Source: an uncultured Blautia sp. (GTDB lineage: Bacteria; Bacillota_A; Clostridia; Lachnospirales; Lachnospiraceae). Taken from it: a stretch of 54,578 nucleotides of DNA. Below, one piece after another: positions 1-54,578 of the stretch (position 1 is the stretch's first letter; each line of letters begins with the position of its first letter). The DNA is taken from assembly GCA_905209435.1 (NCBI GenBank), contig CAJLTE010000011.1, positions 1 through 54,578 on the forward strand, written 5' to 3'. The notes beneath the pieces were generated by a model that was given only the letters and a program-made list of their open reading frames with translations, did not search any database and was not told where the DNA came from. The translations under genes and the position numbers were made by a program.

Positions 1-15
1 CTTGTTTTGGTTCAA

Positions 16-50
16 GATTACGAACGAGCTTCGCGAGTTTCGCAATTACC
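16..50. repeat. Imperfect palindrome at window edge, 3' of recN
   Basis: The arms ATTACGAA (17-24) and TTCGCAAT (39-46) are complementary except for one G-T type pair and enclose a GC-rich centre with CGAGCTTCGCGAG. The element lies 19 bp beyond the recN stop codon. It could be a transcription stop structure or a short dispersed repeat cut by the window edge. There is no T-run next to it on the recN strand, so an ordinary intrinsic terminator is not supported. Confidence 0.4.
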
Positions 51-68
51 TATATGTGGTCAATTATT

Positions 69-1760
69 TTATTTGAGTCTTGTATTTTTTTGTTTCTGTG
101 CCAATTCTTTCATCTCTTTTGCGTTCTCAAGAACAGCCGGCGTGATTTCCGCACCACCCAGAAGTCTTGCCAGTTCACGGATGGAATCATTTTCCTCAAG
201 TACATGAATCTGAGTGATAGTTTCTGTTCCCTGAAGATGCTTCTCGATTTCAAAATGGCTGTCTGCCATAGCTGCGATCTGGGGCAGATGTGTGATGCAC
301 AATACCTGATGATGCCGGCCGATCACTGCCATCTTCTCGGATACTTTCTGTGCAGTTCTTCCGCTGATACCAGTGTCGATCTCATCAAAAATCAAAGTCT
401 CGATCTGGTCCCGATCTGCAAGGATTGCTTTTAATGCAAGCATAATTCGCGACAGCTCACCGCCGGATACAATCTGTCCTAATGGTTTCAGACTCTCACC
501 TGGATTTGTGGAAATCAGGTACTGGATATCATCAGTTCCATTATCTGAATAATTTTTCTTCTTCTGGAAATCAATAGCAAAATTTACATCCAGGAAGTTT
601 AAATCTTTCAGTCCCTGAATAATTTTCTCTTCCAGCTGCTTACTGTATTCTTTACGAAAATCAGATAATTCATCCGATTTCTGTTTGAGAATATCTTCCA
701 GCTCTTTGAGGTGATCTTTTAATTTCTGCAAATTTTCCTCATATTTGCACAATTTTTCCAGTTTTTCTTCCTGAAGCTTACGATAAGAGAAAATCTCCTC
801 AATGGTACGTCCGTATTTCGCTTTCAGACCATTGATCAGATCCAGGCGTCTCTCCGTCTGGTAGAATTCGCTCTCGTCAAAAATCATATCTTCCAGATAT
901 GCAGACAACTCCCTGTTAAAATCATTCAGCAGACCATCTACAGAAGTAAGTGTCTCTGCAAGAGGTGCAAGATCCGGATCATACTGAGTTACATGCGAGA
1001 ACTCTTTTAATGCTTCTCCAACCGTTTCTCCAGCCCCCTCTTTACTGTCATAGCCTGTGAGATTATGTACAAGCTGCAGGGAGTCCACAATGAGCTTAGC
1101 ATTACTCATTTTTCTATACTGTGCTTCCAGCTCCTCATCTTCTCCCGGCTGCAGATTTGCTTTGTCAATTTCTTTAATTTCAAATTCCAGAAAAGCGAGC
1201 TCACGGTTTCGCTGTTCTTCGTCCATATTCATAGAATTGAGCTCTGTTTTACATTTACTGTATTCTTTGTATGCCTGAGTTACTTTCTCCTTTGCAGGAA
1301 TAATTCTCTCCTTGCCATATGCATCCAGAATTGCAAGCTGCTTATCCTGATACAAAAGAGACTGATGTTCATGCTGTCCGTGGATATCCAACAGGCAGGC
1401 TGCAGCTGCTTTCATCTGTCCGACAGTACTTGTCTCACCATTAATCTTGTTGATACTTCTTCCATCCATGATCTTTCTGGAAAGAAGTACCTGTCCGTCC
1501 TCAGGATAGATATCAAGTTCTTTCAGTGCATCTTTGGCTTTCTCATTCTCTATCTGAAAAAGCAGTTCTACAAGTGCATAAGGTGCATTCTCTCTTATCA
1601 TATTCTTAGAAGTTTTTGCTCCCAGGATCAGTTGCATTGATCCCAGCAGAATTGATTTACCGGCGCCGGTTTCACCGGTAAGGATATTCAGTCCGGGACC
1701 GAATTCTACTTCTATTTCTTCTATCAGTGCAAGATTCTTTACATGCAGATGAGCTAACAT
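69..1760 (-). CDS. recN: DNA repair protein RecN
   Basis: SMC-like ATPase of double-strand break repair and recombination, cytoplasmic. The Walker A motif GETGAGKS is at residues 29-36. A long coiled-coil middle (about residues 150-380) follows. The ABC-type signature SGGELSR is near 430 and the Walker B/D-loop FDEIDTGISG near 465. At 563 residues it has the usual RecN length. The ATG is preceded by GGAGG. It is the last gene of the nadK-argR-recN run, the order seen in many Bacillota, where spoIVB and spo0A often follow; that side lies outside the window. Confidence 0.97.
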   Translation of the reverse strand: MLAHLHVKNLALIEEIEVEFGPGLNILTGETGAGKSILLGSMQLILGAKTSKNMIRENAPYALVELLFQIENEKAKDALKELDIYPEDGQVLLSRKIMDGRSINKINGETSTVGQMKAAAACLLDIHGQHEHQSLLYQDKQLAILDAYGKERIIPAKEKVTQAYKEYSKCKTELNSMNMDEEQRNRELAFLEFEIKEIDKANLQPGEDEELEAQYRKMSNAKLIVDSLQLVHNLTGYDSKEGAGETVGEALKEFSHVTQYDPDLAPLAETLTSVDGLLNDFNRELSAYLEDMIFDESEFYQTERRLDLINGLKAKYGRTIEEIFSYRKLQEEKLEKLCKYEENLQKLKDHLKELEDILKQKSDELSDFRKEYSKQLEEKIIQGLKDLNFLDVNFAIDFQKKKNYSDNGTDDIQYLISTNPGESLKPLGQIVSGGELSRIMLALKAILADRDQIETLIFDEIDTGISGRTAQKVSEKMAVIGRHHQVLCITHLPQIAAMADSHFEIEKHLQGTETITQIHVLEENDSIRELARLLGGAEITPAVLENAKEMKELAQKQKNTRLK

Positions 1761-1791
1761 TTATTCATTGCCTCCATTTATCAAGCTACAA

Positions 1792-2250
1792 CTATTGATT
1801 CAGTCTCACAAAGCTTCTTAATTTCTCAGCTGCTCCCAGTGCCATATCTGCATTCTTTGCAGCACACATGATAGTGTCGTCACCTGCAATACATCCCAGT
1901 ATTTCCGGCCATTTCAGAGCATCCAGTGCTGCTGCCACACCCATTGCCATTCCGGAAACAGTTTTGATTACAATAATATTCTGTCCCACATCAATAGAAA
2001 GCAGGGTATCTTCCAGTACTCTCGTATATTTCGCTCCAAGACTGCCTGATTCATTATTTATGATGGCGTAACGGGACTTACCATCCTTTCCTGCCACTTT
2101 TGTCAGTTTGAGAGCACGGATATCTCTGGAAACAGTTGCCTGTGTCACCTTAAATCCCGCCTCATTGAGTCTGGATGCCAGTTCTTCCTGCGTGTCTATA
2201 TCATACTGATGAATCAGTTCAATAATTTTCTCATGTCTTGCAACTTTCAC
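1792..2250 (-). CDS. argR: Arginine repressor ArgR/AhrC
   Basis: Arginine-responsive transcription regulator, hexameric in known members. It has an N-terminal winged helix (residues 1-70) with recognition segment QATVSRDIRALKL and a C-terminal oligomerisation and arginine-binding domain containing AGDDTIMCAA. I start at the GTG at 2250 because a perfect AGGAGG lies six bases upstream. A TTG six codons further up would place that AGGAGG inside the gene. It sits 18 bp after nadK and before recN, a classic Bacillota order. No ARG box was searched for systematically. Confidence 0.95.
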   Translation of the reverse strand: MKVARHEKIIELIHQYDIDTQEELASRLNEAGFKVTQATVSRDIRALKLTKVAGKDGKSRYAIINNESGSLGAKYTRVLEDTLLSIDVGQNIIVIKTVSGMAMGVAAALDALKWPEILGCIAGDDTIMCAAKNADMALGAAEKLRSFVRLNQ

Positions 2251-2268
2251 GTTATTCCCTCCTGCCAA

Positions 2269-3129
2269 TCAGCTGTCTCTCATCTTCCGGCGCAGTACCT
2301 CTACAAAACTCAGATGGTTTAATTTCAAGATTTTTGTCTTAACATCCGCTCTGCGGATCTGTATACAGTCACCCGTAACCATGGGAATAAATGTATCCCC
2401 GTCAAAAGATGCAATTCCTTTTTCACAGTCACAGTGTCTTCCCTTACCAATCTCTACAGTAATCACATCCTCTGCCGGAAAGATAATACTTCTCGTATTC
2501 AACGTATGAGGTGCTATAGGTGTCATGATTGTCATTTCCGCATTCGGAGATACGATCGGACCGCCTGCTGAAAGACTGTATCCTGTGGATCCTGTAGGAG
2601 TTGAAATAATGATTCCATCTGCATTATAAGAATTAAGATATACATCATTCACATAATTCTTAAAACGTACTACCCGCAAATGCCCGTCTCGCCCAATAAC
2701 GATATCATTCAGAGCAATATCCTGTCCAACCAGCTCTCTTCCACGATATACTCTGCCTTCGAGCATCATACGCTCCTCTACTTCATAATCATCTGCCATC
2801 AGCTGATCCAGCGCACTGTACAAAGACGGCTGATCCACCTCTGCAAGGAACCCCAGATTTCCCAGATTGATACCAAGCAGCGGTATTCCTTTATGAACCA
2901 CATCACGGGCCGCCTGAAGAAGCGTACCATCACCTCCAAGGACAATGATGCACTGTGTGTTATCCGGAACTCCGTCAGGGTTTGTATAATGATAAGTACC
3001 CTCATGCTTTCGCTCTGCCTGCTGCACCTGGCATTTCCTGCCATGTCTTCTCAGATACTCTACAATCTGCCCCGTAATCTTAAGATTCGGATCTTTATCA
3101 CTATTTGTAATTATATAAAACCTGTCCAT
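2269..3129 (-). CDS. nadK: NAD kinase
   Basis: ATP (or polyphosphate) dependent phosphorylation of NAD to NADP, cytoplasmic. The family GGDGT motif is at residues 65-69, followed by GINLGNLGFLAE near 87. The TPTGSTGYSLSAGGP segment of the NAD site lies near 178. At 286 residues it has the normal length. The ATG has AGGA upstream (aggaagatatt). It is co-directional with tlyA, 23 bp downstream of it, and 18 bp before argR, so it is probably on one transcript with dxs-tlyA-argR-recN. Confidence 0.97.
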   Translation of the reverse strand: MDRFYIITNSDKDPNLKITGQIVEYLRRHGRKCQVQQAERKHEGTYHYTNPDGVPDNTQCIIVLGGDGTLLQAARDVVHKGIPLLGINLGNLGFLAEVDQPSLYSALDQLMADDYEVEERMMLEGRVYRGRELVGQDIALNDIVIGRDGHLRVVRFKNYVNDVYLNSYNADGIIISTPTGSTGYSLSAGGPIVSPNAEMTIMTPIAPHTLNTRSIIFPAEDVITVEIGKGRHCDCEKGIASFDGDTFIPMVTGDCIQIRRADVKTKILKLNHLSFVEVLRRKMRDS

Positions 3130-3152
3130 AATATCTTCCTGATCCGATCTTC

Positions 3153-3962
3153 TTAGTCTAACTGTCCGTGAGCTTCTGCCACTACGTCTTCTACAGATAC
3201 CTGCAGACTGTCTGTAACTTCAGTTCCTTCCGGACGTTTCTTAAGGTGGAGAAGATATTCAATATTTCCCTCCGGCCCCTTGATCGGTGAAAAAGAAAGA
3301 TGGCATGGTTCCATAAAAATACTCATGGCATAATCGCGCACTTTCTCAATAACCTCCTGATGAACAGCAGGATCTCTCACTACGCCTTTCTTTCCGACTT
3401 TCTCTCTGCCTGCCTCGAACTGCGGCTTGATCAGACATACAATCTCTCCCTCATCTGTAAGAAGATTTCTTACAGGAAGCAGTACCTTTGTAAGAGAGAT
3501 AAAAGATACGTCTATGGATGAAAAATCTGCCGGTCCCTCCAGGTCCTCCGGTACCACATAACGGATATTCGTCTTCTCCATACATACAACTCTCGGATCA
3601 TTGCGAAGCTTCCAGTCAAGCTGACCGTATCCTACATCAATAGAGTATACTTTTACTGCTCCGTTCTGAAGCATACAGTCCGTGAAACCACCGGTAGAGG
3701 CTCCTACATCCATGCAGACCTTGCCGTCCAATGTCACATCAAAATTCTTCATGGCTTTCTCTAACTTCAGTCCGCCGCGGCTTACATACGGAAGGGTATT
3801 TCCTCTGACTTCAATCTTTACAGTCTCCGGAAACATGGTTCCTGCTTTATCTTCTTTCTGTCCATCTACATATACATCTCCTGCCATGATATATGCCTTG
3901 GCTTTCTCACGGGATGGCGCAAGAGCACGATCCATCATAAGCATATCTAAACGTTTCTTCAT
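3153..3962 (-). CDS. tlyA: TlyA family rRNA (cytidine-2'-O)-methyltransferase
   Basis: An N-terminal S4 RNA-binding domain (residues 1-62, with REKAKAYIMAGDVYVDG) is followed by an FtsJ/RrmJ-like Rossmann methyltransferase domain with SAM motif MDVGASTGGFTDCML near 85-99. Characterised TlyA proteins 2'-O-methylate rRNA; older databases call them hemolysins. At 269 residues it has the usual length. The ATG shares one base with the dxs stop codon (TAATG), which suggests translational coupling. The gene order dxs-tlyA-nadK-argR-recN is widely conserved. Confidence 0.93.
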   Translation of the reverse strand: MKKRLDMLMMDRALAPSREKAKAYIMAGDVYVDGQKEDKAGTMFPETVKIEVRGNTLPYVSRGGLKLEKAMKNFDVTLDGKVCMDVGASTGGFTDCMLQNGAVKVYSIDVGYGQLDWKLRNDPRVVCMEKTNIRYVVPEDLEGPADFSSIDVSFISLTKVLLPVRNLLTDEGEIVCLIKPQFEAGREKVGKKGVVRDPAVHQEVIEKVRDYAMSIFMEPCHLSFSPIKGPEGNIEYLLHLKKRPEGTEVTDSLQVSVEDVVAEAHGQLD

Positions 3963-5830
3963 TATTCTCTTACTTCCTCACAATCCTCTATTGCCTGCCG
4001 GATATCTGCCACACCAAGACCGATCCTGGTCCGCAGACTGTCAACATTTCCCTGCGGCACAAAGCGGTCCCATACAGTTGCGGATAACACTCTTGTCTCA
4101 GGATGACAGGCTTCCATATAAGCAGATACATGTTCTCCGTATCCGCCACTCTTTACATTCTCTTCCACGGTTACAAACAGTCTGTGATCCTCCGCCAGCT
4201 TATCAAGAAGGTCCACATCCAGCGGTTTCACAAATCTTGCATTTATAAAAGTCGGATCATATCCGTCTTCTCTCAATCCCTGACAGACTTCCTGACAGGA
4301 TGGAATCATACTTCCCACTCCCAGAACTGCAATCTTCTTTCCTCTGTGGATAATCTCACTCTTTCCATATTCTACAGGTGCCTGATGATCCTGCAGCCCC
4401 TGATATGCACTGCCACGCGGATACCGGATGGCAACCGGTCCATCATAATCCACAGCAAACGCAAGCATCTCGGCCAATTCTCTGTCATTCTTCGGTGCCA
4501 GAACTGTCATATTCGGCATCATAGACAGATAAGACAGGTCAAAACAACCCTGATGCGTCTCTCCGTCTGCGCCCACCAATCCTGCCCTGTCAATGGCAAA
4601 AATTACATGCAGTTTCTGCATACAGACATCATGCATCATCTGATCCACTGCCCGCTGCAGAAATGAAGAATAGATTGCAACTACAGGAGTCAGTCCTCCA
4701 AGTGCAAGTCCTGCCGCAAAACTCACTGCATGCTCCTCAGCGATTCCCACGTCAAAGAAACGGTCAGGAAATCTCTTTGAAAATTCCACAAGCCCGGTTC
4801 CGTCCGGCATAGCCGCCGTAATAGCTGTCAGCTTCTTATTCTTCTCAGCCAGAGAAATCAGTGCTTTTGAAAAAACATCTGTATAACTCTGCGCTTTCTT
4901 CTTCTGAAGTGCCTGTCCTGTCTTGACGTCAAAGGGACCTGTTCCATGGAATCTGTCCGGATGAGCACTTGCAGGTCCGTATCCTCTGCCTTTCTTTGTC
5001 AGAACGTGGACAACTACAGGTCCTTCCACTCGCTTCGCTTCGTTAAACAGCTTCATCATCTGGCGCATATTATGACCGTCTACCGGTCCAAGATATGTCA
5101 GTCCCATATTTTCAAACAGCATTCCCGGAATAAAAAGCTGCTTGATACTGCTCTTGGTTCTTCGCATAGTGTCTACCATTGCAGTACCAACTTTAGGAAC
5201 TTTCTTCAGAGCCTTTGTCACTCCCATCTTCATTCCCGTATATGCTTCCGCCGTTCTCAGGGCACTCAGATACGTGGACATTCCTCCTACATTTCTGGAA
5301 ATGGACATATTATTATCATTGATGATGATAATAAAGTTTGTCTTTAACTCCGCTGCATTATTTAATGCTTCATACGCCATACCTCCGGTGAGGGCGCCGT
5401 CTCCGATAACAGAAACCACATGATGTTTCTGCCCCAGAATATCTCTGGCACGCACATAGCCAAGTCCTGCAGAGATTGAATTGGAACTGTGTCCTGCATC
5501 AAAGGAATCGCAGTCGCTCTCACTTCGCTTCGGGAAACCGCTTAAGCCGCCCTCTTTGCGAAGATTCACAAACTCATCCTTTCGACCTGTAAGGATCTTA
5601 TGTGTATACGCCTGGTGTCCTACATCCCAGATCAGTTTGTCTTCCGGAAAATCCAGCACATTATGCAGCGCAAGAGTCAGCTCCACTACGCCAAGATTAG
5701 ACGCAAGGTGACCTCCTGTCTGGCTGACAGACTGGATTAAAAAGTCTCTGATTTCCTCTGCCAGAGGCTCGAAATCTGCCAACGGTATTTTGTGGATATC
5801 ATTGGGTTTCTTTATTTTTTCCAGAATCAT
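3962..5830 (-). CDS. dxs: 1-deoxy-D-xylulose-5-phosphate synthase
   Basis: Thiamine diphosphate enzyme that condenses pyruvate and glyceraldehyde 3-phosphate, the entry step of the MEP isoprenoid pathway. The TPP/Mg motif GDGALTGGMAYEALNNA is near residues 142-158 with downstream NDNNMSIS. A pyrimidine-binding transketolase domain spans about 315-480 (GIAEEHAVSFAAGLA), and a C-terminal transketolase domain follows. At 622 residues it is full length. The start has AAGGAAGG upstream. It lies 13 bp after ispA, so precursor synthesis and polyprenyl extension share one operon. Confidence 0.98.
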   Translation of the reverse strand: MILEKIKKPNDIHKIPLADFEPLAEEIRDFLIQSVSQTGGHLASNLGVVELTLALHNVLDFPEDKLIWDVGHQAYTHKILTGRKDEFVNLRKEGGLSGFPKRSESDCDSFDAGHSSNSISAGLGYVRARDILGQKHHVVSVIGDGALTGGMAYEALNNAAELKTNFIIIINDNNMSISRNVGGMSTYLSALRTAEAYTGMKMGVTKALKKVPKVGTAMVDTMRRTKSSIKQLFIPGMLFENMGLTYLGPVDGHNMRQMMKLFNEAKRVEGPVVVHVLTKKGRGYGPASAHPDRFHGTGPFDVKTGQALQKKKAQSYTDVFSKALISLAEKNKKLTAITAAMPDGTGLVEFSKRFPDRFFDVGIAEEHAVSFAAGLALGGLTPVVAIYSSFLQRAVDQMMHDVCMQKLHVIFAIDRAGLVGADGETHQGCFDLSYLSMMPNMTVLAPKNDRELAEMLAFAVDYDGPVAIRYPRGSAYQGLQDHQAPVEYGKSEIIHRGKKIAVLGVGSMIPSCQEVCQGLREDGYDPTFINARFVKPLDVDLLDKLAEDHRLFVTVEENVKSGGYGEHVSAYMEACHPETRVLSATVWDRFVPQGNVDSLRTRIGLGVADIRQAIEDCEEVRE

Positions 5831-5843
5831 TAGTATCCTTCCT

Positions 5844-6731
5844 TTATTTTCTGCGTTTTATCAGTTTTTCAATTAATAAATACAGAAATTCGTTATTTTT
5901 ATTCAGGCTTTTCAGCAGTTCGACTGCCTTCTCCGAAAGCATCTCTACCTGTTCGGAAGCCTTCTCTATTCCAAAAAGAGTCACATAAGTAACTTTGTTA
6001 TTCTTCTCGTCACTGTGTACAGGTTTACCAAGTTCTTCGTCTGTGCTGGTCACATCCAGAATGTCATCCTGAATCTGGAAAGCCAAGCCGATATTTCCGG
6101 CAGCTTCCTCCACTACAGAAACTTCGTGTTCATCCGCTCCTGCAAGGATCGCACCTGTCATCATGGATGCTTCGATCAGCGCAGAAGTCTTGTTTCTGTA
6201 GATATAATCCAGCATCTCTTTCTCCAAAGGCTTGCCGTCATTCTCTACATCAACGCTCTGTCCGCCAAGCATTCCGTGAATACCTGTTTTCTCTGCCATT
6301 ACTCTCAGCGCACGGATCACTCTGTCCTGATCTTCTGTAAGGGAAAATGCCTGAAGCATAGTCTCATAAGCGTAATTGAGCAGTGCAACACCGCTTAACA
6401 CACCCATGGCTTCCCCGTAAACTTTATGTGTGGTCAGTCTTCCACGTCTGTAATCATCATTATCCAGCGCAGGCAGATCATCATGGATCAGGGAATGGGT
6501 ATGAATCATCTCCATTCCTGCCATAAACGGCTCCACAACTTTTCCCTCACCGCCGAATAAGCGGTAAGTCTCCTGTATCAGAATCGGACGCAGCCGTTTG
6601 CCGCCTGCCAGCATGCTGTAATTCATGGCCTGTGCCATTGTTCTGGCAAAGCCTTCTTCTGCCGGAAGAAAGTCTTTGATCACACGCTCCGCATCCTCAG
6701 TTCTCTTTGTTAATTCATCTTGAAAATTCAC
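5844..6731 (-). CDS. ispA: Polyprenyl (farnesyl/geranylgeranyl) diphosphate synthase
   Basis: Chain-elongating prenyltransferase of the isoprenoid pathway. The first Asp-rich motif DDLPALDND is near residue 90 and the second QIQDDILDVTS near 226, as in trans-prenyl synthases. It is about 295 residues. The start is uncertain. I chose the GTG at 6731 (V-N-F-Q-D-E-L) because relatives usually begin with MNF-type N-termini; ATGs at 6749 and 6743 are alternatives. With GTG the gene overlaps xseB by 17 bp, a common arrangement for xseB-ispA. None of the starts has an ideal ribosome site. Product chain length cannot be read from sequence. Confidence 0.93.
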   Translation of the reverse strand: MNFQDELTKRTEDAERVIKDFLPAEEGFARTMAQAMNYSMLAGGKRLRPILIQETYRLFGGEGKVVEPFMAGMEMIHTHSLIHDDLPALDNDDYRRGRLTTHKVYGEAMGVLSGVALLNYAYETMLQAFSLTEDQDRVIRALRVMAEKTGIHGMLGGQSVDVENDGKPLEKEMLDYIYRNKTSALIEASMMTGAILAGADEHEVSVVEEAAGNIGLAFQIQDDILDVTSTDEELGKPVHSDEKNNKVTYVTLFGIEKASEQVEMLSEKAVELLKSLNKNNEFLYLLIEKLIKRRK

Positions 6732-6954
6732 TAAACGTTCCATCCTCATTGAGCTGCAGCATCTTCTTCTCCACTGTATCCAGCTTGTCGCTGCAAAGTT
6801 TCAAAAGTTCCATACCCTGTCTATACAGTCTGAAAGAATCCTCCAGTGATGTGTCACGATCCTCCAGCTTTCCTGCCAGCAGATCCAACTCTGCAAACAT
6901 TTCCTCCAGAGGTTTCTCCTCCTGTAACTGCTCACTGTTCTCATTCTTCGCCAT
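6715..6954 (-). CDS. xseB: Exodeoxyribonuclease VII small subunit
   Basis: A 79-residue protein of the XseB family, predicted as a helical hairpin. The conserved segment is EEMFAELDLLAGKLEDRDTS, followed by a helix through FRLYRQGMELLK. Several copies bind the XseA C-terminus to make the exonuclease that degrades single-stranded DNA. The start has AAGGAGG upstream. It overlaps the 3' end of xseA by 14 bp and the 5' end of ispA, so translation of all three is probably coupled. Confidence 0.95.
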   Translation of the reverse strand: MAKNENSEQLQEEKPLEEMFAELDLLAGKLEDRDTSLEDSFRLYRQGMELLKLCSDKLDTVEKKMLQLNEDGTFSEFSR

Positions 6955-8161
6955 GGATCCTCTCCTCCTTTACTGTACTCTCAACCTGTGCCTCTATCGT
7001 ACCGTCTGTCACGGATATATAAATGGTATCCCCATTTTGTACCTGTTCTACACTTGTCAGTGTCTTTTTATTCTTATCTGCTACATAAGAATATCCCTGA
7101 TTCAGCTTCTTCAGCGGAGAAAGCCCGGCAAAACGTTCCAGATAGATAGACAATCTGTGTCTGTCATCCTGGAGTTTACTGTTCATTCCGTTCTGAATGT
7201 AGTCTTCCAGATCTGCCAGTCGCTGTCTCTGCTCCCGCAGTTTATTTTCAGGACTCAAGTATCCGAATTTCGTCTGAAAATGTTCCAGTCTGCTGCGATA
7301 CAGATCTGTCTTACTGCTCATGGCACGGTAGATTCTCTGTCTGTAAATGCTCACTGCCTCTACTACGCTTCTGTAATCATCCACTGCCAGTTCTGCTGCA
7401 GCAGATGGTGTAGGCGCACGCAGATCCGCAACAAAATCAGCGATCGTAAAGTCTGTCTCATGACCTACTGCAGAAATGATCGGTGTCTGACACTGAAAGA
7501 TTGCTCTGGCTACGATTTCTTCATTAAATGCCCACAAATCTTCGATGGAACCGCCGCCTCTTCCGACAATGATCACATCCACATCTGCTGCATCAAGCCT
7601 CTCGATTCCTTTGACAATACTCTCAGCTGCACCTGTACCCTGTACAAGAGCCGGATATAAAATAATTTGGAGATAGGGATTTCTTCGATAGGAAATATTG
7701 CGGATATCCTGAACAGCCGCACCTGTCGGTGCAGTTACCACACCTAGACGTTTGATAAATCTTGGAATGGGCTGCTTGTACTCCTGTGCAAACATCCCCA
7801 TCTCTTCGAGTTCCTGCTTCAATGCAAGATATCTCTCATATAAAGCTCCGGCTCCTTCCAGCGTGATCTCCCTTGCGTACATCTGATAGCGGCCGTCACG
7901 TTCATATACATCCACGCTTCCGCCCACGATCACCTTATCACCATTCTTCATGGCAAATGCAAGTCCACGTCTGTATCCGGCAAACATCACACAATTTAAT
8001 GTGCCTGTCTCATCTTTTAGTGAAAAATAGATGTGTCCACTTGTATGGTATTTACAATTGGACACCTCTCCTTTTACATAAATCTTCTGCAGTAAATAAT
8101 CCTGGGTAAACATATTCTTAATGTAACGATTTACCTGGCCTACAGAATATGCATTTTTCAT
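6941..8161 (-). CDS. xseA: Exodeoxyribonuclease VII large subunit
   Basis: Catalytic subunit of exonuclease VII. It has an N-terminal OB fold (residues 1-100, with [14 protein letters not shown]), then the catalytic domain with [27 protein letters not shown] and [17 protein letters not shown], and a C-terminal coiled coil with YSYV at its end. At 406 residues it is near the usual length. The ATG overlaps the nusB stop by four bases (ATGA). In Bacillus a folD gene normally lies between nusB and xseA; it is missing here. Confidence 0.97.
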
Positions 8162-8580
8162 TCTGATTTCTCTTCACTTTCACTGTTGGCGATCTTGCCA
8201 AGGATACCATTTACAAAAGAGCCTGAAGTATCACCGCCAAAACGTTTGGCAAGCTCTACCGCTTCATTAATAGCCACTCCTGTCGGTACATCCTGGTCAT
8301 ATTTCAGCTCATACACTGCCAGACGCAGAGCTGTCAGGTCGACACGGCTCATTCTCTTTGTCTTCCAGCCTTTACTTGTCTCATTTAACAGCACATCGAT
8401 CTCATCTAATTTTTCAAGTACATGGCGGTATTTCTGGCTCATGTATTCCTGATCTTTCTCTGAAAGTTCCTCCAGGGTATCAAAATAAAGTGAAAGCTGT
8501 TCACTCATCTCTTCCTCTGAATTGAATTCTGTCATGAACAGTAATTTAAAAATATGTTCTCTCTGCTCTCTTCTTCGCAT
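8158..8580 (-). CDS. nusB: Transcription antitermination protein NusB
   Basis: All-helical NusB fold, 140 residues. It shows the N-terminal [18 protein letters not shown] typical of Bacillota NusB, and the C-terminal [20 protein letters not shown] and [20 protein letters not shown] segments. With NusE/S10 it binds boxA and supports rRNA antitermination. The start is fixed by homology, but no ribosome site sits directly upstream. A GGAAAG lies about 24 bases upstream, separated by the small hairpin CTGTTTATACAG. It overlaps xseA by four bases. Confidence 0.95.
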
Positions 8581-8630
8581 AATTTTTGCTGTATAAACAG
8601 CTTTCCTTTCTAAATATCTCTTAAGTACAC

Positions 8631-8653
8631 AAAAAAGGAAAGGGTTACTTTCC
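8631..8653 (-). terminator. Intrinsic terminator of the Asp23-family gene, overlapping its stop codon
   Basis: On the minus strand GGAAAG-TAACC-CTTTCC is followed by TTTTTT (8636 down to 8631). The loop contains the TAA stop codon of the gene at 8645, so the upstream stem arm is coding. This separates the Asp23-family gene from nusB. Confidence 0.8.
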
Positions 8654-9031
8654 TTTTTCGTTCTCCATATCTACACTGGCAATATGAATATTAACATCTG
8701 CAACCTCAAGACCTGTCATATTCTCTATGGATGATTTTACTTTCTCCTGAACTTTCTTGCTTGTTTCAAGAATGTTTCTGCCATATTCAATATTCAGGTT
8801 CAAATCTACTGTTACAACTCCTTCGAGTACAGTAACCTTAACGCCCTTGGAAAGATTCTTCATTCCAAGCTTGCTTACCAGCTCATTTGTAATATTACCT
8901 GCCATAGAAGCGACACCGTCTACTTCTGTAGCTGCAAGTCCGGCAATGATAGCAACCACTTCATCTGCGATCTGAACTTCACCAATGCCGCCTAAATCCT
9001 GTATTTTATATGTTGTTCTCTTCTCTGCCAT
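8645..9031 (-). CDS. Asp23/Gls24 family envelope stress response protein
   Basis: A 128-residue protein of the Asp23/Gls24 (DUF322) family. It shows the typical [21 protein letters not shown] opening, then [28 protein letters not shown] and the C-terminal VNIHIASV. B. subtilis has the homologue YqhY at the same place, next to nusB; there it is linked to acetyl-CoA carboxylase control. The start has a perfect AGGAGG. It has its own promoter and terminator, so it is probably monocistronic. The cellular role in this organism is not known. Confidence 0.9.
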
Positions 9032-9066
9032 TGGAAAACCTCCTAGGAATTCTTATATCTTTGTTC

Positions 9067-9095
9067 ATTATACCAAATCGGCAGATAAATGAAAA
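9067..9095 (-). promoter_or_regulatory. Extended -10 promoter of the Asp23-family gene
   Basis: On the minus strand TTTTCA (9095-9090) is followed after 17 bp by TATAAT (9072-9067), preceded by TGG (an extended -10 element). Transcription would start about 30 bp before the AGGAGG site of the gene. Confidence 0.7.
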
Positions 9096-9098
9096 GGG

Positions 9099-10688
9099 TT
9101 ATTTACTGAATTCCGTTAATATTAAGCCCGGATTTCTGTCCTCTGTCATTCCCACACTCCATGAATTTACAAAAAGAAGCAGCGGATTTCCCTTAAGATC
9201 GGTAACTTTTTTCATATCAGAAGTTCCCACAATCTTGTCCACTTTTACTTCTTCTTTATTTGCAATCCAGCGAATGTGCTCATACGGAAGTGTTTCCAGA
9301 CGGATATCTACATTATATTCGTTTTCCAGACGGTACTTCAGAACATCAAACTGCAGCACACCTACGACACCTACAATAATTTCTTCCATACCAGTGTTGA
9401 ACTCCTGGAAAATCTGGATCGCACCCTCCTGGGCAATCTGGTTAATACCTTTAACAAACTGTTTTCTCTTCATAGTATCGATCTGGCGGACTCTTGCAAA
9501 ATGCTCAGGTGCAAATGTCGGAATTCCTTCAAATGCAAATTTTTTGCTCGGTGCACAGATCGTATCACCGATGGAAAAAATACCCGGATCGAAAACACCG
9601 ATAATATCCCCTGCATATGCCTCATCTACTACATGGCGGGACTCTGCCATCATCTGCTGAGGCTGAAGCAGACGCATTTTCTTGTCCCCCTGTACATGAT
9701 ATACTTCCTGAGAAGCATCGAATTTACCGGAGCAGATTCTCATAAATGCGATTCTGTCTCTGTGAGCTTTGTTCATATTTGCCTGAATCTTAAATACAAA
9801 TGCTGAGAAGTTATCATCCATCGGATCGATCTCACCGGCATCAGACATTCTCGGCAGCGGTGAAGTTGTCATTTTCAGGAAGTGCTCCAGAAATGTTTCC
9901 ACACCGAAGTTTGTCAGAGCAGAACCAAAAAATACAGGAGTTAATTCTCCCTTGCTTACCAGTTCCTGATCAAAATCTGCACTTGCTCCATCCAGAAGCT
10001 CAATCTCCTCCAGAAGCTGTTCTTTCTGCTCCGGATCCATGATCTCGTCTGCACGGCTGTCATTTAAAGGAATCTCTTCGATAATACCTTCCTTCGTTCC
10101 TTTCTGTGTATCGGAGAAAGTAAGGATTTTTTCTGTGTTACGGTCATAAACACCGCGGAATTTCTTACCGGAACCGATCGGCCAGTTAATAGGACAGGTT
10201 GCGATTCCCAGTTCCTTCTCAATCTCGTCAAGCAGGTCAAATGTATCATTCGCGTCACGGTCCATCTTATTAATAAAAGTAAAAATCGGGATATGACGCA
10301 TTACACAGACTTTAAATAATTTTCTCGTCTGTGCCTCAACACCCTTGGACGCATCAATTACCATGACAGCAGAATCCGCTGCCATAAGGGTACGGTAGGT
10401 ATCTTCTGAGAAATCCTGATGTCCCGGAGTATCCAGAATGTTGATACAGTAACCGTCATAATGGAACTGTAGAACTGAGGAAGTAACGGAAATACCTCTC
10501 TCTTTCTCAATCTCCATCCAGTCTGATACTGCATGGCGGGCGGTTGCCTTACCTTTAACACTTCCGGCAAGGTTGATAGCTCCGCCATACAGCAGGAATT
10601 TCTCGGTCAGTGTAGTCTTACCTGCATCCGGGTGGGAAATAATGGCAAATGTTCTTCTTTTTTCTATTTCGTTCGTATACTTAGACAC
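9099..10688 (-). CDS. prfC: Peptide chain release factor 3
   Basis: Translational GTPase that recycles RF1/RF2 after termination. The G1 motif SHPDAGKTTLTEK is at residues 18-30, with switch II DTPGHQDFSEDTYRTL near 85 and the NKMD-type guanine motif FINKMDRDANDTFD near 141. The C-terminal RF3 domains include VGVVGVLQFDVLKYRLENEY. At 529 residues it matches the classic RF3 length. It uses a GTG start with AGGAGG eight bases upstream. It lies between spoIIIA and the Asp23-family gene, where accB-accC sit in B. subtilis. Confidence 0.97.
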   Translation of the reverse strand: MSKYTNEIEKRRTFAIISHPDAGKTTLTEKFLLYGGAINLAGSVKGKATARHAVSDWMEIEKERGISVTSSVLQFHYDGYCINILDTPGHQDFSEDTYRTLMAADSAVMVIDASKGVEAQTRKLFKVCVMRHIPIFTFINKMDRDANDTFDLLDEIEKELGIATCPINWPIGSGKKFRGVYDRNTEKILTFSDTQKGTKEGIIEEIPLNDSRADEIMDPEQKEQLLEEIELLDGASADFDQELVSKGELTPVFFGSALTNFGVETFLEHFLKMTTSPLPRMSDAGEIDPMDDNFSAFVFKIQANMNKAHRDRIAFMRICSGKFDASQEVYHVQGDKKMRLLQPQQMMAESRHVVDEAYAGDIIGVFDPGIFSIGDTICAPSKKFAFEGIPTFAPEHFARVRQIDTMKRKQFVKGINQIAQEGAIQIFQEFNTGMEEIIVGVVGVLQFDVLKYRLENEYNVDIRLETLPYEHIRWIANKEEVKVDKIVGTSDMKKVTDLKGNPLLLFVNSWSVGMTEDRNPGLILTEFSK

Positions 10689-10785
10689 GTTTAGCCTCCT
10701 GTGTGCGCTTTCTTATTTATTTGTTCTATGAAATACCGGAATCTGCCGGTATCAGTTACGTTTTCTATTTTTTTACAGCATTCCT

Positions 10786-10815
10786 ATTCTAGTATATGCA
10801 CTGCTTTTCTGTCAA
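10786..10815 (-). promoter_or_regulatory. Candidate sigma-A promoter of prfC
   Basis: On the minus strand TTGACA (10815-10810) and TAGAAT (10791-10786) are 18 bp apart. They lie about 100 bp before prfC, in the 223-bp gap after spoIIIAH. An overlapping TATACT at 13 bp spacing is the less likely -10. The rest of the gap is AT-rich with a weak hairpin around 10862-10893. Confidence 0.6.
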
Positions 10816-10911
10816 GATATATGTTTAGGATATTCATATCAATATATCTCAGATGATTTCTGGCAGATATTTATGGCAAATATTTCTGCAATATTTTATA
10901 GTTAAAACTCA

Positions 10912-11700
10912 TCAGTCATATATATCAGTTGTATCAATAGTGGCATCTTCATATGGCTGTGCAGATGTTTCACTGTCCTCATAAGAAGCATCATCTGACG
11001 TCCCGTCTGTGATATCTGTGCTTTCTCCTGCATCTGCAGCAGTATCTACAGTATCGTTTTCCGCAACATCTTCACTTTCTTTCAATGGCGTGATCACGAT
11101 ATTCTCCGGTGCGATTCCTGTCTTTCTTTTTACAATGTCTTCAATCTGGGCACGCTGTGCATCAGAAAGTTCTGCATCCGGGATCACTACATCTGCGGTT
11201 TCACCCGTGAGATTCACTACCACATCCTTAAAGCCTTTTGCCTCAAGCAGTAGTTCTGCTGCAGCTTCTTTCTCTGAAAGGTCTGTCATGGAGACCATAG
11301 TATGTATTGCTTCCTGTTTTTCTTCATCATCAATACTCTCGTTATTGATGATGTCCTGCAGGTCTGCCTTGTTCTGAGAACGCACCTGCTCTCTGCTGAT
11401 CTTTGCCTGAGCAGCAAATCCTGTGGAACCTGTAAGTACGGCTTCACCGGGTGTATCTGTTTCCTGAGTATCTGCGAGACTGTCATCTGTAAGGCTTGCG
11501 TCTGCCTGGTTTTCATCTAAAAGGGCTGTCTCATCTGTAAGATCATATCCTGCATCTTCAAGGATACTGCTGCTGTCTGTACTCGCTTCCTTATCCTTAA
11601 ATCCAAGATCTACATCTGCGAAGTTCAGATAACCTGCTACTGCAATGAGAATTGCCAGTGACGTAATAATGACCTGATTCTTTTTGATGACTTTTTTCAC
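10912..11700 (-). CDS. spoIIIAH: Stage III sporulation protein AH
   Basis: Mother-cell membrane protein whose extracytoplasmic domain joins forespore SpoIIQ to form the channel across the intermembrane space. One N-terminal membrane segment (residues 10-28, SLAILIAVAGYLNF) is seen. An acidic low-complexity linker (about 30-95) follows, then the conserved ring-forming domain with REQVRSQNKADLQDIIN and VSMTDLSEKEAAAELLLEAKG. The acidic C-terminal tail of about 55 residues (D/T/S-rich) is an extension beyond the core domain. It has a GTG start after GAGGAG. It is the last gene of spoIIIA. Confidence 0.93.
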   Translation of the reverse strand: MKKVIKKNQVIITSLAILIAVAGYLNFADVDLGFKDKEASTDSSSILEDAGYDLTDETALLDENQADASLTDDSLADTQETDTPGEAVLTGSTGFAAQAKISREQVRSQNKADLQDIINNESIDDEEKQEAIHTMVSMTDLSEKEAAAELLLEAKGFKDVVVNLTGETADVVIPDAELSDAQRAQIEDIVKRKTGIAPENIVITPLKESEDVAENDTVDTAADAGESTDITDGTSDDASYEDSETSAQPYEDATIDTTDIYD

Positions 11701-11710
11701 ATTTCTCTCC

Positions 11711-12148
11711 TCATTTCATTTTCATTATTCTTATTCTATGAGCATCTACCTGAAATAATGCCATAACCGCCTGCTGAATATTCTGAACTACTACAGGATC
11801 TCCTCCTCCTTCTGCAGAGATCAAAACACCTGTCACCTGTATAGTTCCGGAATTATAAAAGCTCTGCTGGTCTTTTTTTTCATCTGTCATCAGGATGACC
11901 TGTACTTTTCCAACTCCGTCTACATTCTCGAGAAGCGCTTCCAGTTTCTTCTCCAGTGCACTCTTTTGTGCATCTGCTGTCTGGTCTGATTCAGAAGTGT
12001 TCTTTTGCTGTTTACTGGAAACGGGCATCGCAGCGACTGCCAGAAGTATTCCCAGAAGCAAGAGAATCCCCCATTTTGCCGGACTCATTTCGGGCAGTCT
12101 GGATAACAATCCTGTTTTCTTTAAGTCCCCATTCTTCCACCAGTTCAT
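11711..12148 (-). CDS. spoIIIAG: Stage III sporulation protein AG
   Basis: Ring-forming channel component of the SpoIIIA-SpoIIQ complex in the mother-cell membrane. One membrane helix (KWGILLLLGILLAVAAM) lies near residues 25-42. A polar linker and a ring-building domain with LLENVDGVGKVQVILMTDEKK and VLISAEGGGDPVVVQNI follow; the latter is characteristic of AG. I start at the ATG at 12148, which has AAGGGGTG at good distance. The first 137 bp, including the membrane helix, overlap spoIIIAF in another frame, which is unusually long. Confidence 0.92.
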   Translation of the reverse strand: MNWWKNGDLKKTGLLSRLPEMSPAKWGILLLLGILLAVAAMPVSSKQQKNTSESDQTADAQKSALEKKLEALLENVDGVGKVQVILMTDEKKDQQSFYNSGTIQVTGVLISAEGGGDPVVVQNIQQAVMALFQVDAHRIRIMKMK

Positions 12149-12578
12149 CTGCAATCACCCCTTTCTCTTCCTTTGAAATTTCTTTCTCCAGCGTGATCTC
12201 TGCCTGTGTGTCCTCTCCTTTTATATTTACTTTCACCTTATATACTTCTATGCCTTTTTTCTTCAAAGATTCCCTGATTTTTTGTTCCAGCTCCAGCTCG
12301 TAGCCTTTCTCCAGATAAACTTTCTGCAGATTCTGAAACTCCTGAAGTTCTTTCTTCCTGTTTTCTTTCGAGAAATTGGTCAGAAAACTCTCTGTCAGTT
12401 CCGGGCCTTTTCCCAGGATAGAAAAAACAGGTGTACTCATCATAAAAATCAGGAGCAGTCCCATAAAAAAGCGTACATATTTCTCATATTTCTGATCAGG
12501 AACCAAGTTTAGGACAGCTGTAAAAAAAATATAAAATACTGCAAGGTTTCTGATCCATAAATATAATTCTTCCTTCAC
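12012..12578 (-). CDS. spoIIIAF: Stage III sporulation protein AF
   Basis: Membrane component of the spoIIIA channel. Two N-terminal membrane helices (about residues 7-25 and 35-54) are followed by a charged extracytoplasmic domain with VKVNIKGEDTQAEITLEKEI and a family-typical end near IVI (about 160). About 28 further residues rich in G, S and R are encoded within spoIIIAG in another frame and look like read-on past a lost stop codon. The GTG start has AAGGAGG five bases upstream. It is preceded by a 153-bp gap after spoIIIAE. Confidence 0.9.
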   Translation of the reverse strand: MKEELYLWIRNLAVFYIFFTAVLNLVPDQKYEKYVRFFMGLLLIFMMSTPVFSILGKGPELTESFLTNFSKENRKKELQEFQNLQKVYLEKGYELELEQKIRESLKKKGIEVYKVKVNIKGEDTQAEITLEKEISKEEKGVIADELVEEWGLKENRIVIQTARNESGKMGDSLASGNTSGSRCDARFQ

Positions 12579-12731
12579 CTGCGCCTCCTTATACCAATAA
12601 TGAAGTTTATCTGTCCCTGCACATTCATTCTTACCTTACATAAGTGTAGTCAAACGGATATTCACAATTGAAGCAAGGGACTTACTTGATTTGCTTAAAT
12701 ACAGTTTTCATTCCGATGAAATGATACTGTC
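12579..12731. other. 153-bp insert between spoIIIAE and spoIIIAF
   Basis: AE and AF are normally adjacent, but here a non-coding stretch separates them. It holds an imperfect hairpin just after the AE stop (minus strand ACAGT...CATT...AATGA...ACTGT, about 12700-12729) and one copy of a dispersed repeat (12663-12700). No open reading frame is supported. Confidence 0.6.
12663..12700. repeat. Dispersed repeat, copy A
   Basis: Thirty-eight bases that match 37980-38017 at 33 positions. They share the run ACAATT/GCAATT-GAAGCA and an uninterrupted GACTTACTTGATT. It lies 3' of spoIIIAE on the same strand relation as copy B to its neighbour. No known family was recognised. Confidence 0.65.
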
Positions 12732-14009
12732 TCATGATACACCTGCAATAATGATCAGAAATGTCAGCATGCAGAGCACCTCAGCTGTCAGAAGAAGTTT
12801 CAGAAGCAGTGCGCATCCCTCCCCCATTGTCTCCAGCGCGCCTACAACTCTCTTATCTGAAACCGGCTGTGCAAGTGCTGCCAGAAAGCGATAAATCAGA
12901 GACAGGCTTCCATAATGAACTACCGGACCAGCTCCAATGATCAGAAGCAGAATTACAATCACTACTCCAAAGCTATTGCGTACCATTACTGCACTGGTCA
13001 GGACCAGCTCTGTCACTGCTGTCACTGCATTTCCAATCCCCGGAATTGCGCTTGCTGTTTTTCCGATAGCAGAACGTTTCAGGGTATCAATCACAGGGCT
13101 TACCATGTTTCTCACGATCTGTAGACCTACCACAGTTCCCAGAAGTGTTTTTAACCCCCAGCTTACAGCAACATCCAAAAGTTCTGCCATTTTGCTGAGC
13201 ATTTCTTCCTTTGACAGATGATTTACCATTTTCAGGAGTACACTCAGGTTGATAACCGGCAGGAACAGATTTACAAGAAGCCACTGGATCGCCCATACCA
13301 GCAACAGGACACCCTCATAAAAAACAGCTGCTGTAGCTGCACCTGTGGATGCGGTCACTGTCATAAAATAAGCCGGGGACAGAGCTTTCATAAACTCCAC
13401 AAGTCCCAGGAGACGCTGCGTAAGCGCATTTCCAAGCTGCGTAAAGCTTTCCATAAGAATCATAAACAAGGCAAGATAAACAATATAAAAACTGATGTTT
13501 CCCACCTGCCCGTTTCCGAAAACGTCCGCAAACTCTGCCAGCACTGCAGCGATCAGAATAATCAGCAGTAGTTTCAGGACCAATCCCTTTTCATTCTGTA
13601 TTTCCGAGAAAAAGAGACTGTACAAAAAACTCCGTACAGTCTCTTTTGAAATGGGTTCATCCCCATTTATTAAATTTATCAATGCTTTCCTGACAGAAAA
13701 AGAATGATCCTCCATGATTTCATCCAGCATTTTCTGCATATCATCAAACTCTATTTCATCCAGTAATTTATCCTGCAGCATCTGAGATACAGAATCTTCC
13801 TGCTGATCAGGCTCTTCCGCGGCAGATACCATTATGCACTGCATTCCTGTATATATAATAATCAGAATAATTACTGATATAATCAGTTCTGCCAGCCTCC
13901 ATCGCCGTTCTTTCCACCTGTTTTTCCATTTTTCGATATCAATTTGTATCCATGTACATTGCAATGTTCCGGTCATATGCTTTATTCTTCTCTCAGCAAT
14001 CTGTCTCAT
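12732..14009 (-). CDS. spoIIIAE: Stage III sporulation protein AE
   Basis: Multi-pass membrane protein of the spoIIIA complex, needed for forespore development after engulfment. It has an N-terminal membrane segment (about 40-62) followed by an acidic extracytoplasmic stretch, then at least six hydrophobic helices from residue 160 to the end. The AE-type motifs STGAATAAVFYEGVLLLVW and NAVTAVTELVLTSAVMV are visible. At 425 residues it is slightly long. The ATG overlaps the spoIIID-side neighbour spoIIIAD by four bases (ATGA). A later Met (residue 12) is an alternative start. Confidence 0.93.
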   Translation of the reverse strand: MRQIAERRIKHMTGTLQCTWIQIDIEKWKNRWKERRWRLAELIISVIILIIIYTGMQCIMVSAAEEPDQQEDSVSQMLQDKLLDEIEFDDMQKMLDEIMEDHSFSVRKALINLINGDEPISKETVRSFLYSLFFSEIQNEKGLVLKLLLIILIAAVLAEFADVFGNGQVGNISFYIVYLALFMILMESFTQLGNALTQRLLGLVEFMKALSPAYFMTVTASTGAATAAVFYEGVLLLVWAIQWLLVNLFLPVINLSVLLKMVNHLSKEEMLSKMAELLDVAVSWGLKTLLGTVVGLQIVRNMVSPVIDTLKRSAIGKTASAIPGIGNAVTAVTELVLTSAVMVRNSFGVVIVILLLIIGAGPVVHYGSLSLIYRFLAALAQPVSDKRVVGALETMGEGCALLLKLLLTAEVLCMLTFLIIIAGVS

Positions 14010-14392
14010 ATCATAAACTCCGAAATTGTATCAAGAATTGCCAGCAGTACCGGCATGCTCAGAACCATCACCGACAGTTTACAGAAAAGATCAATCTGTG
14101 TCCCAATCGTCTGATATCCTGCATCCTTGCAGATTGCAGATGAAAACTGACCGATATATGTAATTCCGATAATCTTTATGAGGACTGCGAGATAGCTGCT
14201 ATCTATGGGAAAGCTTTCTTTCAGCCTGTTCATAGTTTCAAATAAATAAGAAACCTTTCCTGCTGCCAGACCAAGAATCAGAAAGCCGGTTGTCATAGTC
14301 ACAAGCGCTGCAAATTCCGGTCTGGTTTCTTTCAGAATAAAACCAAGCATCATTCCACAAATGCCCATGATCGAAACTTTTACAATGTCCAT
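14006..14392 (-). CDS. spoIIIAD: Stage III sporulation protein AD
   Basis: Small membrane protein of about 128 residues with several hydrophobic helices. It shows the AC/AD family pattern of a polar helix (RPEFAALVTMTTG) between membrane segments, and SSAICKDAGYQTIGTQID near the C-terminus. The ATG at 14392 follows GGGAGG by ten bases; the TTG three codons earlier is too close to that site. It lies 37 bp after spoIIIAC and overlaps spoIIIAE by four bases. Confidence 0.93.
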   Translation of the reverse strand: MDIVKVSIMGICGMMLGFILKETRPEFAALVTMTTGFLILGLAAGKVSYLFETMNRLKESFPIDSSYLAVLIKIIGITYIGQFSSAICKDAGYQTIGTQIDLFCKLSVMVLSMPVLLAILDTISEFMI

Positions 14393-14429
14393 AATACCCA
14401 AACCTCCCGTCAGTCAGGATTTCTCCTGA

Positions 14430-14624
14430 TCACAGTACAAACAATTGCTGAATACTCTCAAACAATTCATAAATATACGGCACGATCCAGAACAGTACCA
14501 TCAAAAGTCCTGCCAGACTTACCAGAAATGCCTGTTCGTCCCTGCCGCTGTGCTTCAGAATCTGGCAGAGGATAGAAACCAGGATCCCTACTGCAGCGAT
14601 TTTGAAAATAAGACTTATCTCCAC
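14430..14624 (-). CDS. spoIIIAC: Stage III sporulation protein AC
   Basis: A 64-residue membrane protein with two helices (residues 4-24 and 33-56) joined by the polar loop KHSGRDEQAF, the hallmark of SpoIIIAC, which resembles half of AD. The GTG start has AAAGGAG upstream. It is part of the contiguous AB-AC-AD run. Confidence 0.92.
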   Translation of the reverse strand: MEISLIFKIAAVGILVSILCQILKHSGRDEQAFLVSLAGLLMVLFWIVPYIYELFESIQQLFVL

Positions 14625-14694
14625 AATCTCTCCTTTCCGGCTTCTGCCTCTGATTTCTTATAATATATCTCAGTTAATACACAGATATCTGAGC

Positions 14695-15213
14695 CTACCA
14701 AAAAAGAACAACCGCAAATATTCCACCCAGAATTCCCATGCTGCGATATAGTTTTCTTTTTTCCCGGAAATCTTTCTCCAATTCTCTGATTGCATATTCT
14801 GTTTCTTTTTCCAGCTGGTCCAACTGTTTCAGCTGCATTTCCAGTCCAAGATAACCCAGACGGTCTCCCAGCGAGCAAAACTGTTCCCGCTCTTCCTGTG
14901 AAAGACAGTCCAGATTCAGACATTTCTCTGCACATTCTCTGAATATCTCGCCAAAGGATATTCCTGCATTCCTCTTCATTTCCTGCGCTGTAAGTATAAA
15001 AAATTCTCTGTACTTTCCCTCCAGCTTCCCGGAAGCGCCTGTAAAGGCATCGTACAGAGATTTATTTCCATAACGTATTTCTCCTCTTAAGAGGATGATC
15101 ATCCGTAAGATCATTTCCAGCATTCTTCTGCGCCTGCCAAGCTTGCCGCTCATGTCAAAGCCCAGACCAATGCAGGAAATCATAATCACACATAATCCTA
15201 TTGTTTTAAGCAT
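14695..15213 (-). CDS. spoIIIAB: Stage III sporulation protein AB
   Basis: A 172-residue protein with membrane helices at both ends (residues 4-22 and 155-172) and a long helical middle. LEMILRMIILLRGEIRYGNKSLYDAF and LGYLGLEMQLKQLDQLE are typical of SpoIIIAB, which has a GspF-like fold. It overlaps the end of spoIIIAA by 16 bp, so it is probably translationally coupled. The product anchors the AA ATPase to the membrane in current models. Confidence 0.92.
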   Translation of the reverse strand: MLKTIGLCVIMISCIGLGFDMSGKLGRRRRMLEMILRMIILLRGEIRYGNKSLYDAFTGASGKLEGKYREFFILTAQEMKRNAGISFGEIFRECAEKCLNLDCLSQEEREQFCSLGDRLGYLGLEMQLKQLDQLEKETEYAIRELEKDFREKRKLYRSMGILGGIFAVVLFW

Positions 15214-16163
15214 ACCTGTCCATTTTCATCAAGTACTGCCTCCAGACATCCTGCCTGGTCATTCTTGTCAAGAATAATATACCTTTCGAATACTTTCTCA
15301 GTCATAAGCTTATAAAAGAACGGCTGATCCAGGACATCCTCCAGACAGTTTCCATGAGCAGTTGCGATTAGCTTACATCCACAGTGTATCACAGATTCCA
15401 CTGCCTTAAAATCTTCCTCACAGCCCAGTTCATCCACAGCTACCACATCCGGAGACATGGACCGTACCAGCATCTGCATCCCCTCTGATTTCGGGCAACA
15501 ATCCAGCACATCTGTGCGCATTCCCAGGTCATTCTGTGGAATTCCCTGATAACATCCTGCCAGCTCACTTCTTTCATCCACCACGCCTACTGTCAGTCCC
15601 GGAGTATTGGCCCAGCCATTGCTCAGCTGCCTGATTATATCCCGCAGCAGTGTAGTCTTTCCACATCTCGGCGGTGAAATGATCAGTGTATTTGCGACCC
15701 ACTTCTCAGTGCGGATATAAGACATTACTTTATCTGCACATCCCTGGATTTCGTGTGCCAGACGAACATTGATACAGGAAATATATTTCATTCCCATGAT
15801 CCTGCCTCTGTCCAGTACTACCTTTCCTGTCACACCTACTCTGTGCCCACCCTGAACACTGATATATCCCTGTCTGATCTCATCCTCATAAGCATACAGG
15901 GAATATCCTGTCACATACTCCAGAGTTTCCGTCAGATCCTCTCTGGTTACCAGATACTGCTCCTGACCCGGCTTTCTTAAAAAGCATTCTCCTCCGTCAT
16001 ATGTTAAAAATAACGGGCGGCCCACTCTCAGACGTATCTCATATAATTTATCATAGTCAAGCCTAGCATCCATTAATAACTGCCGGATATTTCCGGCAAA
16101 CAGGTTCTCAATCTGCTGCGCTTCTATGTGTCTCACCTCTTTACACTTAATATATGTGGACAA
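15198..16163 (-). CDS. spoIIIAA: Stage III sporulation protein AA (ATPase)
   Basis: Secretion-type AAA ATPase thought to power the SpoIIIA channel. The Walker A is ISPPRCGKTTLLRDI near residue 166, Walker B is VVAVDELGCEEDFKAVE near 240, and an Asp/His box (ATAHGN) follows. The start is unclear. The longest frame begins at a TTG (16163) with no ribosome site. The only good ribosome site (AAAGAGGTG) lies inside it, close to a GTG (16136) and six bases before an ATA (16127). A sigma-E-like -10, CATATATT, overlaps the TTG region, so translation from 16163 may be impossible on the sporulation transcript. Confidence 0.9.
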   Translation of the reverse strand: MSTYIKCKEVRHIEAQQIENLFAGNIRQLLMDARLDYDKLYEIRLRVGRPLFLTYDGGECFLRKPGQEQYLVTREDLTETLEYVTGYSLYAYEDEIRQGYISVQGGHRVGVTGKVVLDRGRIMGMKYISCINVRLAHEIQGCADKVMSYIRTEKWVANTLIISPPRCGKTTLLRDIIRQLSNGWANTPGLTVGVVDERSELAGCYQGIPQNDLGMRTDVLDCCPKSEGMQMLVRSMSPDVVAVDELGCEEDFKAVESVIHCGCKLIATAHGNCLEDVLDQPFFYKLMTEKVFERYIILDKNDQAGCLEAVLDENGQVCLKQ

Positions 16164-16170
16164 ACCGTTT

Positions 16171-17301
16171 TTAGTACTCTTCCTGATAAGACTCTTCCAT
16201 TTTTGTCAGATTCAGTTTCAGTACACGATCTACCACATTGCCCGCATATCCTCTGTATGCGTAGGCACCTGATTCAAAAAGCACGTAGAGTTCATCTCCG
16301 TCTACAACGATCTGCTCGATCATCTCAGGCATTCTGTATGATCTGGCAGAATTCTCATTTACATACAGACGCTTATCCGACTGTTCGTAAAAAACAATTC
16401 TGGAAGGCAGAATTCCAAATGAATGAGAAAGCAACAGCTTGTCATTATAAAAAGCCATTCCCTGCGCCTGCTCCGATATCGTGGAATAATCCAACGGAAC
16501 TGCCATTTCAAACATCATGCCCAGTTCCTCATCAAAGGTATTCACCAGATCTCCCTGAGAATCTACTGCATATCTAGCAATTGTACTCTCTGTATATTTA
16601 TTAAAACATCCCACATACAGGCAGCCCTTATAGAAAGTCATAAAGGAATCACGTACGATTCCATAAAGACTGCATGTCTGGTTCACCTGCACAGGCATAC
16701 GATTATCTGCATAACTGTACTCTCTCAGTACATCCATCTTTATGCTTACTGCCTGCGCAATACCGTTAATATTCGAAGAATACCACAACATATCATGCTC
16801 CGGATCATATGCAAGACCGCCCACATGAGGAAGACCGGGAAGTACCACCTCTTTAATAAATCTGTGGGTTTCTTTATTGATCACGTATATCACAGAGTTA
16901 TGCTTCTCTGTATGGCAGTAAGCACTTACAAGTACATACTCATCCGTTACTGCGAGTCCCTGAGGTGTCATGGATGTGCATACCGCCTGTTTACTACCCT
17001 GTGCATTCAGGAATGTTCTGGTATATTTAAGTCCGGGAATAATATAAGTTCCGTACTCTTTCTCTTTTTTTCTGCCTTCAAAGGCAAATGTATTCAACTC
17101 CTCCTGCTGTGACAACATCTGAAGCTGTCCACGCAGTGAATATACCGCAGCATCCTGATTAGTTACCAGATATTTGGCAGGAGGCTCTGTTTTACCTCTG
17201 TATACAAAAGCATATCCCCAGAAAGCCAGCCCAAGTGCCAGTACAACCATCAACACTTTTACAGCCAGTCTCCGGATTTCTTTTTTCGTCTGTTTATTCA
17301 T
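16171..17301 (-). CDS. Membrane-anchored propeller-like protein, function unknown
   Basis: A 376-residue protein with one N-terminal membrane segment (about residues 12-30) and a large exported domain. Repeating strand-rich units such as TPQGLAVTDEYVLVSAY, GLAYDPEHDMLWYSS, SFMTFYKGCLYVGCF and QGMAFYNDKLLLSHS suggest a YncE/NHL-type beta-propeller. I recognise no catalytic motif. It lies 3 bp after a phosphopantetheinyl transferase and 7 bp before spoIIIAA, so it shares their transcript. Its stop-proximal DNA must contain any spoIIIA promoter. Confidence 0.75.
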   Translation of the reverse strand: MNKQTKKEIRRLAVKVLMVVLALGLAFWGYAFVYRGKTEPPAKYLVTNQDAAVYSLRGQLQMLSQQEELNTFAFEGRKKEKEYGTYIIPGLKYTRTFLNAQGSKQAVCTSMTPQGLAVTDEYVLVSAYCHTEKHNSVIYVINKETHRFIKEVVLPGLPHVGGLAYDPEHDMLWYSSNINGIAQAVSIKMDVLREYSYADNRMPVQVNQTCSLYGIVRDSFMTFYKGCLYVGCFNKYTESTIARYAVDSQGDLVNTFDEELGMMFEMAVPLDYSTISEQAQGMAFYNDKLLLSHSFGILPSRIVFYEQSDKRLYVNENSARSYRMPEMIEQIVVDGDELYVLFESGAYAYRGYAGNVVDRVLKLNLTKMEESYQEEY

Positions 17302-17304
17302 GTC

Positions 17305-17856
17305 TTACCCAAGTATGATGTCTTCAAACTTCCAGCTGATTTCCATGGGATTCATTGCCCACAGGGCTCCGCTGTAGCCCTCTTCCATATCCAGAAGCAT
17401 ACTGCTTCCCTCATCCATGGATATGGTTCTCAGATCCCGCGAAAGCCCTTCACCTGTCCATTTAATATATGCTTCCCGCAGCACCCATTGTTCAAAAAAT
17501 TTCTGCTCCATATCCGGACCTTCCAGAATCTCGGCATACTGTGCCTCCGGCACCATGCGTCGGAGCATCCTTTCATAATTAGCCTTACGATGAACCTGAA
17601 CATCAATTCCTACTTCCTGATCAGCAAGAATACATACCACATAATCTCCTGAATGGCTGATATTATAATGCAGAGACGGACGATAGGAAAAAAATGGTTT
17701 TCCATGTTCTCCCTCTGCTCTCGGTTCATACTTCAGATCAATGTTATATTCTTTCTTAAGTGCAGTTTCCAAAAGCTTCTCAGCAATCATATGCTCCATA
17801 TGTGTGCCTGCATATTCTTCCCGTATCTTTGTATAGTAAATGACTCCTTTATTCAT
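17305..17856 (-). CDS. 4'-phosphopantetheinyl transferase superfamily (Sfp type)
   Basis: Transfers the phosphopantetheine arm of CoA to a carrier-protein serine. The Mg-binding motif VGIDVQVHR is near residue 78 and the catalytic WVLREAYIKWTGEGLS near 123, as in Sfp/AcpT enzymes; HYNISHSGDYV is the upstream CoA-site motif. At 183 residues it is shorter than Sfp (about 225). The ATG overlaps the helicase stop by four bases. There is no peptide synthetase or polyketide cluster in the window, so AcpP (29154-29387) is the plausible substrate here. Confidence 0.88.
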   Translation of the reverse strand: MNKGVIYYTKIREEYAGTHMEHMIAEKLLETALKKEYNIDLKYEPRAEGEHGKPFFSYRPSLHYNISHSGDYVVCILADQEVGIDVQVHRKANYERMLRRMVPEAQYAEILEGPDMEQKFFEQWVLREAYIKWTGEGLSRDLRTISMDEGSSMLLDMEEGYSGALWAMNPMEISWKFEDIILG

Positions 17857-19679
17857 AGGCCTGTCTCCTCAAGAAACCGGGATGGCTCCCGTTCCTTCTC
17901 ATACTGGCGTTTCACATAGGCAAGTACAAGTTTCTTTTTCGCTCTCGTCATACCCACATAAAACAATCTACGTTCTTCCTCCACTGCTTCTGCAAGAACT
18001 GCCTTACGGTAAGGGATACTTCCCTCATTGACGTTCAGAATATATACGATATCATATTCCAGCCCTTTCACTGCATGGAGCGTAGATATAGTCACTCCCT
18101 CTCTGTGATCCTGCTGTTTCCTTGCCTGTTCACTCAGTCTCTTCGTATATTCCTCTATGTAAGCCTGCCACTGCGCAAGAGTCTTCATTCCTTTTGCACT
18201 TTCGTGGATCCGGTCCAGAGTCTCAAGCAGTTCTTCTGGTTTTATTTTACGATACTGTGCATATTCACGCAAGTATTCTTCGAATCCCATTCCTTTTCTG
18301 ATAAAATTAATCGCAGCAAAAGGGGAAAGAGTACCAAGAATCCTCAGATGCGTTTCCAGTGTGGTAATCCTGTCGCACATCCAGTCTTTGTCTTTATAAT
18401 ATTCCCGAAGTTCATTAAAATTAATCTGCGAACTGTTCAACGCTTCTCTGGAAATATAGCGATTTGGCCGGTTCATGATCTCCAGAAAATTCTTCCTGCT
18501 CCTGTCTCCTGCTGCCATTTCAAGATAAGCCAGAAGCGCCCGGCAGATCCAGTGGCGGAAAAGATTGGGAAGCTGTTCTTTCATTGTAAAAGGAACCTGA
18601 TATTCCATCAGCACATTGATCAGACCTTCCGATTCCTGATTTGTACGAAGCAGGATTGCCGTATTCAGCAGATCCTCGCCGCGCTCCATTCTTTTTTTCA
18701 GTGCTGCCACCACGCACATATACTCTTCTCTTGGATTATCAAATTCCTTGCACGTCACAGGCATCCCTTCTTCATTTGGAGTATCCAGCTGCTTTTTGAA
18801 ACGTCTGGTATTACATCCGATCACTTCCATGGCTGTACGCAGGATATTCTTACTGCACCGGTAATTCACATTCAGAAGGACTGTCTCCGCCTTTGGATAA
18901 TCCTTTGTAAAATTTAACATAATCTCTGGTCTTGCGCCCCGGAAATGATAGATGGACTGGTCATCATCTCCTACAATAAACAGGTTATTGACAGGTGCCG
19001 CCAGCATCTGCAAAATCTTGTATTGTAAGCTGTTGATATCCTGAAACTCATCCACCAGAATGTAGACAAATTTTCTTCTCCATGCATTCAGGATATCCTG
19101 TCTCTGAGAAAAAAGTTCATAACAACAGAGGATCATATCATCAAAATCCAGCTTGCGTTTCGCCTTCAGAGCCTGCTTATAGCCATGAAAAATGTCCCTG
19201 AATATCTCATCCGAGCAACAGGATGCATAATAATGCTCCGGAGAAATACAGTTTCCCTTTACAACACTGATTTCCCTGGCAACTTCTTCAATGAAATCTC
19301 CCTCCTGAGCCATTTCCTGTCCATATTTCTCAGTCATCTCACGTAGAATACTGAATTTCTCTTCCTCAGAAAGAATATTGGCCGCACTCAGATGATAGGC
19401 CGCTTTCAAAATCCCATAAAAAATTCCGTGGAAAGTTCCAAAAGTCACTTCGCTTCTGTTCTGTCCCACGAATTTCAAAAACCGTTCTTTCATCTCTGTT
19501 GCCGCTGCTCTGGAAAAAGTTACAACCAAAATAGAAGAAGCCGGTATCTTCCCCTCATTGATCATGTATGCAGTTCTCTCCACAATAACGGAAGTTTTCC
19601 CCGAGCCGGGACCTGCCAGGACCATCATAGGTCCTGACAGGTGAGTGATTGCCCGAAGTTGAGATGGATTTCTCTTCAT
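17853..19679 (-). CDS. UvrD/PcrA-type ATP-dependent DNA helicase
   Basis: Superfamily 1A 3'-5' helicase. Motif I is AGPGSGKTSV (residues 19-28), Ia is VVTFSRAAATEMKERF, II is VDEFQDIN, III is VGDDDQSIYHFRGARP, IV is LNVNYRCS, V is ISTLHAVKGLEYDIVYI and VI is VGMTRAKKKL. At 608 residues it is about 100 shorter than PcrA, mainly at the C-terminus and in the 1B/2B domains. It starts three bases after the gltX stop codon. It is a paralogue rather than obviously the housekeeping PcrA. Confidence 0.92.
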   Translation of the reverse strand: MKRNPSQLRAITHLSGPMMVLAGPGSGKTSVIVERTAYMINEGKIPASSILVVTFSRAAATEMKERFLKFVGQNRSEVTFGTFHGIFYGILKAAYHLSAANILSEEEKFSILREMTEKYGQEMAQEGDFIEEVAREISVVKGNCISPEHYYASCCSDEIFRDIFHGYKQALKAKRKLDFDDMILCCYELFSQRQDILNAWRRKFVYILVDEFQDINSLQYKILQMLAAPVNNLFIVGDDDQSIYHFRGARPEIMLNFTKDYPKAETVLLNVNYRCSKNILRTAMEVIGCNTRRFKKQLDTPNEEGMPVTCKEFDNPREEYMCVVAALKKRMERGEDLLNTAILLRTNQESEGLINVLMEYQVPFTMKEQLPNLFRHWICRALLAYLEMAAGDRSRKNFLEIMNRPNRYISREALNSSQINFNELREYYKDKDWMCDRITTLETHLRILGTLSPFAAINFIRKGMGFEEYLREYAQYRKIKPEELLETLDRIHESAKGMKTLAQWQAYIEEYTKRLSEQARKQQDHREGVTISTLHAVKGLEYDIVYILNVNEGSIPYRKAVLAEAVEEERRLFYVGMTRAKKKLVLAYVKRQYEKEREPSRFLEETGL

Positions 19680-19681
19680 AT

Positions 19682-21133
19682 TTATTTGCTTAATTTCTCA
19701 ATAGCTGCCTTTACTCGTTTGATTGTCTCGTCTTTACCGATGATCTCCATGATCTCAGTAGCACCGGCCGGCGTCATCTGCTTGCCGGAAACAGCAGTAC
19801 GCAGAGGCCACATTACATATCCGTTCTTATAACCATGCTCTTTTACAAATGCACTTAATGTTTCAAATAACGGATCATTTGTATAATCTTCCTGTTCTTC
19901 CAGAACCGGAAGTACTTCTTTTAATACTGTAAGAGAAGTCTCTTCATTTGTCTTCATTTTCTTATGGCAGTACATGGCGGAATCATATTCCGGTACTTCC
20001 TCAAAGAAGTCAATCAGAGCCGGAATGTCAGGGAATGTTTCGATTCTGGTCTGTACCATTCCTGCAATCTTTTTGAAGTTGTAGTCTTTCTTCAGAACTT
20101 CTTTCATATACGGAAGTGCTCTCTCATAGAATTCATCCGCATCCATTTTCTTGATATACTCACCATTCATCCAACGAAGTTTCGCAATATCAAATACTGC
20201 CGGAGATTTATTGATATGATGATAATCAAATACCTGTACCAGTTCATCCAGTGTAAAGATCTCTCTGTTGTCAGAAGGACTCCATCCGAGAAGTGCCACA
20301 TAGTTGATGATTGCTTCTGAAACAAATCCCTGATCAAGCAGGTCTTCATAAGAGGAATGTCCACAACGTTTGGAAAGCTTCTGGTGTGTCTCATCTGTGA
20401 TCAGCGGACAATGTACATAAACCGGGATATCCCATCCGAAAGCTTCGTAGATACGGTTGTATTTCGGAGCTGAGGAAAGATACTCGTTACCTCTTACTAC
20501 GTGTGTGATTTCCATTAAATGGTCATCGATTACGTTTGCAAAGTTATAAGTTGGGTATCCGTCAGATTTGATCAGGATCAGATCTTCCAGTTCCTCATTG
20601 TTTACTGTGATATCTCCGTAGATTACATCATGGAATGTTGTAGTTCCCTCTGTTGGCATATTGAAACGGATTACGTGTGGTTCTCCTGCATCAAGACGAC
20701 GCTGTACTTCTTCTTTGGAAAGTTTAAGGCAACGTTTGTCATAAATGGAAATCTCTTTTCCTGCCACAACACGTTTCATACCTTCCAGTTCTTCCTTCTT
20801 ACAGAAACAGTAGTATGCATCACCCTGTTCTACTAACTGCTGTGCATATTTCAGATAGATCCCCTGTGCCTGACGCTCACTCTGAACATACGGTCCAAAG
20901 CCTTTGTCCTTGTCCGGACCTTCATCATGGAGAAGTCCTGTTTTTGCAAGAGTACGGTAGATAATATCTACAGCGCCTTCTACGTAACGTTCCTGGTCTG
21001 TATCTTCAATACGGAGGATGAAATCTCCGCCTTCATGTTTTGTAATAAGGTATGCATATAATGCTGTTCTTAAATTTCCAACATGCATTCTGCCTGTAGG
21101 GCTTGGTGCAAATCTTGTTCTGATCTTGGTCAT
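19682..21133 (-). CDS. gltX: Glutamyl-tRNA synthetase
   Basis: Class I synthetase charging tRNA-Glu (possibly also tRNA-Gln). The HIGH-region [17 protein letters not shown] is at residues 8-24 and the KMSKS-region [15 protein letters not shown] is near 245. The C-terminal anticodon-binding helical domain is complete. It has 483 residues from the ATG at 21133, which lies eleven bases after AGGAG; the upstream GTG (21145) is too close to that site. It heads the gltX-helicase-PPTase-propeller run and is preceded by a short leader with a terminator-like hairpin. Confidence 0.97.
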
Positions 21134-21174
21134 AACTTTTTTCACTCCTGAATTTTTTATATATTCAAAATCTG

Positions 21175-21204
21175 TAAAAAAAGACCCTGCTTAAAAGCAG
21201 CGCC
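21175..21204 (-). terminator. Terminator-like hairpin in the gltX leader
   Basis: On the minus strand the stem CTGCTT-TT-AAGCAG (21200-21187) is extended by a few weaker pairs and followed by GGTC and seven T (to about 21175). It sits between the gltX promoter and the gltX ribosome site, so it would act as an attenuator. The leader is only about 80 bases and has no T-box features. Confidence 0.6.
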
Positions 21205-21221
21205 TTTCTACTTTCGGGTTT

Positions 21222-21250
21222 ATTATACGTCAGAGGCTTTCTTATTTCAA
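21222..21250 (-). promoter_or_regulatory. Sigma-A promoter of gltX
   Basis: On the minus strand TTGAAA (21250-21245) and TATAAT (21227-21222) are separated by 17 bp. Predicted transcription start is near 21215. Confidence 0.75.
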
Positions 21251-21294
21251 GTCGGGATGTCATAAAATTTCAAAAATTTATTGTGGACGGGGAC

Positions 21295-21509
21295 GCATGG
21301 GAAGCGCTAATGTCCGGAGGCTCAGTTTCAGAACCATTGTAGTTCTAGGCATTCGAAAAGCCGCTAAAAACATGAGCCGCTCTCTCAAACTCGCTCCGTT
21401 GCAGACTTCGCTCAGACAGTGAAACGATCGTCTCATAACGCGTCTTTCCCAATACCAAGAACTACAATGAACCTTCAAATTCGCCCCCGGACATTAGCGC
21501 TTCCCATGC
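21295..21509. repeat. Large hairpin element 1 (215 bp)
   Basis: The outer arms 21295-21317 and 21487-21509 are a perfect 23-bp inverted repeat. Further in, 21335-21346 and 21458-21469 pair perfectly (CATTGTAGTTCT/AGAACTACAATG), and weaker pairing continues to the apex, so nearly the whole element folds on itself. The apex (21363-21441) carries five short blocks, among them GTCTCATAACGC (21430-21441), CGCTCAGACAGTG (21409-21421) and TCAAACTCGCT (21385-21395). All are shared in reverse complement with element 2. No open reading frame of note lies inside. It lies 45 bp upstream of the gltX -35 box. Confidence 0.85.
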
Positions 21510-21661
21510 TGACTATCAGCCAAATAACATATTTGCTATACAATATAGCCTGATTGCAGTTAAAACCTTACGAAATGATAAACTTATAATCAATAACCCT
21601 ATTCCTTTACACTATCTAAATATAAACACCAAGAAAACATATGACAACATACAACAAAACA

Positions 21662-21865
21662 GCGCATAAAAATATTTTATTTCAGGTGCATTTGCAGGTA
21701 TCTTAGATCTTCTTAGGCAAAAAAAATCTGCGTTATGAGACAGCAAGGTCACTGTCTGAGCGTCAGCGAGTTTGACCTTGATGACTCATGGTTTTAGCAG
21801 ATTTTTTTCGCCTTAGAAGATCTTAGATGCCGAAACCGCACCTGAAATAAAATATTTTTATGCGC
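21662..21865. repeat. Large hairpin element 2 (204 bp)
   Basis: The outer arms 21662-21689 and 21838-21865 are a perfect 28-bp AT-rich inverted repeat. Inner arms around 21700-21730 and 21791-21830 pair with few mismatches, including AGATCTTCT and AAAAAAATCTGC/GCAGATTTTTTT. The apex has GCGTTATGAGAC (21730-21741), CACTGTCTGAGCG (21750-21762), AGCGAGTTTGA (21765-21775) and CTCATG (21785-21790), plus an internal 8-bp stem CAAGGTCA/TGACCTTG (21744-21751, 21773-21780). It is opposite in orientation to element 1, with unrelated stem sequence. It ends 21 bp from the accDA stop codon. Confidence 0.87.
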
Positions 21866-21886
21866 GTCCCTTTTGAGAATCACAAT

Positions 21887-23602
21887 CTACATTCTGCGAA
21901 ACCTTTCATATCTTTCCTGCGCAATCTGTTCTCCACTCTTACCAGAGTGCTTCACCAGAAACTGTTTCATTCGGATTTTCATGTATTCTACGATTTCCGG
22001 TAAATTTTCCTCGCTTGCAGGATATTCCTCTGGTATGATGCGTTCGATGATTCCCAGTTCTTTCAGATGAGCCGCCGTTACTTTCATAACCTCCGCAGCT
22101 TCCGGTGCCTTCCTGCTGTCTTTCCAGAGAATGGAGGCGAAACCTTCTGGTGAAAGGATGGTGTAGGTTGCATTTTCCATCATCCAGACTTCATTGCCGA
22201 CCGCCAGTGCAAGTGCGCCGCCGCTGCCGCCTTCACCAATTACGATAGAAAGCACCGGCACTTTCAGATCTGACATTTCCAGTAAATTTCGTGCAATGGC
22301 TTCTCCCTGTCCGCGTTCTTCTGCTTCCAGCCCGCAGAATGCTCCCGGAGTATCTACAAACGCAATAACTGCACGCCCGAACTTCTCTGCCTGTTTCATC
22401 AAACGGAGTGCTTTCTTATAGCCCTCCGGCGACGGCATTCCAAAGTTGCATCTGATATTTTCTTTTGTAGTGTGTCCTTTGCGGATTCCGATCACGGTGA
22501 CGGGTTGTCCGTCCAGTGTGGCGATGCCGCCGATGATGGCGTTGTCGTCTTTGACTCCTCTGTCACCGTGGAGTTCCATGAAGTCGTCAAAGATTGTATC
22601 AATATATTCCGCTGCAGATGGTCGGTCACTGCTTCTGGCAATCTGAACTCTGTCCCAGGCTGTGAGATTCTTTGGTCTCCTCTGTTTTTTCTTTTTGCCA
22701 AAGGTGTCGAATGCCCTTGCTGCAGTTTCCTGTGGGAATTCCCCATATTTTTCTCCGGAGTTGTGTAGTTTCAGGATCAGCGAAAGCGTATCCCGCATGG
22801 AGCCTCGTTCTACAATTCCATCAAGGAAACCATGCTCCAGAAGAAACTCCGGTCTCTGGAAGCCTTCCGGGAGTTTCTGGCCTATGGTCTGTTCAATAAC
22901 TCTTGGGCCTGCAAATCCGATCAGCGAACCTGGTTCTGCAAGGATAATATCTCCAAGCATGGCGAAGCTTGCAGTAACTCCGCCCGTGGTCGGGTCTGTC
23001 AGTACGGATGTGTAAAGAAGTCCTGCTTCGGAGTGGCGTTTGATGGCTGCAGAGGTCTTTGCCATCTGCATCAGTGACACGATTCCCTCCTGCATTCTGG
23101 CACCGCCGGAACAGCAGAACAAGATGACCGGAAGGCCCTGTCGTGTGGCTTCTTCAAATGAACGGGTGATTTTTTCTCCCACTACATAGCCCATGGACGC
23201 CATCAGAAATCTTGCATCCATAGCTCCGATCACACTGCGGATACCGCCGATCGTAGCTTCTCCGATGAGGATTGCTTCATCCATCTTTGTTTTCTCTTTC
23301 AGGTCTTCGATCTTCTGCGGGTAGTCCGGATAATCCAGTGGATTGCTGTTTTCTATTCCTGTAAACCACTCTTTGAAACTCCCCTTGTCTGCGATCATCT
23401 TAATGCGGCGTTTTGAGCTGATTCTGAAATATCCCCCGCATTTCGGGCACACATAGGCGCTGGATATTACATCTTCTCTGTAAACCATTTCTCCGCACTT
23501 CGGACATTTGATCCATAAACCCTCAGGTACGGAAACAGATGCGGACTGTTTGTTCCGCTGTTCTGAAACTGTCTTCTTAAAAAATCTTTTCAAGTCTGCC
23601 AT
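21887..23602 (-). CDS. accDA: Acetyl-CoA carboxylase carboxyltransferase, beta-alpha fusion
   Basis: Transfers the carboxyl group from biotin to acetyl-CoA. Residues 1-280 are AccD: zinc ribbon CPKCGEMV...CPKCGGYF, then [11 protein letters not shown] and [14 protein letters not shown]. After a basic linker (about 290-310) comes AccA ([18 protein letters not shown] to the end, with [22 protein letters not shown]). At 571 residues the fusion is shorter than separate subunits together (about 600-610), because the AccA N-terminal helices are trimmed. The ATG follows AGGAGCAGG. It is the last gene of the fab/acc operon. Confidence 0.95.
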
Positions 23603-23705
23603 TAAAATCCTGCTCCTTTATGTAACCCAATTCTCTATTATTTCAAGCACTATATTTATCAATACATACTGTCATTTTGCCAACAGTTACCCTTCAACAA
23701 TTTTT

Positions 23706-25052
23706 TTACAGGTCTGGATAATGCTGAGGAATGAAATCCGTAGTAATGTTTCCCTCCTGGAAGTCCGGCTGGTTCAGCAGTTCGTAGAGGAAGTCTACAT
23801 TCGTCTTTACCCCTTCGATCGCAACTTCTCCCAGTGCGCTGATCATCTTCCGGATGGCGCTGTGACGGTCTTTATCATAGACGATGATCTTAGCGATCAT
23901 GGAATCGTAGTATGGCGGGATTGTGTAGTCATTGTAGACTGCTGTATCTACGCGGATTCCATTTCCGCCGGGCAGATGCAGATCTGTGATCCTGCCAGGA
24001 CATGGCATGAAATGTCTCTCAGGATCTTCAGCATTAATCCTGCATTCCATGGCATGACCACGAATTTCTATATCTTTCTGCTGAACACTTAACGGTTCAC
24101 CTGCTGCAATACGGATCTGCTCTTTGATCAGATCTACGCCTGATACAAACTCCGTCACCGGATGTTCCACCTGAATTCTGGTGTTCATTTCCATGAAGTA
24201 GAATTCTCCGGACTGATCCAGGAGGAACTCTATAGTTCCCGCACTTTCATAGCCTGCTGCTTTTGCAGCACAGACTGCGGTTTCTCCCATTTTTTTTCGC
24301 ATTTTGTCGGAAATTGCGATGCATGGAGATTCCTCGATCATCTTCTGGTGACGTCTCTGAACAGAACAGTCACGCTCTCCAAGATGAATTACGTTTCCAT
24401 ATTTGTCTGCAAGAATCTGCACTTCCACGTGTCTCGGATTTTCTACAAAACGTTCCAGATACATCGTGTTGTCAGAGAAAGAATGGACAGATTCCTGCTG
24501 TGCTGTCTCGAATAATTGGGCAAATTCCCGCTCATTTCTTGCTACTCGCATTCCTTTTCCGCCGCCACCTGCAGAAGCCTTGATCATAACCGGAAAACCG
24601 ATTTCTTTTACTGCTTTCTGTGCTTCTGCTACTGTGTAGACCGGCTCTTTCGTGCCTGGGACTACCGGAACTTTGGCTTTACGCATAGTATTTTTTGCCT
24701 CGGATTTATTTCCCATTCTGGAAATAACTTCTGCAGACGGGCCGATAAATGCTACGTTGCATTTCTCACACATTTCCACGAAACGGCTGTTCTCTGACAG
24801 AAAACCGAAGCCCGGATGGATAGCTTCTGCGTTTGTGGCGATAGTTGCGCTTAAGATCCGTTCCATATTCAGATAACTGTCTGTGGACTGTGCTTTACCA
24901 ATGCAGACTGCTTCATCCGCAAGCTGCGTGTGCAGGGCATCTCTGTCTGCTTCTGAGTATACGGCAACTGTGCGGATTCCCATTTCACGACACGCACGGA
25001 TGATGCGCACTGCGATCTCGCCACGGTTGGCGATCAAAATTTTTCCAAACAT
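23706..25052 (-). CDS. accC: Biotin carboxylase subunit of acetyl-CoA carboxylase
   Basis: ATP-grasp enzyme that carboxylates the biotin on AccB. It shows the N-terminal FGKILIANRGEIAVRIIRACRE, the glycine-rich ATP loop KASAGGGGKGMR near 160, the active-site EMNTRIQVEHPVTE near 290 and RINAEDP. At 448 residues it is full length. The ATG lies five bases after the fabZ stop, with its ribosome site (TAGGAG) inside the last fabZ codons, so it is likely coupled. A 103-bp gap separates it from accDA. Confidence 0.98.
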   Translation of the reverse strand: MFGKILIANRGEIAVRIIRACREMGIRTVAVYSEADRDALHTQLADEAVCIGKAQSTDSYLNMERILSATIATNAEAIHPGFGFLSENSRFVEMCEKCNVAFIGPSAEVISRMGNKSEAKNTMRKAKVPVVPGTKEPVYTVAEAQKAVKEIGFPVMIKASAGGGGKGMRVARNEREFAQLFETAQQESVHSFSDNTMYLERFVENPRHVEVQILADKYGNVIHLGERDCSVQRRHQKMIEESPCIAISDKMRKKMGETAVCAAKAAGYESAGTIEFLLDQSGEFYFMEMNTRIQVEHPVTEFVSGVDLIKEQIRIAAGEPLSVQQKDIEIRGHAMECRINAEDPERHFMPCPGRITDLHLPGGNGIRVDTAVYNDYTIPPYYDSMIAKIIVYDKDRHSAIRKMISALGEVAIEGVKTNVDFLYELLNQPDFQEGNITTDFIPQHYPDL

Positions 25053-25055
25053 TTG

Positions 25056-25487
25056 TTATGCTCCTACTGCAAAAGTCAGTTCTGCGATCACTGCTACCTT
25101 ACCGTCCTGGTTTGTGGCTTTTGCTCTGCCGACTCCCATCGGACCTTTTTCTTTTATAATCTCTACCTCAAGTGTAAGAGTGTCACCCGGAACTACTTTA
25201 TTCTTGAATTTCGCATTGTTGATGGATGCAAAATATGCGATTTTTCCTTTATTCTCCGGTTTGCTCAGGATTGCAACTGCGCCGGTCTGGGCAAGTGCTT
25301 CAATGATCAGGACTCCAGGCATGATTGGTTCCTGTGGAAAATGGCCGGCAAACTGTGGCTCATTGTAAGTGATGCATTTCTTTCCTGTTGCTTTTACGCC
25401 CGGAACCAGATCTTCGATTGTGTCGATCAGGAGGAACGGGTGTCTGTGGGGAATAATTTCCATGATTTCTTTTGTTGTAAGCTTCAT
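25056..25487 (-). CDS. fabZ: 3-hydroxyacyl-ACP dehydratase FabZ
   Basis: Hot-dog fold dehydratase of fatty acid elongation. The catalytic His segment IPHRHPFLLIDTIEDLVPG is at residues 10-28, the central helix with the catalytic acid is PGVLIIEALAQTGAVA, and KFKNKVVPGDTLTLEVEI follows. At 143 residues it is full length. The ribosome site is weak (AGAGA). It lies between accB and accC, the order common in Lachnospiraceae and related clostridia. Confidence 0.97.
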   Translation of the reverse strand: MKLTTKEIMEIIPHRHPFLLIDTIEDLVPGVKATGKKCITYNEPQFAGHFPQEPIMPGVLIIEALAQTGAVAILSKPENKGKIAYFASINNAKFKNKVVPGDTLTLEVEIIKEKGPMGVGRAKATNQDGKVAVIAELTFAVGA

Positions 25488-25576
25488 ATTCTCTGTCTGT
25501 TACTGTTTCTGTCAGTTTGATGTAAATAACTCTGTACAGGTTTCCTTCAGTAACATTGCCTCCTTATCTTTTTTCT

Positions 25577-26068
25577 CTATTCTATCACAAACATTGGCTG
25601 TCCGAACTCTACCATCTGTTCATTTTCCACCAGAATTTGTCTGACTGTGCCGTCAAATTCTGATTCAATCTCGTTCATCAGTTTCATCGCCTCTACGATA
25701 CCGAGAACCTGTCCTTTGCTTACTTTGTCTCCGACTTTTACGAACGGGGCGCTGTCAGGGGATGAAGCTGCATAGTAGGTTCCTACAAGCGGAGATTTCA
25801 CTACATTTCCTGTGAGTTCTTTGGCATCGGTTATTAAAGCATTGTCTGCCTGATTCTGTACAGTAGATGATACAGCAGACTGCATCACTGGCTGTACCAT
25901 CGACTGATACTGGACTGCTAATGCTGCATCTGCATTTGCTGCAACCTGCTGTACAATTGTTTTTTCTGCTGACATGGATATATTTAAATTTCCGTCCTGC
26001 AGATTGAATTGTGTCAGATTTGAATCGCTGACTGCATGAATCAGTTCTAATATATTTGCTAATTCCAT
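25577..26068 (-). CDS. accB: Biotin carboxyl carrier protein of acetyl-CoA carboxylase
   Basis: A 163-residue carrier. The N-terminal helix is LANILELIHAVSDSNLTQF. An Ala/Gln/Val-rich linker spans about 40-90, and a biotinyl domain follows with SPLVGTYYAASSPDSAPFVKVGD and the biotinylation motif EAMKLMNEIE (Lys near 127). The start has AGGAGG. It works with AccC and AccDA encoded in the same operon. Confidence 0.97.
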   Translation of the reverse strand: MELANILELIHAVSDSNLTQFNLQDGNLNISMSAEKTIVQQVAANADAALAVQYQSMVQPVMQSAVSSTVQNQADNALITDAKELTGNVVKSPLVGTYYAASSPDSAPFVKVGDKVSKGQVLGIVEAMKLMNEIESEFDGTVRQILVENEQMVEFGQPMFVIE

Positions 26069-26115
26069 TTATGTCCTCCTGCCCGAATCAGCTAATATTC
26101 AGGCTGTCTGTAAAA

Positions 26116-27351
26116 TCAGTCTTCGTATTTCTTAATAAGTAAAGATGCATTATGTCCGCCGAATCCCAGGGAATTTGACAGTGCATATTTAATATCCATT
26201 TCAACCGGACCATTTCCTACATAATCCAGATCACATTGTTCATCCGGTACCTGATAACCAACAGTCTGGTGAATCAGGCCTTCCTGAAGTTCTTTTACAC
26301 AGGTGATCACTTCTACAGCACCGGCTGCCCCCAGAAGATGGCCTGTGATGGATTTGGTGGAGTTTACTTTCATTTCCTTTGCATGCTCGCCGAATGTCTT
26401 CTTGATGGCAATGGTCTCGAATAAATCGTTGTGATGTGTGCTTGTGCCGTGAGCATTTACATACCATACATCATTTGTGGAAATGCCTGCTTCTTTTACT
26501 GCAAGTTCCATAGCTTTGGCTGCACCGGAACCGTCTTCTGCAGGGGATGTGATGTGGAACGCATCACCGGTTGCACCGTAACCTACAACTTCAGCAAGGA
26601 TCTTTGCACCTCGGGCTTTTGCATGTTCCAGTTCTTCCAGAACTACGACACCTGCACCTTCACCCATAACGAAACCGCTTCTTTCTTTGTCAAAAGGAAT
26701 AGAGCATCTCTTCGGATCTGTGGAAGATGTCAGGGCTGTCAGGGCTGCGAAACCACCAAAACCTGTTGGTGTGATAGCAGCTTCTGTTCCGCCTGCGACC
26801 ATTACGTCTGCATCAGACCACTGGATGGTTCGATACGCTTCACCAATGCTGTGAGTTCCTGTTGCGCAGGCAGTTACAACGTTGATGTTCTTTCCACGAA
26901 GTCCGAACTGGATGGATACATTTCCTGATGCCATGTTGGAAATCAGTAATGGGATCATCAGTGGATTCAGTCTGCCCGGACCTTTTGTTTCCAGAATTTC
27001 GCAGGATTTTTCTACTACCTGCATGCTTCCGATGCCGCTTCCTACGCTGCATCCTACACGGAACGGATCTTCTTTTGTCATATCAAGGCCAGACTGCTCA
27101 ATGGCTTCTTTTGCTGCTGCAACTGCATACTGGCTGAAAAGTTCCATACGTTTGGCAGATTTGAAATCCATGTAATCTTTTGCATTGAAGTTGTTGATCT
27201 CTGCTGCCATATGTGCTCTGTATTTGGTTGTGTCAAAGCGGGTTACTTCTGCGAAATTTGTTTTGCCTTCTTTTACACTGTTCCAGAATTCCTCTACATT
27301 TAAACCTACAGGAGTGATAGCTCCCATACCTGTGATCACTACTCTTCTCAT
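26116..27351 (-). CDS. fabF: 3-oxoacyl-ACP synthase II FabF
   Basis: Condensing enzyme that extends acyl-ACP with malonyl-ACP. The catalytic Cys lies in VTACATGTHSIGEA (near 164), the two active-site His in NAHGTSTHHND (near 303) and NSTKSITGHLLGAAGAVE (near 338). At 411 residues it is full length, and it starts after AAGGAG. It is the only ketosynthase in the cluster; the initiating enzyme FabH is not encoded nearby. Confidence 0.98.
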   Translation of the reverse strand: MRRVVITGMGAITPVGLNVEEFWNSVKEGKTNFAEVTRFDTTKYRAHMAAEINNFNAKDYMDFKSAKRMELFSQYAVAAAKEAIEQSGLDMTKEDPFRVGCSVGSGIGSMQVVEKSCEILETKGPGRLNPLMIPLLISNMASGNVSIQFGLRGKNINVVTACATGTHSIGEAYRTIQWSDADVMVAGGTEAAITPTGFGGFAALTALTSSTDPKRCSIPFDKERSGFVMGEGAGVVVLEELEHAKARGAKILAEVVGYGATGDAFHITSPAEDGSGAAKAMELAVKEAGISTNDVWYVNAHGTSTHHNDLFETIAIKKTFGEHAKEMKVNSTKSITGHLLGAAGAVEVITCVKELQEGLIHQTVGYQVPDEQCDLDYVGNGPVEMDIKYALSNSLGFGGHNASLLIKKYED

Positions 27352-27369
27352 TTTAATCTCCTTGTCTGT

Positions 27370-28110
27370 TTATACGTTCATGCCGCCATCTACGCTGATG
27401 ACCTGGCCTGTAATATAATCTGCTTTGTCTGATGCCAGAAATACTGCTGTATTCGCAATATCTTCCGGCTTTCCGAAACGCCCCAGAATGATCTGTTTAC
27501 ATGCATTTTCTTTCAGTTCTTCGGAAAGTATTTCCGTCATCTCTGTATCTACGAATCCCGGTGCAATGGCATTTACTGTGATGCCGCGACTGCCAAGTTC
27601 TCTTGCCATTGTCTTTGTCAAACCGATGACTCCCGCTTTGGATGCTGCATAGTTTGCCTGTCCTGCATTTCCAAGGATTCCGGAAACAGAAGAAATGTTG
27701 ATGATCTTTCCGCTTCTCTGTTTCAGCATCTGGCGAGCACTGTGACGAATGGTATTAAATGTGCCTTTCAGGTTTACATTTAATACGGAATCAAAATCTT
27801 CTTCTTTCATTTTCATGATCAGACCATCTTTAGTAATTCCAGCGTTATTTACCAGAATGTCCAGATGTCCGTATTCTTTTACTACATCTTTGATCATGGC
27901 TTCGCAAGCTTCAAAATCGCTTACATTGCATTTATATATAGAAGCTTTTCCACCATTTTCTTCAATGGTTTGTTTTACTTCTTTTGCCCGTTCTTCGGAA
28001 CCATTATAATTGACGATCACCTCTGCTCCCTCTTTTGCAAGCGCAATGGCGATGGCGCGTCCGATTCCGCGTCCTGCACCTGTGACAAGTGCCACTTTAT
28101 TCTTCAGCAT
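27370..28110 (-). CDS. fabG: 3-oxoacyl-ACP reductase FabG
   Basis: NADPH-dependent short-chain dehydrogenase of fatty acid elongation. The cofactor loop [13 protein letters not shown] is near residues 9-21, then NNAGIT, the catalytic Ser in INISSVSG, and the YAASKAG pair (Tyr/Lys) near 152-156. The C-terminus [16 protein letters not shown] is typical. At 246 residues it is full length. It overlaps fabD by 14 bp, so it is likely translationally coupled. Confidence 0.98.
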
Positions 28111-29032
28111 TTACAGACAACTCCTTTCTTACTGCTTCCAGATCCTCTGTTTTCTCTATATGTAAGGCTTTTACATTTCTGTTGATTTTCTTAAGAAATC
28201 CGGTCAGAGTTTTTCCTGGTCCTATCTCAATAAATGTATCTACACCATCGCTGATCATCTGCTCTACGCACTGCTGCCAGCGCACGGAGGAAGATACCTG
28301 TTTTACAAGAAGTTCTTTAACCTGTTCCGTCTCTGTCACGTTCTGTGCGGTTACATTTGTTACATACGGAATAGTGAACTTCTGAATCTCCACATCTTCC
28401 AGAGCCTGTTCAAGTTTCTCTCCTGCTTCTCTCAAAAGTCCGCAGTGAAAAGGGCCACTGACTTTAAGCGGGATTACACGTCTTGCGCCGGCTGCTTTTA
28501 AGGCTTCTCCTGCTGCAGCAACTGCTTTCTCTTCTCCTGTGATCACAATCTGTCCGGGGCAATTATAGTTTGCAATGGATACAATCCCTTCCGTCTCCTC
28601 GCAGATTTTCTCAATGAGTTCTGCATCTGTTCCAAGGACTGCTGACATTGCACCGCCTGTCGGATATGCCTCCTGCATCAGGATTCCTCTTTTTCGCACT
28701 ACTGCAAAGGCATCCTCTTCTGTCATTACTCCGGAAGCTACAAGTGCACCGTACTCTCCAAGACTTAATCCGGCATTTACCTGAGATGTGATCCCGGATT
28801 CCTCTACAGCTCTTAGTATAGCGATTTCTGCTGCCAGCATGGCAATCTGTGTATATTCTGTAATATTTAAGTTCTCATTTTCTTCAAAACACAAAGCTTC
28901 CACATCAAGACCGGACGCTTTAGATGCTCTGTCAAACACTTCACGGCATACAGGATATTTCTCGTAAAAATCCTTTGCCATACCTGTGTACTGTGCGCCC
29001 TGTCCTGGGAATACAAATGCAATTTGTGACAT
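28097..29032 (-). CDS. fabD: Malonyl-CoA:ACP transacylase FabD
   Basis: Loads malonate from CoA to AcpP. It opens with [18 protein letters not shown]. The nucleophile elbow is [11 protein letters not shown] (Ser near 91), the catalytic His is in SGPFHCGLL (near 201), and the end carries [16 protein letters not shown]. At 311 residues it is full length. The ATG follows AGAGGAATC. It is first gene of the operon after a dedicated promoter with a TTTGA-N3-TCAAA operator. Confidence 0.98.
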
Positions 29033-29083
29033 ATCTGATTCCTCTCTATTGTTCTTGTTTCAAATTATTTTATTTTAAAATAT

Positions 29084-29108
29084 TTTGATATTCAAATTAT
29101 AGTGTCAA
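29084..29108 (-). promoter_or_regulatory. fabD promoter with FabT-like operator
   Basis: The palindrome TTTGA-TAT-TCAAA lies at 29084-29096. On the minus strand TTGACA (29108-29103) lies just upstream. An AT-rich -10 follows 17 bp later (AAATAT), and a TATAAT directly abuts the -35. In either reading the palindrome covers the core promoter. The same half-sites occur at the acpP promoter. Confidence 0.7.
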
Positions 29109-29145
29109 AAAATTTCTCCCGGGAGCCATTTCCGACTCCAGGGAG
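29109..29145 (-). terminator. Intrinsic terminator of acpP
   Basis: On the minus strand a 12-bp stem with one mismatch (CTCCCTGGAGTC / GGCTCCCGGGAG, loop GAAAT) at 29145-29116 is followed by AAATTTTTT. It separates acpP from the fabD operon, though read-through is possible. Confidence 0.85.
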
Positions 29146-29153
29146 GTTATAAA

Positions 29154-29387
29154 TTAAGCTTCTACGCCTTTATCTTTCAGGTAATCCATAACAGCACCAA
29201 CTGTTGTTAAGTCTGTAAGGTCTTCTGCCGGGATCTCAATGTTGTATTCGTCTTCCAGAGCCATAACCAGTTCAAAGAGGTCAAGGGAATCTGCTCCAAG
29301 GTCATCCTTGAAAGATGTGTCAGCATTAATCTCTGCTGCGTCACAATTTAACTGTTCTGCGATCATTTCACTCATTTTTTCTAACAT
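29154..29387 (-). CDS. acpP: Acyl carrier protein
   Basis: A 77-residue acidic four-helix carrier. The phosphopantetheine-attachment serine lies in LGADSLDLFELVMALEDEY (Ser near 37). The unusual LF after DSLD replaces the more common VE or TV. The ATG follows AGGAGAAG. It is transcribed from its own operator-bearing promoter with a leader of about 165 bases, and ends at a strong terminator before fabD. It is the likely substrate of the Sfp-type transferase at 17305-17856. Confidence 0.97.
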   Translation of the reverse strand: MLEKMSEMIAEQLNCDAAEINADTSFKDDLGADSLDLFELVMALEDEYNIEIPAEDLTDLTTVGAVMDYLKDKGVEA

Positions 29388-29549
29388 AGTTCTCTTCTCC
29401 TTTAATTCAAGTCCCGGACTGTCTGTATTCCGGATATTACTTGTTTCTTTAATATTTTATTAAGCGGTAAACATCCGCTTCATTTTTCTTCTAACCGAAC
29501 AATTGATTTACTGTTTGTTCTGTCTGACACACCTAAATCGTGTTCAATT

Positions 29550-29592
29550 ACTTTGATGTTCAAAGTATATATTCTTCACTTCTGTTTGTCAA
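29550..29592 (-). promoter_or_regulatory. acpP promoter with FabT-like operator overlapping the -10
   Basis: On the minus strand TTGACA (29592-29587) and TATACT (29569-29564) are separated by exactly 17 bp. The perfect 7-bp palindrome ACTTTGA-TGT-TCAAAGT (29550-29566) overlaps the last three bases of the -10, an ideal place for repression. MarR-family FabT regulators of lactic bacteria bind similar TTTGA/TCAAA palindromes. No fabT gene is in the window. Confidence 0.8.
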
Positions 29593-29629
29593 GCACTATT
29601 TTATTTAATTTTGCTGTGATCTTTTTGCG

Positions 29630-30826
29630 TTATTCTTCAAACCGGATCTGCCTTGCCACACTCAGTGCAAGGCCCATCTCCGCCATAAGAAACAGAACCG
29701 ACGTACCGCCGTAACTGATAAATGGTAATGTAACACCTGTATTCGGCATGAGATTTACAACAACTGCGATGTTCAGAATAACCTGCAGTGCAATATGAAT
29801 AAAGATTCCGCTGACCATCAGTGAACCAAACATATCCGGAGCATTCTGTGCGATAAAGAACAGTCTATATAGCAGATAGGCATACAGCATCAGCACGATA
29901 AGTCCTCCAAAAATGCCAAGTTCCTCACATATGATCGAGAAGATCATATCATTCTGAGCCTCAGGTACACTTCCAAGCTTCTGGATACTGTTTCCAAGCC
30001 CTCTGCCAAAAAAGCCCCCTGAACCAATGGCATATAATGCCTGAATCGTCTGATATCCCCAGGTATCCGCGTAATCCTCAGGGTGAAGCCATACCATAAT
30101 TCGTCTCAGACGGAAACTTCCGCTGCCATCAACACTTGCAGTAGCATTCAGGAATATGACTCCGATCACCCCCACTGCAATTACCACACCTGCGATGATA
30201 ACAAAGATTCTTGTATCAGGATGCGCTACAAATATCAGTCCCGCAGTAATGCAGAAAATAATGATCGCAGTACTCAGGTTATCTGTAAATACATATGCAA
30301 CAAGTGCAAGTAATGCTCCTGCACCGCCAAGCACCATACATCCTTTTAAAGTACGAACCTTCTTTCCCATATGCACGATCATATATGGCAGACATACAAT
30401 AACTGCGATCTTGGCAATTTCTGCCGGCTGAAATTGGATCGGTCCCAGATTAAGCCATCTCTGTGCACCGTTTGCAGACTGTCCCAGCGGAGTTTTTACC
30501 AGCATCATCAATGCCAGCGCGGCCAGATACAGGATTGTAGCAAAGCGGTTCAGTATATGATAATTGATTCTCGAAATAACCAATGCCATAATGATACATG
30601 CCACACTGATCATTGCCTGCTTCTTAAAGAAAAACATATCATCCCCGTATTTTAATTCAGCGGTATATGAACTTGTACTGTACAACATAATAAGGCCGAA
30701 ACAGGTCAGCAATACAATAACCGCCACAAGACTGTAATCATAATAATCAACCTTTGCTTTCCGGCGCGCCCCGCTTCTGGAGGATGAAGCTGTATAAGAT
30801 TGCTTTCGTGATTTTGTATTTTGCAT
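29630..30826 (-). CDS. ftsW: FtsW/RodA/SpoVE family SEDS protein
   Basis: Polytopic peptidoglycan polymerase of the SEDS family, 398 residues, about ten membrane helices. It shows the motifs TPLGQSANGAQRWLNLGPIQFQPAEIAKIA and VPEAQNDMIFSIICEELG, and the C-terminal PNTGVTLPFISYGGTSVL, which fit FtsW/SpoVE better than RodA. The basic N-terminal 28 residues are cytoplasmic. It stands alone with its own promoter. No partner transpeptidase lies nearby, so division versus spore-cortex role cannot be decided. Confidence 0.93.
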   Translation of the reverse strand: MQNTKSRKQSYTASSSRSGARRKAKVDYYDYSLVAVIVLLTCFGLIMLYSTSSYTAELKYGDDMFFFKKQAMISVACIIMALVISRINYHILNRFATILYLAALALMMLVKTPLGQSANGAQRWLNLGPIQFQPAEIAKIAVIVCLPYMIVHMGKKVRTLKGCMVLGGAGALLALVAYVFTDNLSTAIIIFCITAGLIFVAHPDTRIFVIIAGVVIAVGVIGVIFLNATASVDGSGSFRLRRIMVWLHPEDYADTWGYQTIQALYAIGSGGFFGRGLGNSIQKLGSVPEAQNDMIFSIICEELGIFGGLIVLMLYAYLLYRLFFIAQNAPDMFGSLMVSGIFIHIALQVILNIAVVVNLMPNTGVTLPFISYGGTSVLFLMAEMGLALSVARQIRFEE

Positions 30827-30869
30827 TTAATCACCTGTCGCTTTCTAAAATATCATTTTCACCAATCAG

Positions 30870-30898
30870 AGAATATCTCTTCTGATACCAGAAGTCAA
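30870..30898 (-). promoter_or_regulatory. Sigma-A promoter of the ftsW-type gene
   Basis: On the minus strand TTGACT (30898-30893) and TATTCT (30875-30870) are 17 bp apart, about 45 bp before the ATG. The remainder of the 320-bp gap (30827-31146) holds only a hairpin, ATGGGACAG/CTGCCCCAT (31005-31013, 31027-31035), and no gene. Confidence 0.7.
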
Positions 30899-31146
30899 GC
30901 AGAATCATTCATCTGATTTGTTTCCGGATCACTTTTTTTACTTCCGGGTATTCCTTCCCGGTAATCATTCTTTTTCATTATATCAGAAAGCTTATACATA
31001 AGCAATGGGACAGTTGTCTGATACACCTGCCCCATTTAATCGTAATACCAGTACATCGAATATTAAGTAACCGCCATATTGACTTGCCTTAATTTTCAAT
31101 ATACCAGCTGTTTACTTTGTTTTCAACAGCATAAAGTTTGAATCTG

Positions 31147-34100
31147 TTATTCTTCATCATCAGCAATCTCAATCGGATCGGATTCAAAGATAAATTTAAC
31201 ATTTCCGTCCATATCACTGGATCTGTCTGTAAATGTTGTATACATTACATCATCAGACTGGATTGCTTCAAATCTGTCGAGGATATCCTGAAGATCTCCG
31301 TTTACTGTATCATCCAGTTTCTTGATACCTTCTTTGTAGAATTTCTTCTGACCTTTATTTAATTCTTTCGCACCGTCATTGAGCTCTTTGATTCCATCCT
31401 TAAGCTGGTCACTTCCATCTGACAGTTCATTTGTTCCGTCAAGCAATGTCTGTGTTCCGGAAACAAGGCTGCCTGTTCCGGATGCAAGTGTCTGTGCTCC
31501 GGATGCAAGTGTCTGTGCTCCGGATGTAAGCTGAGATGCTCCGCTGTTTAATGTAGAGCTGTTAGAAGAGAGCTGAGATGCTCCGCTGTACAATGCTCCG
31601 CTGTTAGAAGCAAGTGTAGCTACACCGCTTGTAAGCTGACCTGTTGCAGAGCTGATCTGTGACATACCGCTCGTCAGGCTCTTTCTTGCACTCTTAAGAG
31701 TCTTTGCACCTTTTAACAGTGCCTGTGCATTAGCATTGTTCTCACCCTGAAGCTGTGTGATTCCGGCTGTTAATGTTTTGCCTGAACTCAAAAGTGTGTC
31801 TGCTCCTGAAATCAGCTGCTCTGTGCTGGCTTTTGCAAGGTTCTCATATCCGTTCTGCAGAGATTTGTTTGCTTCTGTAAGCTGAGCAGATCCGGCCTTA
31901 AGCTGCTCAATACCCTCTAACATCTCCGGTAACTGTTCACCAAGCTCAGTAAACAGAGTATTCATGCCGTTTACACCTTTGGCAAGTTCTGTTCCCATAG
32001 CAGAGAGCTGATCTCCGCTGGATGTTAATGTTTCATCATTTGCAGTCAGCTGTTTTGCACTCGCATCAAGCTGGTCTACTGTTTCTTTCACGCTCTTTAA
32101 TCCTGTACTTAATGCCTGTAACTGCTGCTGAAGCTGTTCAACACCGTTGTTTACTGTTTCTCCTTCTGAATCTGCTGTTGCTGCCGCACTGTCTGCGGAT
32201 GCTCTCAGGCTGCTTGCAGCTGCCTGTAATGCAGATGTATCAGGTGCAGATGCTGTAACTGTGGATGCATCAATATTAGATGCACTTTCCTCTGCTGACT
32301 GAATTGATCCCAATGCACCACTTACAGCTGCTTCCACTGCTGCTGCAGTCGCATCATCCATATTGCTGTAATCAATATTATTTAAAGCAGATTCTGCCGC
32401 TTCAAGCTTGCTGCTTACAGCTGCAACACCTGCATTTACAGAAGATGCATCTACAGAAACATTTGAAGCATCACTGATCCAGGATTCAATAGCATCTGCC
32501 TGGCTGTTCATCACATCTGCGCTTTCATTTAACTTATTTGCCATCGCCTGTGCACTTTCCTGTACAGATGCTGTCTGAGAACCTGACATATCATTCAACG
32601 CACTCTGAAGTTTTGACAGACCTGCTGTAAGCTGCTCTACTCCTGCAACATATTCTTTTACTTTAGATGTATAGGAAGTAACTCCTGTTGTATAAGCAGT
32701 TACGTTCTGACTAAACTCAGAAATCTGTTTTGCATCAATCGAAGATGAAAGTGCTGACATTTTATCCACAGCAGTCTGAATTCCGTTCACAGCTGAATCA
32801 ATTCCAGGAGTCATCTGTCCGATTCCCTCAACAAGACTCTTGATGCCGCCTACATACTGGCTCACACCGCCTGCAAGCTGATTAGCTCCTGCAATGTACT
32901 GCTGCATTCCATCTGTCAAAGTAGTCGCACCGTTTACATAGTTCTGTACACCGCCTGCAAGCTGATTACCGCCTGCAACGTATGCATTAACACCATCTGT
33001 AAGGCTCTTCATTCCGGCTTCATATTCTGACATCTTGCTGTCCAGTGTATCTACCCCTGCAGTATACTGTTTGATTCCGTCAGAAAGTGTATCTGCTCCT
33101 GATGTATAAGAAGAAACTCCACTGCTTAATGACTCTGCTCCTGTGCTTAAAGTCTGTGCTCCTGTACTTAACTGTTTCGCACCGTCATCCAGTTCTTTTG
33201 CACCATCGTTAAGATCACCGACACCGGATTTGAGAGTTCCGATTCCATCATAGAACTCTTTATATTTATCATTCAATGTACTGGTTCCATCATAGAGATC
33301 CTTGGTTCCGTCTACCAGTTTTACTGCTGCATCTGTCAGATCTTTCATGGAATCTTTCAGATCATCCAGTCCGTCGATGTTATCCAGATCAATATCGCTG
33401 AAGATATCTGACATAGCTACCGTAAATGCAGAACTCATCTCGCAGTCTGTAACATCTGCTTCCATTGTGAAACCTTCCGGAATATCTACGTCATCTGCAA
33501 TATCAGAGGACAGATCAAGACTCTCTTTCATTCCAGGCATTCCAAGACCTACTACAATATTTCTGCTTCCATCAGAAATCACCTTACCGTTATCTACAGT
33601 TACATTACTAAAATTATCTGTAGAAAGAATCATTCCGGTTACCATAACAAATGGGGAATAGATCTCTGCATTCTTTCCATTTACTTTCTTAGTTGTCTTG
33701 GAAGTATTGGTATAAGTCACTTCCATTTTGAAGTGACCGGTTTTTCCAGCCAGGTCATCCGGTGAAATTTCTGTTCCGTCCAGATAATATTTGATTTCTA
33801 CAGAAACCGGGAGATCTTTGTCAGTTTTTCCCTGATAATAAATATCTTTTCCGTCTGTATTCCATGTCAGGTTATCACCGTTCTGTGTAAAAGTTTCATC
33901 ACCTTTTACATTCTTGATATCTGTCAGATCGGAAGTATCTTTGATCTCAGATCCTGAACTGTCTCCTGAATTCTTCAGCCAGTTAGATACGGTAACATCT
34001 GTTACATCTCCGGCTGCTGTTGTATTTACATAAACAGTCTCTTCCTTCTGAACTCCACTGTCACTTGTTGAAACAGCTGCCATTACAGTACCTGCTCCAA

Positions 34101-34161
34101 GAACTACGGCCATTCCTGCTGCAAGTGATGCTGCAGCTGCTTTCTTTCTGTTTCTGTTCAT
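31147..34161 (-). CDS. Exported protein with xxxLxxG heptad repeats, partner of an MMPL transporter
   Basis: A 1004-residue protein with an N-terminal signal sequence (about residues 7-30, ending VMAAVS). A beta-rich domain (about 40-255) is followed by some 700 residues of heptads of the type GAxxLxxG, often with S, D or Q between, as in the TIGR03057/YhgE-Pip-like family. Predicted structure is long coiled coil outside the membrane. The C-terminus has no clear membrane helix. It directly follows an MMPL transporter gene, an arrangement repeated in many Lachnospiraceae. I infer an envelope efflux or lipid-handling complex. Confidence 0.8.
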   Translation of the reverse strand: MNRNRKKAAAASLAAGMAVVLGAGTVMAAVSTSDSGVQKEETVYVNTTAAGDVTDVTVSNWLKNSGDSSGSEIKDTSDLTDIKNVKGDETFTQNGDNLTWNTDGKDIYYQGKTDKDLPVSVEIKYYLDGTEISPDDLAGKTGHFKMEVTYTNTSKTTKKVNGKNAEIYSPFVMVTGMILSTDNFSNVTVDNGKVISDGSRNIVVGLGMPGMKESLDLSSDIADDVDIPEGFTMEADVTDCEMSSAFTVAMSDIFSDIDLDNIDGLDDLKDSMKDLTDAAVKLVDGTKDLYDGTSTLNDKYKEFYDGIGTLKSGVGDLNDGAKELDDGAKQLSTGAQTLSTGAESLSSGVSSYTSGADTLSDGIKQYTAGVDTLDSKMSEYEAGMKSLTDGVNAYVAGGNQLAGGVQNYVNGATTLTDGMQQYIAGANQLAGGVSQYVGGIKSLVEGIGQMTPGIDSAVNGIQTAVDKMSALSSSIDAKQISEFSQNVTAYTTGVTSYTSKVKEYVAGVEQLTAGLSKLQSALNDMSGSQTASVQESAQAMANKLNESADVMNSQADAIESWISDASNVSVDASSVNAGVAAVSSKLEAAESALNNIDYSNMDDATAAAVEAAVSGALGSIQSAEESASNIDASTVTASAPDTSALQAAASSLRASADSAAATADSEGETVNNGVEQLQQQLQALSTGLKSVKETVDQLDASAKQLTANDETLTSSGDQLSAMGTELAKGVNGMNTLFTELGEQLPEMLEGIEQLKAGSAQLTEANKSLQNGYENLAKASTEQLISGADTLLSSGKTLTAGITQLQGENNANAQALLKGAKTLKSARKSLTSGMSQISSATGQLTSGVATLASNSGALYSGASQLSSNSSTLNSGASQLTSGAQTLASGAQTLASGTGSLVSGTQTLLDGTNELSDGSDQLKDGIKELNDGAKELNKGQKKFYKEGIKKLDDTVNGDLQDILDRFEAIQSDDVMYTTFTDRSSDMDGNVKFIFESDPIEIADDEE
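31480..31521. repeat. Perfect 21-bp tandem duplication inside the heptad-repeat gene
   Basis: A 21-bp unit occurs twice in succession without mismatch (31480-31500 and 31501-31521). It encodes GAQTLAS twice. This shows recent in-frame expansion of the heptad array. Confidence 0.9.
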
Positions 34162-34224
34162 AATAGATTACTCCTTTATATTCTATCTTTCTACAATAGG
34201 CTTCTTTATATAATTCTATGTTCT

Positions 34225-36315
34225 TTATTTTTTCTTCTCTTCTGCCGTTTTCTTCTTGATAAATCCAATAGATGTATGGCAGATGAGCGGATCAAATATC
34301 ATAAACATTGCAGGCAGTACCAGCAGTACAACTAAAGTACTGATAACTGCACCACGTGAGAGCAGGTTTGTGATACTTCCGATCATATCAACCTGTGTGT
34401 AAAGGCCAACACCGAAAGTTGCTGCGAAGAAACTGCATCCACTGATCACTATGGACTTCATTGAAGTCTTATGTGCAATGGCAATGGATTCTTTCTTGCT
34501 CTTTCCAAGGCCTCGCTCTTTCTGATATCTGCTGGTCATCAAAATCGCATAGTCAACAGTTGCACCCAGCTGGATACAGCCGATAACGATACTTGCTACG
34601 AATACGACTTCTTTTCCCTGATAATATGGAACAGACATATTAACGAAGATCGCGAACTCAATAACTGCAACCAGAATAAATGGAAGAGAAATTGATTTGA
34701 ATACGACCATGATAATAACAAAGATCGCCAGGATGGAAACTGTATTTACAGTCTTTAAGTCTACATCTGTTACGTCCTGTAAGTCTTTTGTCAGAGGTGC
34801 CTCACCGATCACCATGGATTCCGGGCTGTAGCCTTTTACAATTTTCTGGATCTCATCGATCTGGTTGTTGACCTCGTCCGTCGCTGTCTTATACTCAGAA
34901 CAGATAAATTCCATTTCATATTCATCGCTCTCCAGCATCTTCTTCAGATCACTTGGGATCATGGTATCCGGGAATGCGGCACCTACGAAGGAATCCATTC
35001 CAAGTGCCCATTTCACACCGTCAACATCTTTGATCTGGTTGAGCATTTCTGTCTTCTCTTTTGACGTCAGTCCCTTCTTTAATAATACCATATGTACATT
35101 GTTCATATTAAAGGTATCCTGAAGTTTTGCGTTTGCCACATTACTGTCCAGGGTAGAAGGAAGTGATTTATCAATATTATAGTAGTTTTTCAGATTGTTG
35201 TTTCCATGGATAGCCGGGAAAAGCATTACCAGGAAAATGATCAGCCATACTTTATAATGTTTGGTAATAAATGCTGATGCTTTGTCAAAGCTTGGAAGCA
35301 GCGGCTTATGTGTTGTCTTCTCAATTGCTTTGTCAAAGGTAAGTACCAGAGCCGGAAGTAAGGTTACGCAACATAAAACGCCGATAATAACTCCCTTTGC
35401 CATTACGATACCCATATCACGTCCAAGTGCGAAGGTCATAAAGCAAAGTGCAATAAATCCGGCAACTGTTGTAATAGAACTTCCGATTACAGATTTGAAA
35501 GTTGCGTTGATAGCATGTGCCATAGCTCTCTCTTTATCACCTTCAAATCGTTTCTTATTCTCCTCGTAACTGTTCAACAGGAAAATGGAATAGTCCATGG
35601 TAACACCTAACTGAAGGACTGCAGTCAGCGCCTGAGTGATATAGGAAATCTGACCAAGGAAAATGTTACTTCCAAGGTTGTATAAAACTGCTACGCCGAT
35701 GCAGAGCAGGAAGAGTACCGGAACAACCAGAGAATCCATTGCAAGAAGCAGTACTACTAATGAGAGGCAGGATGCAATGACAACATAAATCGGCATTTCC
35801 TTGAGTGCGATCTGTTTAATATCAGTAACAATACCTGTCATTCCGCTGACAAAGCAGTTCTCAGAAGTTATCTTACGGATTTCTGTTACTGCATCCATGG
35901 AAGTTTCAGATGATGTTGTATTGTCAAACAGTGCGATCATCATTGTTGCATTCCCATTAAAAAATGCATCTCTTAAGTCCTTTGGAAGCATCTCTACAGG
36001 AACGGAAACATCCAGAACACTGTCATACCATAAAACTTTCTTTACATGGTCTACTGCTTCTATTTTTTCTTTCAGAGCAGCCACATCTTTGAGTTCCATG
36101 TCTTCCACGACTATCATGGAAAACGCTCCCATTCCAAACTGGTCTACCATGATATCCTGGCCCTCAACTGTTTCCAGGGTATCCGGCAGGTAACTTAATA
36201 CATCATAATTAATTCTGGTTGCAGCCATACCGAGATATGCCGGAATCAGTAATACAATTCCGATGATAATGATCAGTATTTTGTGTTTTGCAATCCACTT
36301 TCCTACCTTAATCAT
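34225..36315 (-). CDS. MMPL/RND family transporter
   Basis: A 696-residue RND-type permease with two halves. Each half has one N-terminal helix, an extracytoplasmic loop and a block of five helices. Key segments are LQLGVTMDYSIFLLNSYEE (near 236) and CIQLGATVDYAILMTSRYQKE (near 585), whose membrane Asp in each half is characteristic of MMPL/SecDF-like proton relay. It lies 63 bp upstream of the heptad-repeat gene and is divergent from a TetR regulator. Substrate unknown; export of a lipid, bile-type or antimicrobial compound is an inference. Confidence 0.9.
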   Translation of the reverse strand: MIKVGKWIAKHKILIIIIGIVLLIPAYLGMAATRINYDVLSYLPDTLETVEGQDIMVDQFGMGAFSMIVVEDMELKDVAALKEKIEAVDHVKKVLWYDSVLDVSVPVEMLPKDLRDAFFNGNATMMIALFDNTTSSETSMDAVTEIRKITSENCFVSGMTGIVTDIKQIALKEMPIYVVIASCLSLVVLLLAMDSLVVPVLFLLCIGVAVLYNLGSNIFLGQISYITQALTAVLQLGVTMDYSIFLLNSYEENKKRFEGDKERAMAHAINATFKSVIGSSITTVAGFIALCFMTFALGRDMGIVMAKGVIIGVLCCVTLLPALVLTFDKAIEKTTHKPLLPSFDKASAFITKHYKVWLIIFLVMLFPAIHGNNNLKNYYNIDKSLPSTLDSNVANAKLQDTFNMNNVHMVLLKKGLTSKEKTEMLNQIKDVDGVKWALGMDSFVGAAFPDTMIPSDLKKMLESDEYEMEFICSEYKTATDEVNNQIDEIQKIVKGYSPESMVIGEAPLTKDLQDVTDVDLKTVNTVSILAIFVIIMVVFKSISLPFILVAVIEFAIFVNMSVPYYQGKEVVFVASIVIGCIQLGATVDYAILMTSRYQKERGLGKSKKESIAIAHKTSMKSIVISGCSFFAATFGVGLYTQVDMIGSITNLLSRGAVISTLVVLLVLPAMFMIFDPLICHTSIGFIKKKTAEEKKK

Positions 36316-36363
36316 TTTTCTCTCCTTTTCTTTTTTCCTTATTGATACTGTTTAATCATTCTA

Positions 36364-36487
36364 TGACCAACAGTCATTTTTTATCTCATGAAATGTTATA
36401 TACCAAAACTGACTGTCAGTCAATCAACATTCTTCACAAATTGTCTAAATTTTTTCGGGTTAAAAATGTAATATTGACTTTTGGTCA
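36364..36487. promoter_or_regulatory. Three TGAC-N5-GTCA operators in the divergent transporter/TetR promoter region
   Basis: Copies are TGACCAACAGTCA (36364-36376), TGACTGTCAGTCA (36410-36422, a perfect palindrome) and TGACTTTTGGTCA (36475-36487). The transporter promoter on the minus strand is TTGACT (36423-36418) and TATAAC (36400-36395), 17 bp apart, with copy 2 over the -35 and copy 1 just past the start. The regulator promoter on the plus strand is TTGACT (36474-36479) with TAAAAT (36496-36501), with copy 3 over its -35. This layout predicts repression of both genes. Confidence 0.8.
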
Positions 36488-36538
36488 CTTTTGTTTAAAA
36501 TAAAAGATAACAGATAACTGGAGGAGGGAGAATCTGTT

Positions 36539-37192
36539 ATGGGAAAACTGGAAGTGAATAAAAAAAAGAAAAAAGACGCTTTGTTTAATACAGCTTTCGA
36601 TCTTTTTACTACAAAGGGGCTAACCAAAACTACAATTTCAGATATTGTGAATCAGGCTGGCGTTGCCAAGGGTACCTTTTATCTATATTTCAAAGACAAG
36701 TATGATATCCGTAATAAACTTGTATCTCACAAGACATGTGAGCTGTTTTTCCATGCACACGAAGCTCTGCAGAATGCTCATATCACCGAATTTGACCAGC
36801 AGGTACATTTCATTGTTGATTATATTCTCACTGAACTCGATCAGGACCGGACGCTCCTTCTGTTTATTTCCAAAAATCTCGCATGGGGCGTATTCAAAGG
36901 TGCCTTTGAAGAGAAAATGCCTGATGACGAATATAACTTTTATCAGTCCTATCTGGACATGCTGGCTCAGAACGGGCTTCATTACAAGAACCCTGAACTG
37001 CTTCTTTTTACGATCATTGAGCTGGTAGGTTCCACGTGCTACAGTTGTATTCTGTATCAGCAGCCTGTACCTATGACTGAATACCGTCCTTATCTGCATA
37101 AAACAATTACAGGGATTATGGAGACATTTTCTCAGAATAATACCACCTGCGACACTCTGCCGCCGGTATCCTCCATCGATCACAGTGCATAA
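36539..37192 (+). CDS. TetR/AcrR family transcriptional regulator
   Basis: A 217-residue regulator. The N-terminal helix-turn-helix (residues 10-58) has AFDLFTTKGLTKTTISDIV and AGVAKGTFYLYFKDKYDI, the TetR signature. The C-terminal helical ligand-binding domain is variable. The ATG follows GGAGGAGGGAG. It is divergent from the MMPL transporter across a 223-bp region with three identical-pattern operators, so it most likely represses both itself and the transporter genes. The inducer is unknown. Confidence 0.92.
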   Translation: MGKLEVNKKKKKDALFNTAFDLFTTKGLTKTTISDIVNQAGVAKGTFYLYFKDKYDIRNKLVSHKTCELFFHAHEALQNAHITEFDQQVHFIVDYILTELDQDRTLLLFISKNLAWGVFKGAFEEKMPDDEYNFYQSYLDMLAQNGLHYKNPELLLFTIIELVGSTCYSCILYQQPVPMTEYRPYLHKTITGIMETFSQNNTTCDTLPPVSSIDHSA

Positions 37193-37195
37193 ATA

Positions 37196-37243
37196 AAAGC
37201 TCCGGAAATCAGAAATTATATCTGAATATTCCGAAGCTTTTTT
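37196..37243. terminator. Bidirectional terminator between the TetR gene and the AIM24-family gene
   Basis: AAAAGCT-CCGGAA pairs with TTCCG-AAGCTTTTTT across a loop of about 20 bases. Both strands have an A/T tail, so it can stop the converging transcripts. Confidence 0.8.
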
Positions 37244-37253
37244 ATTTCTGTTC

Positions 37254-37937
37254 TTATTCTTTTCCTGTTGTCATATACTGTCTGAGTACACCTGCCACAT
37301 TGCTGATCGGCATAGTCTGTAACCATACATGGCCAGGACCTGTTACCTCTGTATTAAATACACCCTCACCGCCGAAAAGCATATTCTTTACTCCCGGCAC
37401 TGTTACGATTTCCATCTGACAGCTTGCACTCATTGCCGCAAGATGCCCGGTATCGATCACAATCTTCTGACCTGCTTTTAACTCATATTCCACAACATGT
37501 CCGTCAAATTCAGCAAACAGAGTTCCGTTTCCCGAGAATCGCTGCATGATAAATCCCTCGCCTCCAAAGAGCCCTGCGCTGAATTTTCTGCTGAAATGTA
37601 CAGAGCAGTCAACTCCCGCTTCACTGGCAAGAAACGCTGATTTCTGTGCTATGATCTCATTTTCCGGTGTGATATTAAATGCACGGATCGAGCCCGGAAA
37701 ACAGGATGCAAATGCGATCATTCCACTGCCACCAATTGCTGTGTAAATGTTCTGAAACATTTTCTCTCCCGAAAACATACGTCCGAACATCTTTCCGATC
37801 CCACCGTTAGAAGTCGTCTCCATTTTCATATTCGGCGACATCCATGACATTCCGCCACCCTCTGTCACGATCTTTTCTCCACCATCCAGATAGCAGATCA
37901 CTACCGGCAATGTATCACCTTTAATTTCATATCTCAT
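37254..37937 (-). CDS. AIM24/TIGR00266 family protein
   Basis: A 227-residue protein of the AIM24 (DUF124) beta-sandwich family, whose biochemical role is unknown. It begins MRYEIKGDTLPVVICYLDGGEKIVTEGGGMSWM and has GGEGFIMQRFSGNGTLFAEFDG and MLFGGEGVFNTEVTGPGHVWLQT, all characteristic. I start at the ATG at 37937, which has AAAGGAG ahead; the frame is open for 16 more codons without a ribosome site. No membrane helix is seen. The neighbours give no functional hint. Confidence 0.88.
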   Translation of the reverse strand: MRYEIKGDTLPVVICYLDGGEKIVTEGGGMSWMSPNMKMETTSNGGIGKMFGRMFSGEKMFQNIYTAIGGSGMIAFASCFPGSIRAFNITPENEIIAQKSAFLASEAGVDCSVHFSRKFSAGLFGGEGFIMQRFSGNGTLFAEFDGHVVEYELKAGQKIVIDTGHLAAMSASCQMEIVTVPGVKNMLFGGEGVFNTEVTGPGHVWLQTMPISNVAGVLRQYMTTGKE

Positions 37938-37979
37938 ATACTTTGCTCCTTTCCCCCTGCCTAATCTTAATATTGCCTT

Positions 37980-38017
37980 TCGCAATTGAAGCAGGTGACT
38001 TACTTGATTCGGTTAAA
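37980..38017. repeat. Dispersed repeat, copy B
   Basis: Matches 12663-12700 at 33 of 38 positions, with the identical run GACTTACTTGATT. It begins at the stop codon of the metallo-beta-lactamase-fold gene and fills the short gap to the AIM24-family gene. Confidence 0.65.
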
Positions 38018-39119
38018 AGCATTTACTGCAGGGACCATATCCCATAGCTTCTGCTTCAGATTGTGTTACCTCTCTGGCAGTATCAGGATTCATTCTTCCG
38101 CAATTGGGAATCCTGTGATATTTTTCACCTGTTGCGGGGATCCATACCATGTTTCCATAAGACTGTTCCTGTGTTTCTTCCTGTATCTGATTCTGTGTCT
38201 GTGCCGGTTCCTGTTCAGAAACAGCAGATCCATCCTGATACTGAGCAGCATCTCCGGAAGTATAATCATTGCATGGGTCCTGTGACCAGGAAATTGTTGT
38301 TCCGTCAGATAAGGCAACAATCGTTCCCTGCTTATCTGTCCGGAATACCGGAATCTCCATATCTGACAAACGTCCCATCGTCTCTGCTGACGGATGATTA
38401 TACTGATTGTTGACTCCACAGCTTATTACAGCATAAGACGGTGAAGTTGCCTCAAGGAAATCCCATGTAGTTGAGCTTGCTGATCCATGATGCCCCACAG
38501 AAAGGACATCACAGTCAAGGTTCATTCCCGTACTGATCATATCCTGCTCACTGGTTTCCTCTGCATCTCCGGTAAAAATAAAGCTGTTTGAACCATTCTC
38601 AAGTTTGATCACCAAAGAGTTATCATTACTGTTCTGGCTGATACCATCCGGTGCAAGAACCGTAAAGCTTCCGGTCCCGAAGTCAAAAGTATCACCTACA
38701 GACGGATACTGCACGATGATCGCATTTGCAGTGGCAGTATTCATAAAAGTATTAAACAGATTTGACGTATGAACGTAATCCGGTCCGAAAACATTGCTCA
38801 CTTCGAAACTGTTCAGGCACTTTACAAGACCGCCAAGGTGATCCTCATCATAATGAGAAGAAATCATATAGTCAATGGTCTGTACATTCTGCTGCTGTAA
38901 ATAAGATACAACCTGATCCGCATGACTCTGATCTCCACCGTCATACAAAAGATTCTGTCCACCGGACTGTACCAGAATCGCATTACCCTGACCCACATCA
39001 AGGAAATGAACTGCCATCTCTCCTCCTGATGCCGCATTCACTATTAACGCTGAATGCGGAACCAGTGTAAACAGCAGAAGAAATAATGATAAAATTAGTG
39101 ATTGTAATTTTCTTTTCAT
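38013..39119 (-). CDS. Secreted ComEC/Rec2-like metallo-beta-lactamase-fold protein
   Basis: A 368-residue protein with an N-terminal signal sequence (residues 3-30, SLILSLFLLLFTLVPHSA). An MBL hydrolase domain follows, related to the C-terminal domain of the competence protein ComEC: VHFLDVGQGNAILVQ, the metal motif SSHYDEDHLGGL, VFGPDYV, FTGDAEETSE and VGHHGSASST. After a Gln/Glu-rich linker (about 295-325) a small C-terminal module has four Cys (NCGRMNP...GPCSKCF), perhaps metal binding. Likely extracellular or envelope phosphodiesterase/nuclease; substrate unknown. Confidence 0.88.
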   Translation of the reverse strand: MKRKLQSLILSLFLLLFTLVPHSALIVNAASGGEMAVHFLDVGQGNAILVQSGGQNLLYDGGDQSHADQVVSYLQQQNVQTIDYMISSHYDEDHLGGLVKCLNSFEVSNVFGPDYVHTSNLFNTFMNTATANAIIVQYPSVGDTFDFGTGSFTVLAPDGISQNSNDNSLVIKLENGSNSFIFTGDAEETSEQDMISTGMNLDCDVLSVGHHGSASSTTWDFLEATSPSYAVISCGVNNQYNHPSAETMGRLSDMEIPVFRTDKQGTIVALSDGTTISWSQDPCNDYTSGDAAQYQDGSAVSEQEPAQTQNQIQEETQEQSYGNMVWIPATGEKYHRIPNCGRMNPDTAREVTQSEAEAMGYGPCSKCF

Positions 39120-39187
39120 ATGTAAATTCTCCTGATTATCTAATTATATATTATATTGCAGAGTTCAAAAGATTACTGTTTTCCTTC

Positions 39188-39216
39188 AGAATAATGGCAC
39201 AGAATCATAACGTCAA
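39188..39216 (-). promoter_or_regulatory. Candidate sigma-A promoter of the secreted MBL-fold gene
   Basis: On the minus strand TTGACG (39216-39211) and TATTCT (39193-39188) are 17 bp apart, about 70 bp before the ATG. Confidence 0.6.
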
Positions 39217-39239
39217 AAAACTCTGAAACAGTTATTACT

Positions 39240-40046
39240 TTATAACTCAAATGTTTCCAGATCATCCGGAATCAGAAGATTTCCTTTGTAATATTGTCTG
39301 CCCTCTTCTGTATAAAGTTCTTTTCGTCTGGAAATATTTTTGTCTTCTGTATGATAAAGGATCAGATTATCTACATTCAGATCCTGAGCAAGCTGACATG
39401 CATCTTTCACTGTAGAATGATGTTTCTCATAAGGTTTGAACTTGTCTGCCTGAGAAAACAGGCAAAATGCTTCGTGGAGAAGCCATGTACTGTTTACTGC
39501 ATACTTATGCTCACATTCATTATACGGCTCATCTCCGCAGCAAGTCAGTTTCTTCCCGTCAGCATATTCCATACAGAAGCCAAACTGTTTTGCTTTTGTA
39601 GACAGGATGTCAAAGAATGTCACCTTATGTCCCAGGATCATTCTTTCTTCCCCGTCTTTTACCTCTTCCAGACAGACTTTCTCTCCGATAAATTTCGTTT
39701 CCTTTGGTGTCAGAAGCATCTCTGCCATCTGTTTCAGCAGACCGATCACTTCATCATGTCCATAAATCGTCACTCCTCCGTCAAACTGTCCTCTGGCCAT
39801 TCCCTGACAGTACATCCTGAGCATCCAGATGATTCCCAGCAGATGGTCAATATGTTTATGAGTAACAAAAATCGTACTGATATCCTTCCAGCTGATTCCT
39901 GCATCCTCCAGCTGTTTCAGGATCGTGCTTCCACCACCTCCGTCAATCATAAAATATTCTTTATCCTCATTTAAAGTAAAACAGGTGTTATAGCACTTCG
40001 TTACTTTTGCATTTCCGGTTCCCAGTATTGTAAGTTTCATCTTCAT
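39240..40046 (-). CDS. Cytoplasmic metallo-beta-lactamase-fold hydrolase (RNase Z-like)
   Basis: A protein of about 268 residues without a signal sequence. It begins MKLTILGTGNAKVTKCYNTCF, has the metal-binding FVTHKHIDHLLGIIWML, and later LLHEAFCLF and DNLILYHTEDKN, as in RNase Z/ElaC-like MBL proteins. It lacks the exosite of tRNase Z that I could recognise, so the substrate is open. I start at the ATG (40046) after AGGAGG; a second ATG two codons later is equally possible, and the frame is open for 19 more codons upstream. Confidence 0.85.
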   Translation of the reverse strand: MKMKLTILGTGNAKVTKCYNTCFTLNEDKEYFMIDGGGGSTILKQLEDAGISWKDISTIFVTHKHIDHLLGIIWMLRMYCQGMARGQFDGGVTIYGHDEVIGLLKQMAEMLLTPKETKFIGEKVCLEEVKDGEERMILGHKVTFFDILSTKAKQFGFCMEYADGKKLTCCGDEPYNECEHKYAVNSTWLLHEAFCLFSQADKFKPYEKHHSTVKDACQLAQDLNVDNLILYHTEDKNISRRKELYTEEGRQYYKGNLLIPDDLETFEL

Positions 40047-40140
40047 GTATCCTCCTGGAAATTTCATTTTAACTTTTTGTATTTTACAGATTTCTGCTGA
40101 CAATACAGCATTTTTTCTCTCCTGTAGTATATCACAGAAA

Positions 40141-40174
40141 AGAAAAGTGTTCCATCCACACGGAACACTTTTCT
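40141..40174 (-). terminator. Terminator of the cotJ operon
   Basis: A perfect 13-bp inverted repeat (AGAAAAGTGTTCC / GGAACACTTTTCT, 8-base loop) is followed on the minus strand by a T-rich tail (TTTTCTGTG). It lies 47 bp beyond the cotJC stop codon. Confidence 0.75.
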
Positions 40175-40220
40175 AATATTATATATCAGTTACGTTACTG
40201 AGAACGGAGTAACCAGTAAC

Positions 40221-40850
40221 TCAGTTACATCTGTCGCAGGAAGCAGTACATGGATTATCAAAGCTCGGATTAAATGCATAGAAATTCTTCGCATCCAGTT
40301 CTTCCTGAATAGAGCGGAGTGCTTCACCGAATCTCTGGAAATGCACTACCTCTCTTGCACGAAGGAACTTAATCGGATCTGCAATTTCAGGCATATCACG
40401 TACTACGCGAAGAATATTGTCATAAGTAGACCGTGCTTTCTGTTCTGCAGCAAGGTTCTCAAACAAATCTGTAATAGGATCTCCCTTGCTCTGGAATTCA
40501 CATGCGTTAAACGGAACCCCGCCCGCTGCCTGCGGCCAGATTCCGACAGTATGGTCAATATAGTAAGGACCAAAGCCGGACTTTTCGATTTCTTCCATGG
40601 AAAGATCACGAGTCAGCTGATGCACAATAGTAGATACCATTTCCAGGTGGCTGAGTTCTTCCGTACCAATATCATTTAACACAGCAGTCGCCATGCGGTT
40701 CGGCATGGTAAATCTCTGTGAAAGATATCGCATGGAAGCACCGATCTCGCCGTCAGGACCGCCGTACTGACTCATGATATACTGCGCGATCTTCGCATTC
40801 GGCTGTGTAATATTTATCGGATACTGGAGTCTTTTTTCATAATTCCACAT
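40221..40850 (-). CDS. cotJC: Spore coat protein CotJC (manganese catalase family)
   Basis: A 209-residue ferritin-like protein of the manganese catalase family. It begins MWNYEKRLQYPINITQPNAKIA, with metal-ligand segments GEIGASMRYLSQRF, GTEELSHLEMV, EQKARSTYDNIL and AREVVHFQRFGEAL. At the end, SFDNPCTASCDRCN adds three cysteines. In B. subtilis the cotJABC operon is sigma-E dependent and the products sit in the inner coat. The gene follows cotJB by 3 bp and uses a GGAGGG site inside it. Confidence 0.95.
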   Translation of the reverse strand: MWNYEKRLQYPINITQPNAKIAQYIMSQYGGPDGEIGASMRYLSQRFTMPNRMATAVLNDIGTEELSHLEMVSTIVHQLTRDLSMEEIEKSGFGPYYIDHTVGIWPQAAGGVPFNACEFQSKGDPITDLFENLAAEQKARSTYDNILRVVRDMPEIADPIKFLRAREVVHFQRFGEALRSIQEELDAKNFYAFNPSFDNPCTASCDRCN

Positions 40851-40853
40851 AAA

Positions 40854-41129
40854 CTATCTGCGCCCTCCTTCCCTTTCCCACGGAAATGGCTGTTCCATCC
40901 ACTTCCAGATAGATTCTTCGGTCTGATCTGTGCTGTCAATAGTGAGAGGACCGTACATTTCTGCGTACTCTTTTAACAGCTTCTTCCGTTCCTGCACAAG
41001 TTCCCGACAATACACGAGAGCTTTTTCATCACAGGGATGTGTGTCGAGATATAAGTTCATATCATTTACGGCAAAGCTGACCTGATCAATACGATCCAGA
41101 AGCTGCCGTCCGGAACAGTTCTGTTTCAT
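40854..41129 (-). CDS. cotJB: Spore coat protein CotJB
   Basis: A helical protein of about 91 residues with the family core LLDRIDQVSFAVNDMNLYLDTHPCDEKAL and LLKEYAEMYGPLTI. The ATG at 41129 overlaps the cotJA stop codon by four bases (ATGA), which is preferred over the Met eight codons earlier. Together with CotJA it is needed for CotJC assembly in Bacillus; the same is assumed here. Confidence 0.93.
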   Translation of the reverse strand: MKQNCSGRQLLDRIDQVSFAVNDMNLYLDTHPCDEKALVYCRELVQERKKLLKEYAEMYGPLTIDSTDQTEESIWKWMEQPFPWEREGGRR

Positions 41130-41461
41130 CTGCGCACACCTCTCTTTCCACAAAACGGCTTACATAACTGAGGAAAAACAGTTCCCACACTCAATGCATA
41201 CTGCAGAGGAAAGTTCTCGGTGAATTCCTGACATGGCACGTAAGCCATAGCAGGTTCCAGATACTGTAAATGAGAAAACATCTCATCACTCTTTCCCTTG
41301 CTTCCGGGCATCACACAATTACAATTTTCAGCCTTTCTCTCCCTTTCCATACATCCGGATCTGTTTGATTCTCTATCTGCAGGCTGTGGTCTGTTCATGC
41401 CACAGGTCCGGTTATACGGTCTGTTACAGGAACGCCCCATCCGATAATTATCCATAAACAA
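41126..41461 (-). CDS. cotJA: Spore coat associated protein CotJA
   Basis: The C-terminal half carries the CotJA signature AMAYVPCQEF...YALSVGTVFPQLCKPF. The first 55 residues are rich in Asn, Arg and Cys (MGRSCNRPYNRTCGMNRP), an extension that could be cross-linked in the coat. The Trp usual after AYVP is Cys here. At 111 residues it is longer than Bacillus CotJA (about 80). AAAGGG lies upstream of the first Met codons. It is first gene of cotJABC; a sigma-E promoter is expected upstream but I could not place one with confidence. Confidence 0.85.
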   Translation of the reverse strand: MFMDNYRMGRSCNRPYNRTCGMNRPQPADRESNRSGCMERERKAENCNCVMPGSKGKSDEMFSHLQYLEPAMAYVPCQEFTENFPLQYALSVGTVFPQLCKPFCGKRGVRR

Positions 41462-41648
41462 TCCCTTTCTTTATACGATTCTGAGCAACTATTCAGCAGT
41501 TAACTATCCCGTAAATGCAAGGTACCGAACAGTTACGAATCTGTTTACTTTATATTTTATGTCATTATTTTAAAATCGTGACCATACAGGAATAATGCCA
41601 TCCGATTTCACATTAAAAATGCATGGAAAACTTCACAAAAATTTCATA

Positions 41649-41677
41649 TTTACAAATGTCTCTAACAGTGCTATAGT
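41649..41677 (+). promoter_or_regulatory. Sigma-A promoter of trkA-trkH
   Basis: TTTACA (41649-41654) and TATAGT (41672-41677) are 17 bp apart. Predicted start near 41684 gives a leader of about 90 bases. The 312-bp divergent gap (41462-41773) otherwise holds only the leader hairpin. Confidence 0.75.
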
Positions 41678-41722
41678 ATCCTTGCTTCATTAACAACAAA
41701 AAAGCAAATATATTATATAAAC

Positions 41723-41758
41723 GGGGCTGTTTCACATATCCTTTCATGTGACAGCCCC
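41723..41758 (+). promoter_or_regulatory. Leader hairpin immediately before the trkA ribosome site
   Basis: GGGGCTGTTTCACAT pairs with ATGTGACAGCCCC (two-base bulge, loop ATCCTTTC-like). It is followed by CTTATT and then the TGGAGGAATT ribosome site. It is strong, but lacks a real T-run, so it is more a leader or processing structure than a terminator. Confidence 0.6.
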
Positions 41759-41773
41759 CTTATTGGAGGAATT

Positions 41774-43132
41774 ATGCAGATAATTATTGTTGGGTGCGGT
41801 AAAGTCGGACGTACTCTGGCAGAACAGCTTCAGGAAGAAGAATCCGATATCACTCTGATAGACGTTTCTTCTAATGTAATAAACTCTCTTCAGGATGATA
41901 TTGATGCCCTTGGAATCGTAGGAAACGGTGCAAGTATCAACACTCTGATGGAAGCAGGCATTGAGAATGCAGATATTCTGATCGCAGTAACCGGCTCTGA
42001 TGAAATGAACCTTCTGTGCTGTCTCATTGCGCAGAAAACAGGCCACTGCCAGACGATTGCCCGTGTCCGCAACCCTATCTATGCCAAGGAAATCGGTTTT
42101 ATCAAAAAGCGTCTGGGTGTTACCATGATCATTAACCCCGAGCTTGCAGCTGCACAGGAAATCTCCCGTCTTCTGAGATTCCCGTCCGCGATCAAAATCG
42201 ATACCTTTGCCAGAGGCCGTGTGGAAATGCTGAAATTTAAGGTTCTTCCGGAATTCGATCTGGACGGTATGACCATTTCCCGCATTACGGAAAAGCTTCG
42301 CTGCGACGTTCTGTTCTGTGCAGTAGAAAGCCGTGACTCTGTTTCCATACCTGGTGGTAATTATGTAGTTCACGACGGAGATATGATTTCAATCCTTGCA
42401 TCACCGGTAAACGCAGCAGCATTTTTCAAGAAAATCGGTCTCAAGACCAATCAGGTAAAGAATGCTATTATTGTAGGCGGCGGCACTATTTCTTATTATC
42501 TTACAAAAGCGCTCCTTGACATGAATATCTCAGTAAAGATCATTGAGCAGAATGAACACCGCTGCGAAACCTTAAGCGATCTGCTCCCGGATGCAACCAT
42601 TATCAATGGCGACGGTACAGACCGATCTCTTCTTATGGAAGAAGGGCTTGCCCGTGCAGAGGCATTCGTATCTCTTACCAATATGGATGAAGAAAATGTA
42701 TTCCTGGCACTTTTTGCAAAAACAATTTCCAAAGCCAAGCTGGTAGCCAAGGTAAACCATCTCTCCTTCGATGATGTTATTGACAGTCTTGATATTGGAA
42801 GTGTTATTTATCCAAAGTATATCACTGCCGACTATATTCTGCAGTACGTACGTGCCATGCAGAACAGCATCGGAAGTAACATTGAAACCCTTTATCATAT
42901 TCTGGATAATCAGGCCGAAGCTCTGGAATTTGCAATTCGCGAAAATTCACCTGTAGTGGGTATCCCGTTATCTGATCTGAACCTGAGGAAGAATCTTCTG
43001 GTCGGATATCTTAATCGAAACGGTCAGGTTAAGATTCCACGCGGCCAGGATACGATTCAGGTAGGAGATACTGTGATCATCGTAACCACTCATAAGGGTC
43101 TGCGTGATATCACAGATATTCTGGAAAAGTAA
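41774..43132 (+). CDS. trkA: Trk system potassium uptake protein TrkA
   Basis: Peripheral NAD-binding gating subunit of the TrkH channel, 452 residues, with two tandem RCK units. The first Rossmann site is IIIVGCGKVGRTLAEQL (residues 3-19) and the second AIIVGGGTISYYLTKALL (near 232). Each is followed by a TrkA-C domain (about 135-215 and 370-450). The second GxGxxS version is atypical (GGGTIS). The ATG follows GGAGG. It is 12 bp before trkH. Confidence 0.96.
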   Translation: MQIIIVGCGKVGRTLAEQLQEEESDITLIDVSSNVINSLQDDIDALGIVGNGASINTLMEAGIENADILIAVTGSDEMNLLCCLIAQKTGHCQTIARVRNPIYAKEIGFIKKRLGVTMIINPELAAAQEISRLLRFPSAIKIDTFARGRVEMLKFKVLPEFDLDGMTISRITEKLRCDVLFCAVESRDSVSIPGGNYVVHDGDMISILASPVNAAAFFKKIGLKTNQVKNAIIVGGGTISYYLTKALLDMNISVKIIEQNEHRCETLSDLLPDATIINGDGTDRSLLMEEGLARAEAFVSLTNMDEENVFLALFAKTISKAKLVAKVNHLSFDDVIDSLDIGSVIYPKYITADYILQYVRAMQNSIGSNIETLYHILDNQAEALEFAIRENSPVVGIPLSDLNLRKNLLVGYLNRNGQVKIPRGQDTIQVGDTVIIVTTHKGLRDITDILEK

Positions 43133-43144
43133 AGGAGCCAGATT

Positions 43145-44584
43145 ATGAATTATTCCATTATTATTTATATCATCGGAATGATCCTGGAAATTGAGGCCGT
43201 ATTCATGGTTCTGCCTGTAGTCACTGCTTTAATTTATCAGGAAATTTCCGGCGTTGCTTTTCTGATCACCATTGTATTGTGCCTGGCCATCGGAATTCCC
43301 CTTACCTGGAAGAAACCGACACGAAAGGCCTTCTACACGAAAGAGGGATTCGTAACAGTAGCATTAAGCTGGATCGTTCTGAGTATTATGGGCGCAATCC
43401 CATTTGTACTCAGCCACAGCATCCCGAATCCTGTTGATGCACTGTTTGAAACCGTTTCTGGTTTTACTACAACAGGTGCCAGTATCCTCAGCAATGTAGA
43501 AGCGCTTCCACACTGCATGCTGATATGGCGAAGCTTCACACACTGGATCGGCGGTATGGGAGTTCTGGTCTTTATCCTTTCTCTGCTGCCTCTTACCGGC
43601 GGATACCACATGAATCTGATGAAAGCAGAGAGCCCGGGTCCTTCCGTAAGCAAGCTTGCCCCAAAAGTACAGTCAACAGCCAAAATCCTGTATACCATTT
43701 ATTTTGCAATGACCATGGTTCAGATTGTTCTGCTTCTGATTGGCGGCATGCCACTCTTTGACACGATCTGTACAGCTTTTGGTACAGCAGGTACCGGTGG
43801 ATTCGGTATCAAAAATGACAGTATGGCAAGCTACAGTCCTTATCTGCAGAATGTCATCACAATTTTTATGATTTTATTTGGTGTTAACTTTAATGCATAC
43901 TTCTTTATTCTTACAAAGAAATTTGCACAGGCATTCAAGATGGAAGAGGTACGCTACTATTTTGGAATCATTGGTATCGCAATCCTGATCATCACCTGCA
44001 ATATCTATCATATTTTCGGAAGTGCCGCAAAAGCATTTCAGCAGGCAGCCTTCCAGGTTGGTTCTATCATCACGACCACCGGATATGCCACAACAGATTT
44101 CAATGGATGGCCGGAAATTTCCCGTACGATCCTGGTCATGCTGATGTTTATCGGTGCCTGCGCAGGAAGTACCGGCGGCGGTATTAAAGTTTCCAGAATC
44201 CTGATTCTGTGCAAAACCGTCCGCAAGGAACTGCATATTTTTCTGCATCCGAATGCTGTAAAGAAAATAAAAATGGATGGCAAAGCCATCCCTCACGAAG
44301 TTGTCCGTTCTACAAATATTTTCTTTATTGTATATGTGCTGATTTTCGCAGCATCCATATTTCTGATCGCTTTTGATGATTTTGATCTGATTACGAATTT
44401 TACAGCGGTTGTAGCAACATTCAATAACATTGGTCCCGGTCTTGAACTTGTTGGACCTACCGGAAACTTTGGCATGTTTTCCTGGTTTTCAAAGCTTATT
44501 CTTACTTTTGATATGCTGGCAGGCCGCCTGGAGATCTTCCCTCTGCTGCTGTTATTTGTAAGAGATACCTGGAGGAAATTTTAA
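43145..44584 (+). CDS. trkH: Trk potassium uptake system membrane protein TrkH
   Basis: Polytopic potassium channel-transporter, 479 residues. Its four pore loops are readable: FETVSGFTTTGASIL, FGTAGTGGFG, GSIITTTGYATTDFN and ATFNNIGPGL. SFTHWIGGMGVLVFIL is also characteristic. The ATG follows AAAGGAG. It acts with TrkA encoded just upstream. No kdp or ktr genes are near. Confidence 0.97.
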   Translation: MNYSIIIYIIGMILEIEAVFMVLPVVTALIYQEISGVAFLITIVLCLAIGIPLTWKKPTRKAFYTKEGFVTVALSWIVLSIMGAIPFVLSHSIPNPVDALFETVSGFTTTGASILSNVEALPHCMLIWRSFTHWIGGMGVLVFILSLLPLTGGYHMNLMKAESPGPSVSKLAPKVQSTAKILYTIYFAMTMVQIVLLLIGGMPLFDTICTAFGTAGTGGFGIKNDSMASYSPYLQNVITIFMILFGVNFNAYFFILTKKFAQAFKMEEVRYYFGIIGIAILIITCNIYHIFGSAAKAFQQAAFQVGSIITTTGYATTDFNGWPEISRTILVMLMFIGACAGSTGGGIKVSRILILCKTVRKELHIFLHPNAVKKIKMDGKAIPHEVVRSTNIFFIVYVLIFAASIFLIAFDDFDLITNFTAVVATFNNIGPGLELVGPTGNFGMFSWFSKLILTFDMLAGRLEIFPLLLLFVRDTWRKF

Positions 44585-44666
44585 GAGAAAAAAGATATAG
44601 AAAATAATTTTTAGTTTTCACATTATGTTCACAGTTTTTTCACAGTTATCGGATAAAATTATATTT

Positions 44667-44757
44667 AGAAAGGCGATGAGTCTTTCTATAAATATTTTTC
44701 TTTTTCATACGCGCCGGTACGAAAGTACCGGCCTCCTTCCATTTATGGGAGTTTTTT
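44667..44757 (+). terminator. Stacked hairpins 3' of trkH
   Basis: Three structures follow one another: AGAAAG/CTTTCT (44667-44687) with a T-rich tail; a GAAA-capped 8-bp palindrome GCCGGTAC/GTACCGGC (44713-44732); and CTCC/GGAG (44733-44751) followed by eight T. At least the last can end trkAH transcription. The region may alternatively be a small structured RNA. Confidence 0.6.
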
Positions 44758-45735
44758 TTATTTTACAGCATCTTTTTGTACTCCCTCATAATTAAATGCG
44801 GGAATGAAACTTTCTCTGGCAGTTTTTCCGTCCTGAAAGAACCCATTTTCTATTCCAATCTCAAATGCATAATCCAGAATTTTTTCATATTCCCTTTTGG
44901 TCACACAGCGATTTAACTCCGTATATTTTTTCTGTTCAAAAACAGGCGTATACTGATTCATAATACTGATATATATCCTGTTTCCAAACATCTCATGCAG
45001 AATTTTCAGTGCCTCTTTCGAATTTTTCGTATGTCCCGGCAGTATCAGATGCCGGACAATAGTACCTTTCTGAATATATCCATTTTCATTAAATTCCGTT
45101 TTCCCTGTCTGCCGTACCATTTCACTGATCGCCTGCAGTGCCTTTTCGGGATAATCATATGCATGAGAAAAATTTCCGGCCAATTCACTCTGTGCATACT
45201 TATAGTCCGGCAGATATACATCCACATATCCGTCAAGCAGCTTCAATGCCTCTACACTTTCATATCCTCCACAATTATAAATAACCGGAAGATCCAGTCC
45301 TTGCTTTTTGGCAATGTCCAGCGCAGCGATAATCTGAGGAACATAATGTGTTCCTGTTACCAGATTAATATTTGCAGCGCCCTTTTCCTGCAGTTCCAGA
45401 AATATTTCGGAAAGTCTTTCCACTGTAATCTCAAGTCCGCTGTCACCAATAGCGATATCACGATTCTGACAGAAACAGCACCGCAGATTACATCCGGAAA
45501 AAAAGACTGCCCCTGAACCTCTGGCTCCTGAAATACATGGTTCCTCCCACATATGCAATGCTGCCCTTGCCACTCTAAGAGTCTGATCCATTCCGCAGTA
45601 TCCTGTTTTTCCCGCAGTTCTGTCTGCATGACAATTTCGCGGACACAAACTGCAGTTCTTCAGCAGCAGAACCCCTGCATTCTGTTTTTCTGTTTTATCT
45701 TCGTTTTCTTGTGTCTGCAATTTATTTATCTTCAC
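44758..45735 (-). CDS. Radical SAM protein, COG1313 (PflX-like)
   Basis: A 325-residue radical SAM enzyme related to pyruvate formate-lyase activating enzymes. The N-terminal Cys cluster is CSLCPRNCHADRTAGKTGYC and the radical SAM motif FFSGCNLRCCFCQNRDI carries CxxxCxxC. NLVTGTHYVPQIIAALD and RHLILPGHTKNSKE follow. The substrate of this group is not established. GTG start after AGGAAAAA. It lies where sigG follows sigE in Bacillus, 85 bp after sigE. Confidence 0.9.
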   Translation of the reverse strand: MKINKLQTQENEDKTEKQNAGVLLLKNCSLCPRNCHADRTAGKTGYCGMDQTLRVARAALHMWEEPCISGARGSGAVFFSGCNLRCCFCQNRDIAIGDSGLEITVERLSEIFLELQEKGAANINLVTGTHYVPQIIAALDIAKKQGLDLPVIYNCGGYESVEALKLLDGYVDVYLPDYKYAQSELAGNFSHAYDYPEKALQAISEMVRQTGKTEFNENGYIQKGTIVRHLILPGHTKNSKEALKILHEMFGNRIYISIMNQYTPVFEQKKYTELNRCVTKREYEKILDYAFEIGIENGFFQDGKTARESFIPAFNYEGVQKDAVK

Positions 45736-45820
45736 TTTTTCCTACCCTTTTATCTTATGTTTTTTCTGTGTCATATCTCTCCTGTACATGAGTTCATTAT
45801 ACTACATTCCCCAGTTACGT

Positions 45821-46531
45821 CTATTCATATTTTACAATTTCTTTTTTCAGACGTTTCATAATCCTTTTTTCCAGTCTTGAAATATACGACTGTGAAATTC
45901 CCAGAAAGTCAGCTACTTCCTTCTGTGTTTTCTCGGTACTGTTATCTTTGCCCAGGCCAAATCTCAATCGGATAATCGTCTGTTCCCTTGGCGAAAGTTT
46001 GCTGATTGCTTTTGAAAGCAACGAAATCTCTACTTCATCCTCAAGCCGCCGTGAAATCACATCCTCATCTGTTCCAAGAATATCAGACAGCAACAGTTCA
46101 TTACCATCCCAGTCCACATTGAGCGGTTCATCTATGGACACTTCCATCTTCGTCTTGCTGTTACGGCGAAGATACATCAGAATTTCATTCTCAATACATC
46201 TGGACGCATAAGTAGCAAGTTTGATATTCTTTACAGGGTTAAATGTATTGATTGCTTTGATCAGTCCTATAGTTCCAATAGAAATCAGATCCTCCACCCC
46301 AACTCCTGTATTGTCAAACTTCCTCGCAATATATACAACAAGCCTTAAATTATGTTCGATCAGAATTGATTTCGCTTCTTCCTCCTGTCCTGTTCCAAGC
46401 TTCTGAAGCACAAATGCTTCACGCTGCGGTTCCAATGGTGCGGGAAGAACGTCATTCCCGCCAATATAAAAAACATCTCCCGAACGGTTCATCACCATTC
46501 TTGACACTACCTGAAATGGATAACAGCTCAT
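45821..46531 (-). CDS. sigE: RNA polymerase sigma-E factor (early mother cell)
   Basis: Sporulation sigma factor of the mother cell. Region 2 is [33 protein letters not shown] and continues through [24 protein letters not shown]; region 4 is [14 protein letters not shown] and [21 protein letters not shown]. The conserved VFYIGG after the pro-sequence marks the SpoIIGA cleavage zone. From the ATG at 46531 (ten bases after AGGAGG) the pro-region is only about 18 residues, against roughly 27 in B. subtilis. It sits directly after spoIIGA, which separates it from sigma-G. Confidence 0.95.
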
Positions 46532-46548
46532 AGTCACAACCCCTCCTG

Positions 46549-47406
46549 TTAAAGTAATCTGGAATTCAAAAGCACCTCGTATTCCTTACCAAAAGCGGAT
46601 GTATCAAATGAAAATGCAAGTACCGGTCTGTCCACACAAATGACCTCCGTCGGAGTCTGAATACAAAGTTTCTCCAGTGTAACAGCCAACATCATCCCCT
46701 GCTCATTTCCTATACTGTGAAAAATAATAAAATGTGGATGAAGTCCTGCAGCCTCTGTATTTTGCAGTTCTCCGGGATTTTCTTTCAGGTGTCTCAAACA
46801 GTTTACTGTTTCTTTTGAACATATTTCAGACAAAACCTCTATTGTACCCACTGATACCGGTTTTCCATTGACAGAATCTGTAAGCAGATTCCCTGAATCA
46901 TAAAAACCGTGAAAAGAACAGCTCTTTCCTTTGTAAAATATGGTCACCGGGTAAATATTTTTTGTCCGTATTCTCAGGGAGTCTGTCAGATATGCCAGTG
47001 CTGTACTTCCGAACCATGCAGCAGCGGCAAGAATCAGAAACATTTTGAATGTCAATTTCTCCCCTGCCATTGCTTCCCACAATCCTCCGCACAAAAATGC
47101 GGCAAAATATAAAGTAAGAATAGCCTTAAGCAACAGGCTTCCCCTCTTCAGATCACACCCTATCACCAGCATTCCCGCTGCACAGCCTCCATGCAGCAGC
47201 ACCAGTGCCGGAAGAAAAATCTCTGACTTCAGACAGTAGCGCAGATAAATAATCCCACATGAAAAAAGCGCTCCTGCTATCGCACCGAGAAGTATACGTT
47301 TCCGACTTTTGGTGCATTGAAACAATATTCCTGTAAGTCTGAGAAGTATGTAATCTATCAGGAGATTTGTGAAAAATACAACATCTATGTATATCTCATA
47401 ATGCAT
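46549..47406 (-). CDS. spoIIGA: Sigma-E processing peptidase SpoIIGA
   Basis: Membrane aspartic protease that matures pro-sigma-E. It has five N-terminal membrane helices (to about residue 150) and a C-terminal protease domain with the catalytic Asp in [19 protein letters not shown]. At 285 residues it is near the usual length. I start at the ATG at 47406 ([19 protein letters not shown]) after AGGGGGCGGAA; the frame stays open 28 codons further, to a GTG inside the leader. It is the first gene of the spoIIG operon. Confidence 0.93.
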
Positions 47407-47507
47407 TTCCGCCCCCTGTCTGATGCCAGTCAAGCAGATAAAATCATCCGCTTCGCTACGTGGCTCTACACCGAACAGTTTCTCCTTCACTTCGGTAAGT
47501 GCTACTC

Positions 47508-47540
47508 ATTATACGGGATGAAACGCGCGGATTTTGTCAA
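47508..47540 (-). promoter_or_regulatory. Spo0A-type spoIIG promoter
   Basis: On the minus strand a perfect TTGACA (47540-47535) and a perfect TATAAT (47513-47508) are 21 bp apart instead of 17, like the B. subtilis spoIIG promoter (22 bp), which needs Spo0A-P. TGTCAAA on the plus strand at the -35 (one mismatch to the 0A box TGTCGAA) and TGTCGGT on the minus strand (47583-47577) are candidate 0A boxes. The leader of about 95 bases contains the hairpin ACCGAA/TTCGGT. Confidence 0.75.
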
Positions 47541-47603
47541 AAGAGCAGACCCCTGTCTTAGAATTTATCGCACTAAACCGACAAAATTTTATCCTCTGAT
47601 TTA

Positions 47604-47632
47604 TTGACATATGATTTAACTTAGAATAAAAT
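47604..47632 (+). promoter_or_regulatory. Sigma-A promoter of aroE
   Basis: TTGACA (47604-47609) and TAAAAT (47627-47632) are 17 bp apart, about 65 bp before the gene. The leader has a small GTTTC/GAAAC hairpin just before the ribosome site. Confidence 0.75.
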
Positions 47633-47704
47633 GATAGATAATTTCTATGTTTTACATGGGTGATTTTTATGTTTCTTAAATGAAACAGACTGGAGGAATT
47701 TAAC

Positions 47705-48577
47705 ATGAATACAATTACCGGACACACAGGCCTCACTGCACTTCTGGGCAGCCCTGTCGCACACAGTATTTCCCCTTTAATGCATAATGAGGCATTCCGT
47801 CTCCTCGGACTTGATTATGTATATTTATGTTTTGATGTAAATGAAGAGACCCTTCCTGCAGCAGTTGCAGGATTAAAGACATGCGGCATTCGAGGATTCA
47901 ACCTTACCATGCCGAATAAGAATAAAATTGTAGAACTGCTGGATGAGCTTTCCCCTGAAGCACAGCTGATCGGGGCCGTCAATACAGTTCTGAATGACAA
48001 CGGAAAACTGATCGGATACAATACAGATGGATATGGTTTTATGCAGTCTGTACGTGACGCAGGACACGATATTTCAGGAAAGAATATTACAGTTATGGGA
48101 GTCGGCGGAGCTTCTATGGCAATCTGTGCACAGTCCGCCCTGGACGGTGCAGCTTCTGTACATATTTTTGCAAGACGTACAAGCAGATACTGGAACCGCA
48201 CCCAGAAGTTCGCAGAGAACCTCTCTGCCAAAACAGGATGTCAGGTCTGTCTTTTCGACAATGATGACCATAGAGCATTGAAGGATTCCATTGCCCAAAG
48301 TTATCTGCTGATCAACGCTACTTCTGTCGGCATGGTTCCGGATGTTGATGATACCATTATCAAAGATACTTCTCTGTTCCGCCCGGGGCTTGTTGTCGCA
48401 GACGTTGTATATGAACCGCAGGAAACCAGGCTTCTCAGAGAAGCCAAAGCTGCAGGCTGCCAGACTTTTAACGGAATGTACATGCTTCTCCATCAGGGAG
48501 CCAAAGCATTTAAAATCTGGACTGGACAGGATATGCCTGTTTCTGTTATTAAAGAGAAATATTTCTCTGTAAAATAA
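47705..48577 (+). CDS. aroE: Shikimate dehydrogenase
   Basis: NADPH-dependent reduction of 3-dehydroshikimate in chorismate synthesis. The substrate domain has LGSPVAHSISPLMHNEAF and FNLTMPNKNKIVELLDEL (catalytic Lys). The link is GAVNTVLNDNGKLIGYNTDGYGF, and the nucleotide loop MGVGGASMAICAQSALDG replaces the usual GAGGA. At 290 residues it is full length. The ATG follows TGGAGG. It stands alone on the plus strand between minus-strand genes, with its own promoter and terminator. Confidence 0.95.
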   Translation: MNTITGHTGLTALLGSPVAHSISPLMHNEAFRLLGLDYVYLCFDVNEETLPAAVAGLKTCGIRGFNLTMPNKNKIVELLDELSPEAQLIGAVNTVLNDNGKLIGYNTDGYGFMQSVRDAGHDISGKNITVMGVGGASMAICAQSALDGAASVHIFARRTSRYWNRTQKFAENLSAKTGCQVCLFDNDDHRALKDSIAQSYLLINATSVGMVPDVDDTIIKDTSLFRPGLVVADVVYEPQETRLLREAKAAGCQTFNGMYMLLHQGAKAFKIWTGQDMPVSVIKEKYFSVK

Positions 48578-48593
48578 ATTTCCTGTGATAGAT

Positions 48594-48637
48594 AAAAAAT
48601 GCAGAAGGAAGTCAGATCTTCCGCCTGCATTTTTTTA
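48594..48637. terminator. Bidirectional terminator between aroE and the YdcF-type gene
   Basis: ATGCAG-AA-GGAAG and CTTCC-GC-CTGCAT pair around a short loop, flanked by A and T runs on both sides, so both converging genes can stop here. Confidence 0.88.
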
Positions 48638-48658
48638 TTGTCATATTCTGAGTATATC

Positions 48659-49138
48659 TTACAGATTTCCCATTATTTTGTCTTTTATAATCGCCAGAAT
48701 TTCTCTTGGAATATATATCAGAAGTCTCCAGGAACAGTACTTTGAAGGAATCGGATAAATCTCTTTACATCCGCATTTTCTGCCAATTGCAGTACCGCGG
48801 AATACATGAAAGTTATTAGTAACCACACCTACCGAATGATCCAGTCCGATCAATGCCAGACTGAATTTCAGATTCTCGGTTGTACTGGTGGATCTCTCTT
48901 CCAGAATCAAACGTTCTCTGTCAATCCCGTGTTCTACCAGATACTTGCACATTGCCTGAGCTTCTGAGAGCGACTCCCCGTCCCCCTTTCCGCCGGACAG
49001 AACAGCTTTTGTATCAGGGTTCTCTTCCAGATACTGCAAAGCCCTTCTGGTACGTTCCAGAAGGGCCAATGTAAGCCGTGTGCCATCTACATGGGCACCC
49101 AGCACAATAATATATTCCAGATTCGGATACTTACGCAT
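48659..49138 (-). CDS. YdcF/SanA-type (DUF218) protein lacking membrane segments
   Basis: A protein of about 159 residues consisting of the DUF218 core only: [65 protein letters not shown] and [16 protein letters not shown]. Relatives usually have one or two N-terminal membrane helices; here the upstream DNA codes for the end of the SEC-C protein. I start at the ATG (49138) that overlaps that stop codon; the frame is open 18 codons further. The 3' end keeps a hydrophobic helix. Function unknown; SanA-like proteins affect the envelope. Confidence 0.78.
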
Positions 49139-49646
49139 TCTTTCCGCAGCAGTATTTATATTTCTTACCGCTTCCGCATGGACACGGATCATTACGTCCG
49201 ATCTTCTTTGCTTTTACAACTGTTCCGGATTTCTTCTGCTCAAGATAAAGTTCTTTTCTCTTTTCCGGTGTAAAGATTGCATCCCACTGTGGCAGCTCAT
49301 ACAGCCAGTCAGCTCTTGCATCTACCATATTCTTATAAAGAAGTTCTTTATCAAAGCACAGAGAAACTTTTGTATTCTCATCCATTGTTTCGATTGGGTT
49401 CGGGATCTTCAGACTGTCATTGATTCCGTCAAGGAAACCAACCATTGTCAGAACTTCCTGTCCGTATTTCTCTGCGAGTTCTTTAACTGTACCGGTTACT
49501 ACTTCGTCCGGATTGCTGAGAAGCTGCTCATAAATTCCTTTTTCAATATTAAAATAATTTGCCCAAAATCTCTGAAGTTTGTTACGGTCTGCCTGCTGGT
49601 CATAGGCGATTGAACGCCACTGCTCTAAGATTGTTTTATCGCTCAT
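49131..49646 (-). CDS. SEC-C motif protein
   Basis: A soluble protein of about 171 residues ending in the zinc-binding SEC-C motif [19 protein letters not shown], which also ends SecA. The remainder is helical (for example [18 protein letters not shown] and [15 protein letters not shown]), as in a family of small SEC-C proteins of unknown role. I start at the ATG at 49646 after AGAGG; the 18 codons upstream lack a ribosome site. Its last 8 bp overlap the YdcF-type gene. Confidence 0.85.
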
Positions 49647-49730
49647 TTCCTTAATCCTCTTTTCCAATATTTCATAGGTATTATGCCTGTGTGGAAACAT
49701 GTGGAAAATTTTCCTTTCACAAGCTTTTTT

Positions 49731-49782
49731 ATTATATCATCTTTTTACCAAAAATACAAACCATATTCTTTGTATTTTTGGT
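49731..49782 (-). promoter_or_regulatory. SEC-C gene promoter embedded in a perfect inverted repeat
   Basis: On the minus strand TTGTAT (49759-49754) and TATAAT (49736-49731) are 17 bp apart. The -35 lies in one arm of a perfect 14-bp inverted repeat (49747-49760 and 49769-49782, sequence ACCAAAAATACAAA and its complement). The repeat starts five bases after the HAD gene stop codon and has no T-run on that strand. Confidence 0.7.
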
Positions 49783-49787
49783 GAACT

Positions 49788-50636
49788 TTATTTCACACCA
49801 AGTTTCTCCAGTTCTGCTGCTGCCTGTTTAAAAGATTCAAACTGAATTGCATGAATTCCCTGCTTTCTGGCAGCTTCGCAGTTCTCTGCTCTGTCATCCA
49901 GAAATACAGACTTCTGAGGGGCAAGATTATAACGCTCAATTAATGTTTTATAGATTGCCGGTTCAGGTTTAATCTGCTTTACCTGGCATGAAAATACTGC
50001 CCCGTCCACATATTTGAGGAATGTAAGCTTGTCGCCTGTTCTCTCTAAAGTATCTGTTGCATAATTAGACAGGATGTATACATGATATCCCTGATTTTTA
50101 AGATATTTTACCCAGGTATCTGCATAATCTGTTTTCTCGATCGTCTCATCCGAGCGGCGCATTACCTCACGGATATCGTTTTCATATTCCGGTGCAGCTT
50201 TTACCATCTGTTCCACATAATACTGCTCATCTTCACTGCTTCTGTCTCTCTCATTCCATACATTGCTCATAAAAACTGCTTTTGCGATTCTGTTCCTCTC
50301 TTCTTCAGGGAAATTAAAACTGTCAAGATAGGTCTCCCAATCATATTTTACAAGAACCTGTCCAACATCAAAAATAATATTTTCCATTTCTGAATCCACT
50401 GCCTTTTTATTCTTATTTAAAATTCTGTACACCATCCACATTGCATAAGCAAGCAGCGGAACCATAATAGCCACTGCAAGAGATGCCTTAAAATAGTTCT
50501 GAGAATTTTCCCCTTTTCCAAATGCGAAAAACATTGGCATGCAACATGCAAGAAGCAAAATAATGATTGCTATCCATGCGCCGATTTTTTTTAATTTATT
50601 ATTGTCTTTTTTCATGATCCTCTTTTTATTATTCAT
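49788..50636 (-). CDS. HAD-superfamily hydrolase with an N-terminal membrane anchor
   Basis: Residues 85-282 form a HAD subfamily IA (YihX-like) phosphatase: motif I IIFDVGQVLVKYD (the second Asp of DxD is replaced by Gly, as in this subgroup), motif II ILSNYAT, Lys motif QIKPEPAIYKTL and motif IV FLDDRAENCEAAR. Residues 1-80 add two membrane helices (about 18-38 and 50-68), which are not part of the usual soluble enzyme. The ribosome site is weak (AGAAAGA). Monocistronic. Substrate unknown; a small sugar phosphate is usual for relatives. Confidence 0.88.
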   Translation of the reverse strand: MNNKKRIMKKDNNKLKKIGAWIAIIILLLACCMPMFFAFGKGENSQNYFKASLAVAIMVPLLAYAMWMVYRILNKNKKAVDSEMENIIFDVGQVLVKYDWETYLDSFNFPEEERNRIAKAVFMSNVWNERDRSSEDEQYYVEQMVKAAPEYENDIREVMRRSDETIEKTDYADTWVKYLKNQGYHVYILSNYATDTLERTGDKLTFLKYVDGAVFSCQVKQIKPEPAIYKTLIERYNLAPQKSVFLDDRAENCEAARKQGIHAIQFESFKQAAAELEKLGVK

Positions 50637-50674
50637 TCTTTCTGTATCTGCCGTCCTATTTCCGGATAAACTAC

Positions 50675-50697
50675 ACGCCGGAGAATTTCCCCGGCGT
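50675..50697 (-). terminator. Hairpin 3' of purA
   Basis: ACGCCGG and CCGGCGT pair around a nine-base loop in the 112-bp gap after purA. There is no T-run on the minus strand, so a stop function is only likely, not shown. Confidence 0.5.
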
Positions 50698-50748
50698 ATA
50701 TTGTCATATTCAAGTTACTGTCCGCATAAACAATAACTTCTTACTATA

Positions 50749-52029
50749 TTATTTATTTCTGTAGATGATATCATCACGTCCCGGACCATTAGAGATCATG
50801 GTGATCGGGAATCCGATGTGTTTCTCTACGAATTCAACATACTTTCTGCAGTTCTCCGGCAGATCTTCGTACTTCTTGATTCCGCGGATATCGCATTTCC
50901 ATCCTGGAAGTGTTTCCAGAACCGGTTTTGCTTTCTCAAGCAGTGTAGTTGTCGGGAAGTCTGTTGTTACTTTTCCATCAATCTCATATCCTGTACAAAC
51001 CGGGATTTCATCCAGATATCCAAGTACATCAAGAACTGTGAAAGCAACATCTGTAGTTCCCTGCAGACGGCATCCGTATTTGGAAGCAACACAGTCAAAC
51101 CATCCCATACGTCTCGGACGTCCTGTAGTAGCACCGAACTCACCGCCGTCGCCGCCGCGTCTTCTCAGCTCATCAGCTTCTTCACCAAAGATCTCAGAAA
51201 CGAATGCACCTGCACCTACTGCACTGGAGTAAGCTTTGCATACAGTAACGATCTGTTTGATCTCATATGGCGGAAGGCCAGCACCTACTGCACCGTATCC
51301 TGCCAGTGTGGAAGAAGATGTAACCATCGGATAAATTCCGTGGTCAGGGTCTTTCAGAGAACCAAGCTGTCCCTCAAGAAGAACTTCTTTGCCTTCTTTT
51401 AATGCATTCCACAGATACAGAGATACATCGCATACATATGGCTCAACCATTTTCTTGTATTCCATCAGCTCTGCAAACAGCTCATCTACATTAAGGAGCG
51501 GTTTGTGATATAAATGCTCAAGAAGAATGTTCTTTGTCTCGCATACGCTTGTAAGTTTCTCTTTCAGATGTTCCTCGTCAAAAAGTTCGCTTACCTGGAA
51601 ACCGATCTTTGCGTATTTGTCTGAATAGAATGGAGCAATACCGGATTTGGTAGATCCAAAGGATTTGCCGCCCAGACGTTCTTCTTCATACTGGTCAAAA
51701 AGAATGTGGTATGGCATAACCATCTGTGCTCTCTCGGAGATCAGGATCTTCGGAGCCGGAACACCTCTGCTTACGACTTCATTGTACTCTTTAAAGAATA
51801 CCGGAATATTCAGGGCAACGCCGTTTCCGATCACACTTGTAGTGTGGTTGTAGAATACACCTGACGGCAGAGTATGAAGCGCAAATTTACCATAGTTATT
51901 TACGATTGTATGGCCTGCGTTTGCACCACCCTGAAATCTTACGATAATATCAGCTTTCTCAGCGAGCATATCGGTAATCTTACCTTTACCTTCATCTCCC
52001 CAGTTAGCACCAACAACTGCTTTTACCAT
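50749..52029 (-). CDS. purA: Adenylosuccinate synthetase
   Basis: GTP-dependent ligation of aspartate to IMP, first step from IMP to AMP. The P-loop-like GANWGDEGKGKITDML is at residues 7-22, GGANAGHTIV near 36, GVALNIPVFF, EGQLGSLKDPDHGIYPMVTSSSTLAG near 218, and GRPRRMGWFDCVA near 304. The normal G-D-x-G of EGAQG... is EGQLG here, a known clostridial variant. At 426 residues it is full length. The ATG follows AGGAGG. It is co-directional with purB, 144 bp upstream. Confidence 0.97.
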   Translation of the reverse strand: MVKAVVGANWGDEGKGKITDMLAEKADIIVRFQGGANAGHTIVNNYGKFALHTLPSGVFYNHTTSVIGNGVALNIPVFFKEYNEVVSRGVPAPKILISERAQMVMPYHILFDQYEEERLGGKSFGSTKSGIAPFYSDKYAKIGFQVSELFDEEHLKEKLTSVCETKNILLEHLYHKPLLNVDELFAELMEYKKMVEPYVCDVSLYLWNALKEGKEVLLEGQLGSLKDPDHGIYPMVTSSSTLAGYGAVGAGLPPYEIKQIVTVCKAYSSAVGAGAFVSEIFGEEADELRRRGGDGGEFGATTGRPRRMGWFDCVASKYGCRLQGTTDVAFTVLDVLGYLDEIPVCTGYEIDGKVTTDFPTTTLLEKAKPVLETLPGWKCDIRGIKKYEDLPENCRKYVEFVEKHIGFPITMISNGPGRDDIIYRNK

Positions 52030-52173
52030 TATATAATTCCTCCTGTATTTACCGCTTACTGTTTACCCGACCTTGTAGAATGACCTGCCAGATATCATCA
52101 GGAAACAGCAACGCTTATTATCTTTATATCAGATTCTGTAATATTCCAAACCGTTATGTTAAGTATTTACTGA

Positions 52174-53607
52174 TCAGACATTGATCTCAGCTTTCACTCC
52201 CAGAAGTTCCTTATGGGAATCGAGGATCGGCTGAACTACTGTATTTACAAATCTCTCTGTCTGCTCTTTGGCACGTCCGATATATTTCTTCGGATCCATG
52301 GATCTCTGCAGATCTTCCAGAGAAAGGTTGAATGCAGGATCTGCTGCGATCAGTTCCAGCAGATTATTATCTTTGCCTTCTACCTTGACAGTCTTTCCGG
52401 CTTCCATGGAAAGCTCACGGATACGCTCATGAAGTTCCTGACGGTCACCGCCTGCTTTTACAGCATCCATCATGATATTCTCTGTAGCCATGAACGGAAG
52501 CTCTGCCATCATATGTTTCTCGATAACCTTCGGATAAACAACCAATCCATCTACAACATTAAGACAGAGGTCAAGGATTCCGTCAATAGCAAGGAAACCT
52601 TCCGGAATACTCAGACGCTTATTTGCAGAGTCATCCAGAGTTCTCTCAAACCACTGAGTTGCAGATGTGATCGCCGGGTTAAGGGCATCTACCATTACAT
52701 ATCTGGAAAGGGAAGCAATACGCTCACTTCTCATAGGATTTCTCTTATACGCCATTGCGGAGGAGCCGATCTGAGATTTCTCAAATGGTTCTTCTACTTC
52801 CTTCAGATGCTGAAGAAGGCGGATATCATTGGACATCTTGTGTGCACTTGCTGCAATTCCTGCAAGAATATTGGCAACACGTGTATCTACCTTACGGGAA
52901 TATGTCTGTCCGGATACCGGATAGCATTCCTTAAATCCCATCTTCTCTGCGATCATCGGATCAATCTTGTCGATAGTCTCCTGATCTCCGTCAAACAGTT
53001 CCAGAAAGCTTGCCTGTGTTCCGGTTGTACCTTTGGATCCCAGAAGCTTCATTGTTCCCAGAACATACTCCAGATCCTCCAGATCAAGCAGGAATTCCTG
53101 TGTCCAGAGTGTTGCACGCTTACCTACTGTAGTAGGCTGTGCAGGCTGAAAATGTGTAAATGCCAGAGTAGGCTGATCTTTATATTTATCTGCGAAAGCA
53201 GAAAGCTCGGCAATAACATTGACCAGTTTCTTCTTCACAAGCTTTAATGCTTCTGTCATTACAATAATGTCTGTATTATCACCTACATAACAGGAGGTTG
53301 CTCCCAGATGGATGATTCCTTTTGCTTTCGGGCACTGTACGCCATACGCATATACGTGAGACATAACATCATGACGCACCTGACGTTCACGTTCCTTTGC
53401 AACGTCATAATTGATATCCTCTGCATGTGCCTTCAGTTCATCAATCTGCTCCTGTGTAATGTTAAGGCCAAGCTCTTTCTCTGTCTCAGCAAGTGCGATC
53501 CAGAGTCTTCTCCATGTGCGGAATTTCATATCCGGGGAAAAAATATACTGCATTTCTTTGCTGGCATAACGTTCTGATAAAGGACTTACATATCTGTCTG
53601 TACTCAT
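52174..53607 (-). CDS. purB: Adenylosuccinate lyase
   Basis: Fumarase-superfamily lyase acting twice in purine synthesis (SAICAR and adenylosuccinate). It shows [24 protein letters not shown] near 104, [16 protein letters not shown] near 156 and the signature [18 protein letters not shown] near 287. At 477 residues it matches the longer clostridial/animal-like PurB form. The ATG at 53607 is seven bases after AGGAG; the GTG two codons earlier is too close to it. It has its own promoter and, with purA, covers the AMP branch. Confidence 0.97.
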
Positions 53608-53768
53608 CTTCACTCTCCTGTTTCTTTAATAGGATTCTTTATCTTTTATTTCGCTTCTGTACGCAACATAAAACACGCCAGTTCTTATGAATTTCTGTTC
53701 TGTGTTTCGTTTATCACAGTTACACATGAAAATCAGGAACTTTGCTCTGTTTCACTGCGTACGTTGAA

Positions 53769-53797
53769 ATTATATAACATCATTCTTCTAAAAGCAA
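53769..53797 (-). promoter_or_regulatory. Sigma-A promoter of purB
   Basis: On the minus strand TTGCTT (53797-53792) and TATAAT (53774-53769) are 17 bp apart. The leader to purB is about 150 bases; I recognise no purine riboswitch in it. Confidence 0.7.
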
Positions 53798-53808
53798 CCA
53801 CAAAAACC

Positions 53809-54495
53809 TTATCCCTGATGGAATTTACCAAGAAATTCCCTCATTCGTGCATGATCTGAGGCAAATACTTCCTGTGGGGTTCCTTCTACTGCGATCAGAC
53901 CTTTATCCATAAAAATGATATGATCAGAAATATCTCTTGCAAATGTCATCTCATGGGTAACAATTACCATTGTGATATGCTCCGCAGCCAGATCTTTGAT
54001 TACCTTAAGGATCTCACCTGTCAGTTCCGGATCAAGTGCGGAAGTTGGTTCATCAAAGAACAGGATCTTCGGATTCATGCATAATGCACGCGCAATGGAA
54101 ACTCGCTGCTGCTGTCCGCCGGAAAGCTGGAATGGATATGCATTCTCTCTGTCTGAAAGTCCCATCTGTTTCAGAAGCATCCTTGCCTGGGCATAAACTT
54201 CTTCCTTCTTTCTCTTCTGCACTCTGATCGGTGCATCTGTAATATTCTTTAATACAGAAAAGTGTGGAAAAAGGTTAAAATTCTGGAACACCAGTCCCAC
54301 ATCACCCTGCTTGATGATCTCACCGCTGTCCGGTGTCTCAAGCCCGGTTGCACAGCGAAGAAGTGTGGATTTACCAGAACCGGAAGGACCGATAATACTT
54401 AAAACCTCGCCTTCCTCTACCTGAAGAGAAATGTCTTTCAGAACCTCCAGACTACCGAAACTCTTCTTTATATGTTTCATTTCAAATAATACCAT
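53809..54495 (-). CDS. Polar amino acid ABC transporter ATP-binding protein (GlnQ type)
   Basis: A 229-residue ATPase of the GlnQ/HisP group. Walker A is GPSGSGKSTLLRC near residue 34, the Q-loop is LVFQNFNLFPHFSV, the signature LSGGQQQRVSIARAL and Walker B ILFFDEPTSALDPE, and the H-loop is VTHEMTFA. I start at the ATG at 54495 with AGAGGA eight bases upstream; the open frame continues 14 codons without a ribosome site. The permease and binding-protein genes would lie beyond the window's right edge. Solute unknown. Confidence 0.92.
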   Translation of the reverse strand: MVLFEMKHIKKSFGSLEVLKDISLQVEEGEVLSIIGPSGSGKSTLLRCATGLETPDSGEIIKQGDVGLVFQNFNLFPHFSVLKNITDAPIRVQKRKKEEVYAQARMLLKQMGLSDRENAYPFQLSGGQQQRVSIARALCMNPKILFFDEPTSALDPELTGEILKVIKDLAAEHITMVIVTHEMTFARDISDHIIFMDKGLIAVEGTPQEVFASDHARMREFLGKFHQG

Positions 54496-54524
54496 AATAA
54501 TTTTCCTCTCAAATATGATATTTT

Positions 54525-54571
54525 TAGGCGTTTGCAAAACGCCACAAGCCGCATAAATACGGCATTTTTTG
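54525..54571. terminator. Paired hairpins at the right edge
   Basis: GGCGTTT-GC-AAAACGCC is directly followed by GCCG-CATAAATA-CGGC and TTTTTT on the plus strand. Read on the minus strand the pair lies just upstream of the ABC ATPase gene and could lower read-through from an upstream permease gene. Confidence 0.5.
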
Positions 54572-54578
54572 TTACCAA

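Follow-up and report, generated by a model that had tools for sequence, protein, structure and literature searches.

Paired hairpins in a Blautia genome belong to a patchily distributed family of bacterial repeats with conserved unpaired bases and variable, self-complementary arms

Two hairpins in the 54,578-nucleotide stretch of uncultured Blautia sp. DNA that we analyzed (the window) belong to a large family of non-coding hairpin repeats with a patchy distribution. As a rule, interspersed palindromes of bacteria are recognized by their sequence; here, a set of unpaired marks and the lengths of the helices are kept, and the sequence of the helices is free. We rate the chances as about even that the family is a non-autonomous mobile DNA element, i.e., a folded hairpin with rewritable arms.

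Both hairpins lie within a 741-bp gap that extends from the stop codon of an accD/accA-type gene, 21 bp away from element 2, to the listed start of a gltX-type gene, roughly 150 bp away from element 1 (Table 1). In a mechanical inverted-repeat search, the arms of element 1 (21295-21364 and 21440-21509) were 80% complementary, the outer 23 bp being perfect by eye. Those of element 2 (21662-21689 and 21838-21865) were 100% complementary over 28 bp, with a second pair of arms (21697-21731 and 21797-21831) at 89%. Compared with shuffled sequences, element 1 gave fold z-scores of -8.9 as DNA and -13.0 as RNA, and element 2 gave -14.8 as RNA; none of 200 shuffles was as good in any of these tests. 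Head blocks of 14 and 12 nt in one element pair with their counterparts in the other (inverted repeats I4 and I5). A covariance model, R1, matches element 1 at 21323-21482 on the minus strand (117.3 bits) and element 2 at 21689-21838 on the plus strand (137.7 bits); the model's training rows included both elements. At the gathering cut-off, no Rfam family matched anywhere in the window, and the sole match between 21150 and 21950 at a relaxed threshold (E<=5) was a chance-level microRNA outside both.

Table 1. Features of the hairpin pair and its neighbors, in window coordinates
Feature	Position	Strand	Basis or content
Element 1, 215 bp hairpin	21295..21509	- (head read on minus strand)	Inverted repeat I1 and fold z
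Element 2, 204 bp hairpin	21662..21865	+ (head read on plus strand)	Inverted repeats I2, I3 and fold z
3' terminal tail, element 1	21289..21294	-	GTCCCC on minus strand, GGGGAC on plus
3' terminal tail, element 2	21866..21870	+	GTCCC
Element 1 head: asymmetric internal loop CA[CTGTCTGA]GC ... GC[GAGTT]TG and tip	21385..21422	-	Sequence reading
Element 2 head: CACTGTCTGAGCG TC AGCGAGTTTGA	21750..21775	+	Sequence reading; core alignment (partly by construction)
Element 2 outer variable helix, 5' arm	21662..21689	+	Partner 21838-21865, 28 bp perfect
AT-rich spacer of the divergent pair, bounded by the 5' end of each element	21510..21661	.	Sequence reading
Acetyl-CoA carboxylase carboxyltransferase gene, AccD/AccA-type fusion	21887..23602	-	Pfam ACCA and Carboxyl_trans
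Glutamyl-tRNA synthetase type gene (gltX-type, tRNA-synt_1c)	19682..21145	-	Pfam and ORF list

An earlier reading of the window, made from its sequence only, had described two oppositely oriented hairpins, perfect outer arms of 23 and 28 bp, and five apex blocks shared in the same order in opposite orientation (49 identical bases). The hairpins were borne out to the base by the inverted-repeat search and the shuffles, the arms by sequence reading and the same search, and the blocks by sequence reading. That reading also took the arms of the two elements to be unrelated, which is correct for the outermost ~27 bp. Further in, however, the arms have a homologous layout of short motifs, which shows only after further copies are aligned.

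We searched a collection of species-representative genomes for the head pattern CACTGTCTGAGCN{1,22}GCGAGTTTG and found at least 120 stretches in at least 66 assemblies (counted by accession prefix). Among the matches listed, 66 assemblies consist of 38 whose titles place them in Bacillota and 28 others, which presumably belong to Bacteroidota, proteobacterial groups, Campylobacterales/Helicobacteraceae, Nitrospirota and Gastranaerophilales. Single outlying matches may be contaminants, because many assemblies are MAGs, and in at least one case, L029 (Pseudohongiella), the pattern matched where there is no hairpin. As a control, the backwards pattern had no match in any of the 32 genomes or records or in either even genome sample. 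Head-pattern copies number 64 in genome G002, 36 in G004, 22 in G011, 21 in G008, 15 in G019 and 18 in Blautia wexlerae (G001). Among the matches listed for a covariance model of the core, G090 has about 40 distinct copies and G013 has about 30; each of these genomes is mainly one long contig, that of G013 being a single-contig chromosome. The distribution of the family across genomes is patchy: in even samples that include the seed genome, 5 of 120 genomes from the family of G001 and 3 of 118 from the phylum of G016 contain the strict pattern. Near-identical copies, as judged by eye, occur within G002, G004 and G011. As the sequence-only reading had anticipated for a search with the apex, the head recurs in many genomes on many hairpins with new yet self-complementary arms.

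Clostridial copies measure ~205-300 bp and have in common the ends CA|GC...GC|GTCCC, the length of the arms, five conserved unpaired marks and, often, divergent pairing. We examined the ends of 210 copies with distinct surroundings, and accepted them as clean in 64, using a rule that demands CAG[CT] and GG[GT]AC ends and pairing at 16 or more of the 22 outer positions. The remaining 146 include some that are truncated at the end of a contig and some from lineages whose ends differ. G002 accounts for more than half of the 64 (26 by locus range and about ten CAJTEM loci). The 5' foot of the clean copies, CA|GC, is part of this rule, as is the GTCCC or GTACC after their 3' end. Outer pairing is 22/22 in 43 of the clean copies, 21/22 in 15 and 20/22 in 6, and no copy falls in the range of 16 to 19. 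The head lies 87-90 or 105-114 nt from the 5' end in 63 of the 64.

An alignment of 33 cores contains 40 invariant columns. Of these, 21 are head columns, whose invariance in 33/33 rows partly follows from the use of the head as search key; among the G013 copies found with the model, the head itself is slightly variable. Two T-T mismatches do not form part of the key and are kept in 33/33 and 29/33 rows (a gap or A stands there in the remaining four), and GT...TTT loops are further conserved marks independent of it. Among the predicted pairs, 38 of 51 are changed on both sides. Both elements of the window have this layout, with mutually dissimilar outer arms. Two side observations concern sequences near the elements. 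In non-clostridial copies (L013, L034, L057, L130 and others), a T-rich second hairpin, e.g., GTTACTTTTT...AAAAAGTAAC, follows at most ~130 nt after the head hairpin in 21 of 34 tested. Immediately outside G002 elements (L055, L260, L265 and others), another repeat, GTGTGAACAGTAAC, is often present, sometimes as inverted copies on both sides.

Between one copy and another, the outer arms agree at about 60% of positions, with a mean identity of 0.61 and 0.58 in two subfamilies, in which 518 of 528 and 1737 of 1804 cells are paired within copies. We counted the outer helix in 63 clean copies, where it is 24 bp long in 22 and 44 bp in 41. Among the 2332 cells, 2255 are Watson-Crick, 23 (4+19) are G-T on the head strand, 26 (5+21) are A-C, equivalent to G-T on the opposite strand (~1% each), and 28 are other mismatches. 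An RNA helix would be expected to favor G-U on one strand. Because G-T is no commoner than A-C, pairing seems to be kept at the DNA level, and the outer helix thus appears to be maintained as DNA. Inner stems have a mild excess of G-T (46, versus 34 A-C). A cruder count of the whole hairpin gave 143 G-T versus 69 A-C, part of which reflects one conserved T-G pair. In a control with 10 tRNAs, 222 pairs included 18 G-U and 0 A-C, although this control is weak, since the tRNA finder favors G-U.

Orthologous copies were taken from related genomes in the genus of G001, giving 32 in-register comparisons at 20 sites. In 17 comparisons, each arm has at most 2 differences in 27 positions, even with flanks that are only 87-91% identical. 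In another 9, at 4 of the 20 sites, three or more arm differences are compensated, i.e., the arms were replaced in concert and in place. An arm or part of the core has been lost in 5 comparisons (L343/L214, L364/L195, L335/L208, L336/L209 and L336/L369). The one remaining comparison, of element 1 of the window with G090, has 3-4 arm differences, 2 of them compensated. Rewriting is uncommon, given that the 17 comparisons are practically unchanged and the 5 show decay of one arm.

The strongest site (L344 in G090, L202 in G001 and L370 in G044) has three different arms in three species around one core, and each is self-complementary. Of the 27 positions in the 5' arm, 15, 14 and 13 differ between species, 14, 13 and 10 of them with compensation, and self-pairing amounts to 27, 26 and 25 of 27. 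The cores are 95%, 93% and 92% identical, compared with 81-84% for the best paralogous cores, and the best match to any other known arm is at most 0.74, versus a mean of 0.64. The site catches the joint replacement of both arms around a nearly unchanged core. By eye, the change in the arms ends at the conserved ATTTGCAGG loop; since the tract stops at this first conserved internal loop, the outer helix acts like a module that can be rewritten. It is important to emphasize that wholesale replacement is seen at this one site. Smaller cases are L334/L213, where 3 of 3 arm differences are compensated, and L355/L198, where a matched one-base shift is common to both arms. Element 2 of the window differs from its G090 ortholog at 4 of 27 positions, all 4 compensated, but whole-element replacement is possible in this case, because the core is only 0.80 identical. 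The T-T mismatches persist, though copying between arms would erase them if they were neutral.

These comparisons modify the proposal, made from the window alone, that the arms are remade on each insertion. Concerted replacement does take place, in place and at 4 of 20 sites, but in more than half of the comparisons the arms have barely changed. Nor are the arms new at every insertion; copies of one subfamily have arms that are related to varying degrees, as the mean identities above indicate.

The site of the window is variably filled. G090 has both elements. In G012, element 2 is accompanied by half of element 1, adjoining inserted genes that resemble a restriction-modification system. G001 carries element 2 alone, plus a GGGACGCATG remnant, and G044 carries neither, with a GGACGCAT stretch as a possible remnant. 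Another site, L366, is filled in G090 and G012 and unoccupied in G001 (ACAACCAACAATATTATACC) and G044 (ACACCCATTATTATACC), which read straight through, and the GTCCC-type tail is missing from both unoccupied sites. No target-site duplication was evident when G012 was compared with G044 at L366, the one site used for this purpose. Among 16 element-bearing G001 loci that were compared, 15 have an orthologous element-bearing locus in G090. At L371 in G001, compared with L341 in G090, the core has been lost, and a 26-bp perfect palindrome of outer arms remains with its immediate flanks inverted. This remnant and the loss of element 1 in G001 look like palindrome-driven deletions. Thus, presence/absence differences are real, part of the absence being loss. 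The filled and unoccupied sites, which the sequence-only reading had suggested should be sought, fit a mobile element, with the reservation that some absences are deletions.

Among the copies listed, 20 of 21 neighbors less than 600 nt apart are divergent, with their 3' ends outward. The 21 cases are 10 pairs and one tandem-cluster step in G013, four cases in G002, two each in G090 and G010, and one each in G001 and the window; two of the 20 divergent pairs are orthologous to others. The sole exception belongs to a same-strand cluster of four copies near parA in G013. In this cluster (L327, 1000-3900 of the reverse complement), the tandem copies lie beside the parA-like gene and are interleaved with TGTTTCACGTGAAACA sites, which we take to be parS-like, and a second hairpin type with different ends is also present. 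By eye, several spacers of G013 pairs (L317-L326) contain GC-rich variable stretches amid AT-rich surroundings. We considered a distinction between left-type and right-type hairpins, and rejected it, as 10 G013 pairs showed no split (mean identities 0.68, 0.68 and 0.69). We likewise rejected candidate autonomous copies, namely three wide divergent pairs in G090. They enclose ordinary genes (HAD-like hydrolase, histidinol-phosphate aminotransferase-like and amidohydrolase-like, named by reading the sequences) and no transposase.

Elements occur in both orientations relative to neighboring genes. With neighbor genes set by choosing the longest ORF, 23 of the 37 scorable copies in G090 have a stop codon facing their 3' end, compared with 14 of 40 for the 5' end. 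In the same genome, 29 of 40 copies run against the replication fork (dnaA at 1072), or 24 of 30 when pairs are excluded (Fisher p=0.0024), whereas the six single copies in G013 are split 3:3 between replichores. We do not accept this bias as proof of single-strand insertion, because it is confounded with gene direction, which accounts for much of it, and is lacking in those six copies.

It might be supposed that the family is a structured RNA, such as a 3'-UTR regulator or a ribozyme-like fold, whose conserved loops on covarying stems spread within transcripts. The strong RNA fold of both window elements, the pairs changed on both sides, the tendency of 3' ends to face stop codons in G090 and the excess of G-T in inner stems are all consistent with this, and the inner part may have an RNA role. 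However, the outer arms lack the surplus of G-U that RNA helices keep, no Rfam family matches the elements, both orientations relative to adjacent genes occur, and presence is patchy even within the family of G001. We therefore regard an RNA as unlikely. The sequence-only reading had left a choice between a mobile and a structured RNA or DNA element; mobile DNA fits, and a structured RNA is not favored for the outer arms. The G090 stop-codon counts could also be cited for transcription terminators or insulators behind genes, but this idea has very little probability. In 14 of 37 cases the 3' end faces no stop codon, no consistent T tract is apparent by eye, and the elements, at 200-300 bp and with their conserved internal loops, greatly exceed an intrinsic terminator in size. 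Moreover, one member of each divergent pair points away from its partner.

An old, immobile repeat would have spread anciently and be subject to ongoing loss, with arms that are complementary only by mutation bias (quasipalindrome correction). The many loci shared by G001 and G090 accord with this, as do losses visible as deletions between short repeats. Template-switch mutation at quasipalindromes, which is reported for E. coli (PMC7202029), also counts in its favor. Against it, there are near-identical copies inside G002, G004 and G011, mismatches that survive within the very same hairpins, and a patchy distribution, and we judge immobility improbable. A giant form of REP/BIME/REPIN, mobilized by a RAYT (a Y1 tyrosine transposase) acting on single-stranded DNA hairpins, would also be non-coding and interspersed, with conserved mismatches, divergent pairs and no evident target-site duplication. 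Y1_Tnp (PF01797) was indeed found in 15 of 22 element-bearing genomes, with 13 matches in G090. However, it was not found in the single-contig chromosome of G013, despite the ~30 copies there, or in six others of the 22, mostly drafts, and many of its matches lie in frames of ~130-170 aa, which are IS200-like by size. None of 30 PF01797 loci had a convincing head motif beside it; two matches with 3 mismatches look like chance. We consider this form of mobilization improbable too, and on the absence from G013 and the lack of linked elements we reject Y1_Tnp/RAYT as an obligate mobilizer.

No mobilizing gene was found. When ORFs up to 4 kb from copies were clustered over 155 loci, no neighbor gene recurred convincingly. 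On inspection of representatives by eye rather than with Pfam, the largest cluster (9 loci) resembles an ABC transporter, while several of the rest are spurious reading frames across the hairpins themselves. RVT_1 is present in 7 of 10 genomes, with no match in G008, G011 and G019 (21, 22 and 15 copies), which are MAGs and possibly incomplete. Either the mobilizing enzyme belongs to another family, or genomes that have only old copies no longer carry it.

A non-autonomous mobile DNA element, the reading that we prefer, could work as follows. The non-coding element would be recognized as a folded single-stranded (or cruciform) hairpin, and its identity would be carried by the short ends CA|GC...GC|GTCCC together with unpaired bases fixed along the stem, i.e., the head loop, the two T-T mismatches, the TTTGCAGG/CCGAAACC loop and the GTTA/TTTTAGC loop. 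The helices between these marks would need only complementarity and a set length. Complementarity would be held at the DNA level, with a changed arm serving as the template for the other arm, and the simplest route for such copying would be template switching across the hairpin in replication. Dispersal, both of single hairpins and of divergent pairs, would depend on an enzyme that acts in trans and leaves no evident target-site duplication. We propose more tentatively a wider reading, in which these repeats form a phylum-spanning class of mobile DNA with identity only in unpaired bases, whose enzyme reads structure and whose blank helices are periodically overwritten from arm to arm. If so, lineages would have the head and geometry in common, yet no arm sequence. 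The free helix sequences of the family and the joint arm replacement at the three-species site open two old questions to direct test, namely how perfect inverted repeats are kept up, and whether dispersal can act on nothing more than a folded strand.

Among known systems, REP/BIME/REPIN sequences are interspersed hairpins with mismatches, inverted doublets, a probable single-stranded DNA substrate, RAYT transposases and a GTAG/GGAG tetranucleotide at the foot. The present family is also non-coding and interspersed, and likewise has mismatched hairpins and doublets. However, its elements are several times larger, with free-sequence arms of fixed length and conservation in the apex rather than the stem, and no RAYT is linked to them. 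We therefore place it outside the RAYT-associated repeats, since neither an obligate RAYT nor a transposase flanked by the hairpins was found. Integron attC sites are folded single-strand hairpins read by extrahelical bases, with a mostly free stem, conserved ends (R/L boxes), a variable tip and an integron integrase. The family resembles them in having unpaired marks on the variable stem of a hairpin that may be read as a folded strand, but it keeps the tip and internal loops and varies the outer arms, which is the reverse of attC. ERIC/IRU, RUP and other MITE-like repeats are intergenic palindromes in many copies that are conserved lengthwise within a species group. The conserved terminal inverted repeats of DDE-type MITEs are not found here; the ends are limited to CA|GC...GC|GTCCC, and the outer arms differ.

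Cozzuto et al. 2008 (PMC2267715) describe stem-loop sequence families that are intergenic palindromic repeats in many copies. The present family differs from these, and from ERIC/IRU, RUP and MITE-like repeats, in that only the head is common between phyla and the arms vary from copy to copy. In a report on Nematomorpha mitochondria (PMC6649704), perfect coding palindromes are long, mismatch-free inverted repeats, for which repeat conversion and template switching are discussed. They are coding and mitochondrial, lack a conserved head, and are not dispersed copies of one element. Among the matches listed from the open-access literature, none describes this hairpin family.

The hairpins seem to break assemblies, because many draft contigs of G004 and G011 end in or beside an element, and assembly breaks and local rearrangements in the genomes of these gut bacteria may be due to them. 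One further copy, at 23-226 of L002 (MT836232.1, deposited as 'Bacteriophage sp.' from human feces), is the same element as L341. Its flanks are the same as in G090, and the record therefore looks like bacterial chromosome rather than phage.
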